From positions 237,528-301,527 of the forward strand of contig KV419434.1 in NCBI GenBank assembly GCA_001630475.1: a stretch of DNA of 64,000 bases, in the 5' to 3' direction. This document shows, one piece after another, positions 1 through 64,000 of this stretch; position 1 is the stretch's first letter; every line of letters begins with the position of its first letter. The position numbers and the translations under genes are program-made. The notes below the pieces were generated by a model, which saw nothing but the letters and a program-made list of their open reading frames with translations, did not search any database and was not told the DNA's origin. The stretch is from Sistotremastrum niveocremeum HHB9708 (lineage: Eukaryota > Basidiomycota > Agaricomycetes > Sistotremastrales > Sistotremastraceae).

Positions 1-863
1 GCAGCGGACACGGTGAAGCACCTCCTCTACTTGTCATATGCACATTCACTCACGGTTATCCGATGATAGACGCCCGGTGTTCTAATGACGTTCTTCCTCT
101 GTATGACGCTCTTCCCCGAACCTCAGAGGCGTGCCCAAGAAGAGATTAATCGCGTCATCGGGAAAGATCGGCTGCCTGTCATGGCAGATAGAGATGATCT
201 TCCCTATGTCAACGCTTTGATTAAGGAATGTCTGCGATGGCACCCTGTTGCACCTTTGGGTGAGCGTCACAACCTATGATCGGCGTGAACTTATCTACTC
301 GTGAACTTATCTAATCAAAATCTGCGATAGGTTTGGTACATTCGGTCACTGAGGATGATGAGTATAACGGAATGCTCATTCCGAAAGGATCGACCATAAT
401 CGCTAATCTATGGTGCGTCCTTCGTTCATCTTCAGTGAGAAGATTGACAAACATTGCGCAGGGGCCTTTCCAAGGACGAGCAAATTTATCCGGATCCATG
501 GAAATTCCAACCAGAGAGATACATCACCGACTCAAACTCGACTCCTCAAATGGAACTCCGCGAATGGGTATTCGGCTTCGGTCGAAGAATCTGCCCCGGT
601 CAGTCTGTCCCACTCCTAAGTACGGCGGAATTATTAATCCGTCACCAGGTCAATATTTCGCAGAAGCCTCATTGTTCATCAGTGTCGCATCTGTCTTAGC
701 AATGTTCGACATCTCAAAACCGGTCGATAGCGACGGGAAAGATATTGTGCCTGATGGGCTATATGGTGGGGGAACGACGAGCCTTCCGCTCCCTTTCGAG
801 TGCTGCATCGTACCGAGGAACGATACGCTGGCAGAGATCATTGGTTTGATGACTGAAAAGTAA
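1..863 (+). CDS. Cytochrome P450, C-terminal part (5' end outside window)
   Basis: This is the downstream part of a microsomal class II P450, a haem monooxygenase anchored in the ER and fed electrons by a P450 reductase. Exons read as 1-12, 70-259, 331-412, 462-598 and 649-863, all in phase. The first bases encode the end of the I-helix (AADT). Next come the K-helix ExxR (KECLR), the PERF-like segment (YPDPWKFQPERY) and the haem-ligand loop FGFGRRICPG, with the last intron splitting the Gly codon after CP. Intron positions and phases match the three complete P450s at 4.5, 7.0 and 9.8 kb, so it is a tandem paralogue. The substrate cannot be told; relatives in basidiomycetes are often annotated as O-methylsterigmatocystin oxidoreductase-like. 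No stop interrupts the visible part. Confidence 0.9.
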
Positions 864-1209
864 AGACCCTCGGTCTTGTAATCAGTAGCATGCCTTTTCA
901 ATGACTATAATCCATTCTGTTCGTGGCTAAGCTGCGTGCAAAATTTAAAAGCAGAAGAATACGCGAAGAGAATGCGGGCGTGATTACGTAACAAATGCGC
1001 GTCTCTCATTCATCCCAATGAATCCCATGATCATCAATTCTAGCCCCCGTGCCTCTCTCACGTCGGGAGAACGGATCACTGATAAGCACGATCATAATGG
1101 ATCTCTAGCAGGGCTTCACGAAATCTAAAGACTCGCTTTTCCTGCTCTCATTTCCACCGAATCGTCATCAACCGAAAGCTGTTGATCCTGCGATTCCATT
1201 CGCTGGCAA
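864..1209. other. Intergenic, P450 to kinase-arrestin gene
   Basis: Short spacer between two co-directional genes. I see no conserved element or coding frame here; it presumably holds the P450 3' UTR and the promoter of the kinase gene. Confidence 0.5.
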
Positions 1210-3639
1210 ATGCACTCCCATAATACTTCTCTCTCGAGTTCGGAACAAGATACAGCTAGCAAGTCACTCAACATATCTGATATCGACATTACTAGCCGAA
1301 TAAAATATCCAGAAGATCGACGATTCCCCGTTAAATTTGGCGGCTATGCAGACATATATATGGCGGATCTAGACGGTCTGAAAGTAGCAGTGAAGGTGAT
1401 GAGAGATGTGGGCGTGAATGAGGAGAAAAGGCTTGCGCTAAGTAAAGTGAGTATTGCCATACATTCACCCGAACGATCGGGTTCCCATCTCTTGTTTAGA
1501 AAATACAGGACGAGATATCGATATGGTCTTCGATGCAACATCCGAATATATTGCCGTTCAAAGGATTCACGTTCTTTCCTCCCGAAGCCTCAGATTTCTC
1601 CGTTTTCGCTCTGGTGTCGCCATGGATGGAGCGAGGGACTCTGTTGGAATATGTTAAGCCTTGCAGTGATGGTCATCGATGTATCATGGTATGTTGATAT
1701 ATTCTCTTTCGAAATGGCGGCACCCTGATGCACCGACATTACAGCTGTTGGAAGTATGCAAGGGACTGGAGTACCTGCACGAGCGAAATATCGTCCATGG
1801 AGACTTGAAAGGGGTGAATATCAATTGCTATTGTCATCTGCGGCACGGGAAACCTGACTATGCTTAGTGCAATATTCTCGTTACGGGTCAAGGTCGTCCT
1901 GTTCTCGCAGATTTCGGACTTTCGAGACTGTCGGAAGTCGATGCAGTCTTCTCTACCAAATCAGCTGCGTCTAGCGCAACCGGATTCCAAGGTACCGCGA
2001 GATACATGGCTCGGGAGCTATTCAATCCCGTACCTCCGAAACCTACAAAGGCTACGGATATTTGGGCATTAGGATGTGTCATCATGGTGAGACTACATTC
2101 ACACTGAATCACCGTGATCGAGCTGAATGCCTCTCAGGAAGTCATCTCCCGGAAATGGCCTTACGTTGGATGTACTCATGACCCTCAGGTCATACATAGT
2201 ATTATTCAGAAGACTATGCCATACGACAAGTCGAATATGCAGGAGATATCATCACGTTTTCCCGGAATCGGAGAACTCTGTACAGATACCTGGAATATGA
2301 CTCCTGGCTTTCGTCCCGAAATCTCCCGCGTCCTACTTCGAATTTCAGAATCTACTAGCCAAATTCTCCCTCGCAGTCCTGAGTCCAAGATCACACTTGA
2401 CTTTCCATCCGGGCTTTGGACTCCCGGATCCGAGATTCGAGGAACAGTCGAGATGAACATTATGAACGTTATTGAACTGAAATCCGTTCAGATCATCCTA
2501 GAATATTACGTTATTATCAAAACGTATGTGACAGTTGCTTCATGGTTTGCTTAGCTGACCCAATGCCAGACAGTACGATTCGGTCTCGAAGAAAACATCG
2601 CACAGTGGCTCGCTACGATACAGTCACAAAGGAATCGTCAGTTCATTCAGAGAAAACTACACTCTGGGAGTCAGCTGGGCTGGATGTCGTAACTTTTCAG
2701 GATAATCCGACGAAGCTGACAGTTCCTTTCACTTTTCGGATCCCTGAAGACAAAATACTGCCGCCTTCTTTCTCGCACGAGAGTGCTGGGGTCGCCACGC
2801 AGATATGCCACGGAATCCGGGTAATGAAAGTCGTCGATCACGGCACGCCAGAGATCCTGGCGGATCGTCAATTCCATTTTCTTCCGTTTGAGAAAGCTCC
2901 GCTGCCACCGCTGGAGGAAGGAAGCATGCGGTCGATCCCAGCCGCAGGGGATGAGCACAGGGTGCAGAAGAATTTTGATACTCAAGATGGCGGGAGAGTC
3001 GAAGTCGAGGTAAGTTTCATCCCTTTTTGCGCTACGATGACTAACGGACTCTCCGCAGATTTCAGTGCCGAGACCAACTATCTCGCTGTTTGAGTCCACG
3101 CAGATCATGCTTCGTGTTCGTTGCTTCTCATGCAATCTTCCACGAGCTTGGTCTCGGGATCCAAGCACATGCGTATTTCCTCGACCTCCGGAGTCTGCTG
3201 AGGAGATCGAGATGGTCCTATGGGGTTTTGGGAACGTCAAGACCGATGATGGAGACCATGAGTTTACATTTTCCGATGACGCGATTTCCGGATTTGGGCC
3301 ATCCGGTTCCCGAGAATTGGATGTCAGTGTCACAGTACGAGAACCCGAATGGGTGAAACAAGTCGATGGTGGCTTTGATGGAAGATGGCGTCAGGAAGGC
3401 GTCTATACCTCAACGCTGAAGCTATCGGAGAAGATCGTTCCCAGCTTTGACTTCAAACACGAACAGCACTGCTCTATACAAGTCAAGGTAGGCATATGTT
3501 CCCGCACTAGGACGCGTCGATCTGGATTTTGATATTTCAAAAGTATCATATTTTAGTGACCCTTCCGCAGACGGAGAGTGAAGTTGTGATGGTCGTCCCT
3601 CTACGTATTTCCTCTGGTTTATCGAAAGATATACCTTAG
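1210..3639 (+). CDS. Protein kinase fused to arrestin-like domain
   Basis: Eight exons fit in phase: 1210-1446, 1500-1688, 1745-1813, 1868-2086, 2138-2523, 2574-3009, 3059-3487 and 3571-3639, giving about 677 residues. Residues about 40-308 form a tyrosine-kinase-like Ser/Thr kinase: glycine-loop GGYADIY, ATP lysine K62 in VAVKV, catalytic HGDLKGCN (D162, N167), DFG at 180-182 and TDIWALG. HGD replaces HRD, and the APE motif reads ARE. After a linker of roughly 13 residues the same exon enters an arrestin-like N-domain (from about 322: KITLDF...PGSEIRGTV), then LPPSF and a C-domain ending at 3639. Arrestin-related proteins act as cargo adaptors; I see no PPxY ubiquitin-ligase motif. The stand-alone kinase at 36237 has identical internal exon lengths and no arrestin part. 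The alternative, two genes merged by eye, would need a hidden stop or start that I do not find. Confidence 0.75.
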
Positions 3640-4536
3640 CTTTGTGGCACCCATCAGCATTGCTAGCTGACCGTACTGCTGCTGCTTACGTCTTCCACGG
3701 ATTCTTTATATTTGTGATTTATTTCATGGCTTGGCTTCCGGGGGCAAAATTTCATGAGCAAGATGCTAGGGGCAGTCCCGTCAAAAACCTTGCCTTTGCG
3801 AGCAGTTACTTGGCAATGAATCGCGCCGTTTGCGTCCGTTTGTATGAGTAGTCTCAGAGGAGATCACGAGCATCGCCGGACGGCTTGCCTCAGTCAGCCT
3901 GACGGAGTTACGGAATGAGCACTGCTTACCTAAGGCCCGAACACCTCGAAACGCACGAGCTCACACTGCGCAAGACGCTGCCACCAGTCATTCCCAATTT
4001 GATGTCGGACATCACTTTGCGTTTTGACATGCGTACAAGTGTACGGAATGCAGGGGTTCATGAATGACAGCTATCGATGCATCCTGTTTACGCAAAGCAA
4101 CAGGCCCGAGGCAGCCTAAGGTCGGCGACGTGCGACATATACCGTATACCTTTACTCTTTCAAGCCCTCGTTAAATGGCCCTTCATTCAACAGGAACGAT
4201 TCTTTATAGCGAGACTATCGGCTGTTCCCAAGGAATGGGTGGGAAGAGCGCATAACCTACAGTCGAAATGATCAGTCATGGGCTGGGAATGAACAGCAAG
4301 GGTGAGCCTCATTTACTCCGCTTTCTTTACAGTCTTTCCGTCTCACTTGATGACCATAGCTCTTTTGTAAATGACCTCAACAACGCTGGAGACTCAGGTT
4401 GTGTAGGTTTTCATAACGTGCTGTACGTCCGAGTCCTTGACCCTGAAAGATACCCCTTCTGATCAACAAAGTTCGTCAGATATTTGACGACTGAGATGTA
4501 TAAGTTGAGATGAACTTCAGCTCACAGCCCTCAAAC
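3640..4536. other. Intergenic, arrestin end to P450
   Basis: About 0.9 kb. A 69-codon frame at 3642-3851 has a hydrophobic stretch but no homology cue or splice partner. A TATA-like TATAAG sits near 4499, shortly before the next gene. Nothing else can be supported. Confidence 0.4.
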
Positions 4537-6470
4537 ATGAGTTCATACCTCTTCTCATTCGTTCCGAATCCATATGCTTTTCTATTTGCGACCACACTCC
4601 TCGCGGTATTGATCATTGTATTCCGAGCATGGCGTAGACTTGCACTCCCTCCTGGGCCGCGTTCGAGGCTTCCTTTTGGATTTGGGAGCTCGAACTCTGG
4701 GATTCCCCAGCGAAGTGCTTGGACAGAATACACTGAATGGAAGGAGCTATATGGTATATCGTCATTGGCCTCAGTTTCATCAAAAACACTCATCAAATTG
4801 CCTGCAGGACCGATAGTCTCCTATGGTTTTGGAAACACTCAGGTCATCGTCCTCAACACAGCTAAAACCGCCACGGATCTCTTCGAGAAACGATGGAGGA
4901 TATATTCCGATCGTCGGGGATCCCCAATCTTCGACAAGTTTAATGATCACATCTTCTTCCGGACGAATTATCACCATCCTCGGTTTGGCGCGTATAGGAG
5001 ATTATTTCGTGAAGAATTTGGCCGCGGAACTGTCGAAAAGCATCTTCCAGCGTTGGCTTTGGAGACCCGCCGTTATCTTCAAGATCTAGCTAGTAATCCA
5101 GAGGAGTTCAGAGCGCATATTCGGAGGTACGTTTCGCTGTCTGGTTCTGTGAACTATGCCCGACTGATCCCCCAGATTTACTTCTGCCGTGATCATGAAG
5201 ATTACATACGGATATGCAATCGTCGGCAATGATGATCCGTTTCTGAAAGATCTCAAGAATTGGCACAGGCACACCAGCGCGGACGTCGCAAAACCTATTC
5301 ATTGGACGATTCAGTTTTATCCATATTGTAAGTCGTTTTTCTTATTATATTAGGATCCTCATCAAGTGTAATCGGTCAGTGCGAATGCTGCCTCAATGGA
5401 TGCTCGGCAATGGTTTCTTTAGATATGCGGAGGAGCGCTGTGCGCGGAATCGAGAGCTTCTAACGGCCCCCATGGACTGGGTTAAAGACGAGATGGCGGC
5501 CAATAGAGCAATCCCATCTTTCGTCTCCCGGATGTTGGCTAGCACTGCATCACCTAGCCCCGAAGGCGAAGATATCATTAGGAACGTCGCCGGTGCGATG
5601 TTCATCGGAGGCTCAGATACGGTTTGTACCGCACCATTATTGAGTCAATCTGAGATGAGCTCATGCTCTATGCAGACAGCCTCGACCTTGTTAACTTTCA
5701 TTCTCATGATGGCGAAGCACCCCGATATCCAGGAGAAGGCTTTCACGGAGATCGAGACTGTGGTTGGTCAGGACCAATTACCGGCGATGAGCGATGTCGA
5801 CAAGCTTCCGTACCTCAATGCGGTGATCAAGGAGGTGTTGAGATTTCATCCGGCTGTTCCGCTAGGCATGTCATTACTTCGCATTCAAAGATTCTGAGAT
5901 GACAGAAATCTCGTTAGGGATCCCACATCGAGTCGCGGAAGATGATGAGTACCAGGGAATGCGCATCCCGGGTGGGTCGACGGTCATAGGCAATCTGTGG
6001 TATGAGCCTGACGAGACTTGTCTGGTTTGTGATGTAAAACTCAATTTTGTCCTGTGTCAAGGTCTATCTTGCACGATGCATCTATATATCCTGATCCCAT
6101 GCAGTTTGATCCGGAACGCCATCTAGTCCGTCAGTCGTCCAAGTTGACCACCCAACCTGACCCAAGGAACTACGTGTTCGGAGTTGGCCGCCGGATCTGC
6201 CCTGGTACGTTTGCCTTGTCGACGCATTCTTTGTTGCTGAAAATTTTCTTTTCTGCAGGTATGCATCTGGCCGAGAGAGCGATCTTCATGATCATATCTT
6301 CAACATTGGCCCTTTTCAAGATCTCGAAATGTAAAGATTCTCTAGGGAACGTCATTGAGCCGAAGGTCGAGTTCACGACCGGCATCGTCAGCATTGCCGA
6401 GGACTTCAAATGTGAGATTGTTCCGAGATCGCCGGAGCTATTTGGTTTTGTGGATGTTGCTGGATCTTGA
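4537..6470 (+). CDS. Cytochrome P450 (tandem copy 2)
   Basis: Complete membrane-anchored P450 of about 518 residues. Exons: 4537-4753, 4808-5126, 5176-5327, 5380-5621, 5676-5865, 5918-5999, 6062-6204 and 6259-6470, all in phase. An N-terminal hydrophobic anchor is followed by the proline hinge LPPGPRSR; the C-helix region, I-helix GGSDT, K-helix ExxR (about 363-366) and haem loop FGVGRRICPG (Cys about 447) are present. The ATG at 4537 is preferred because it has A at -3 and lies past a TATA-like element; an in-frame ATG at 4510 would add nine residues. Intron 5 uses a GC donor (5866) rather than GT; the same site is GT in the paralogues. No defect is seen. Likely a monooxygenase of secondary or xenobiotic metabolism; substrate unknown. 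Confidence 0.9.
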
Positions 6471-7040
6471 GACTCCAATATCTATGATGATTCCAACCTT
6501 TCTTGTGGCCGCACGGAGTAGAGCGAACGCCGAATGAGGCGGATTTTACAAGCCTGAGGAGGTTCAGTCAGGGTCGTCGTAGGCTATGTAAAAACCCGAA
6601 TGAAAGACGTTACCCAGGGAGTAGAGTGCTAATGGGCTAAATGCGCACAATTGATCCATGATTCTTGGATCTGCCATCCCCGTCCTGTTCCTCTCGAATT
6701 GATGCAATATTGATGGGTGGGACCGTTGATAGGACATTGATTAATCGGGTAATTCCCCGTCAAGCGATTCGGAGGTCGGAAGGGAACTGCTGTCACAACT
6801 TCTTCGTTGAACTTCGCCCAAGGCACATCAACGACTCACCTCAAGACAATCTCCGATTCGGCTCTCACCTCAGAATTCTATATGGCCTTATACCCTAACT
6901 CAGAACTTGTAGCCGATGAACGGGAGTCTTTCATCCCAGTGCGTTTGAGGGTGCATGATGCATTGCTTATATATCAGATAACATCGTGCCATTTACTGAG
7001 ATCCGGGGCAGAGACATCTCGATACCATCATATACCGTTC
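6471..7040. other. Intergenic between P450 copies 2 and 3
   Basis: Spacer of 570 bases. It carries a TATA element near its right end (listed separately). Open frames crossing it are leftward extensions of the next P450 frame and show no P450 features. Confidence 0.45.
6968..6974 (+). promoter_or_regulatory. TATA-like element of P450 copy 3
   Basis: TATATAT about 70 bp before the chosen ATG at 7041. This spacing favours 7041 over the far-upstream in-frame Met codons of the long open frame. Confidence 0.4.
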
Positions 7041-9018
7041 ATGCTGACAATCCACGGCATACTGCATATTCTCGATGTGCAATGCAATATTCCGACCATT
7101 CTCACGCTCATGCTTTTTCTGTCATCAATCTTTATTATCCTTGCGATAATTTTGAGTCTTTTATCCGCCGGCTCGCATCGATGTCCTTTGCCTGCTGGTC
7201 CGCGAGGGAGCTTCGATTTGAGGATCGTTTCTTCCAATGCCGCTCACAAAAATCCGTGGGTGATCTTTGCGGAGTGGAAAAGATTATATGGTGTGTGTAT
7301 AAAAATCAAACCCATCGATGAACTTCAGCTGAATACTCATCATTTAGGGCCAATAGCCACTTTTACTCAAAGAAATCGTCGGATGATTGTCCTCAATACT
7401 GCTCAAGCGTCTATCGACCTCATTGAGAAACGAGCAAGACTGTACTCTGATCGACCTCGAAGTCTGATCACTGAGTTATGTGGCTATGATGATAGGATAT
7501 TCTCACTAGCGCACACGGATCCACGATTCTCTACCCATCGCAAGTTGTTCCACGGCGAATTCGGGCATCGTTTCATTGGGCAACATCTTCCTACGCAGGA
7601 AAAGGAGACTCGCACCTTCCTTCGCAATATTCTGCACGATCCGCGGAATTTTCGCAGTCACGTTAGGAGGTATGTTGACAGCTCACACTCGAGTCCGAGA
7701 CGGTATGCTTACTGCGTGCCAGAAATGCAGGGGCCGTGATCATGAAGATCGCTTACGGCTATTCAGTGGAAAGTAACGATGATGAATTTTTGGCTTTGGT
7801 CGAACGCTGGCAGAGTCAGACAAATGCCAGCATTGTGACACCGGTACAAAGTGGAATAGGGCGCACAATGTTGTACCTCTTGGGTATGATCTCATTCTGC
7901 ATCAAACATTACGATTTAATTCGCTATCACAGTTCGATCGCTTCCCCGATGCATCTCGGCGAGGGCCTTATCCAGGATGGCCACCCCGTTGCGAAATCTC
8001 AATAATGAGATTGTTTCCCGGCCTTTATTCTGGGTTAAAGCGCAATTAGCCCAAGGAAGAGCAATTTCATCCTTCGCTTCCAACCAATTCAGTCAACACG
8101 AGGAGATGACACCTGAGAAAGAAAAGTTGATAGGGAATGTTGCGTCAAGCATGTACATAGGTGGAGCGGATACGGTGAGCATCTAAGCTGATGCGAGTGA
8201 ACTGAATAATGAAGATCCGTCTGCAATAGATCACGTCTGTGATGTTGACCTTCATATTGATGATGACTTTATATCCGGAGGTACAATCGACCGCTCAGAA
8301 GGAAATTGATGCGGTAGTGGGGGGCAATCGCTTGCCCAACCTTCGGGACCGCGATAATCTCCCTTACGTCGATGCTCTCATCAAAGAAGTCTTGCGTATG
8401 CATCCGCCGTTGCCTCTCGGTGAGTTGCACATTTTACTGTGGAGATATTGAACACAAGCTCAAGAGAATTGATCGGTTAGCTATACCTCATAGAACGACG
8501 GCGGAGGACGAATATCAAGGCATGCGAATCCCCAAGGATTCCCGAGTTTTGATGAATATATGGTAAGAGACGAGCGATTTTCCACTGGTGCGAGAGGCTG
8601 ACGGAAATTATCAGGGCGATCATGCACAACGAGGCCGATTATCCAGATCACATGAACTTTGAACCACGTCGTCATCTAGCGGATGCTCATAATCGTGCAC
8701 AACCGGATCCTAAATCCTTTGTATTCGGAATTGGGAGGAGACAATGTCCTGGTAATCCCGTCATGAACGTGCTCTGATTATTCCGACGCTTACAAGGTGG
8801 TCCTAGGGCGACATCTCGCGGAAATGAGCCTGTTTCTCAATATAGCTTCTACATTGGCAGTCTTCAATATATCGAAGAAAAAGGATGGTCGAGGGTGTGA
8901 AGTAAAGCCTGTGTTGGAATTTTCAAACGGGATGATCAGTGTGCCGGATCCCTTTGAGTGCGATATCACGCCGAGATCTCAGCATGCGATGGATATCGTA
9001 AATGGCTTTTATGATTAG
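7041..9018 (+). CDS. Cytochrome P450 (tandem copy 3)
   Basis: Complete P450 of about 531 residues. Exons: 7041-7290, 7348-7669, 7723-7883, 7933-8174, 8230-8419, 8481-8562, 8615-8751 and 8807-9018. Features in order are a hydrophobic anchor, hinge LPAGPRG, I-helix GGADT, ExxR at about 378-381, and haem loop [10 protein letters not shown] with Cys about 460 (Gln replaces the usual Ile/Val before Cys, which is tolerated in the family). The exon after 7933 aligns without a gap with the same exon of copy 2 up to the shared WVK motif, which fixed the frame. An ATG at 7110 is an alternative start. It is more diverged than copies 2 and 4 but has no visible disabling change. Confidence 0.88.
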
Positions 9019-9447
9019 ATCCTAGAGTAGAACGGGCAAGAAAGTCGTCATTATTTTCTTTGGTAGCGTGACGTTCGATGTAGATGCTCGGTTCATACGC
9101 TTGTCGATGACATGTCGATGGCAGGAGAGAGAAAGAAAGGATGTCGCTTACATAATCTGTCCTCTCTTCTCACGCCTGCATCCAAGCCTGTACATCCGGC
9201 GCCCAGTGCAGATATTGTAGTCCCCTTCTATTCACACCGATGAAAGCTTCAGAAAGCGAACGATGAGGCCTACATAGTCTCCACTGGACGACATCTACAT
9301 CGATATGGCTGGTAGCAACTCGTGCCGGCGAGAGAAAACGATGATGGTCGAACAAAGTACGTTTGTGGGCTGGGTTCAGTTGTTTGTGAGTACTAATCAT
9401 TGATTCGCCGTATCCGACTTTCGTGCATCCACAGCCTGACTCGAGCC

Positions 9448-9660
9448 ATGAAGGGCCCAATGATTGTGGTTGGAACTACAGTCACGGTCGTCGACCGCGA
9501 TATATTTGCGCCGTTCACAGGAGAGTCGATTTCCGTGCGTTTCTCGTACTTTCCCGTCCTCTATCAATATATTGCTGATCCGATAACTATACAGTTGATG
9601 CTAGCTGCGTCGCGAGTCCAACCTATGACTCGCGAGTCGAATGCCGGACTCGGGAATTGA
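9448..9660 (+). CDS. Possible two-exon fragment, hypothetical
   Basis: Two short open segments, 9448-9534 and 9595-9660, join in phase across a GTGCGT...ACAG intron and end at a stop, giving about 50 residues. The first part is hydrophobic (IVVGTTVTVV). It could be the last exons of a small or decayed gene whose upstream exons I cannot define. I do not recognise it; chance is a real alternative. Confidence 0.2.
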   Translation: MKGPMIVVGTTVTVVDRDIFAPFTGESISVRFSYFPVLYQYIADPITIQLMLAASRVQPMTRESNAGLGN

Positions 9661-9787
9661 TATCCCCGAGTCTCCGACGACGACGAATCTGGGTCCCCTT
9701 GATTTGATCACCAGGATCATGAACTCGCTATCGACAGTCGACTCATGCTCATAGTCACGGACATTCAAGAGGACCTCTTCCGTTGGC

Positions 9788-9796
9788 TATATATAT
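9788..9796 (+). promoter_or_regulatory. TATA box of P450 copy 4
   Basis: TATATATAT lies 34 bp before the ATG at 9830, implying a very short 5' UTR. Confidence 0.5.
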
Positions 9797-9829
9797 GACG
9801 GTCGATGGGTACAAGGATTCATTCGAAAT

Positions 9830-11822
9830 ATGGCCTTCGACGATTTTCTGCGATTGACGATATCGTCTTATTCTCTGTTCTTCGCTTTCGGCATCATCAC
9901 CTCGCTCGTTGTGTGGAAGAGATGGAAAATGTCGAGGGAATTTCCGCTCCCTCCTGGTCCTCGCACAAACGTCGGCTTCGGCTTCGGTCTCGGTATGGGC
10001 GTATCAAAGCCCATCATCACGCATAAAAATCCCTGGATCCAATACGCCTCATGGAAACACCTCTACGGTCCGTCCCCTCCGTCCCCTCCCTCCCCCTCCC
10101 ACACTCCTAATTCATAACCTACATACAGGTCCCGTATCATACTACGCCCTCGGAAAAACCCGCGTCGTAATCCTCAACACCGCCCGATCCGCAATCGACC
10201 TTTTCGAGAAACGGGGGAAAATATATTCTGATAGACCAAGTACGGTTATGTTTGGGGAGTTGGTGGGGCAGGATAAGCAATTTTTTAGGACGGGCTATCG
10301 GAGTGAGAGGTTTGGGATTTATAGGAGGATGTTTTGTGAGGAGTTTGGGAGGGGGGTTGTGGGACGGTATGAGGGGGTGCAGGAGGAGGAGAGGGATGTT
10401 TATTTGAGGAATTTGGCGGCGGATCCGGAGGGGTTTGGGAAATATGTACGACGGTATGATGCATCATTCTATTTCGTTCCTGAGATGTTGTTGATTGTGT
10501 TGGGTAGATACGCGGTTGCGGTTATTATGAAGATCGCGTATGGGTATACTGTCAAGGAGGATAACGATCAATTCGTCGGTCTCGTACAGAGCTGGCTCGA
10601 ACATACCAACGCACACAACACAAAACCAGCTCAATGGGCCGTCGACTCCTATCCATTCCGTAAGTCCTCCCCTCTCTTCCCTTCCTCCTTCCAACTAATT
10701 CGATCGGATAGTCAAATATCTCCCGCGATGGATCCCTGGAACTGCATTCTTCAAATTCGCAGATGATCAAAGGGAGCGGAATAGAGAGTTGCTTGGGAAG
10801 CCTGTTGAGTGGGTTAAGGGGGAGATGAAAGCTGGACGGGCGGTTTCGTCTGTTGTTGAGCGGTTCATTCGGAGAGTTCAAGAGACGAAAGAGAAGGAGG
10901 GAATGAGTAGGGAGGAAGAGGATGTGGTGGAAAATGTTGCAGGTGCTATGTATCTCGGTGGAGCGGATACTGTACGTCCCCCCTCCTTCTTCCCCTCTCG
11001 CGCGGCTGACGAATGGATGGGATGGGATGTAGACGGTCTCAGCGCTGATGACCTTCATACTAATGATGGCTCGAAATCCCTGCGTTCAAAAACGCGCAGC
11101 GGAGGAGATCAATAACGTAGTTGGTACGGACAGATTACCTGAAGTGAGGGATATGGAGAGATTGCCTTTTGTAGGGGCGTTGATTAAGGAGGTTTTGAGG
11201 TTTCACCCTGTTGCGCCTCTTGGTATGTCATCATCACGATTCTTCTGAAAATACGATGATGATGATGATGTACAGCGCTTCCGCATCGGGTTATGGAGGA
11301 TGATGTGTATGAGGGATGTCGGATTCCGGGAGGGGCGACCGTCATTGTGAATCTTTGGTACGTTTATTCCTTCGTTTTTTTCCTCGATGGGACGAGCTGA
11401 TGTGGGGGTGTAGGTCGATATTGCATGATGAATCTACGTATCCGGATCATATGACGTTCGATCCTGAACGATATCTCCCCAATTCGTCGGATTCGGATTC
11501 GACGAAGCCTCAGCCCGATCCGAGAAACTATGCATTTGGAATTGGTCGTCGAATATGTCCCGGTACGTTCCCCTTCCTTCTTCTTATCTCAATCCGTTGC
11601 TAATAAGATGATTATCGGACAGGAATGCATCTAGCCGAAATATCATTATTCTTAATTATATCATCCACACTCGCCACATTCGATATATCACCTAAAAAGG
11701 ATGGGAGAGGGCAGGAGATTGAGCCGAAGATGGAGTGGAAGAATGGGGTTGTCAGTGTTTGTGAGGAATTTGAGTGTGAGATCAGGTTGAGGGAGGGGAG
11801 GAAACTTCCAGTTGATTTTTGA
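9830..11822 (+). CDS. Cytochrome P450 (tandem copy 4)
   Basis: Complete P450 of about 531 residues. Exons: 9830-10067, 10129-10453, 10508-10659, 10712-10971, 11033-11222, 11276-11357, 11414-11562 and 11623-11822, all in phase. It shows an anchor helix, hinge LPPGPRTN, I-helix GGADT (Thr 325), ExxR 378-381, PER motif (FDPERY) and haem loop FGIGRRICPG (Cys 464). The B-C region carries the family's KIYSDRP motif. Its introns start with GTCCGT/GTACGT followed at once by C/T tracts, and exons switch between C/A-ending and G/T-ending codons, unlike copies 2 and 3. An ER monooxygenase of unknown substrate. Confidence 0.92.
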
Positions 11823-12196
11823 ATTCTGAATTCTGATTTGGATCGATATCGGTCGTGAGGAGGCCTTTTTGGATTAGATGACTGGTACTTGGAGGGCTTG
11901 AAATTTTAGCACTATCCGTGTTTTTATTTCGTTATACAGTAAACGAGAACGAGCGTTGAACGTTGAGCGTACATGGATGCATATGATCAAGCGCTTGTTG
12001 CCGGCGCCGCTGAGCGCTAAGGGATGTCATCCTGGTGAATTCCGGTTATGGAAGCTGATGCTATTCGCTTTACCACGATCGCGAAATGACCTGCTATCGG
12101 TTTATGACTCCTTTGCCCTTCTATTCTGCTTCTATTCCCTCTTTTCCTTCCGTCCTCCTTTCTACTCAGACTGTACATAGACCTTAGCTCATTGCG
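11823..12196. other. Intergenic, P450 copy 4 to transporter
   Basis: 374 bases between co-directional genes. A C/T-rich run just before 12180 resembles the pyrimidine tract common upstream of fungal start sites. No coding signal. Confidence 0.4.
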
Positions 12197-14718
12197 ATGA
12201 GTGTATCCGTCATGAATGATCCTGAAACATTACCTGTGGAGACGACACCTCTTCTACCACCTACACCGACGCTAATCGAGGAAACCGACAATGTAACGAC
12301 GTCGATAAAACCTGTTGATGGACCTTTGGTGCATGGTGAGATCCGTAAAGGCAGATCAACGTACTGGCAAACTGTACGTCCCCCCCCCCCCTCCCCACCT
12401 CGCATCGCATCGCACATCCTGATCAAGATATGGGATACGGTAGTTATTCAATATGACTACCACCCTGCTCGGTCTCGGCTTGTGAGCTCCTCCGTTGGTT
12501 AGCGGGGAAGGGGATCATTGACGACAGGTAGATTGGCGAAGCCTTTGGCGTTTGCGATTTCGGGATGGGTGATGGGTTGTTTGATCCTTACTTTTTATGG
12601 GTGTCTCGCATGCTACACGTCAGTCCTCCTCCCTCCTCTTCCTTCTACGCCGTGCTAATTCTGACATGATCGTTGATGATGCTAGGGCACTGATAGTAGG
12701 CCGACTCGCACTCTCCGATCCTTCATTCATCTCCTACCCCGATATCGCACGTAAAGCATGGGGTCCTCGATCTGTGATATTCGTACGCATCTTCGTGTGT
12801 GTTGTTCTCTTTTCGTACTGGTATGTCTCCCTCTGAATCTGATTGAGTGGGTGGAGATTGATGGGAGGATAGTATTGTGCTTGTTATTCTGTATGCGGAT
12901 TCGATATATGCTGTTTGGCCTGTTGTGTCGTTGAATACTTATAAGTTGCTCGGTCTCATCGTGTACGTCCCCTCCCTCTCCCTCCGTCCCTTCCCTTCCC
13001 CTCCCCTCCCCTCATCTTCGCAACCTCTCCTCCTGCCCCATGTCCTTCTCCCTCCTTTATCCCGTGATCTCTTCGCGATCGCATCGCGAACTAACGAATG
13101 GACAGATTCATACCAACCGTATTCCTCCCCCTCCATATCCTATCCTACACATCAATCCTAGGCATGCTCTCCGTCTTCCTCGTCATCTTCTCCATTCTTT
13201 TTGATGGATTGGTCAAACAATCTCCGCCGGGTAGTTTGTGGGTTCCTGGTGAGACGGATATGTGGCCTCCGCCTTCGTATGTTTTCGTTATTTTGTGCAT
13301 TGGTTGGCGATATTGAGCGAGGTGTTTAGATCGGTTAATGGAGTTGGGTGGGAAGGGATTGGTGTAACGTGTGGATTATTCATGGCTGGCGTACGTCCCT
13401 CTCTTTCTCCTTCTCCCTCGCTTATATTCCCGTCCTCCATCCCGCCATCATCTCCTCGTTCACGCCTCTCTCCCTCTTCTCTTCTCCTTCCCATCTCCTC
13501 ATCTCCTCCCTCCCCCAACTTATCCTAATTCACGTTTCCGTCTCCGTTCGTGATGACGTGACTGATTTGATTCTGATTGTGTCTTTAGTTGGCAAGTCAT
13601 GCGATTATACCGGAGCTTGTGAGAGATATGAAAGATCCGAGTCAGTTCGAGTCGATGATTAAGGGTACATTCGTAAGTACCCTCTCCTTCCCTCCCTCCT
13701 CCCTTTTTCTCCGTCCTCGTCTCCGCATCGCTGTTGGCCTTCCTGTTTCTCGGAGTCTAACTCCTCCCTCCCTCGTCTTTAATCTCTTCTGCCATCCGTC
13801 CTCTTCCTTTCTTCGCCGTTTCCTCCCTCGTTTCTCGTCCTTCCCCTTCCAATTCTTCGCCGTCTCCTCCCCGTCAAACCTTCCCTCTCTCCTCCCCATC
13901 CTCTTCCCCCTCCATCTTGATCCCTTTTCGTCCCCTTCTTCTTCTTTCTTCGCTGTCTACTTATCGTCCCATTCCTCGAATGACGCTGACTATACTACCA
14001 CAGTTCACCGTAACGATCATCTCAGGCATAGTAGGCGCATCCGGATACCTCATGTTCGGTCGTACAGTATCAGGCGAGATATCACAAGACCTTCTTCGAG
14101 TCGAGGATTGGCCTGTGGTGAATGAGTTGATGAATCGGGTTATGGTTTGGAGTTTGGTGATTACACCACTGTACGTCCTTCTTTCCATCGTGAGTTGATA
14201 GGTGGGGCTAATGGAGATGGGTTGTGGATAGGACGAAGTTCGCACTTTGTTATAGGCCTGTTAATACGATTATATCGTTATACATTCTCCCAAAGCTCAC
14301 CCCCTCGCCCGAGGTCCTCCCCTCGCCATCCACCGTTTCGCCTTCACTTCTTCGCCGAGCGTTGGCACTCCAATTCCTCGTCCCAGCGCTAATCAAGATC
14401 TCCCTCACCCTCCTAGCGGTATTACTATCCATCCTCCTACCCTCATTCGCTTCGATGGTTGCTCTCCTAGGATCTGTAGGATCTACAGTTCTGACTGTTC
14501 ATGGACCGCTTATTGCGAAGATTGCGTTGGAGCGGGCGTTCGATAGGACGCTTGCATTTGATCGTGAGGGGGCGGGTGGGACGAATGGAAATGGGCGGAG
14601 TATTCTCGGAAGGAAGGGGAAGAGAGGGGGGAGAATCGTAGATCTGGCGTTGGTCGTTGGGGTTGGGGTTCTTAGTGTTTGGGGGTTGGTGGAGAGTTTT
14701 AGGCGGGAGCGTGGTTAG
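12197..14718 (+). CDS. AVT1-like vacuolar amino acid transporter (AAAP family)
   Basis: Eleven exons fit in phase: 12197-12373, 12444-12481, 12532-12618, 12686-12820, 12873-12962, 13106-13276, 13330-13390, 13589-13672, 14004-14170 and 14232-14718 (the last long one ends the gene), about 498 residues. A polar N-terminus with TTPLLPP is followed by about ten membrane segments. Family marks are NMTTTLLGLGL with PLAFAISGW in the first helices, ASHAIIPELVRDMKDP in the middle, and VHGPL near the end. AAAP proteins of this branch exchange neutral amino acids across the vacuolar membrane, driven by protons. The frame is intact. Introns are strikingly C/T-rich, one 331 nt long (13673-14003). A decayed copy of the last exon follows at 15.9 kb. 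The count above lists ten segments; a further small exon is not needed for the frame. Confidence 0.85.
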
Positions 14719-15910
14719 GGCTTAGCGCCTAACGCTTAGATCACGTTCGCGGTTTGCATGGATGGAGTTGATGGGCGGATGGATTGATGGATTGAAGGAT
14801 CGCGGCTCGCATTGATGGATCTCGGGACCGACGCGGATTGGATGGACGGATGGGGATCAGCGGATGGGAGGATGGGAGAGGTTGAGATAGGAATTGAGGA
14901 TCAGAATGAGCGAAGATTGGTGAATAGGGTTGAGGGCTGACGCGTGTGTCACGCGATGTCACAATTTTTCTGGTCGTCAATTTTCTTCTACATAGAGCGC
15001 TCGTCGACAATATCGATAACGTCGGTAGCTTCTGTACACGATTCGCATGCCATGATGCGCCGGCGCCCTTTGACCTCGTTTCACGTGTCGAATCGAGGAT
15101 CGACCTCAGCTGACTCGAACCTGCTCTTGCAAATTTTACACCTCGGCTCTGCCAAGACATTCCCTTTGTTCCTCGTTCTCGTCCGCGTCATCATGTCCCG
15201 TACATGTCCTCCATGAGATCAAGATCACTCGATGCAGAATAAGAATGACGGTGCAGCCTGGAGTTGAGTAAGGTCAGTATTCGTCGATTTGATGGTATGT
15301 GCTTACTTGTGAGCTTTTCAGACGCAAGGACCGACGATATCGATCTTCTTCGGTGGTTGATGTTCAAAAGAGGAGAGTTGGAGATGGGATTGGTTGAGGA
15401 ATCGGGCGGGGAATTGGCATGCAAGGTGCGTGTCATTGAGAGGTTGATACTAGCCGATCCGTTGATCGGGTACTATTATTTCCTTGACAGTTTTCGGATG
15501 ATATCGACCACCTCTTCCTCCTCACTTCAACTCCTCATTCATCGATTTGACTCGCGTTGGACTCTTGGACTGGCTTCTCGATGATCGCAGCTGTCTTTCA
15601 CCTATACGACTTCTCCCTTCCTTCGATCAAAGTGAGACGATCCATCGTCTGATCTTACGCTTTGAATGCTTCAGACTCCAGTACGGCGTACGTCAACTCT
15701 GCTCTACTCGTATCTGACGCCGACATCCATCAGATCTTCACGATAATCAGTATGGGTCGTCTGATTACGGTCAAGATCCTTGGCTGCGCTCTCTCAAGAG
15801 GACGATTTGCACATCCCTGACTATTCACCTTGACAGACTTCAGGGTCTGATACCATCGATCACTTCTCAATCCTGGGTTCTCAATAGTACTGGTGATGTT
15901 TGATACCAAG
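14719..15910. other. Intergenic after transporter
   Basis: About 1.2 kb with a GATG-type low-complexity stretch at its left end (listed separately). A 106-codon frame at 15264-15584 shows no family feature. The right part leads into the transporter pseudo-exon and may hold further unrecognisable remains of the same duplication. Confidence 0.4.
14757..14880. repeat. Low-complexity GGAT/GATG-rich tract
   Basis: Imperfect repetition of GATGGA and GGATTGATG words over about 120 bases. It looks like slippage-type sequence, not a defined satellite. Confidence 0.45.
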
Positions 15911-16404
15911 CTCGAATCAATAAGTTATCGGCCTGTCAATCCGATTATTTCGCTGGATATCCCCCCAGCGCTCTCGCCTGAAGACTGAAGTCATCCCTTC
16001 CACTCCCTCCCCTCCCTTTCCGTCCCACCGTTTAACTCTCCACCGTCCTCCTCTTCTCTGCCGAGCACGCAAAAAAAAAAATCTCTTCACTGATCCAGGC
16101 ACTCCTCGATATAATTCTCAAATTCCTCGTAGTCTTCCTCTTTAGTCACGTCCTCTCATTTGCTTCGACAGTCCAGTTATAATGATCGGTGGGTTCGACG
16201 GTGTTGACTGTCCATGGACCTTTGGTTGTGAAAATTGCCTTAGAGCAAGCATTGGATACGATACTCGCATTTGAATGGGCGGGTGGGAATAGGGAAATGG
16301 GGAAGAGAAGGGGGTGCGTGGTGGATTTGACGTGGGTCGTTGAAGTGAGGGAGGTTAGTGATTACGATGGAATTGGGACCGGGATCGCGGCATCAATATT
16401 CTGA
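15911..16404 (+). pseudogene. Decayed partial copy of the AVT1-like transporter last exon
   Basis: Two blocks match the last exon of the gene at 12.2-14.7 kb in order and spacing. Near 15922 the frame reads SYRPVNPIISLDI against CYRPVNTIISLYI; near 16189 GSTVLTVHGPLVVKIALEQA matches GSTVLTVHGPLIAKIALERA, followed by LAFEWAG against LAFDREG. Between them the copy is out of frame, with stops and a run of A (16072-16082). Earlier exons are not recognisable. It arose by local tandem duplication of the 3' end and is non-functional as a transporter. The open 71-codon frame at 16189-16404 is a remnant, not a gene. Confidence 0.75.
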
Positions 16405-16468
16405 TTTCTCTGAAACATGGTTGGAAATGGCACATAATCAAAATAACGTCGACCACCGATACACGATT

Positions 16469-18573
16469 CTATCCTATGAATCGGTGATCTGACGTAAAGC
16501 GTGATCCAGGTAGCGATGTAGCCGATACAAACTCCATTTTTGGTATACCGTATATGAGTTGATCAGCAGATTTAGTCATGGCTTCTTGTCTACTGGCACC
16601 CACCCCCGTATATTCTTTCCAAGAGTGCCGTTGCACTGATGAGTCTTATGTGAGTACACCAAGTCTGGAATTAAGGTTGACTGGATCGCACCTCTTGGAT
16701 ATGCTTGCCACAACACGCTTTGTTCGTACTCCCGTCCACTTATCACCCTTGCGTACCAAGTAAGCTTTACTTTTTTTGTTTTCGCCAGCTCGTTCACAAA
16801 GTCCAGGCCATCAGTGGGGAAAATTGATAGCGAGACGATATTGTCCCTGAATACAGTCAAGACGGCAATGTCATCCTCAGAATAGACCCTTGTATCTGGG
16901 TCGTCGACTCTGGAGGAGGGCCCGGAGCTAATGAGTGGTGGGAAGTCGGGATCGGACTCGTATAAGTCTTCTTCTGATGCCCTTGGAATTAGTTCCGAGG
17001 TGGCGTATGGAACGATTTGACGGTTGTATTCGTAGGCCTCAATTGAACTGACGTCCCAGGATTTCACTTTCAAACATTGTGAACGAGACGGACAGATCGA
17101 GCGGAGAAATTATCGATACCTTTTCTGTTGTTAGAATCTTTCGAAGATAGTGATGTCAAATATTCTTTGTAGTCATGTTCGAGGGCAGAGTTGGCATTGA
17201 AGTCACTGTCGCATAACTAGGATTTCAGTGAGTGAACGACCAATCTTCCTAAAGATCTTGTATTACCTTTTGAAGGATGTCAATTTCATCGTCGTGAATC
17301 GCAACAATATCAGCATCAGATGTCTGTCCGGACCCGTCAGAGAAGGAGCATGAGGGCGAACACTGCAACGTCACCTCAAAAAGGTGATCTGCCAGAGCGT
17401 CATATATAGATTGCTCCTAGGAAGAGTGAGATGTCGTGCAAACAGAATATAAGAAAAATATACGTACCTCGAGAGCAGGAGGGAACATCTCTATAGATGT
17501 GTTCTCGTTCTCTGGGAGATATTCTGGAAGCTGGTGTGAGCCGGCTCCCGCTTTCATACCCACTCTTTCCTTCAGGCGCCACCCTTTAATAAATACACTT
17601 TGATCCCGATCTTTGAATGCCGCAATCTCGGTCCACGGAAGGCTTTGATGAGGGGGGCGGCTATTGTCTATAAGTTCTGGTCCCCATCTGTAATCCACGC
17701 CATGCTCCTGAGTTCGTTCCAACAAGACTGAACCCTGGGCAACCCCTGGCAAGCAAACTCCCGCATCGAAGTGTGATCCATGTGATTTGAAGCTTGCGCG
17801 TTCCCAAAATTTAACTCTACAGCATCCGGTGATTGTGATGAGCTCTGAGAGAGGAAGGGTGTCGTGCATGGTTTCCTTAAGAAAAGTTTTCCAGACTTCA
17901 ACATTTTTGACGAGATAATCTCTGATGTCATTGTGAAAGGGCTGTTTCATGTCATAAGACACGCGATCAGTTGTGAACAAGGCAGCCCCCTTTGCGTGAT
18001 GCGCCAATGTCGAAATCTTGGCACCCGTGAGGCCACTGTAGATGATATAACCTCAGACAACATTTAATATAATAAATGGACGATCGCGTACCCCGAGACC
18101 TCCAGGCTTATACCCGCCTTGAAGTGATTTTTTCCAACATAAAACTGGGGACCCGTCTGTGAACTTGTTAATACGAGTTTGTTCACATCCTCGACTCCCG
18201 CAGGAGCAAATGGTATAAACTCTTCAGGTGGTTGATAACCCCCCATTCTCCAATGCTCCTGGGCATCACGCGAAAGCATGACATTGAAGAGCCTGATGAA
18301 TCTCCCCTCCCTAATTTATTGAGCTATCATTAATCGCGAATGGCGTGAAGGCTAAAAGAAAAGTTACCTGATATAGCCAACATCTCCCAACGAAACGACA
18401 TATGTGTCTGGAGCAGGATCCCACAAGGGAAAGCCCATTCCGCAATGTAGGAGCTGTTCTGCATAGAGCCGTGCTGATGGGGGAGACAATATCGGGATGA
18501 GATTGGACTCTGTCAACTGTTCGGCTTCGCTCGAGGGACGAAGAGCCAGGCTGGGGAACCAAGAGGGAGGCAT
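16469..18573 (-). CDS. Orphan family protein, copy A
   Basis: I do not recognise this protein. Exons on the - strand: 18573-18368, 18310-18092, 18035-17468, 17416-17375, 17323-17267, 17216-17120, 17066-16692 and 16644-16469, about 579 residues. Conserved with copy B (31.7-33.6 kb) are an N-terminal [18 protein letters not shown], a GDVGYI then [10 protein letters not shown] segment, [33 protein letters not shown] with [27 protein letters not shown] and a C-terminal SADQ. Several internal exons have exactly the same length in both copies (219, 568, 42, 57, 97 nt), which validates the splicing. The intron 17374-17324 is 51 nt without a stop, so retention would only insert 17 residues. No signal peptide or membrane segment is evident; a cytoplasmic role is a guess. 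Confidence 0.75.
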
Positions 18574-19361
18574 TCGGATCGAAGGGAACGAGCGAAGCCA
18601 TCTATATCAGACTATATGATCTGTATGCAAAGGGGGCTGTGTTTATGTGTATATGTGTTTCTGTAAAGCTGCCTAGCGCCCTGCCTGAGAGCTGCATCCT
18701 CGCTTTGCGCACAGTGACCTTATCTCGTTTCCATTGTGATCTGCTTGGTTCCCCTGAGTGATAAGCTGATCTATTGATAGGTAGGGACTTGGAACGGCGT
18801 TACCTCAAATGCACTGCACGATTCTGCTGGCCTGAACATGATTCGGTCTCTCGCTCGAAAGGGCAAAAAGTGAACGGACCAAGCATGATCATCTGATCTC
18901 ATGAGGAGCACGCGATTGGGTTTTTGACCCCATACTCGTCGAGATCTTCGCAACGATATCGATTTCTTCGTGCAGGGAACTCGGGGGCTGCGTTTCGGCC
19001 CTCACGGCCATTCATCAGGAAAACGCCCCCTGAAATCATAGTTTCTCAATAGCGCGAAGCCCCCCCAGACAGTCCTGATAATTGGTCGTAGCAGCCCGAT
19101 AGCTTTCTTGGGGGTCGGAGTTTCAGATACCGCTCCATAGCTGCTCCATAGCACCTCAAATACTACAAAGCTCGGCATAGCACCGCGGTTAGAGTACGAA
19201 GCATCCCATAGATGGCGCATAGTAGACAGATAGCGTAATCGAAATAATGTATGCTAGGGTCGCAATGAGTCCAGCAAGCTGATCTCCAGAAGAATCCTGT
19301 GACACTGGCCAAGAAAAAAGCACGTCACTCAATGGAAATATCAATAAATTATTGTTACATG
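18574..19361. other. Left flank of transposase; G/C-run block
   Basis: About 0.8 kb between the orphan gene start and the transposase stop codon. The part near 19010-19215 has runs of C with repeated CCATAG words and may be subterminal DNA of the element. I could not find a terminal inverted repeat or target duplication by eye. Confidence 0.35.
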
Positions 19362-22300
19362 TTATGATTCGGAGAGTGTCTTGAAGGCTTCTAACGACAG
19401 ATGATCGTTCAGAAAAAACACGTCACACTTATCAAAAATGTTATCAGAAGTCCACCTCAAGTCCGCAACCTCCAATCCTCCGAAGTCCGGCACCACGTGT
19501 ACGGTCTGACGGATTCTTGTCAATGGCACAACTGCATACTCTTGAGTAAGACGAATGCGAAACATGTTGACATTTTCAGCAACTTTTCGAGTGAACGGGG
19601 AGAACCATTGCACAAAAGCGTGCATTTGCCGTTGCTCCGGCTTTCGGTAGAGACGCCGATCGAGCTTGAAGAAAAATCGAACACGAGCCAATCGATATCC
19701 TATCAGAATATGGTCAAAAGTCATCCAAGAGAAAGAGTTGTACTGTTTCTTACCTCTGACACCATACAAATTAGCAATATCGTCTCTAACTCTGACCAGT
19801 ACGACATCAAAGTGAGCCCGAACAGCTTTTTTCGAAGTCATCGCAGAGACTGCAGGTCTAGCCTGTATGACCTCTGTTTTTCCCACCTTCTCACCTTCAA
19901 GAATTGCCGGTAATGTTGCACGAACCCGCTCCCAGACCGCAAATGTATCATCTGATGTCGGTTTAATTGCTTTCCACCCCACAGACTCAAAGTATGTGCG
20001 AAGCGCCGAGATAAATGGCCGTGCTTGATATCTTGCGCACAATGTCTTGAAAGAGACTGCAGGGTGGTTGGGTTCTTGAGCAACAGAGAATGTTGACATT
20101 ATCCCTCTAAATTCCTGTTCAATAAAGAATGTACGCAATGTTATGATTTAGCACACTTACGCTAGTCGGATAGCATCATCGTCCTCTTGTGGTTTTGCTT
20201 GATGTGTCCTTAGCCCATCGACTCCATAATCGGATTCTGCGTCTGAATCCGTGTTATCACTTTCGGCATCAGAGTACTCAACTTTGTCCTGATGGATGCC
20301 CTTTGCCCATTCCACAAAGTTTGTCCAGAAGGACAGTGATTCTTGTCTGTTCATAAGCCTGACTTGCTGCGCCAAGTAGTCTTTCCTGTTGGTCCGACGA
20401 TACAAGGCTTTTGTGAAATCGATATGCAGTCGCTCCGCGGTTTCTGTGGTGTACCCATCGAGAGAGCCCCATCGTCGGATATGATCAGCATAATGAATGA
20501 GAGCATGGAGTTTAGGAAAATTGAAATGCTGGGTCTTACGAGCGTCCAGCTTGAGGAAGATGTCCTTGTTTTCATGGAAAACACGCAGAGATTCTTCAAG
20601 TAGCGCAATGCTTTCGGTAGAGTGCTGCTTGAACGAAGCATAATAAATGAAGTCAAGCAAAGCCCGAGCACATACGACAACTTCGGTTTCAGCTCCGGCG
20701 ACAACTGAAACAAACACCTTTTCCATCTCCTTGCATTCTCGACCTGTCCATTGGGAGACCTTCGATATTCCCTTGGTGAAATTCCGAAGACTTGAATGTC
20801 TTGGGATGCATTTGAACCTAGCATCCACTTCGTCTTTCCCGAGAACATTGGAACACCAATCCACGAGATGACAGTGAAAGATTCCTTTGTGTAGTTGGTG
20901 AAGAAGGTCAGGAGGAAAGGATTTGAAAACATGGAACACGGGGAGGTTGCGCCAGAAAGGCTGCTCGATGCACCTCAAGCCCAGTCGGTCAATGTCTTCG
21001 TGTTCGATGAGCGGATTTTCATAGAATGCATCGATGAATTCAACGCATTGTCGAGATCGAGAACGGGATGGGGTGGGATCTCCACGTTTGTTTGGATCAA
21101 CCTCGCATTCTGGACAATGATTATCTTTGCAACAAGCGATGAGGCATCGCTCGGGGTGGTCGACAGTGAAGACGGCTAGGAACGGGTATATTCGACGAAC
21201 TGCATTGTCGGCGCAGAGAAGCTGAACACCGTCGGATTCAGGTCCCAAAGAATACAACGGTTCACAGATGTGTCGCATACACCGGTGATAGACCTCCCAT
21301 CCTTTTACTCGCCGTACCTCCTGTGTCTCGAAACACTCCAATTTAGTGACGGGGAGATAGGCAACCAGCCTCCAGGCTCGCTGAGAGACTTTTCGACGTG
21401 TTGCTTTGGAAATATTGCCGATGGTCATATACACAGGCCAGGCGACTTTATCACCGCTGAAGACCGAAAGATTGGTTTTATCGGTAGCGAAGATGATCGG
21501 AACGATTGTCGAGCTTTCTGGTAGCCGTGTCTGAGGCGGGTTCCACACGTTATGAGAATACAATGCGAGTTATAGAGCTTTGAACTCGTACCTGAGTCTC
21601 CCACCACCAGTCACCAGTCCACATCTCAGAATAAAACCTCTCCGTCTTCGACTCATCACTCCAAATGTGCTTCGGTGCGAATGTCATATCGTGTTTAAGA
21701 GTAGGGTCCCCGAGAATATCTTGGATGCACTCAAGGATGTTGCGCGAATAAAGCTCGACGGTCTCGACTTCGGGGTTCCCGTTCGCATCCATTCGATCGC
21801 CGGGAATTTTGAAGTCGAATGTATGCCATTCGGGGCCCTTTGGAAATGTGTCGACCTTTTTCAGAAGGTCTTTGGCGGAGGTAAAGGAAAGATTGAGATT
21901 TTGGACCTGGACTAACATTAGTCGCGTCCCATACTGTGATCGGTCCAACTCACCATAGGCAACTTGAATAGTGATTCCAATTTATTCTGGCTGACTCCAG
22001 AGTTGACTAGCCATTTCGCAAAATCCCATTCCTCTTCGCTTCTGAACGAACCCCACAACTCCTTATTTTGCGTCTTCAGTCGAGCGAGATGTTGCTCGTA
22101 GATGGACGGGTGGAAGGATAAGGGTTGACCGGCGCGTGCAGATGGAGGGAATTCTTCAATATATGAACTGTCGCTGTCAAGAGGAGTCGTCGACGCAATG
22201 GGAACTTCGTCGTGGGTTTCGGGGATCGCTGACTCTGGTACTTCCATTTCATCAAGGCCTTCATGCAGGCCTGAATCTGACAGGCCGTCATAGTTCAAGG

Positions 22301-22650
22301 CTTGATCTGGAAGTTCCTCAGAGATGTCGACAGCGTTGCGATGAGAGTGAGAGGGCAGAGAAGGAGTGGGACGAGGATGATCTTCGGTGAGCGACGCGTT
22401 CAGTCTGCTCTGGGCTTTCCTGCAGAACCTCGAGGCCTGAATGTGCTTCTTTAGATACCCATTTGAAGTAACTTGTTTATGGCAGAAATAGCAGCGTGGC
22501 ATCTGTAGAGTGAAAGGATCGTACTGGTAATGAGGACGAATTTGCGGTAGCTGTAGCAGATAGCGCACACGCGGTAACTTGCGCGCGTCGTGGTCTCTTC
22601 CCGATCTCACCAACCACCAGCATGTCAGTCTTGCGTTCACAGGTTCTTCA
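19000..22650 (-). mobile_element. Plavaka DNA transposon (ends not fixed)
   Basis: The element must include 19362-22502. The outer limits given are rough because neither inverted terminal repeats nor a target-site duplication could be matched by eye. It sits between the two orphan-family paralogues and does not interrupt a recognisable gene. Confidence 0.5.
19362..22502 (-). CDS. Plavaka-family transposase, uninterrupted frame
   Basis: Four exons on the - strand join in phase: 22502-21954, 21906-21592, 21530-20161 and 20106-19362, about 992 residues. The N-terminus has a Cys4-Cys7-His20-Cys27 zinc-binding pattern (CYFCHK...), then an acidic linker, then the fungal Plavaka core: WWWETQ, VPIIFATDKT (D305), GDKVAWPVYMTIGN, PPDLLHQLHKGIF and TAERLHIDFTKALYRRTNR. 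A C-terminal domain of the DUF6830 type follows. Plavaka proteins belong to the CACTA/CMC group of DDE transposases that move DNA by cut and paste. I see no stop or frameshift, so the source protein may still be made. The start at 22502 was chosen because the zinc finger begins there; an in-frame Met at 22640 is an alternative. Confidence 0.88.
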
Positions 22651-23177
22651 TATTAGACATGAAACAGCTCTGGAGTCATCACAATATCCTCTGGTATCAC
22701 CCCTCGTTTCCGTCTCCGTCCTGAACTCGGTCGGGATTGCTTGATAGACTTCATCATCCCACCCGGCGCAGCCTGATTGTTGACGGCTTTCGTTGTCTCG
22801 AGCTCCTTCTGCGTGCTCTCGAGTCCTGATGACTGTGGTATCGAGGCATGGCATGTTCCCGAAGGAGATATCAGCATTGGAATCGCCCTGCGTCAAGCTC
22901 AGCATATGACTTCGTTGTGGCCCGCGGAAAGCGAAAGGTACGTATTGTCTTCAACATTCTTTTCGTTGTATATCACTGACAAAACCTATCGCATCAATGG
23001 TAAATTTGAACGTACAAAGCTTACTCAGGCTGCCGCGTCACTGTCGTTCCAAAACCTCGAGCACCCCCAGCATTCGCAACGCAGAGCTGTCGTCAGTCAT
23101 GCACTCTCAAACCAACCAAACGACCTCTAGTTCGCACTAGAAGGTCGCGTTTCCCTTGATATACTCTATTATGTCGT
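22503..23177. other. Right flank of transposase
   Basis: About 0.7 kb. A 74-codon - strand frame (22877-22653) is rich in basic residues (SGRRRKRG) and could be an exon of an unknown gene. A + strand frame from 22777 can be spliced across 22937-23026. Neither has a family match or a supporting paralogue. Confidence 0.3.
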
Positions 23178-23812
23178 ATGAAGGACAAGCTCAGGGACTT
23201 TTTTCTCGCAGTTCAAAGTTTTCCATCAACCATCACAACCAGCATGGTCTACCACCACATTGAGAGGAGGTTCTCAGTTTCAGACCCCAATCCACCCCAC
23301 CATCCCTTCACACTCATCCTCCATCGCTTTGAAGCCCGAAATGGCCGCCATATCGTACGTCCATCCTTTAAGCGAACGAATCGAGCTGATCGCTTCGGAT
23401 AGCATGGCGTCGCCTTCCGCCCACAACTTCTCCTTCAACTAATCGATACGACGGATCACGCGGATATAGAGAGGGCAGGGGAGGAATGTGCGTTGTGGCT
23501 TCGTAGGATGGTGGCGCTCGCTAGAGATTTTGAGAGGCAAGTAGACCAGAGGGAGGTGACGGACGATTGAATGCCAAGGTGAGTTATTCGGTCATTCAAT
23601 TGCTCGACCTTCTTCTCTAACGATCAATCTAATTCAGAAAGTGTGTTCCCGGTGACAACGCAGCCCCTCCCTCTCCCTTCGCTTTCCAGTACGCATACGT
23701 TGCGCTACAGTCGTGTTGCACGGATCTCCTCTATCGCTTTGCGCTCCCAGTCCGACTGTATTCGTACCTCAAACCAATACATCTCGTTTATCAGTTATGT
23801 GCAATATCGTAA
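23178..23812 (+). CDS. Hypothetical small gene or recent pseudogene
   Basis: Exons 23178-23354 and 23403-23570 join in phase (GTACGT donor) to a 114-residue protein ending EVTDD at a TGA. The next codon is ATG, and the same frame continues through a GTGAGT...TTCAG intron into 23638-23812, whose reading (FQYAYVALQSCC...) looks like genuine coding sequence. Either two short genes abut, or one gene has gained a nonsense codon, or splicing differs from my model. The first part has a helical LWLRRMVALARDFERQV segment. I do not recognise the family. Confidence 0.35.
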
Positions 23813-24322
23813 CCCATCTTTGATCTGCAAAATTTTGCCAAAGATGATCAAGCAGCGCAATCGTTCCGGTATCTCAGTTGCGACCGCATATCTTAAAAAG
23901 TTCACCAACATTCTAAGCCATTTCAATCATCGTGATGTCGATAATCCTGGTTTCATCTTGTCTGCTTACCGGTAAGATTTTGACTTCACTTCCGAATTGC
24001 GATCCGAGTTTCACCGCAATCACGTTCATTTCTGAATCTCCTTGCCCAACCACTTTCTCGACCTCTCGACCTCTCGTCTCCGTTTCATTGACATTCTATT
24101 GACCCCGCAAGTCATATTTCTAGCCTCCAGTAGCTTGCAATTCCCGTAGTAAATATTTTATTTATCTCAAGAGGTAGCACAGGCTGTATTTCTTGTTTAA
24201 TTTCGCATTGTAGTATCAGCACAGTGTTTTTTAGGGAATTTGACATCATATTCATTCTAAATTTCTAAACATGTGTGACTATCAAATAGAACTCTCAATC
24301 CGCTTGACAACTTAAAATAGCC
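23813..24322. other. Intergenic, A/T-rich
   Basis: Noticeably A/T-richer than its surroundings near 24130-24310, probably shared 3' flanks of convergent genes. No coding signal. Confidence 0.4.
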
Positions 24323-25063
24323 TTAGTTTCGAGGAGGTTGTTCCCAGCGAACGCAATAGAACGTGTCCTGCCTGGGGATTGGGAACTGATGTGGCTGATT
24401 GTGGTCCTCCTCTACAGCGAAGTTCAGACCTCGTGCAACGGCGTCCGCAGGATCGATGGCAACCGGCCTGGATGAGTTGGCAACCGACGGAGGAGAAGGA
24501 GAAGCATTGAGAGCAGTGTCTGGCTCCTCATATTCCGCTTCATCAATCTCGGTTGGCACGGGGCTCGGGACTCGATCTGCATAGAAGTTGTTTACTCCTG
24601 GTACTCCAAAGATGAATCCTCGGAGGACTGGCTGAGGAGGTGGTGGGTGCATGGCCGGCGGTTCGGTGCCAATGGGCGGGAGATGGGGAGGTGGTGGGCT
24701 CTGAGGAGTGAGAGGAAGCGGATCGTCGACGGGGATGGGAAGCGGATCGTCGACAGGGACAGGCAAAGGGTGAATGAGAGGTGTATTGGGTGGGGTAGTC
24801 GACGGCGGTGCCTCAGCCTCGGGAGCTGGAGAGTTTAGTCGTTGGTCTGGCAAATTAAGAGTCGGTCGACTTGTTGGTGAAACGGAATGCGAACGGGAGG
24901 CATGGGTTAACACCTCCTTGCGGATAGAAAGCCGCACGATCTCCTTTCTATATCTATTGTAAGTAAATATTGGATTTGAGGTAAAGACAGAGACTTACAG
25001 ATGAGGATCTCCGTAGGGCCAGTGGATGTTATGCGACCGCACACGGCGGAGACGTTCAACCAT
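24323..25063 (-). CDS. Proline-rich hypothetical protein
   Basis: Two exons, 25063-24999 and 24947-24323, join in phase to 229 residues. The N-terminus (MVERLRRVRSHNIHWPYGDP) leads into a basic segment, then a proline-rich middle with a near-perfect short repeat (PVPVDDPLP / PIPVDDPLP) and PPPP runs, then a C-terminus with FIFGVPGVNNFYADR and PTEIDEAEYEEPD. The middle is likely disordered. The N-terminal HWPYGDP motif occurs in my memory in other basidiomycete hypothetical proteins, but I cannot name a family. It diverges from the DUF6532 gene across about 240 bp, so the two may share a promoter. Confidence 0.55.
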
Positions 25064-25305
25064 CGTTGCGTAAGTCGAAAATGTTGAAGTCGATGCCGAC
25101 CACAGAGCTTTAAGCCTTGAAGACTTTCAGGATTATTCGTGCATGTTCCAGAATGCCGTGGAACTCTTTAGCGTGAGTGAGAGCTGAGTTTGAGAAGCAA
25201 GTTCCACGTCAGCTAAGATTCGGCTATACAGCTATACAGACCAAACCTTATCCATCGATTCCACGACATCACCCTCAGCATCTCCTTGAACGTTGTTCGT
25301 AGCTC

Positions 25306-28215
25306 ATGGCTCCCCCGAAAGGGCGCAACACGTCTTCGACTTCAAAATCTAAGAGAAGAACCACAAATTCTGAGGAAGGTGTCATAGTGAGTACTCGTGC
25401 TTAGTAGAATCTTCAAAAAAGCTGACGTGGCAAAGAGTGAGGATGTCCCTGTCCCTACAACCAAAGGATCATCAGTTGCAAAACATCGCTCGAGCTTGAA
25501 CAAGGAAAATGTCCCAGCATCATCAGGTCCGGAACCGACGAGGAGGTCTGGAAGACTAATGACGGCGGTGAGGACTGAGAAGGGGGAAGCTTTAGGTGCG
25601 TTGTGAGGTGGCTATCGATCTTGTGCCGGCTTAAATCTTGGATGCAGATGCTTCAATTGCCAAAGACAATGTTCGTCGGGCCCTTGCAACCAGAACAAAT
25701 AACAGTGCCGGCCGATCTCGAAAGCGGATAGCATCAGCTATAGATGGCGAAACTGAAGACAATGCTCAACAACACTCCTCCAAACGAGCCAAGGTGTCAT
25801 CTAGGGCAAAAGCGAAAGAGGTGCCAGTCATCGAGTCGGAGGACGATGAGGACGATGAGGATGAAGATGGTGATGTTAGGGTTATCCCTAAGACCAGGGT
25901 AAGTCCGACTATCAATGAAAGAAGACAATCGCCTGATTCGACTCTCAGTTTGAGATTGTCGCTCGTCAAGATAATCGTAGCTCAGACGTACCTCCGACTT
26001 TCACCTCCATTGCCACACAGAAAGTCCTCCAGTCGTCGAACCGCTCTTCATCTCACGATCATTGTCAGCATCATGAGGTACTCATGGGCCTATTTCCTAT
26101 TCCGTCATTCCAGTTCTCCTAACTTGAGTTTGTAGGCGGTCGGGGAAAATCCATCCGACACCATCCATTCTTCAACTCCTCCCCTAGTCTCAGACTCTGC
26201 ACCTTCTAACGGAAACCTTCACGGCAGTCAGATCGTTGTTAGCTCTCATGGATCAAGAGCAAAGAAGACTACGCGCCAGCTCCAACCCTTGTCCAGCACG
26301 ATCCTCTCGCCAAATCGATCCCAGACCCCAGGCCTTGCAGACTCGGATCGGTATGAAAGCGTACCTGTAACGGCGAAGGCAAAAACGTCGAGACTGAGTC
26401 AGGTATGTCTCCCCTCAACTTATAACCAGATGAACGCTCACAAATTGAGTGCAGGGAAGCAACAAGGAACCGGGTTCTGACCCGAATAGGGGCAGGTCCC
26501 GTTCTCCCAGGAGTGCTGTCCCTCGTCTTTCCGTTGGGAGAGACAGTCGCTCGAGATCGCCACGTAGATCAACTGCCGTCGAACGATACCCCACCTCACG
26601 CCCAATGCGCGCTTCACCAACTTCTGCTCGCCTGCAACCATCTAATCGGAGAGATCAGGATGCAGAGCTTCTTTCGGATGACGCTGACCTTTTGCAGTCG
26701 CAGGCTCCGTCAGAGGTCTCACTTGGTGGGAATACCGATCGGGAAGTTGGCGAAGAAGGAAGCAATGAGGAGGTCGGTGAAGACGAAAGTGACATGGGCT
26801 CGGGCAAAGGTGATGTGACCAGTGATGAAGATATGCATGTTCACAACAACGAACTTAGTGATGCCGATCGTGATGCTGATGACGAAGAAACTGGGGTAGA
26901 GGCTACCCGACCAGGCGAGAAAAATCTGGCAAAGCAGGCTCATCGTCGCAGCCGCCGAAGAACCCTTGAAGAGAAATATCCCAAGACCATCAAACACTAC
27001 TATCGGGACGAACAGAACAAGGTAGTGCCGCGTCGTAACCCAGCCTATACAAAAGGCAAAGTCAATCGCTGGCAGTATCACCCTAAGTATCGGAAGATTT
27101 TTGAGAGGGCCTGGGTTACCTTCGAATTTCTGATGCTCATGAATTCCGTCTTTCCTCGTCCTGAGCAGGAGCGTAAAATGGCAATCAAAGCCTGGATGGA
27201 CTCGTGTGCGCACTTTGGCGTTGACTATGGCTTCGACGACTTCATTCTTCAAAATGTAAGTGTTTACTTCTTTGTTTGCTCCACTGTTGACTGCTACATC
27301 CTTTACAGATCGCACAGCGCACGTGGCAACTCCGCGGAGAGATGAAGACTGTCGCCAAAACACAATTAGCGTATTACGGTTTTGTTGACAGTACTTCCCG
27401 CAAAGTCATGAAGAAAAATCGGAAGAACTATCGTCTTCTGGTGAAGAAAAACCGTTTCATATTTCAGGCAAGTCGATCATATTAATATGCCATTATGGTG
27501 TCTGCTGACCATGACGACAACCGCTCCCTGCAGAATCCACATGACAAAAACGATCATCGTATATATTACAATCAGTCGATTGCCACAGTCTTGCGCGAGA
27601 CTCTATTCAAAAAAGGAAAAGTAGGGGACCATTTCCTTGCCGAATTTCGGCGCGTACCATTCCAGAGCACCCTCATAGCATTTGCGGCGACGGCGGTATG
27701 TTACATCTTCATTACCAATAAGTTATTTAATCAAGCACTAGATACAAAATGTCCTGGATGAGTACAAGAAAGGTTACTGGGCCCCGATCAAATTCTCCGC
27801 CGAGACGTATAAGAAGGTCTATCTACAGCACCAAGAAACTATGCGAAAGTTATCGCATGCGGGACCGAATGGCGATATGGCAATGGATCGCTTGACAAAA
27901 CATATTGAACACGATCTTTAGTACGTATGCTTCACTGTAGTTGCACCGATCTAACCGGAACATATGTCTAGTATCCATTTGCAGGACCTAGACGAATGGG
28001 ACGAAGATGTTGACGCGGTCTTCGACGACGACAAACTCAAGCTACAAGCCGATGCCATAGTTGGTGCTGAAGAGTCTGCAAGTTCTGTCGGTGATTCAAG
28101 TTCTGGCTCAGATTCGGAGGATGAAAGCTTGGATGGTGAAAGCGAAATTGAAGCTGTGCCAGGGAAAGGGAAAGGGGCGAAAAGGTCAGCGAAGGCTTGC
28201 GGGCGCGGTGCATGA
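25306..28215 (+). CDS. DUF6532-domain protein with long charged N-terminus
   Basis: Ten exons fit in phase: 25306-25386, 25436-25595, 25648-25898, 25949-26077, 26136-26402, 26455-27255, 27309-27467, 27534-27695, 27742-27920 and 27972-28215, about 810 residues. The first 450 residues are low-complexity: basic KSKR patches, an acidic run near residue 120 (DEDDEDED), RS-type repeats (RSRSPR) and a second acidic region. From about 470 a DUF6532 domain is recognisable by RTWQLRGEMKT, YYGF, NPHD, the FAATAIQNVLDEY segment and YLQHQETM. The C-terminus is acidic and serine-rich, ending with a basic patch. DUF6532 is a large mushroom-specific family of unknown role; charge pattern and RS repeats suggest a nuclear protein (inference). 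Intron 7 has a GC donor at 27468. Confidence 0.8.
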
Positions 28216-29045
28216 GAGACATGATCAGACACCGCTGTTTTTTCGAGTGAATGTGCGGCAATCGGTCTAGTTTTGAGATCATAAGATATGGTAGATCTGC
28301 GCTGTATCCATCCGTCATCTATGACCTATACCTATAGAGCCACTAATTTGACTATGCTTGTGAGCTACAGCACGATGATTTGATTCCCTCGGATTTTAAG
28401 TACTTAATTCCGAACTCCCCAACGTCACCGTCGTCGCGTAGCGTTGAAACAACAGCACTGCCGAATATCTACCAGGCGGCCACATCACGACTATCTAGGC
28501 AATATCTAACAGTCTCATACTATTCTGGAATGTATCAAGCAACCGCATGGCATCTATGCTAGACATGTCGGTGAACCTTGACTGTCTATGGGGTGGCTAT
28601 GAAGGGGCTACAGGACGCTATCAACAGGGGGGCATGGCCATGGCGACTACTGACCTATACAACACTATATCTCGCCCCGTAGTCTCTAGGAATCCAAGGG
28701 GGGCTTTCCTGATGTTCCCACTATAGCACTGCTTTGGTGCACCCACTGTAGAGACCCAACAATAGCTTCCGTGTTATCTTTTCTTTCTGTATTAATTTCT
28801 CCTTTTACCTTTGACTTCAGACCGATATCAAGACCTCGTTGGTTTTCTCGCATTTCTATCTATTTTCTAACCATGACCACCGAGGATATACCAGATTGAG
28901 TTTCCTTGAGGAAAAGACCATGCTCTCGCAACGCTAAGTGTGATCTATTAAGGCAGTCTACTTCTCAGGGTGCAGTAGTACGACCATCAAGACAGTTTAC
29001 GACCTCCATCACCGCAGGCCAATCCCCTTCGAGCTTATCATAAGA
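28216..29045. other. Convergent intergenic region with G-run block
   Basis: About 0.8 kb between convergent genes. Around 28560-28760 it has runs of G (GGGGGGCTTTCCTGATG) and CTATGG words resembling, on the opposite strand, the block at 19.0-19.2 kb. It could be a small non-autonomous element; ends are not identified. Confidence 0.3.
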
Positions 29046-31124
29046 TCACGTCCGAGCTCCGCAATCCGATTCTCGCCGACAAATTGTCTTTTCTCCCAAG
29101 ACTCTCCAACGCTCCGTACTCATGTTCGTCTCCATCCCACCCTCCACTCCTCGACGCGCATCACACCATATTATCCGAGGATTGAGGATGAGACAATTGA
29201 GAAGTTTGACGCGCGGATCTGCTTCTTCGCCCGGTACGCGTACTGCGACTCGAGTATGCATGACGATAATGTCGTCTTTGATTTGGACGATCAATATTTG
29301 AAATGCCTTTTCCCTTCCGAAAGCGTTGATCGGGCTTCACTGTGGAGAGACGTACTTGGTCGGAATTGAGGGAGAGCGAGAAAAGCTTGTTGTATTCAAC
29401 GTTGCATACACAATACAGTGAATACACCTTCAACAGCATTCAAAAGTACCATTGCTACTCTTCATAGAGACGACGCCGAATCATCCAAATCCGTTGAACT
29501 CAATACTGGATGATACAGACCTTCTCGACACTCGGCCACTCTCGACTCAAGTGCAAATATATCTTCCCATGTACCGGATCAATATGTCCAATCTGACACT
29601 CAACTTCCAAATGCTCCGGAATCAACGCAGCTCCAAGATTCTCGAATACGCATTTCAGAACCTGCATTCTTCCATAATTCAAAAAAACCACAGGAACAGA
29701 CGAGCCGAATGGCTCCGATAGTCCATCCCACGTCGGTCTGTCTTTCGAGTTCAAGAATTGAGAGAAAGGATTCCATGATAAGTAATCTTTTAAGGGTATG
29801 AGGGAGCCTATCTCGAGTTTGTGGGTGGAGGGATCGAAGAGGATGGGATTTAGGGTTGTCGTCATCTTGCGTTGGCCGCGGATGATGTCGTATTGGGTGA
29901 AGTCGAAGATGTGTTTGAGGCCGCGGGATGATGCGAGGGAGAGGTTTAGAGCTGGGATTTTCTGGGGGATGTTGAGGCCTGCGACTGTGTGAGCTGGAAG
30001 AATGCTCCATCGGCTCGCATCGATGTTGCGGGTCTGCGTTTGAGCCGGAGAAGCATCGTCCAGCTTGGAAGACGAAAATTCGATGATACGGAAGGAAATG
30101 TGTCCCAGAATTTTTAAAACGAGATAGTTATCCTGTAGGTTCGACGAGAAGAACGTGCGCTGTAAGGTCTAGATAATATTTTTCGTGAGTTTCCAAACAG
30201 TTATCAGGAAGATCACGCCGAACCTTGAATTCCATTAACTCGAAGTCAACATCTAATCGAGCGCCTGATTGTGTCACCCAGTTCAGGACGTAGATACTGT
30301 CGTTGGCGAGAAAGGCGATGATGGATTTTCGGACTGAATAGACGTCTCCTTCAATTTTTCCCAAGTTTCGGATGTGCAGTGCAATTGGAGGATGAACCAC
30401 ATCGTAAGTGTCGGAGTCCAATGAGAATTTGAGCTTGATGATCCAGAATCTCTGGCTTACGACGCAGAGGAAGGAGAACGTCAGTACAATCGATAAGGTA
30501 TTAAAGTCACGACGCACTCATTCTGAACAGTCCGTTCAAGGATGACAACGACCACCAGCCCATCACCCAATATTTCAACTTCACATCCAACAATCTTTCC
30601 TTCAGCGCTAAAGACCTCATCCATATCCCCAGTGGAGCTACACGTCGCTCGAGTCGAGTGAATCCAAACGTTCGATTCGTTATGTACGACCATCCACTGT
30701 CCTCCATAAATTGGTTTACTGGGATACGTCAGTCCGTCGGAGGCGGTACAGTCGAATACCACGCGGGACGAGATAGGGGTTGGGTGATTTTTATTTAGAT
30801 TTGAGGAGATTTGGCGAGATCGGAGGGCGTGGCGGAATATGAGAGGAGGGGGGAGGGAAGAGGAGAGTGTGTATCCGGTTGGGAGGGGGATGTTGGAGGG
30901 ATCGGCTGCATTGGTCCAGACGGAGGGAAAGAATCTGGTGACGGCGTAACAGGCTCTCATGCTCTATTGATTTGAATGATTTGGAAGATAGGAATGAGGG
31001 ATTGATAACGGATGAAAGATGAGGAGGGACGTACGAGCGCGAGGGACACGATGTCGTGGATGTATAATCCGTTGAGGATGTGCAGATAAATTTCTGAACG
31101 ACGGAGGTTCTGAATACGGGACAT
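29046..31124 (-). CDS. F-box-like protein
   Basis: Six exons on the - strand fit in phase: 31124-31035, 30963-30518, 30455-30224, 30168-29521, 29427-29356 and 29306-29046, about 582 residues. The N-terminus (EIYLHILNGLYIHDIVSLALSMRA then CYAVTR...PSVW) has the spacing of a basidiomycete F-box, which binds Skp1 in SCF ubiquitin ligases. The rest probably folds as the substrate-binding part: repeated hydrophobic strands such as VVVVILERT, FWIIKLKF and IYVLNW recall WD40- or beta-propeller-like repeats seen in such proteins, but no clear motif is present. The last two exons were added because the frame continues exactly (EWPSVEK into VYSLY) and reads sensibly to a stop; an earlier stop at 29500 would apply if that intron were retained. 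Confidence 0.65.
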
Positions 31125-31731
31125 GGATTTCTAGCACTTGATGGCTAAGACTATGTGTGAATTGACATGAACCTATGAAAGACTTACAATTGATTGAGTT
31201 ACGCCCTATTGCCCAAGAGTCGAAGGATGCAGGACTGGTGTCGTTGCTGGACTTGGATTGGATGGTAGCGGCACCTGATTGGAGGATATGAACGTCGCAT
31301 TGAACGGTGACTGTGACAAGGCGCCAATACGTAGGATTAATCCCAGTCCTTTACTTTCATTTGCTGTAGCGTAGTTTGCCATTTGTGGAGGTCCTCGCAA
31401 GGGTCCTCGAGTAGTCAAACACAGCACAACACCGTGACTGGCATCGATGATCGAAATGGGCGTCTTTCTTTCAATATTTTCTCCAGCATTATTTCGACGT
31501 CGGTTTGACAGCTTCACGCCGGGTTGATGGTGTCGTGTTGATAACATTATAACTCTGACGCCTATCTCATCTCGAACCTCGACTTGTTACCTCAAATGGC
31601 TCGCGAAGCTCACTTCGAAGCAAGAAACCAGTCCCCGGTTCCACGCTCACCTCGAATTCTACATCCCGGACTTCAGGCCTCTACAGTTGTATGATTTTTT
31701 TTACATAGCCATCCTGTGCGCCGCGTTCCAA
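31125..31731. other. Intergenic with one unsupported 113-codon frame
   Basis: About 0.6 kb. The - strand frame 31547-31206 has no recognisable motif or paralogue, so I do not call a gene. The rest holds the promoter of the F-box-like gene and the 3' end of the orphan copy B. Confidence 0.3.
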
Positions 31732-33604
31732 TCAGCTTCCCCCTATCCATTTGACCATTTGATCAGCCGAACTGTTGGACGCCTGTTGTTTATTTGAACC
31801 AGCTTGGATATACTTAGGCCAACAAACACCATTGACTAATATAGCTGTTTTTAGCTGACTGATACTGATGACTGCCTCCGTGAAAGCTTACCTATAGGGT
31901 ATGCCTGCCACAATTTGTTATTCTCGGTCGTCTCCCATTTCAAATCCACGTGGTGCTGTTGCGCCAACTCTTCAAGTTGTTCGACGTTCGGACGAGTTGG
32001 GTCGAAATTCGTAAACCTGATTAGCTCTCTGAAGTCTGTCTCGGTGATCTGTGAAGAGAGTTGAGGATCATGTCCGCCGTCCGAGTGAAGTGTCGTATCC
32101 CAGAAAACCACTTGAAATTTTAGACCGGACGTCAGACCAGCAATTATTCAGGGGTACCTTTTTTTCCGGCCATCAATTGAGCTGTAGGCGATTTAAAATG
32201 CTCCACGTATGAGGACAGAATGGAAGCGTCTGGAACACCGTCCCGTTCACATAGCTGATAGTATGTTAGCCGAATGCCTGTGATTCGTTCACAACGGCGT
32301 ACCTGTTGGAATAATGGAATCTCGTCGTCATGTATTGCAACTACATCGGCATTCGAGGCCTTGAGTAGGTTCGTGACTCAGTACCTCCGAGAACAGAGGA
32401 TCTAACGTCACCTCAAAATAATGATCTGCCAGATTATCGTACAAAGATTGGTCCTGAGCTAGAATGAGTTTTCAGCCGATTTCGAAGACGAGAGACCGCG
32501 GACTGGAATAATGTGAGGAAAAGCTTCAATGACCGAGTCATCATCTTCCGGCGGAGGTTTTGGAAGGGTGTGCGGGCCGGCCGAGGCCTTCATTGAAGTT
32601 CGCTCTTTGAGCCGCCAGCCCTTGATGAATACGCCTTGATCTCTATTTGAGAATGCCGGAGGTTCATTCCATGGAATGTATTGATGGGGAGGGCGATTAT
32701 TGTCTATGAGTTCTGGTCCCCGTCTATAGTCCACTCCAGGTTCTTGGGTCCGTTCTAGGGAAATTGAAGCCTGGATTAAACCTGTTACTCCCACTCCAAC
32801 CCCATACTGCACTTGTTTTGATCTAAAGGTGGCGCGTTCCCACGACTTTGCTCTACAACATCCGGTGATGGTGACAAGGTCCGAGAGGGATATTCTATCG
32901 TGCATTGTCTCTTTAAGAAAGGTTTTCCAGATGTCGAGATTATCAATGAGATAATCTTTGAGATCGTCATGGAACGGCTGCTTCATATCATAGGACACGT
33001 GATCGTCTGTGAACAAAACAGCCCCTTTTCCGTGGTCTGCTAAGAGCGAGATTTTAGCGCCAGTAAGACCGCTGTAAAATACAAATAAAATCAGAGAGGA
33101 GCGTGTAATATAGATAAAAACGGAACCCCGAGAATTCCAAGCTGATGCCTGCCTTGAAGTGATTTTTACCAAGAAAGAACCTCGGACCCTTTTGAGAACT
33201 CGACAACAGGAGTTTGTTGAAATCAGAAACTCCATCAGGAACAAATCCTCTGAAATCATTCGGAGGCTGATAACCACCGAGTCTGAAATGTTCTTCCGCT
33301 TCGCGACGAAGCATGACGTTGAAAAGCCGAATGAAACGACCGTCCCTGTTTTAAGCATCAATAAATGTTGAACATGAGATTTTGTATAAAAATGCCTGAT
33401 ATATCCCATATCTCCAGGCGATATGACATATGAGTCCGGTTCTGGATTCCACAAAGGAAAACCCATCCCACAATGCAAGAGTTGTTCTGCATAGAGACGG
33501 GCAGATGCAGGAGCTAGTCCTATTGGGAGGGGGTTGGATTCAGTTAATTGTTCCGCCACATTCGAGGAACGGAATCCCCAGCTGGGGAGCCAAGAGGGTG
33601 GCAT
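31732..33604 (-). CDS. Orphan family protein, copy B
   Basis: Paralogue of the gene at 16.5-18.6 kb; unrecognised family. Exons: 33604-33396, 33345-33127, 33071-32504, 32453-32412, 32359-32303, 32254-32158, 32110-31892 and 31844-31732, about 507 residues. The motifs listed for copy A recur ([59 protein letters not shown]). It is shorter mainly in exon 7 (219 against 375 nt) and ends differently after SADQ. The first intron has a GC donor (33395). The C-terminal half has changed far more than the N-terminal half, which suggests the N-terminal and central part is the conserved functional unit. No stop interrupts it. Confidence 0.72.
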
Positions 33605-34584
33605 GGTAATGACCGACCATCGAGGAGCGTTCACCTCATCTATATCTTGGTGCGAGTTAATTATCGAGGGGCGGTGACGGCTGAGAACGTGGTCTTGTCA
33701 TTGTCGGCCACGCATTCAATTTGGTACAAACGCCCTTGAAACGGTAGTCTGTGGCCGTGTTGAGTTGGTTCACTGCTCTAAAATTGTCTGAGCACGTTTG
33801 GCTCAAAAGTTTGGAGATAGCAAAATATTCATCTCCGCAAAAGAATTCGGAGCCTCTGATGGTATAGACTAGCTCATGGACTCGATTGCATATATCGGCT
33901 GGGATAGTCGGTTTTGGTTTTTCGCGAGTATTAGCAAGAACTGTGTTCGTATTTCTTCTCAAATCGATCACGGAGCTGATGCCTGCGCAGCCACGGGAAA
34001 TGCCGTGATAGCACTGCCGTGCATGCACCTCACCCCTCGTGCGTCTACCAGCGTAACAAGATATTGAAGCACGATAGATATATTCGGACCAAATATTGTT
34101 ATATGACGGAGGGTGCATATACGTTGGCCTGTAGCTTCGCAGCAATACGACATGACACTGGGATGAATCCGATCGTAACGCCCAAACAGTAGAACACCAG
34201 GTAAAGAGGTCAAGGGAACAGTCCAGCGCTAACACAGCCCCATAACATGCGTTGAGAAGCTTGAGCTCGTCGGACTGAATGACATGAGTGGAATCACTAT
34301 GAAGTGGAGAAGACAAGATGCCATCAGGGCCTCGTGTGGTACGCGCGATAGGGTGATAGACAGGTGGACGAGGTATCGAAGAAGCCCAGTATGCCAAGTC
34401 TCAATGTCTGGGAGAAGTCATAGTCAGGAATGGTATCAAAGTTGACGAAGGAGACGAAAGAGACCCAGGTGGACACAAGACTCGCCCATCATCCAACTCC
34501 AAGTTCGAAATAACGTTTTGTTCCACGTTGAAATCCTAGAGATATAGTATATCGGCGACGTTGGTGACGTAACGCGTGCAGCTG
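33605..34584. other. Intergenic with a 246-codon frame of unknown status
   Basis: A - strand open frame (34397-33657) is long for chance, yet another frame over the same DNA (34213-33968) reads as a more hydrophobic, membrane-like stretch. Neither has a motif I can name, and no splice model joins them convincingly. It may be a decayed membrane-protein gene. Confidence 0.25.
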
Positions 34585-35943
34585 TCAATGTTCTGTGTGG
34601 GGGACGTCTTTCAACCAATCGGAAATCTTGAGTCTCTCAGAATCTCGTTCCTCCTGATACGCAGCCTGAACCTGCGGCAAACGGCTCCAAAACAGCCCTA
34701 CAGCTGCCATCGCGATGTCCGCTTCGACCAAGTTCGGATCCGACACGTAAGACGACTCAGAGTCCCATTCCGATTCACTATCGTCATCCCCTTCGCTGAT
34801 TCTGGGATGCGATGATAAACCAGATTCCGTTCTATGACGGATACGATCGAATGCTTTGGTCGGTAATTGGTCTGGGCGAGGGAATCGTTCTTGTGTGGTC
34901 AATATATCCATGTGCTTCCCCCATTTATAAAGTGCGGATGCCCCGTAAACATAATGCAATAGTATATCGGACGGAAATGATGAAGGATTGAGCGTTGAAG
35001 TGGAGAAAGTTGCGTCGCGACAGTTGGGATATGCGGCGGCTGTAGGCGGTGAAGGGTTACCGAGCCAATGTAGAGTGCAACGCGAATGCGGGGGGTTGAA
35101 TGAGTCGGTGTTCGGATTTGGGTGCTTGGAGGAGTGGATATCGGTGGTGGTGAGTATTTCGTTTGGGGTCTATGGATGGCGTCAGCTTGGTTTAGGTAAT
35201 GAATGTCGGATTACATACCTTGATGATACCGATGTTTCTTGAACGGAAGGAAGCGTGAATGGGAGAATGGACCAGGAGACCATTTCGGATGTCGTTGATG
35301 TCTGTCAACGGCTGCGAGGACGTTGATGAGTCGGTACGAGTACTTCGAAGTTCGATAATTTGACGGAACCACTGTTATGTACTTAGTTAGTAAGTTATGA
35401 GGATGTGAGGTGAGAGAATTATACACGTTCGCCTCGCTTCAATGGAATGATGTGCATGGCGTGACAGCCTTCGTTGGCAGCAAAGCCGCCGAAGACGCAG
35501 CACTTGTCGCGTTGAAGGATAGAGCTACGGAAGGAAGGTGATCGATTAGTCCCATTTGATGATTTAAGTATGTGTCTTGAGTTTCTGACAACCTCGATGT
35601 CAACTATGCTTTGCCGAAATCCTGATAAAAATTTAGTAAATGGTTTTCTTCGGCCTCGAGCTGGACACGTACCCATACCACCCTCAGGCACATAGTAATA
35701 TCTGGAATACATCATATCCTCTGCTTCGAGAGAAACTTCGATGCCATGATGTCCGCCAGGAGCAGTCCTCAAAGTCCCAATTTCACCACGGATGCACCAA
35801 CCCAAATATCTCAGATATTTATGAGGCTTCGGAGTAATACTCGCGATCTTGGACAGTGGGATATGGAGGAAGACTTCTTGATTGTCTTGAGAGATGTAGA
35901 AGACGAGGTCTATGAATATTTCCTGAGGCAGGGACGAGTTCAT
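34585..35943 (-). CDS. HNH-nuclease-domain protein
   Basis: Four exons on the - strand fit in phase: 35943-35673, 35621-35425, 35371-35219 and 35169-34585, about 401 residues. The HNH region is RDKCCVFGG, then CHAMHIIPLKRG (His144 and His147), then DINDIRNGLLV with Asn182 or Asn186 and a following His (SPIHASF), the order found in the fungal HNH_2 group. The N-terminal part (IPLSKI...RYLGWCI) and the C-terminal LHYVYGASALYKWGKHM with an acidic stretch are also usual for this group. The metal and DNA-binding residues appear present, so nuclease activity is possible, but the mushroom members are of unknown function. The start at MNSS was preferred over an upstream Met at 35991. It is divergently paired with the kinase at 36237. 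Confidence 0.75.
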
Positions 35944-36236
35944 CGAAACGACGAAAAAGAACGAGCCTGGGGAAGAACGCGTTACTGTCACAAGGTCTTG
36001 TCACACGATTTGTCATAGCCTCGCCTTGATGGCATCTTCGGCACGCTGTTGAAGTGGACAGCAAGACAGTGTTCGAACCCTTGCGCCATCCTTAATTTCG
36101 AACTGCTCGGAGATCCGAAAATGATCAATGAAACACAGCGCGCAGCCCAAAACACGTGTACCTCCATCTTTTCCTACAAAAGCGACTCTGCGATGCCTCG
36201 AGGAGTCGTAGCTCTCTTTGCTCTTGCCTCTAACCC
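35944..36236. promoter_or_regulatory. Bidirectional promoter region (inferred)
   Basis: The 293 bp between the HNH gene and kinase gene starts must contain both promoters. No specific element can be pointed out. Confidence 0.35.
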
Positions 36237-37519
36237 ATGTCTTTGGTCGTTCGTTCTTGTCGGGCGATTGATCAGCCTTTGGAATACATCAATTCCGGAA
36301 TTGATTGGGATACCCTCGATGTGACCAATAAGGTCAAATTTCCCGAGGAGTACTCCTGGCCTGTGGGCACAGGAGGAAACGCGGACATCTATCTAGCGGA
36401 ACTTGACGGAAAGGTTGTCGCCGTGAAGGTACCACGATACTATGGAATGGATGATGAAGACAAATCTGTATTGATAAAGGTCAGATCAACCTATTCTTTG
36501 ACAAAAAGTTCGCCGACAAACATCTTAGAAAATCAAGCGAGAAATTGGTATCTGGGCTCGATTGTGTCATTCTCGAGTCTTGCCTTTTATCGGCTATTGT
36601 TCCTTTTTATACGGACCCTCGGAAGTGTCGACATTTTCTTTGGTCTCGCCATGGATGAGAAATGGCACAATTTCAAACTATGTTCACCGCTATCAAAACG
36701 CAGACGTGTCCTCACTGGTCCGTGCTCATAACAAGTCGAAACATCTAGTTGACTCCCCATATCTAGCTCATTGAAGTTTGTGAAGGCCTGGAATACCTTC
36801 ATGCGCAAAACATTGTGCACGGCGACTTGAAACCGGTATAGACTCTCAGATCGTTCATATTGCATGTAGTGCTGAAATCTCGCGATTCGAAGTCAAATGT
36901 TTTCATCTCCGACGATGGGCATGCCGTATTGGCTGACTTCGGAAATTCGAGATCAGTAGAGGCTTTGATCCCTCTCTTGGATGGGTTAAACAACTTGGAC
37001 CTGTCTCATGCGTGCGGGACTTCTCGGTACATGGCACCCGAACTTTTCGAAGCTTCGGCTGCCAGCTCATCGACGGCAGCCGACATTTGGGCCTTGGGAT
37101 GTGTTCTTCTTGTGAGTGTGACTAAGAGGCTGATATCTATCATCCCTAAAGTTGACATTTGCGAGCTGATGCACCGCATACGACAGGAGATTGGAGTGCG
37201 AGCATTGCCATATGAAAGCTGCAAAGGAGACGCCCAAGTGATGTCCAGCATAATGAATCGAAAACTCCCATATCAGCAAACGTTGGAAGATTTCTTAGAG
37301 CAAAAAATTCGTCTTCTGTTTCGGTGGTCGTGGCAGTTTGGTCAGACATATTACCACAAACGCGGTATTGGCGCGATTTGTTCCAGGTGTTGGGAGACCT
37401 GTCCTCTTTCTCGTCCTCGGATCTCGACCATCGCACGTTGGCTGATTGATCTGAGAGATGAGAGCTTATCCTTTCACGAAATGAGCTGGAGAAACTGGGA
37501 AGACGAGTTGCGTCGGTGA
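36237..37519 (+). CDS. Protein kinase, stand-alone paralogue
   Basis: Five exons fit in phase: 36237-36479, 36529-36717, 36767-36835, 36893-37111 and 37187-37519, about 350 residues. Kinase signatures: GGNADIY, ATP lysine K64 in VAVKV, FSLVSPWMRNGT hinge, HGDLKPSN (D164, N169), DFG 182-184, YMAPELF and TAADIWALG, then CWE...RP in the last helices. As in the kinase-arrestin gene the catalytic loop is HGD, common in mushroom tyrosine-kinase-like families. Exons 2, 3 and 4 (189, 69 and 219 nt) have exactly the lengths of the corresponding exons at 1.5-2.1 kb. The protein ends about 30 residues after the kinase domain with no arrestin part. Likely an active Ser/Thr kinase of unknown pathway. Confidence 0.82.
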
Positions 37520-37962
37520 GCTTGCTTGTCTACATTCTACATGACAACATAATTGAATAGATTCTGAAAGATTTCAAAGCATAATTGAAAGAAGAATCAA
37601 AGCAATAGTGCAATGGGAGGCGAATGCATCGGGTAGATCCCATGGCGTTCCAACTCTACATTCTCTCGATACCGATGAATAGAAGTAATTACGCTGCTAG
37701 AACTGCACATATCGACTGTGCTGACTGCATCTCTTGAATGATCATGAACATCATGACATGTATGACACCGTGGGGGCAACATTATAAATCACTCCGAACA
37801 TGCTCATCTCAGCCTCTTTGACATTTTTCAGACTAGTGTACTTATGTAACGCTTTCTTTGACTCATCACTTGCTTGCATATTGAGCGCCCCGCGCCAGCA
37901 GCGATCAGTCGTCGCGAAAAGAGCACTGAAGGAGAACAAGATTCTTGAATATATTGATAATC
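37520..37962. other. Convergent intergenic region
   Basis: About 0.44 kb holding the 3' ends of the kinase and of the coiled-coil gene. No feature seen. Confidence 0.4.
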
Positions 37963-39122
37963 CTAATCGTCATCCTCGAATTGCATTTTCTTCGCTACTC
38001 GTTTAACACGTGTTGGATTTGCTTTGGAATTATTTGACGGGAGCGAGACGGGATTCGCCGGGGTAACAGATTCTGGAAAGTCGGATGATGAGTTAATAAA
38101 GGTATTGAAGCTCGGAAGGGAGAGTAGGGGTGAATTATTCGTGGAGGTAAACGTAGGACGGAAGACGGTGGAATATCAATGAGAGGGAATACGAATTTTC
38201 AAGGAGAAGCGAGGCGACGACGTACTCATGTAATTTTGCTGCTTCGTCGTCGATAACGACTTGACTTCCTTCTCAAGTGCTTTTATTCGTTCCTAAATTT
38301 TGATTCTGTCAGTATGAAGAGCATAGACATAAGAAAGGGGCGTACCTCCGCCCGTTTTCGTTCTTGTTCTTGTTTCGCCTCGAGTTCGGCCAGCGCTAAT
38401 ATGATGTCATCATTGAGATCTGAGAGATATGAAGGACGGTGAAGACGGACGTGGTATCGAAGATGAAGGTGCGATGGGTTCTTTTATTCGAGGTGCATGT
38501 GATGAGGATGTAATGGGTGGCATAGGATGTGATGGGGCTGATATTCGGTTTTGACGCGATTGTGCTTGAACGCCGACCTATTGCGCATTATATACTTCAG
38601 AGTAGGGTGGAGGATAGTATGATAGGAGACGCACCGAGAAAACGAAATCTGTGCTTAATCTCAATGCCTCATCGGTCGATACGGGCTCCAAGGGAATCTG
38701 GACTGGACGTGGACCCACGGGGTCGATCACCAACTAGTTTGGTCTTGTCGATGAGTTTCTTATATCAAGGGAGCTGATGTCACGAACCGTAATTGATGAT
38801 GACTCTAGATCTGAAACTGAAAGCTCTCCCCCTGAAATGGCTTTCAACGACTCGTTCGCAAATTCCTTCATAGACTTGGACTTCTCTCGAGTTCTAATCA
38901 GCCTTTATCTCATCCACTATTATGGGAGTGACTTACTGTCAATTTACGAACGTCCCCTTCACGTAGAATGCTCTTCCACCATTTGCTGGATGTAAATGAG
39001 ACTAAAGCGAGCGTGAGACTCCAGGAATCGTCGTCCGTGGCTGAAGTCAAGACGAAGCGGTCTGTGGATTGATATATGACTTGTATTAGGTCGTCGAGCG
39101 GGTAGAGGTCTTCGAGGCTCAT
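37963..39122 (-). CDS. Head plus coiled-coil protein, XRCC4/XLF/PAXX superfamily candidate
   Basis: Seven exons on the - strand fit in phase: 39122-38937, 38883-38788, 38733-38635, 38577-38451, 38395-38346, 38292-38222 and 38110-37963, about 258 residues. Residues 1-125 read like a small beta-barrel head: alternating strands with WSLTLALV, WWKSILREGDVRKL, KEFANESLKAI, GGELSV, ITLVIDP and VQIPLEPVS. A serine/proline linker follows, then a heptad-like helix (LAELEAKQEQERKRAEERIK, about 171-205). The tail is basic then acidic (RVKRVAKKMQFEDDD). This order matches the XRCC4 superfamily, whose members bridge DNA ends in non-homologous end joining with ligase IV and Ku. Sequence similarity in the family is weak, so this is inference. 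The junction 38222/38110 uses a poor donor and is the least certain. Confidence 0.5.
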
Positions 39123-39674
39123 TTTCTTTCGATTGTGGTGGGGAGAAGGGAGCGCGTCTGGATAAGCGCCGGTTACGCGTCCCTTTTCTCTTATTCGTCT
39201 GGCAACGATATTCTCTGGATCTCACTCGAGAGTTTCTGAGATCTGCTGATGGGTTCGACCTGAGGTCGCCGTCGAATTCACATCAAGCACGAGTCGGATG
39301 CGGGGCCAGATGGTGAGTGAGTGGTCACGATTGACAACTGATGATCTGGCGACTATCGAGACGGATCAGCTGGGCTTCTCTTGTCTCTGCGATTATCTGC
39401 GATCGACCTCTGATCTGCTACGTTTTTTGAATCTGGGAAAGCCTTAAGCTCTGTATTCTACGTCTTCGTTCCCTGTCCGATGTCGCGCAACGTTCAAGGA
39501 AGGCTCCATCGACCGGGGTGTCTGCTTCGCTCGCTAAGAAGTGAAAAAGGGTCATGGAACAAGGGTGCGGGAGATGGTGCGTTCTCGATCGATTCTCATA
39601 CGTCAGAAACTGTCAAGCTGATATATACATGCAATGTTACAGGATCTGCTAGCTTCGATTACACGCATCCGATC
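39123..39674. other. Intergenic, zinc-finger gene 3' flank
   Basis: About 0.55 kb. Scattered words are shared with the flank at 45.1-45.3 kb (for example GAAGGCTCCATCGA / GAAGGTTCCATCGA and ATGTTACAGGATC / ACGTTACAGGATC), showing the zinc-finger duplication extends past the stop codon. Confidence 0.4.
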
Positions 39675-40192
39675 CTACGCTTGCCCATGTCTACATCGCA
39701 GATGACGAGCAAGAGCATCCCGTCGTCTGAAAAAGCGATAATGACATTGGTCATGAGGGCAATAATACCTGATATCCAACGCCTTCCCAACATGTGCCTC
39801 CAAATGCCGTTGCCAGTCCCCGTTTGACTGTGGTCTACATTCGCAACATTTGACTCCATTTTCGACCCAAGGACATGCCCTGCCCTTGCGTCGGTATAGG
39901 AAGTGACGAGGGATACCGATGTTGTCGAGTTCTTCGACGAGGTCGTCGGGGAGACGGTAGGACCAGTAGAGGCGGTTGTACACGGATGGGGGGTCGAGCA
40001 TCATCTCCTGGAATGTGTTGCGTTAAGGTGTGGAGGGCCGGGAACGTGCTGGATACGTACCTCCATGACCATCTCGATGGCATTCGTGTCGTCTTCAGCG
40101 GGCAACTGAATGGCATCGTGAACTGGGTTCAAGGCCTCGAGAGCGGCGGCGTTTGCGTTCCAAGCAGTCGCGTTCGCGGGGATTGCATTCAT
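39675..40192 (-). CDS. Small C2H2 zinc-finger protein, copy 1
   Basis: Two exons, 40192-40061 and 40007-39675, join in phase to 154 residues. An alanine/asparagine-rich start is followed by LYWSYRLPDDLVEELDNIGI and PRHFLYRRKG. Two zinc-finger patterns follow: C89...C98 or C101 with H112 and H116, and C127-x4-C132 with H146 and H151. Such proteins usually bind DNA in the nucleus, here probably as a small transcription factor (inference). Copy 2 at 45.3 kb keeps the intron, both fingers and the promoter spacing. No activation or dimerisation domain is visible. Confidence 0.75.
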
Positions 40193-43100
40193 TGTGGGTG
40201 GATCGAGGGTTGAGAGGAGGGAGGCTTTCGTGAGGACTTTTGCGAGGTTGTGGTGGGAGGAGCGATGGCGGAGTCCGAGATATCTTTGGTATTTATATTC
40301 AGCACGCGTATCGAATGTCTATTGTTCTTTTCGGATGACAAATTGAACGAGGTGGCATACAACAATTCAAGAGAAAATGCCACAACTTGGCGACGGGGTG
40401 GCATTGGCTCTGAGAGCGGCAACTTCGGCAGAGGCGGAGTTTCCGCTTGTAGGTCCTGATTCGGCAGCGCCGAGCCGAAATCCGACGATTTTCTCTCCCC
40501 GCAACCAGTCGAAGCAACTGTCAACGCTTCAATCGACTGTCGCTCGATTCCTGAATACTAAAACGCTAACTGAGATTGATATCGGATGCGTTATCTCTTT
40601 ATCAGCCTCTTTACGTCGTGATTTTGGTCAGAAATTTCACTGAGCTCTGTGGTCAAGTCTGTGGTGCCAGACTAATCCGAGAACTGAGAGGAAACGTATC
40701 TGGGCAGGCGATGCTTTCAATGTGAAGATTGCAATGCTACAATCCTCTAACTCACATTGCGTCAATTCTACGCCCCCGAATCGACACTAAATTCTCAATT
40801 CGGATCCGCCTCATCAAGGGATGATCACGATGGAGAACAACTTCAGACGATCGGACGCCCACAACGTTCCGTACCAGTATGTCTACTGTACGAAATACTC
40901 CTCAGATATTGAAACAAGTTCTTTCTCCAGTTTTCAATATGACTTGTCTTTGCCATGCGGCGCCGGAATACTCGAGCGGCCTGAATCGGTCATGCAGGAG
41001 ACGTTCATTTCTTGCAGAACAGATCCATGACTATACTCGTTTTCGACGTCATTCACTTGGTTTCATGGACCAGGAGTACTGTCCTGTGAGAAGCGTAGTG
41101 AGGAGGATTGAGTGAAAAGTCGGTTTGAAGGAGCGTTGATTCGAAGAACGTACGTTCGCCTTTTTTCTTTCGACTAATGATTGTTCATACATCGAGGCTT
41201 GAGATATATGAACCTATCGCAAATGATTGGCTGGAGCTCTTGAATTCGGACCGCCCAACGCTCCACCTCACATGTACCCCACAGCGCTCGATGCCCACCT
41301 GCCTGCCGACACTCCTGCCTTCCTTACTGTTAACGCTCTCGATCTCTGAGTCGCAAGTCATTCAATTCTCGCTCATCATCAGAGAGATATCATGCCGACA
41401 TATGCAACGTCAATGCCTATAAAGTGACTTGGCTTCCTTGACGCCTCTGAGAGACGCCGAGGAATGTGTTTGGAACTCGATCGGGTGGACGTCGCGATCG
41501 ACCAGTCGTATTGCGGCGCCGTTGTCATGTTCGATACTCACGTGAAGCGATTCAAATCGTCGTCAGCGTTCACCTGGGACTGTTCATCCGTCTGGCTCTC
41601 GGACGATCTGGACTGTCTGTGATCACTCCACAATTTAGGAGACGCCGTTCACTCTATTTATCCTTGCTTGCGATCCATAAACTTTCATCTGGGGACCCGT
41701 AATTGCTTCTGTCTTTCTGTAAACTATTAGCATGTCTAGATCTGGCTGATCACGAAGTATAGATATCTTGGTATTGAAACTTCACCGAGCGTGGATCGGG
41801 GGGTCATTTTTCTTGGTTCTGGTGTCCTCCATTTCCCTGGCACACCACATGGTCAAATTCTTTGTCAAGTAATCGGCTTCAGACGAGTGTAGGGTGAATA
41901 TCACGAAGCGGTCAGTCTACTCCGGCAGCGTCATTCCGAAGTCGTTGGAGCACTAGGTACTAGTGCTTCTTCTCTCATGCCGTGCCTCGCGTCTTTGCAA
42001 CCCTGGCAACGAGGCATTTCCGGGAGAATTGCATGTGGGGTTCAGCGTTGAGGAGTTGGTCTTGTCCAATAACATCCTAGTGTTTAGCGAAACTCCAACG
42101 AGGCCCAACACGACTCCCATTTTATCCGCCTTTGCTCTCAGATTTCTCGTACCAACGTGCAATCGTATCGCAAGCTTCAGAATGCACATTCTGACCCGAT
42201 CCAGTCGACTTTAAGATGTTGAGCTTCACGAAAACTTAGGGGATTAATGATCATGAAATGGCTGAGAGTCTCGGATTCGAGATGCGGGCGCGTAGATCAG
42301 GGACTTGGGGGAATCATCGCTCAGGCTGGATATGTTGTTAGCAGATCGATATCCTTTCCAATGGAATTTGGGTTTGATTCCATAAGTATCAATTCGCTCT
42401 CATCTCCCAGCTAGTACTAGCCTTCCCTCGTACACGAAATCCGCTCTGATCGACTGCCACACTGAAGAAATTCTCGGGCGTCGATGCCCACAGAAAAAGC
42501 TGACTCGGCTCCCAGTGTGAATAAAAGACCGCCACAGAAAGATGACACAATATAAAGACCATAGAGCCACCACGGCGACATTCCATCTCCGTGCTCAGAA
42601 ACTTTCCCAGGAAGCTTGATGACTCTGTATTTGCACATAAATTCCTTCCGACTCCGTTTCTTCCGAGTTCAACAAACAAATGTGAGCGTTCACTAGAAGC
42701 CCAAGACGCTCTGCGAATCTTTTCATTAGATTGGATGTTCAGGGTCGGGAAGAAGGGGGTGAGTCTTCTCTTGGTTTGCTGTGCTTTATTGAGTCTTCCG
42801 TTTCGCCCGGATCGGGTCGGAAGCAAAGCGTCTGTTTCCTTATTCGAGAGGATCAACGCCCATGCCATAGGACTATAGAGCTTCTTATAACGCGGTCCGT
42901 TTTGCCGATATTTCAGCACGTGGATGGCTACGATGTGGGGAAAGCTGTGAGGAAGGTTGAAGCGCTCGAACTGGTCAGGATTGGTGTTTGGAGTGCCTGG
43001 TTCGCGCTCATGAATTCGAAGGTGAGTCATAGATGTCTTGCTCAGGAGTACATGCCAGATTCTTAATTGGTTGGATGATCTGGGGATGCTTCTATTTATG

Positions 43101-44778
43101 ACGACACTACCCCAACCGAGTCTTCCGGTGGTTGACAAAGCGAAAGACTAAATGACCAATGACCGCTGACGGCGCGCATTGGTTGACCGTCGGTCGGCCA
43201 GAGTGCTAATTGCTAATAGAAGTCTGCGCGGCATATCTTTCGGAGCGCTTCGTAATTACTGAAGGAGACACTAGGTTAGTATGTCTCTTGTTGATCTGAT
43301 ATTCAATCTTGTACGGACATCAGACTATTGTGGTACCTTACTTGCTCGATAATAGACCGATCGCGCGCAGAACCGAGTCACTGGACGGAAGTATATACTT
43401 GTTGATTTTAGTTAGTAATATTACTCAACTAAGAGTGCCTCGTTGGCTTCGTGATGTCTTCATTTGCGCCGAAGCTGTGACGATGCCTCGAATAGCCTGA
43501 ATGCTGCGCTCTCAATAGAGATATATATTCAGTGATGCTCGCTTTTGTACATGGTATCGTATGGGAGATGAAGACGCACTGATCGCTCGTCAATGTAAGC
43601 TGCGGTGTACTCGCATTGATTCGTTGTTTGAGGGAGGGCTGAATATGGCTGTAGAAATTCATTTCTGTCGCCAGCGCAGTCTTTCGTGCTTTAGATGATG
43701 TGTGGTATCCAGGTAGTCGTAGCACTGATAGTAGTCCTGATAGTTGCTATACGCTCGATCGGTGTCGATTGATCCTGACTCGTTTCTGAAGGTGTCTCGG
43801 GATCAAAGTTCCCGACCGACCAATGAGAAACACGGCTTAAGAGTCAGAAGGCATTGTATTTGGCAATAATATGTTGAATGGACCTAAGCCATATGCATCA
43901 GAGAAGGATTAGGGTATCGTGAAATACTCACCGCCACCTAATAACGATACAGAAGGTTGTCGAAGCTGTTTCGTTGTATGGCCCCATATGATCCCAATTT
44001 AGTGACGACGGAAGCTCCAGATTTGGGCTTGATACATACTCAGAGTGATGCTCGTTCGCTTTCGAACAAAGAGATATCCTCCCGGTATTCCGTGTAGAAT
44101 TTTGGGGAGCCAGTATGAAGATTTTATATTCGAGGCCTATAATAGCATTCATTCGGACTGCACAAGTGACTGAGCTCGAGACGCCCAAGAGCTTTCAGTC
44201 GAGGATCATATCGAGTCTTCTCCAGTAGAATTGAGTTCAAGTTGAACTGACAGGATGACGCGGTCACGGTGCGGTAGAAAAAATAAGCGTGAACCTCTGA
44301 GTGAATTTCGATCGGACGGAGTCGTGAATCATCATCGTCGACCTACAAGTGAGGGTTTGATCTGCTGCAGTTGAAATTTCAGGGCACGTCGTCAGAACAG
44401 AGAAAAAAGCAGAGGAAGACAACTGCTAGCTGAGTTTGAAATTCGAAATCACGAGCGCTCAAACCAGCTTACGTCAGCGTCAGTCGCTTTTACCGTCGAA
44501 CCACCCAAACGTTCCGCGAGGCTCGTTTAACACATGACTTGAACTATACTAGTGATTCACATTATTTCTCATCAACAATTTTCTCCAACAAAATATCGGA
44601 GGCCACGCTATGGATCGTGAGATGGATCTATCCGGAGATTGAGATGATAGCGTGCGTCCTGAATTATCAGACCTTATCGCGCTCTCAACCTCTTTCATAG
44701 CTCTGTGAAGAATATTCCGCCTCGCTCAACTAGCTTCGTGAGGTCTCACTATCAACATGAACCTCTTATCGCTTGTCA
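40193..44778. other. Gene-poor region between zinc-finger copies
   Basis: About 4.6 kb. The first 350 bases are the promoter of the zinc-finger gene and resemble the DNA upstream of copy 2 (GCCGAGCCGAA block at 40470-40480). A 249-codon - strand frame (43138-42389) overlaps a better hydrophobic frame and has no motif; I do not call it. I recognise no other gene. Confidence 0.4.
40290..40299 (-). promoter_or_regulatory. TATA box of zinc-finger copy 1
   Basis: AATATAAATA on the - strand, about 98 bp before the ATG at 40192. The same ten bases occur at the same distance before copy 2, so it is probably functional. Confidence 0.5.
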
Positions 44779-44926
44779 CATTCCGCGACACGGACCCCTG
44801 ACCTTCCTCGTTTCCATTCGTCTATCAACAAGCCTTCCAACTTGCAAGATCTACTCTGATCGTCCTCGTCCTCGCAACGTCATGTTTAGCAAGCTCGTCG
44901 GAATGACGATCTTGATTATGTGGTGA
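44779..44926 (+). pseudogene. Cytochrome P450 relic
   Basis: The frame reads CKIYSDRPRPRNVMFSKLVGM, matching KIYSDRPSTVMFGELVGQ of P450 copy 4 (about residues 120-137), just after the first intron of the family. A GPLTFL upstream recalls the start of the same exon. Nothing downstream can be aligned, and stops follow at once. It is a small relic of the P450 family found 33 kb from the tandem array, probably an old duplicate. Chance is unlikely given the shared YSDRP...VMF..LVG pattern. Confidence 0.6.
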
Positions 44927-45337
44927 AGAATGTTAGGTGCGTCGTGCCCGTTGAAACGATCTTGCGATTACTGACTTTCACATTGAAGGTTTTCATAGCA
45001 CCGCAGTTTGTTGTGTCTGATAACCTCTCGATTCGGTCCCTGTTGCATCTCTAACCGCGGTGGATCGATACCTGATTTCTGGCGATCTTCTATGAATATC
45101 TTTAAGCTCTGGTCTCTCTTCTGCCCCGTCGCTGCTCACCAATGTCGTACAATATGCCACGAAGGTTCCATCGATATCCACCAGGATCCTTGTCTCGGTG
45201 GCAGAGCAGGAAATCGCATTTCGTATACTAGCGAATGGGAGATGGTACGTCCTTTACTAGTAATCCTGGGAGACCTTTATTCACAACTGACATGTACATA
45301 CAACGTTACAGGATCAGGTAACCTCGAGACCTCATAC
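44927..45337. other. Intergenic, zinc-finger copy 2 3' flank
   Basis: Holds flank sequence similar to 39.5-39.7 kb (see that entry). No further P450 exon is recognisable. Confidence 0.35.
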
Positions 45338-45833
45338 TCAATTATGTGCATGTCCGTGTGTAGATCGCAGATGACGAGCAAGAGCATCGTGCCGAGAGAA
45401 AGAGCGACCATGACACTGGTCAAAAGGACATGGAAACCTCGTATTCAACACCTTTCCAACATGTGCCTCAAGATGCCTGCGCCAATCCGCGTTCGAATGG
45501 ACTTGATAATGACGACATCTAACCCCATCGTTAACCCAAGGACACGGACTGTTGATACGTCGATATAGGAAGTGACGAGGGATGCCGATGTCCTCGAGTT
45601 GCTCGACTTGGTCATCGGGGAGGCGGTAAGGCCAGTAGAGGCGGTTGTTCTGTGCTGGCGGGTGGAGCATCATTCCCTGGAGTGTTCGGTCAGAATGTCA
45701 GACGGTGGGAACGAGGGGCTGGGATGCATACCTCCATGAACATCTCAATTTTGTTTATGTTGTCATCCTGAGGCACGTGAATGACATTGTGATTGTGGAT
45801 CAACGCGTCGTGAGCAGCGGCTTCAGCGTTCAT
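45338..45833 (-). CDS. Small C2H2 zinc-finger protein, copy 2
   Basis: Two exons, 45833-45732 and 45676-45338, join in phase to 146 residues. The body is very close to copy 1: LYWPYRLPDDQVEQLEDIGI, PRHFLYRR, CPWVNDGVRC, HLEAHVGK and DALARHLRSTHG are conserved, so both zinc fingers are kept. The first exon is shorter and differs in composition (HNHNVIHV). The intron is at the same codon. It is a proximal duplicate and no disabling change is seen. Selection on the fingers versus the divergent N-terminus suggests that DNA binding is what is kept. Confidence 0.72.
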
Positions 45834-48800
45834 CGTCGCTGTTGAATCGGTATGGATGGGCGCGAGGAATCAAGACGATGGATGATGGTTGTTGGGATAA
45901 GAGAAGGTGGCTCGGAGTCTGAGTGCTCGCGACTATTTATATTTTGGTTCAACTTTTATTGTTGTTGCCGGTTTGTATTGTAGATTTGGTGGCATAAGAA
46001 ACAAGGTGGCACGCTCGCTTGTACCCGGAGTTATCGTTCCTTTCCCGTGCCTCGACCCAGAGTCGCCGAGCCGAACTCCGACAATTTCTTTTTCGCCATG
46101 GCCCGTTGAACAACCTCGGGACCGACTCTGCATCGTAGCTGTCATCCCTCTCGACATCTCATGGCTTTCTCGAAGCGTCGTCGACTGCATTTGGGGGTTT
46201 CAGCTACCGGTTTCTGATCGACTGTTCAAGGGATACCGAAGGCCGTCAGAATATCCACTGGCATGCACCGTCATCTTGCTGCTGTAATCTCATACTATTG
46301 GTCGGGCTTTGGGATCGAACCGGAGCGCATAATTCATGATCTGGTCGGAGAGTGCTTCGATTTATATCTACAGAAGAAAATTTGAGTCCCAGGCGACAAG
46401 CAATTTATCAGAATAAATCCAATTTATCCAACCGACGCTCTCGTTACGCAATATGCGGCTTGGCTTCGCCACATCGACATACAGAATGGACCCGTTGAAT
46501 ACGTGTTGATACTATCGTGGCGTCCAGACATATCGAGGCATCCGCCTGTTTCCTTGGATGAATGCCGGTATGGCAAGGATACCCAAGACCCTCGGTTGCG
46601 TCCGTTTCATGTCGTTCATGCAGCACCCACTTTTATGGACTACGTTGGTCATGTGCGGTGGGTATATCTTCTTATACCCCCTGCATGTCGTATTCAGGGG
46701 AATCAGATCCCACTCACGATAAGGCTTTCTGATATCTCGCTTATCCACAGATTGCATTTACAATAAACAAGGTGTCTCCGTGATGTCCACGTTCCTGTCC
46801 TGAGAGCAGTTCCACGCAATCCAAGTTTTCGGCAGGCCGACATACGCAGATCTCAAAAGTTGTGTTGTTACCTACTCTTGGTCCCCCGAAGGAATCTTTC
46901 TGAGATATGCCGCTCATTATCGTCGCTAATTATGTCTCCTAGGCTTGAGAAACCGCTGCGCTCATTTCGATCACAAAGCATCCGACTTACTTCCCCATAC
47001 CCTTATAAGGAAGGTAACGAGGCTTGTTGTCACATGCCCGAGTTGTCGGCACCACATAATACCCGAATCCATACATCTTTCGTACATGCTCCTCTCTGTC
47101 TCAGAACCGCATGCGGTGCTCTCAGATCAAGTAGCCTCGCTAGTTCAGCCATCGAGGCAATGGGAAGGTGGTAAGGGGCATTTTAAGCGCCGCAAAACAT
47201 CGGACCGTGCCCCACTGACTCTAGAGACGCATCGAATAACGAGGTAAAATCCTTCCTGCGTCTGCGCTTTCGTTGCACTAGTCCCGAAGTCTGTTAACTT
47301 CTGAAACCCTCGCAGATATCAAATGTGAAGGATGCAATACGGCTAGCTTGAATTAAAGTTGCGGAGCGGAAACGGACCGGAGCCCTTTCCCTGCGAACCG
47401 AGAAGTGAAGACCCTGACGATAACGATACGCGATGGTCGGGCAGGCAACTGTCGTGCCCAACACCCTGTGTTCCACACCCAAGATTTCTATTGCACACGC
47501 CGTTCTGCACTAATGCGTCGACCCCGCAACTCGTCTTACACAGAAAGACGGTCCTTCTGTGTGTAAGTGAGTACAGCTATGAATATATATTCCACGTAGA
47601 TGGCTACTTGTCGATGAAACCACTGTGAGTTGACACTTGAGAGTTCTCGTTTGCCCAGGTTGAGTTCGGCAGGCACCTTAGAGTTGCCGCTCGATATAAG
47701 ACATTCGCTGCTAATAAGCTCTCCTTGAAATGCAAGAAAGGGCGCGGATCGTTATTTTATCTTCTATGTTGGCGCCTGATATACAATAGTCCTGAACGGC
47801 CTGAACCCTGGCGGGTAATCCTCATCAAAGCATTCGAGTTCCAGGGGAGGAGGATATCCTCCCACGGAGATCTCCATCATCGGGGTCAGAGGCGTGGGTG
47901 ATCTCCGAGCTCTTTCGACGCTCTCGCATTAGAAGAGTGCACTCAGGGTAAGACTCTACAATTGCGCTATTGTCAGTCATGGTTTTAGAATGTTAACGCC
48001 ATGCTAGCACCAAGTCCACAACTTCTGAAATGCCGAATGCAGAACTAGAAGCAGGTCCCTGACGCTTCGATTTCCGACAGGCACAAACAGGTAACGCTGA
48101 ATGTACTATCGTTTATGATCGATCAAGCTTCGCTGCAGGATCGGTTGATCTGCTCCCGTCCTTGCAAGTCTTCCATCTGCCCTGCGAAGTGCGATGTTCA
48201 GACGTACGGTCCGAGGGTGGAGGTACAAGCGCTGACCCGTGGAAGGGACCGAATGGGTGCAGTCTGTGAGTCTTCTCGCGATATCTCTGACTAAGACAGC
48301 TCGCTTAGCTATTCCAGTTCCCTAAACCATGCGAGCAAGTATTGTACGACAACGATACCCGCCCTCTATACCCTGAACCGAAGCCCAATTCGCCACAACC
48401 CTTGTCTAAAGCTGGTCTTAGGGATGGGTTCGCATATTCGACGACCTCTTGACGCTCAAACTCAGGTCTTGGACGGTAAGCGTTCGCCAAATAAGGTGAA
48501 GCGTCTTTCCCTGTCAGTGCCTGCGCCCTAGATAGTTCTTCCTCTCGAGCAAAGGATCGCATTTCGAATCTCTTTGCTTATGTATATGGGCTTATCTGAG
48601 AAATAGATGCTTAGTAGTTTATGGCTGCAGGTTCCATGGCCGCATATGAGCCGAGTTACAATATTTCGCGTCGACTTGCGCATGTCAGGCCCCTAACGTA
48701 GCCGATCGGAGAAGACTTCGCTGACTTCAGAATTCAGTCGGCAAACATTAGGATGTAAGAAGTAGTTGCCGAGATTTTATCGAGCGGCAGTCGGCCGCCT

Positions 48801-51800
48801 GTCAATAAGTGAAGCCCTGCATGTGTGACTCAAGCTCACGCCGAAAGGGACTGGAGGGAAAAGGAGAGCGGTCTCGGATGTTCGATTTAGCGCATGATAT
48901 GAGAATTGGCGGATCTGCTTCAAATGGCTTCGTGACCGAAACGTAGAGATGCCAGTGGCAAGACTGAGTAAATCTGAGCTATACTTCTTTCAGAATCTTC
49001 AATACAGCTGGACCTAAGGAATCGTGAGAATGGGAGAGAATAGTAGGCGCCGAAAGATTAGATTGCAGGGCGCGTACTAGAATTAAGGGGGTCAACCAAA
49101 CCCTGGAGGTCCATTATCGAGAGGATCCAAAGTCTCGGAGAGATCGAATTGTGATGGGTTCCTTGCCACCAATGCCGACATATATCTCTCGGCGGTCCGA
49201 CGAAGCTGCAACGGAGAAGCAAGATACATATTGGTGAGAAACGAGATCCCAACAGTGAGACTTCATCATGGGTAGATCTGAGTTCCCGACCGAAGAGGGG
49301 TACTAAACTAAGATTCCCCGCAATCGGGGCTGCGTCAAGCTTTCCAGCTGAGCTCCCGCCTGATCTCATCAACGTCCTCATCAGCTTCATCGGTCCGTTC
49401 TTCCTCGCACTTAGATGTTCATGTCTCGTCCTTCGACGTGCTAGATAATAAACATACTATCGCCTTACCAATGCTAAACTGACTCCTTCCAATTGATATC
49501 AAGTGAGGTACAAAATGAGTTCAGGAATGCCTCCAACCGCTCCCCACGTCAAACGACTTCGAAGAAGTCCGAATATTTATTCCCAAGAACTGTACCCCAG
49601 AATCTGACGCGAATATTGAAAGTATGCCATCTTTGACGACCACATGTAGATAGACGCCAGTAAGAATATTTCGAGATCTTCGCCCGGTAAGCAACACCCC
49701 CAAATCCAACCACGTTCAAGATGTGCAGGGTAAGATGGAAGACCATTTGGTCCCGGCGCCTTCGCCTAAAGCCATCGGAGATCGCTGTGTGTTTCTACTC
49801 AATAACATTCCGTACCACAGTACGGCATCAGTCTGTTTGAACCTCAGATTACAAACGTTCAACAACTTTGGAGGACGCTCGATCAGAATATATTATCCGA
49901 GAAGGTCAACAAACGCACATGGCGTTCTAAGTACCTTAGCCTATTTGTGCATAACTGTTCCCAGAGGCATCTGATTGATGGGACTCCAACGTCGCTCAAT
50001 ACGAGGGGAGTTCGGAAAGCAAGCAAAGGTCGTCATCGCAAACCCTCCTCATGACACTGGCGCTGGTGGCGAAAGACGGTTTCGTCATTCGATTCTCGGC
50101 TCCATGTTGACGAGGGAGATTGGTGTCCTAAGAAATCAGACGGTGGAGGTAAGGAGGTCGCAATTATATGCCACGCGGAGAATGCCGTTCTGGTTCACAA
50201 GAGTCGCTCGCTAAATCGTGATGATGTCATGGCGCTAAAGATTATTTCTATCGAGTGTTTTACCACGGCTCGTCCTGAGCGATACGATAAGCATCAGTTG
50301 TTAGGTAGAGAGAAACTGAATGAAGACATACGATTCTGATGGCTTGAAATTCGTCGAAGAGAATCGATCGACGCGGGTTGGCGAAACATCAAAAGCGTTA
50401 TGGTTCAGCGTATGAAACAGCTTCTCGCTACTTCGAAGTGTACCCAGTGCTATAGCACATGCGTAGACGCTTGTTTGAGAGTTGTCAAGGTGTAGTCGGG
50501 ATACCGCTCGTTAATAATAGTCCCCGTGACCCAAATCTCTGTCTCTGAATTTCTCGAGAGTCAAGGGTGAAACAGCTGTTAGTTAAGTGGTCGTCAAAAC
50601 AGACGTCCCTATGGCATAGCTTAGCGAACGTTGGTTGGGTCCTTAGCAGATCAGAAGCACCAGCATAACACATATGTTCGGTTTTAGAGATACCTCGAGC
50701 AGAAGCAGTAGACAACGAGGCTCTAGGACTTTGTGGCACCGGTAGGACGAGCACGTCATTGTTCGCTAAAGCACATTCGGACAATGCTCCGGATTTGCAG
50801 GGTAGGACAGAAGATATGTGGAGCGAGAAGACTAAGAAAATCAGACCTAGATGATACTCGAACCGCCTCTCCTGGGAAGCATGTGAAGCGGAGGAAAACC
50901 ACTCGTTGGCTGAAGGATGATCGTCGCCGTGAACCGAAGTAGCGAATGGGAACGCTGGCCATGTTATCGTTTCATTACGATAGCGATGGAAGAAGTTGTC
51001 GTCAGGTACCCGATAGCCAGGAAGTCTTGGTCGGATCAGGACCGCCATACTATGCGTTTCAGAATATTTTTATCCTCAGAATAGCGCGATGAGTAGCGCG
51101 TGGGATAGACGGTGTGTAATCTCGAATATTGAAATCGCTGAGGAACGAGCGGCGTCGAGACCGAAAAAGCCTCGGTGACCAGCCGAAAATATCCTGTCAC
51201 CGAGTTAGCTGTGCTCGTGTGCCTGAATCCTTCCACAGATACAGCAAAGAAGCGGCATCTCGCGTATAGCCACGACTTCAAGCCTATCAGTCTATCAAAG
51301 GATCGCCCTCATCCTTGATATATAGAACAGCCTTCAGTGATGAGGCGCTAGATACTATAACACCGAAATAGCTACGCTCGGAATTTGAGCGAGGAGAACT
51401 TGTAAGGGATAGCGATGGTGCGATAGCCGTGAGAAACGAAGCCACGAAGGTGAGGAATGTAACGCGAAGTGAATGCCGAATGGCTGAAACGATCATGCCG
51501 GTTCATGATGAACTGATTTTGGCAATTCTATGGCCGTTAGAACGTCTGCCAATCGAATGGCTCAAGGACGGCGAGGAAGATAACAGGAGTGAATGCCGAA
51601 GACCAAGACTCATTCCGAATCGGACCATCAGTCCCTAGGGCTATGAAACAGGGGAATGAGGAACTAACAAGCGAAGGAACGAACGAAGGGCGTACCACTA
51701 GGATCTCATCTTCAATGAGCCTGAGTCTCTTCCATCATCTTCGAGCAGAATCGATCCAAAATGGTTGATCCCCTGCATCCATGATCCGATACCGTATACA

Positions 51801-53833
51801 ATGTATCTAGACGCTGAGACCGACGTTGTGAACGTGCAAGAATCAACGTTGAAGGTGAGTCTAGATCCCGAGTCAAGCCTCGAGGGTAACGTGTGCGAAC
51901 AGGGTAAATGGTGAGAATCAGCAGAATGAGCAGTTGATCATAGATTTGAACTCCGCTGAGCCGAGTAATCCGAAGATGAAGATCACCAGGGCCAGCGCTT
52001 ATGTGCCGTACCATGATCCTAGGATTCTCCATATAGAATGCCAGGCAGGGATGTCTTGTACGATCTAGGAAGCTTCCGTTATTCGTTCCACTGAAAAGGA
52101 ATCGAGAATGTCTAGAATACCGAGGTAGTGAATACTTTTTGACGCCCGATGCCCAAAATCGAGTAAATACCTCGGTTTTCATGGGTTTGGGAGGGATTTG
52201 CACAGTATGGTCATCAACAAATGAGTCGCTATCAGATCTCATGATCTAGACTGTAGACCGTTTGATTCGAACTTCCTTGAATCTCGCTTAAAATATTACA
52301 ATCGAGCATTAGAATCAAACCCTCGCTTGTTCGATGAGCGCTGGTGGAGGTCGCATTTAGCTGTAGGTTAATCGGGATCCTTCTTCGAAGTCAGAGGGCT
52401 GGTTTTATGTCTGGAAAGGGAGCATGAGATCCAGAGGCTCATAGATCGTGGAATCAATATCGCAACACAGAAGCCGAATGTTGAGATAAACGTGACTGAA
52501 GAAGTAGAGGTGGATGTTATAGCGGACCGCATGAATGGGAAGTCTTACCGCCCATACGATATCGCCAGGAACGGACCGTATGGAAGGAATGTGCTAGAAG
52601 CGATTGTAGTAAATGACACGATGGGGTTTGAACAAGATCAGATGGCTGTTACAACGAGCGAAGAGGAAGTAGTCGAAGGGGAAGTGCGAAGACTGGTGAG
52701 GAGTGCGACTTAGTTCGGGGGCGACCGGATGCAGCAATATCAGGAAGTCATCGCGTAACTTGGGATACCGTGGCAGGGGTGCGCTACGTGGATGAGAGTG
52801 GGAAAGCTGAGCACTGAGTCGCTGGAATGATTTCCCGACAGGGGAGCTTGGTCCTGCTTGGTTTAGGAAATGAAAGCACATGGCAGTCTTAACGTCTAAT
52901 TGGCGAAGACAGGAGACGCAATTTGTGGCCTGGGCGCGCTTCGTATCAGGGACAGATGTACAGGGAACAGGGTGCACCTGAAGATGAAGTATGATGAGGG
53001 CGCGAGTCATCAAATTTGATCTTGATGACAATAATAAGCATGTCGTCGAACTTCTTCCTATGCGCCTACAGTAATATGATTGACACGATTACTGGAAATG
53101 GAGATGGTGGGTTGGAAATTGGATTGATGTGAAACGCGCAGTAGGCAGAAGTAGACCTTACGAGACCGAATGAATGCGTTAACGCCGGCGTTTCTAGGTA
53201 GAAGATGATGACGTCATTAGTCGTGAGTCGGGGAGAAGCCAGAAAGCGCGGGGTAGATGCTCGTTGAAGGCATAAGGCACTCGGAAAGTTTAGGAACACA
53301 CTGGCAGATATAACAGTCAAGTAAGTGAGTAAGTGGAGTGGGAGCTGGAACACAGGCGAGCTGGAAGTAAAGTTTTCTGATGAGTACGGATCGTTGGGGT
53401 GTTTTTGGGCTGTAGCTCCGTGCATGGGCGAGACTTTCGATGATGAGTATCCCGATATCTCCCGGCTTTGTCTTTCGTGAGCGACTGGAAACAAACGGAA
53501 CAAGAGTGGAGTTGATTTTATTTCGTGCAATTTGTTGCTGGGCAGAAGCACGACTCTTACACCAGCGCGTTCGGCCTGTTGATCCCGGGTCCGGACTTGT
53601 TGTCATCCTAGAGATCATGTTGTCACCCAGCTTTATCCCAACGTACCCACGAGTAGGAGCCGGAGACCAAGATCAAGCTCTCTTTTCAAAAGAGCTCTGG
53701 AATCATGACATGACAACGGAGATAATCCCGCCGCGGCATTTTCCGGCTGCCACGACGCTTTCCGCGACAACTGCTGCCTGCGCCCATCAATGACCCCGAC
53801 GCGCTTGCCCTCTACAACCTTATAGTCTCTCCA
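45834..53833. other. Long gene-poor region
   Basis: About 8 kb. The first 350 bases are the zinc-finger promoter. Beyond that I see only short frames without motifs. A + strand frame at 46263-46766, broken by one TGA at 46383, reads plausibly but matches nothing known. A C/T-poor, mixed-composition sequence without recognisable transposon parts fills the rest. Multi-exon genes with small exons could be missed by eye. Confidence 0.4.
45934..45943 (-). promoter_or_regulatory. TATA box of zinc-finger copy 2
   Basis: AATATAAATA on the - strand, about 101 bp before the ATG at 45833; identical in sequence and nearly in distance to copy 1. Confidence 0.5.
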
Positions 53834-55404
53834 ATGCCTATCGACCGGTCACATTATGAAGCCGTTGAGGCGTCACCGCCGCAATCTTCGATACCCCTCA
53901 CCATCCAGCAGGACTGGGATGCATCACCGTCGATAGCCATGCGACACCACGACGAGATTGACGAGTCAGAAGAGGCAGAATTGGAAGATGAGATGATGGA
54001 TATCCCTCACGAGGCAAGCCTGGCCATGAAGAAGAGATTGTGGTGGCGAAATGCTCTTTTAACCGCGTTATGGATACTGTCTTGGTAAGCCCGAAAATTC
54101 CGTATATCGCTTTGAGATATCTGAATCCGCCCAGGTATTTCTTCGCGACATTACTATCGGTGTACAACAAGTGGATGTTCAGTCCTGAACGATTCGGCTT
54201 TCCCTATCCTTTTTTCGTCACGTCGATGCATTTCTGGATTCAGACCATCATTGCCTCTATCCTTCGCTTCAGCTTTCCATCAAGATTCCGTCCTTCGAAC
54301 TCACCAGACTTGCGAGCCTACTCGTTCGTTATATCATTCGATTATCCTGTACACTGTTGATGCCTCCGTAGGACGAGAGTCGCTCCCACAGCCGTGGCAA
54401 CCGCCCTCGACATTGGCTCCTCCAACCTCTCCCTCCAGCTGATCACCCTCTCATTCTATAGTACGTTATCATCTTACTTGTTGTCTGAGTGTGAAAACTT
54501 ATTCTTTATAGCAATGGTCAAGTCCTCCTCCTTGATCTTCGTCCTATTCTTCGCCTTCCTGTTCAAACTAGAACCTTTCTCTCTCCGCCTCGTCGCCGTC
54601 ATAACTCTAATTTCGACGGGCGTTCTCCTCATGGTTTTCACCGAAACGGCCTTCGTTCTTCTGGGCTTCCTCCTAGTCCTCGCCGGGTCCGCGTTCGGCG
54701 GTCTTCGCTGGGCACTGACAACCTTATTATTACGAGACCAAAAATTAGGGATGGATAATCCCGTCGTCACCCTCTTTTGGTTAGCGCCTGCTATGGGTGC
54801 TACCTTGAGTTTCTTGAGCATAGTCGTGGAGGGATGGGGCAACGTCTTCGCTACTAAGTTCTTTCATGATGGTGCGGAGATTGCAAAGACGATTCCGCTA
54901 TTGATCCTGCCAGGGACCTTGGCGTTTGCGATGGTGCTGAGTGAATTCTTGTGAGTCAGCGCCGCGTTTGGATTGATTCGAATTGCTAATCTACGCTTCG
55001 AAGTATTATATCAAGGGCTGGGGTCGTCCCTATGAGTATCGCGGGGATCTTCAAAGAAGTCACAACGCTCACCGTCGCAGCTTGGGTATTCGGGGATTCT
55101 TTAACACCTCTCAATATTATCGGTGTCATCATCACATTCCTTGGTCCGTCCTATTCTTCGATCTTCTGCTGTTAATCTCACAACTTCCATAGGCATAATT
55201 CTATATACGTACCACAAGTACCAAAAATCCCTCGAATCCTCCGTCCCACTTGATGCTCACGGCAACCCGATTCCTACCTCCTCGTTCGACCGCGGCGTAA
55301 GACTCGACGAGGATGCAATGCCTCTCAAGGGTCGCTCCAACGGTCACACCGGGCATCGGACCGATTTAGTCGAGGAAGATGTCGAAGAACGTTTACAATC
55401 CTAA
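53834..55404 (+). CDS. SLC35C2/Ymd8-like nucleotide-sugar (TPT family) transporter
   Basis: Six exons fit in phase: 53834-54084, 54135-54323, 54372-54460, 54512-54950, 55004-55143 and 55193-55404, about 439 residues. An acidic cytosolic N-terminus (DEIDESEEAELEDE) precedes about ten membrane segments. Family marks are SVYNKWMFSPERFGFPYPFF, VAPTAVATALDIGSSNLSL, TMVKSSSLIFVLFFAF, FGGLRWALT and NIIGVIITFLGIILY, which place it with SLC35C2 of animals and yeast Ymd8. These proteins sit in Golgi/ER-Golgi membranes; SLC35C2 affects fucosylation, while the fungal substrate is not settled. The C-terminal tail is polar. The frame is intact and it is the only clear gene in the right third of the window. 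Confidence 0.88.
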
Positions 55405-58400
55405 ATTGGCGGAACCCCTGTATCCTTTACATTGCCTTTAAATGTCGTGAGAACTCCTCAGCGGCTGCTGTTGACGACACGAAGACGCTGAGGAAGCCGT
55501 CGAGGTTGCGTCTCTATCGTGCGGCTGCAGGGCGCGATGACGTCATTTCATGGTTGACTGAGAGGTACTGCGACGGCGAATGGTCGCTGGTTCCCGTCCA
55601 GGGAGGTAGACTGCTTCGTGATGCTATGCGTATAGGACAAGGGATGCCCTAGACGTCATATCAGACCGCGGGAGGCCTTGGACACCGCTCTTATACTTTG
55701 TTCCTCGTTCATTTCCGTTTTGCTTTTACATGTACGATATATTATGTTAGTCTCTCCCCACAGTGAAATCTAAATCTAGATCTTCAGTGTATATACCCTC
55801 GGCAAGACCTTCGCACCTGTTTTTCTTGTCCACATGCTCATCAACGTTCGTTGCCTCACGATAGACAAAATAACGGGGATAATAATAAAAATAATAAAAC
55901 GGGTGAAATTGATCGAAAGATAATGAGAAAGCATCCGAATCTTAAAGCTTAAGTAAGTGACTTAGTTGTGCCTGGAGATAGGCAATCTATATATAGATCC
56001 CTCGGACGATCCGTGAGCCTATAGCATTCCGGCTATTCCGTCTCCGGCTAGCGGACGCTATCTCCAGATCCTCAGCCAATGATCGTCTGTCGGAGTCATA
56101 AATCTCGGAGACGGAGCGATATTTTGAACCCGGAATCGGATTCGGTATGGTGTGCCATGTGCTCCGATTGGAGAGCAAGATATGATCCCGCCCTTCCCGA
56201 TAAGATACTTAACAAACTAGTAGAGATTAGGATTAGGGCGTAAGGTTGGCCACCTAATTTGAGTCATCCGGGAATTTAAGTTTGGGCGGGCCGGGCATCG
56301 CGCGGTTGGGATAGATATGATAGATCTAGTCGATTGCAGCCGAGGATACGGTGTAATTGTGGTGCGGATGGAAACAGTGACTCTTGCTGTATTGTTTGGA
56401 AGTAGTAATCGATTCAGTGATCGGATCGAATGAAGCTGCGCGCGAGAAATGGCCAGCATTTCGAGTTTGATAGGAGTCTTTCTCGACATGAAAGGATCGA
56501 AACTAGTGCATTGATGGTTAGAGGAGGATCCGGATGGAGAGGCAACGGCTATGGCTACGTTGGAGCCTTCGGACACGGAGAGGGCGGCGGATCGAGTAAG
56601 TGGGCCGCAAGCGAGAGCGGGCAGGCGCCTATGTATTATTTGTGCTCACAGCGGGAGAAATGATTTTATATATTGCTTTACATCGGCACAAATGAGCGCC
56701 GGACGTCGGTGGATCGGTGGATGGCCGGGTTTCTTCGATTACATGTGGTGCCGGCTCTGCACGGCTTGCCGACCAGGAGGTTACTCACTGACTGTCCAGG
56801 TCGTACATTGTCTTTCTTTCATCTCTTTCTGACCGCTACTTGTAGGACATTTGGCGCTAGAAACCTTCCTGGTTGTTCGTATGGTAGCCTCGAGTTGATT
56901 CAATGGAAGTGATCGATCAGGCGATTCGGGCCTGAGGTCCTCAGGAGATTCGTCGAACAGCAAGCAATCCACCCACTAATTCCTGATGCCTCGTTACGGA
57001 TAATTTACGAGCGCTCACTCGATCCATGGAAGAAAACGCACAGACCTATCGTGGCTCTCGGCGCAGAAAAGAGACCGCATGTATGGTTTAAAAGTGCCTA
57101 GATTCACTGTCTGCCGCTTGGCCGAAGTTGAGATGCGAAAGTATAGACAATATGAGATTCAATGAGGAGAGTGGAGTATTCATCACGAAGCACCAAATAT
57201 TTCCGAAGCTCAGTAATGCTTCCGCATGAATAAAGTGTATAAAACCAAGCTTTGGAAGGTGGGCGCACGATCAGGCCCAAACTGCGCCTAGGGTCCTGTA
57301 AGGGTCAAGAGTCCGAACCCCGATGATTTCTTCCCGTCCGCCGACGAATATCGTTCTGGGGTGTGGCGCTAGTACAGGTGCCCTGACTGTAAGCGACCAT
57401 TCCATGCCCACCTAATCTCATGCGGCTCACAGTGTGAGGGGCGCTTAAGTCCTGAATCTCGCCAATCTCAAAAGATACCTCGGCTGCGCCTTCCCGCCCG
57501 TCGATCAGTTAGGTAAGGTTCGCTTCAAGAATCGAATCAAATCAGTTCCTTTTTGTTAAGTTGCTATGGCGTGCATTGTCTTTTTCAACTTGCGATTTCC
57601 CTCCGGAGAAGGAAGAAAGCAGGTCGATAGGAGCGATAGACTATCGTTGCTTCGGCTTATCAGATAGTCAATAACTTTAACGTCTATCTAGAACAGGACC
57701 ACGTCAAAGCGCGCAATTCCGCGCCGCCTCTGCCGTCGCCAAACGTCCCGACGTTTTCTTCCTTTCGTCGACTCCACCACTGCGCCGATAAATCACCGAA
57801 GCATTGGCTGACGACCAGAAGACCACGAATTGATTGAGATATTGCGCAAGAGAAGACGAACGGCAGGTCACGAATCTCATCACGAGGCATCCGTGGGTAA
57901 ATTCTACGGCATTCTCTCCTCTGCTGTGATCTATCACGGGAAAACACCAGGTCCATGAACATCAAAGTAGACCCTTGGCTCGCTTGTCGACGCCTCGCTA
58001 ATGACCGCTCTGGCAACCTTTTTCGGAAAATAACCCCAGTCTGCGTGACCAGCGTCTAGTAGATCTCACCTTCCAGATTATCCATCTTGAGCGACATCCT
58101 GAGCAATAAGTGCAGTAAAAAGACATGCTTGATCGTATTGGAGAATAGATACTCAGCGTCTCTTCTTCTCCCTCGCTTCTCGTTCACACTTTCCTTCTAT
58201 GTCGTTAGATTCGAGTCGTCAACGTTTCTCACCATCATCGAAGCTGTTCTCAACGTGGGTCACCGAGACCCCCAGACCTCATTTCTTTTACAACCTAGCC
58301 CCCCGTATTTACGGGTATCTCCCGTGGACACACGAGATCTTCTAAGCCAGCTGACTAGAGGCAAAATGGTCATATTGTAAAAGATTAGAAATGTCGCAAC

Positions 58401-61400
58401 AGACCTTTCACATCTCAACCCGACTTTGTCCTTGGCGGAATGTAAACATCCCGACGGATCGGGAGGGGAAAAATCGTGACGGGAAGTTCAGGAACAGATG
58501 TTCGACATAGAACGGAAAGAAAACATACTTTCGTCATAGAGAGGGTGCTAGGAAGGCCAGAGGCCGGGTAAGAGTATAGTGATCGGCGGGCTCGAGCGTG
58601 AGTCGATAATTTGGTCCCGTTCCCGACGTCGCCAAGCTGAAAAGACTCGCGAAAGTAGGGCATAGCACCTGAGAGGAAGACCAGGAGGCCGATGCTATGA
58701 CGCAATTGATCAGTATACCGGTGGGCGCATCCTAATTGTTATGTTGAGCTTCGTACTGACCCTGGACTTCTACGAAGACAATGGCGTTCGCAGCAGGTCA
58801 ATCAGACCGTACGATCGTTAGAATAATCGGTTTCAGAACCACGACCAGGTAGTCTCACCGTGTGTCCTGTAATTAGTGTGTGTATGAGTTAGTTCCCATC
58901 AAAGAAGACAACGGTCAAATGCGAGACCGTACGAGCGCTCACCTTCGATGACGTAGCATTCGACTTACAGTGAATGCTCAAATATTCTATATCGAGATTG
59001 ACGCGCTCGCAAGGGTCATATCGGAAAGTAGATAGAAAATCACGTCCAGTGAGCTGTCCAGACGAATTGATGGCTCACGAGACATGAGTGCATTGACTCC
59101 GGGGAGTAGCCAATCAGAATAGTCGATTTAATCAGAGCGGAAGATAACTCGGGTAATCACGGGCGTCAGGCTTTAGATTCTCGATAAGGAAATTCAATCC
59201 AGTTCGACCGACCTCGCGCCCGCCTTCATGCTTCGCCTCAGTCCAGAGTGTGGGCGGGAATGAAAAGGGGAAATAGGATGCGCGGGGCGACTTCTAGATA
59301 ATCCTCGCTTGGGAGATTAAGGAACACGTGTGGCGTTGAGTCGTCCTGATCGAAGGTGGAGTCGACAGATTAGCGAAAGCATTTGTTTCCACAAATACTC
59401 AGTCTAAGTGGGCGCAAATGAAGCGTGTGATATAAGGTACAACCTCCAAGGAGTCTTTTTCGCGTCATGTTCGAGGCTCGGGGGACGATGAGAGGACGAT
59501 ATTGAGCATTCGCGAGTATGGCAAACCTCGTGGTTATCTCGAGCTTTGAGGTCCCCGATGACGAGATGTCCACCACACGTATCATTGTAGCGCCAAGAAA
59601 CCGACGATTCTTCAATCCCTGCAGGAATTTAAGCGTTGCACTGGTCACAGATAGACTGAAAAGGACATCGACGAGCGTTCAAAAGTAATCGGACCGGATC
59701 AGGTTTATCTAGGAGACTTGGAAGTATACTTAGAGGTAGAAGCGACTTGATAAGATGATCGCGACGCCCTCAACTGACGTTTCCAAGGGTGTGCGGGAGG
59801 CGCTGAGAATAGTAGGGGTCCTGTATTATTCGTGGTCTTTAGTGCGTCATGGCATCCAGGGGCTCGAGAGAGGAAAGTCGTCATAGCACACAGAGCCGGG
59901 GTGTTTCTCATGACCTGATCGACAGAATGGGACATGAGGTCTAGATTGTAGCCCAGGACGATCAGGTTCATTGACGCAATGTTCACGTTGAAGACATGAC
60001 GTCGATCATCATTCGAAGGGCGTCGAGGCATCATTGCTGATGATCTGTTGTTGGTGATCTTGGAGGATTCTACGACTGCAGGGAAAGGAACGACGAAGCA
60101 CCGCCCGACGATAGAATCGTCGGGATTAAAATCACATGCCTCTGATAAACTGTACAAGCAGACCCTCGAGAGCGTGGAAATCTTCCAAAGGTAGAGTCTG
60201 CTCCGAAAGCTGCCGTAGATCATGTAATCAGAGGCGGGATTATTGATGAGATTTGTGTGAAGACTGACACTGCATCGAACTTATCGCACATGACAAAGTC
60301 ATGTCGCTCTTTGATTCGCTCGCATCCGGGATCGATATGTCCTACGGATCAATGGCGGGAACATAAAGGCAGATTTCACGCTCATAGGGAGAGCTTAAGG
60401 AAGTGTTGTTACTTCGAGGCGGTCTTCGGGTGCGTAAATCGTATTCATTGGGTTCATTTGTTTGCCTGTCGTGTGATCAGATGAATCTTCTAGTACTGTT
60501 GACGTGGAAGAACTTGTGTAGTACGCGAGGTGATAGGTAGGATTTCGCGAGACGACGTGTGCATCGCAAAGTGTGCTTCAGGCACAGTAGCAATGGTGTC
60601 AAGGATGGAATACATGTCTCCGGTTCGGTTGCTGGCTATTGCCGGTCGTGGGGACTATTAGGTGGTTCCGCAGTTAAAAATGACCGACCAACTCACTCGA
60701 GAAGATATTTCGTGCTTCCGATAGACAGCTGCTGGAGAGTCGGGGAGAAACTGGGGTTCAAGACACAGATCGGAAGTCCGATGGATCTCAAGGGCGATTT
60801 GAGAAGTTGAAGAAGGATCACCATTTACGAACTGTCAGGATTCAGCGCTTAAACGATATGTTGAAAGATCCTGAAAGACGACGAAGGAGGCTACAAACAG
60901 CATGAGCCCTTGACCCTAATATGGAAGTCCTGGACTCACACTCACGAAGCAGGGCACGAAGAGGAGAGGGTGAAACCCTAGCTCCTTCGAATGAACCTGA
61001 TCACGATGCCATGGGTAGGTTCTGTTCGAATAACGAGAGCTATACCCGCATCGACTACGTCCCGTGTGGGAGGACGATAGAAGCGGGCGCTTATTAGGCG
61101 TGCATAAGGTATGTCGGACGTAACGGGCTTCCGTAATGGAAGGTCTGGCTTCCCGAGACGGAATCAGAGCCAGGTGGCTACGGCTCGAAATTCCGAAACG
61201 ATCGTTGGGATTGCTCGATTCAACTGCGAGAGTGGCGTGCGAGTGCATTTCAGGAGTTACGGCGAGGGAACGGCCATGAGACATCAGTGCGAAGGAAGCC
61301 TGTGAGGGTCAATTCGGAACCAGCCTAGATCAGACCCACTTATGAACGAAGAAATGGAGAGGATGACATGATCCGAGCTTATGAGGTTGGTGATCACAGG

Positions 61401-64000
61401 AAATGAAGAAGATGCGTACAAGCTGAGGTCGAAGGCTGGGATATTAAAAGTGGACCATTTAGGAGAGGTGTTCTCAATGTTCCTGACGAAGTCGAAGTCA
61501 CGCTTCACTCCTACTTCCTGGTACCGGGAAAACCTGAGGGGTCTCTGCGTCACTCGGCGCTCTGAGCCAAATACGGACGGATCGCCATTCGCAGAGCATC
61601 AGTTTTTTTCTCCGTTTTCGAGGTCAGAATAATCGAACACGATTAAAAATGTCAGAAACGCACGATAAATGAGTTGAAGTTTGGCATCCTGCCGTTGACG
61701 ATTCATAATTGGAACAAGGGGAACCAACAAGGTCGAAATGTCGTACGAGCCAGCCGTCTCTCGGAAGGCGGGGCCAATGTCCCGGGAACTTGGTGCAGCA
61801 GCGTCGGAGAAACCAGTCACAGAGTGAGCCAGATCTGAAGATCGAGAGATCGGGGTAGGAAGGAAAAGATTCGAGACAGAGATGAATATTCTTTGCATCG
61901 GTCGCATCGCATCGCATAATAAGCGTGTCCCCGGGCGATCCCGTGAGAAAGCTGCAAAGTAAGTGGGGCCTTGGCTCACCTGCTTCGGACGAATTCGGAA
62001 GGTTATGCAACTTGCCGGATGCATCTTGACTTAGCACTTAGTGCAGACCAGATCTCCAAGGTCCCCTATTCCGACTGCATATTACCCACCCCTTAATTCA
62101 CCCATCCCGATATCTATCCCGAAGCCGTCCCGAAGCCTCGTCAAGAGCTGTTACCCGAGACTCATGAGATGCATGTGGGCACATGAATTAGTCTTTATCG
62201 AACGATTGAGAGTCGAGTGTGAGAATTCGGGTGGGTTTCCATATATGGCAGCTTGAACGAGTCTCGTGCTAGAGGGCGAGTCGCATCAGAGCTTTCATTT
62301 CGTAGTGGGGAAGCTTCTGAGTTCTACCTCCCCACATACTATGTGCGAGGGCGTCGGAGTAGACGGCGAGGCGCGATTACCGGCCCCGAAACGAAGAGAC
62401 TAGCGGAAGAAGGAAAATGAAAGGTTGTTCTAAGACAGATTTGTAAGAGACTTAACGAGTGCCTGATCGCGGTTGTTAGGGATGCGGCGTGGCGTACCAC
62501 GGTATGGTCATATCGTGGAAAACCGGAACGAGAGAATCGTCCTCAGATTTATGTACCGTTGTATCTTGGCTGAGTCAGATCTTTCACTGTCACCTGCTGA
62601 TGGCTCACGAATTCCTTAGTGTGAGTATGATGTCAAATGAGTAATGGCTCGAGTCTTAGCAACTTCATTTCTAGGCTGCCGAAGAACGTTTGAAATGGCT
62701 TTTCTAGAAAAAGGAACGAAACTCACAGGAGATGATTTGACGTATGATCAGTGTATGACCCCGCCGTTCTGTCGGGACCGACCGCTGCGGGAGCAACGGC
62801 AATAATTTCGGGAAATATAGGTCCAAGGGCGAGAGGAGCGGCAATCTAGAATATTGGTCAGGGATCTCAGGTTAATATTTAGAAGACCGAATTGGCCGGA
62901 ACTTAAGTGTGTAATGGGTAAATATTACTGAGCGCTTGTGTCATACCTTTCTTAGGCACGCTTCTCATGGACGCACCTCACTAATGGTCTCAATTGTGTC
63001 ATCCTCGTATTGCAAGATAAAGGTCGTCTGTGTAGGTGTTGAAACCTTCTAGGGCAGTTCGGTGTGGTATTTCCGCAGTCGTTATCCCTCCCGAGTTTTC
63101 CTAGGCGATGGAAGGTAAGCAAAGGTGGTCTTAGGGGTCGGAGAAAATCGGAATTCTTGACAGTACGACTACGCAGACGGTCATTATTGAGAGAAGAACG
63201 GATGAATGTGGAATGGAATGGTCGGGTAGAAGGGTTGAGAGGAAGATTCACCGTTTGTGTGTCTCACAGACTGTCAACTTGAGAGCATTGAGGGTGGAAA
63301 AAACGGGGGACCTCGGTTTAGCGTGGCTACGCTTCTGATTCGTTCACGGTCGTCAAGAGACGGAGTCCTATACTTTGTCTTGTGCCGTGTGGGGGATATG
63401 TGTATTTTAAGAGCGACGATTTCGGTAGCTTGTGTGCTAGTCTCTAAGCAGGGGAGCGAGTGAAAGTGAGGGGATGATGGAAGAGGCTTCTCAGATGATA
63501 TAATACGCCTTATCTGCTGACTTCTAATACCCCTGTTCCTAGACTTCTCTAGATCTGCCACGCCATGACGCTATATCCAAACCGAGATGATATGCCATCG
63601 AATGAATGGATCGAATCTGTGATCCCGAGATCATCCTTGTCTGTGAACGACTTGACGATCAGGAACGAACTCGTTATTGAGGGTGTCGATCTGATGTATG
63701 TCGGTTGAGAGAAGGGTTTGAATGCCGAGATTAAAGTGTGAGCATAATGTCACGCGTATGACTGAGTGACCTCATGATGTATAAACATGAACTTGCCGGT
63801 TGCCGATCGGCATGGACATTGAGAAATATTCCTCGTCTGGTCTCATCGGATTCGGGAGCGCCAGCGTCAAATAATAAAATACTCCTCAGTCGTCGGACGT
63901 CTTCAAGACGGCATTTAAATATTTGCGTGACGGTACGGGGGTCGGATACCGTTGATGAAGTGGAGGGTGGAGATGCCGAGGTGGATTTACTTATTAGAAG
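55405..64000. other. Long gene-poor region to the window end
   Basis: About 8.6 kb without a gene, transposon or RNA I can support. The first few hundred bases are the transporter 3' flank. Frames here are short, overlap in all six phases and lack paired splice signals. No telomere-type repeat, tRNA or 5S-like sequence was found. Confidence 0.4.

Follow-up and report, generated by a model that had tools for sequence, protein, structure and literature searches.

A predicted chimeric gene joins a protein kinase to an alpha-arrestin-like domain in the fungus Sistotremastrum niveocremeum

Visual and beta-arrestins, together with GRKs, are the setting in which an arrestin binds targets phosphorylated by a separate kinase. 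Kinase action here is linked with arrestin action in receptor control, GRKs being AGC kinases which possess an RGS homology domain and are not known to contain an arrestin. It is to these arrestins and kinases that the logic of the original prediction for the locus described here belongs, i.e., that an arrestin recognizes its target after a separate kinase has acted upon it. Alpha-arrestins, in the account given by PMC8050425, recruit the ubiquitin ligase Rsp5, with the PPxY motif of yeast ARTs binding the WW domains of that ligase, and with phosphorylation inactivating the ARTs. Fungal alpha-arrestins are known, in that same account, chiefly as adaptors bringing Rsp5 to cargo.

On the kinase side, both FslK and the Laccaria bicolor TKL set are described as kinases that are enlarged in Agaricomycetes (PMC3937382, PMC2838846). 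A further domain is given for only 16 of 241 FslK members (PMC3937382), and a survey of fungal kinases lists accessory domains of 65 kinds, with "arrestin" nowhere in its main text (PMC2838846). Domains associated with arrestins are, in turn, described as extremely rare outside of protists, with no kinase named in the section devoted to them (PMC2515105).

The window, that is, the whole 64,000-nucleotide stretch of DNA that was analysed, corresponds to C41:237528-301527, C41 being one of the 111 contigs that make up the 34.7 Mb genome, with one assembly read. The short introns and the gene families are what one would expect of a fungus. At positions 1210-3639 of the window, on the plus strand, eight exons and seven GT-AG introns yield one in-phase frame of 677 residues with a single stop, as had originally been predicted. 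Going by its reading frame and relatives, this is a predicted chimera of members of two families enlarged in this genome: the final exon of a kinase gene continues, without a change of frame, as the opening exon of an alpha-arrestin-like gene. Exon 1 (1210..1446) encodes the N-terminus, the glycine loop and the VAVK lysine, and the intron at its end (residue 79, phase 0) is common to the kinase relatives. Exon 2 (1500..1688) covers the helix C region and an SPWM motif, exon 3 (1745..1813) the catalytic-loop HGDLKG, and exon 4 (1868..2086) CNILV, DFG and the activation segment, with ARE found where APE would be expected. Exon 5 (2138..2523) is where the fusion point lies, the end of the kinase, a short linker and the start of the arrestin forming one open frame. 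The remainder of the arrestin N-domain, followed by a stretch conserved in the family, is found in exon 6 (2574..3009), and a family-conserved second half in exon 7 (3059..3487). Exon 8 (3544..3639, or from 3571 as initially read) carries the stop at 3637-3639 and no PPxY.

Coding stretches of cytochrome P450 are found on both sides of the gene, at 1-863 and at about 4540-6100. Two pieces of the upstream one match Pfam p450; the downstream one is a reading by eye, the piece tested being without a Pfam match. A scan for promoters and terminators of bacterial type, a kind of scan not designed for fungi, remained near chance level.

At the start of exon 8 the 677-residue model needs a correction: relatives favour a start at 3544 over 3571. 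Intron 7 would then span 3488-3543, a length of 56 nt, and the protein would number 686 residues. In arrestin relatives a strand-turn-strand stretch precedes a conserved SSG, and a similar stretch in the fusion, YHILVTLPQTESEVVMVVPLRISSG, is readable if intron 7 ends at 3543 but not if it ends at 3570. Upon spliced alignment of the tails of four relatives, two (L018 and L021) pick the acceptor giving 3544 and two (L024 and L019) pick other sites (3557 and 3584), with none of the four picking 3571. Pairwise scores likewise are higher for 3544 than for 3571 with three of the four, the order being reversed with L019. The acceptor before 3544, AAAAG, is not a strong one.

That kinase and arrestin-like domain share a frame joined within the exon at 2138-2523, as first proposed, is borne out by Pfam matches on both sides of the join and by the lack of any stop between them. 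The linker separating the Pkinase and Arrestin_N matches is 18 residues in length (residues 304-321). In-frame ATGs in exon 5 are found at 2216, 2237, 2297, 2453 and 2462, and none is found within 2300-2452. Relative to genes of the two families, exon 5 is a last kinase exon merged with a first arrestin exon, the kinase's stop and the arrestin's start codon both being absent. In kinase relatives a stop follows 5-25 residues past the modelled kinase part in 6 of 13 (L039, L040, L042, L043, L049 and L053), tails of 38-191 residues precede the stop in another 6, and L041 ran past its locus; L040, L050 and L051 have models that stop short, at kinase residue 266-267. Of the 15 modelled arrestin relatives, 13 possess an in-frame Met ahead of the aligned part, often nearby, e.g., MVNHG in L027 and MFHRNSPPP in L018, with that of L022 lying behind a doubtful first exon. 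These counts of 15 leave aside L009, L011 and L014 (scores of 84, 48 and 85).

Could the join then be an artefact? It might be an assembly error, or there may be two transcripts, one ending and one starting within exon 5. The analysis covered a single assembly, and in relatives the two halves belong to separate genes, both of which would be in keeping with such a view. The join, however, is in frame, within one exon and exactly at the ends of both domains, with no stop, no in-frame ATG across 2300-2452, and, of nine GT sites at 2200-2470, not one that fits the donor pattern GTRNGT; on these same observations separate kinase and arrestin genes were rejected, introns having been searched for at lengths of up to 149 nt. 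Codon usage, positive for the coding frame in each of the 20 exon 5 windows, backs that frame weakly, as at the join itself (window 2303-2392) another frame scores higher (1.6 versus 0.9). An artefact or a pair of transcripts is, on balance, quite improbable, and one gene encoding one protein is very probably what is present.

As to the kinase, the claim of a complete domain is upheld: exons 1-5 match Pkinase over residues 44-303 (E 1e-33), and PK_Tyr_Ser-Thr is matched as well (E 4.2e-28). The motifs VAVK, HGDLKGCN, DFG and DIWALGC are present, and the TK-type AARN is absent. The best PDB chains found with the kinase half using phmmer are mixed, i.e., EGFR, a MAP kinase kinase-like protein, CTR1, PDK1, MAP3K5 and IRAK4, and the label TKL/FslK-like therefore is inferred from motifs and the literature, not from a tree. 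The closest kinase relative is 52% identical, and no sister is strongly supported in the kinase tree. All four of the kinase introns (residues 79, 142, 165 and 238, each in phase 0) are present in 11 of the 13 modelled kinase relatives, though three of those 11 models also show extras: an additional first exon, doubtful, in L047 and L049, and two further introns in L041. The exceptions are L042, with its first intron at residue 80, and L054, a partial model which was excluded from kinase trees and residue counts.

The ARE found in place of APE, at residues 213-215, was pointed out previously and is confirmed, with the other catalytic motifs checked being intact. Among the kinases read it is unique to the fusion: at the same position 44 of 45 other family kinases read APE and one, L062, reads SPE. 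These 45 comprise 13 models, the second kinase of the window, and a further 20 plus 11, from a family which is larger than this sample, L086, which belongs to a different kinase family, and L087, which is too short, being left out. The Glu of the APE motif forms a salt bridge. As that Glu is kept in ARE, kinase activity would be expected. Residues that are invariant in the family are kept at 60 of 64 positions (0.94, versus 0.89-0.97 for 13 other rows), those lost being C103, S116, P214 (i.e., the change to ARE) and L238.

The family is represented a second time in the window, by a kinase at 36315-37432 whose best spliced model has the same five-exon layout. There the DFG motif reads DFGNSR, APE is normal, and no arrestin match is listed nearby. 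Another relative, L039 (C25:145721-149101), has HGDLN and GFG replacing HGDLK and DFG, and perhaps is a pseudokinase.

With the arrestin half, the evidence differs along its length. Residues 322-440 match Pfam Arrestin_N (PF00339; E 4.4e-10, 40.2 bits against a cut-off of 24.9), as do 10 of 11 rows of the arrestin family at E up to 1. On its own this half has no match in the PDB. An 11-row family profile that includes the fusion does match, over the N-part, the ARRestin Domain protein chain 7usy_J (E 1.5e-7), and its matches to beta-arrestins are weak (E of 0.65 or more). Of the two introns compared with those of relatives, that at residue 367 (phase 2) is found in 11 of 15 modelled arrestin relatives and that at residue 512 (phase 0) in 14 of 15. 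The comparison was limited to these first two arrestin introns, last-exon borders being wrong for L018 and several other arrestin models in the alignments.

The earlier expectation of an arrestin profile match to residues 320-677 thus is borne out for 322-440 but not beyond, where no match is found outside of the family. Arrestin_C was seen solely below its cut-off, positioned over the N-domain, and no Pfam match was found at residues 513-677. A profile of ten C-halves from the family, some of the tails having wrong last-exon borders, matched no arrestin in the PDB, and the single-sequence fold of exon 7 gave a pLDDT of 31. Exon 7 is 26-39% identical to nine relatives, with a GRW motif that is invariant, and it is by such family kinship that it is taken to be a putative second arrestin lobe, i.e., the arrestin C-domain.

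Among the 15 arrestin relatives, 12 end in a tail with PPxY, which in 10 of them takes the form PPxYW. The query with which tails were read was itself consensus-like and contained PPSYWEV, and is biased toward such tails, but 5 of the 12 had first been read without it, as had the PPPY of L018. In the five PPxYW relatives spliced out in that first reading, the last intron splits the motif. Most of these relatives probably recruit a ubiquitin ligase through the motif. The fusion, ending in SSGLSKDIP, has no PPxY in either the 677- or the 686-residue version, and none is hidden past the stop in any of the three forward frames between 3481 and 4300. As L026, L030 and L034 also are without the motif, its loss is not special to the fusion. 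Because the C-terminal PPxY is absent, the usual route to ubiquitin-driven endocytosis would be missing. The description of this half as a trafficking adaptor holds, then, in that the family is alpha-arrestin-like, but not in that the tail motif possessed by most relatives is lacking.

One might suppose that the main substrate of the kinase is the arrestin domain attached to it, that is, that the kinase serves as a built-in off switch. Separate kinases switch alpha-arrestins off by phosphorylation, such inactivation being described for yeast ARTs (PMC8050425), and the two Pfam matches lie only 18 residues apart, either of which would suit control in cis. Without a PPxY tail, however, little known adaptor output is left to be switched, and such self-control is an unlikely principal role.

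The arrestin half groups with L018 (support 100/99), its closest arrestin relative, which the same contig carries at a distance of about 80 kb. The best identity of this half is 33%, which suggests that the split between the fusion and L018 is old. Of 58 residues conserved in the family, the fusion keeps 39, the lowest of the 11 rows, and its sister L018 keeps 42; that alignment and count leave out L022, L023, L026, L027 and L028. As retention is low in both, the pair may have diverged or constraint on the pair may have loosened, and some decay fits as well.

A search for a second kinase-arrestin fusion, by spliced alignment on the same strand of 18 arrestin and 13 kinase loci, found none within the locus flanks. 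The kinase query scored 38-66 on the arrestin loci and the arrestin query 37-62 on the kinase loci, against nulls of 36-48 (six shuffles of L018) and 32-54 (the 18 arrestin loci reversed, for the kinase query only). Six scores exceed these nulls: L029 (66), L042 (62), L024 (59), L018 (58), L020 (56) and L041 (56). The three high scorers that were inspected, L029, L018 and L024, were rejected as fusions, consisting of patchworks that overlap arrestin exons. Among the matches listed, no other kinase adjoins an arrestin on one strand, and the viral contigs searched held no relative.

The alpha-arrestin-like family is a large one, found on a few contigs (C41:58-88 kb and 149-170 kb, C42, C38 and C17). 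At C42:218-255 kb, kinases of the fusion's own kinase family (218-234 kb) have members of the arrestin family (240-255 kb) for neighbours, each in a gene of its own; among the matches listed, this is the closest such neighbourhood apart from that on the fusion's own contig.

That the genome yielded no more than this one fusion, over the loci and flanks searched, could mean that a deletion or rearrangement merely joined two genes, with a product which is of no consequence or is decaying. The unique ARE, the missing PPxY and the lowest retention by the arrestin half can all be read in this manner. All eight exons nevertheless are open, with no stop, the kinase half retains nearly all of its invariant residues, and the modelled relatives include no near-identical copy of either half (52% at best for the kinase, 33% for the arrestin). 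An inconsequential by-product accordingly is viewed as improbable, if less so than the self-phosphorylation discussed above.

The reading that we prefer is of a chimeric kinase which is targeted by its arrestin domain and from which the PPxY output has been lost, to which a probability of roughly 0.55 is given. Speaking against it are the low retention by the arrestin half, a second lobe unmatched outside of its family, the unique ARE, and the weak codon usage at the join. Under this reading the product would be an active kinase. The arrestin domain might then bring that kinase to membrane cargo (a transporter or a receptor) or to the membrane, a mechanism of targeting which is a tentative proposal, somewhat less probable than its converse. 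There the kinase would phosphorylate the cargo or its neighbours, thereby taking over as output from recruitment of a ubiquitin ligase. Alternatively, the fusion might keep those arrestins of its family that do bear PPxY from gaining access. The fullest version, that of an arrestin-guided kinase which marks or protects membrane cargo in place of ubiquitination, and which arose through fusion of two enlarged families, is doubtful as a whole. If it were true, targeting by arrestins could evidently be redirected towards phosphorylation, and this natural chimera would open a way to the cargo of a large family of fungal arrestins.

No kinase-arrestin fusion is reported in the titles and abstract openings of the open-licence literature searched, with most subscription journals, UniProt and InterPro lying outside of that search, and such silence is a weak sign of novelty. 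The fusion is rated as a novel pairing of families that are each already known, seen in one genome and with a function that is putative. Relative to GRKs, no RGS homology domain is matched in Pfam at E up to 10, and the arrestin, unlike with GRKs, is on the same chain. The fusion resembles ARTs in its Arrestin_N match, in the match of its family's profile to 7usy_J, and in belonging with relatives of which 12 of 15 end in PPxY, but differs in having an N-terminal kinase, no PPxY, and no start codon of the arrestin's own. To FslK (PMC3937382) and the Laccaria bicolor TKL set (PMC2838846), as these are described there, it is similar in stemming from a large family within one genome and in possessing HGDLKGCN instead of the TK-type AARN loop, and it differs in its added arrestin domain, its membership in either group being putative. 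Amoebozoa arrestins with C2 or FYVE domains, in the description given by PMC2515105, likewise are arrestins fused to another domain, but there the partners are lipid-binding domains, whereas here the partner is a kinase.
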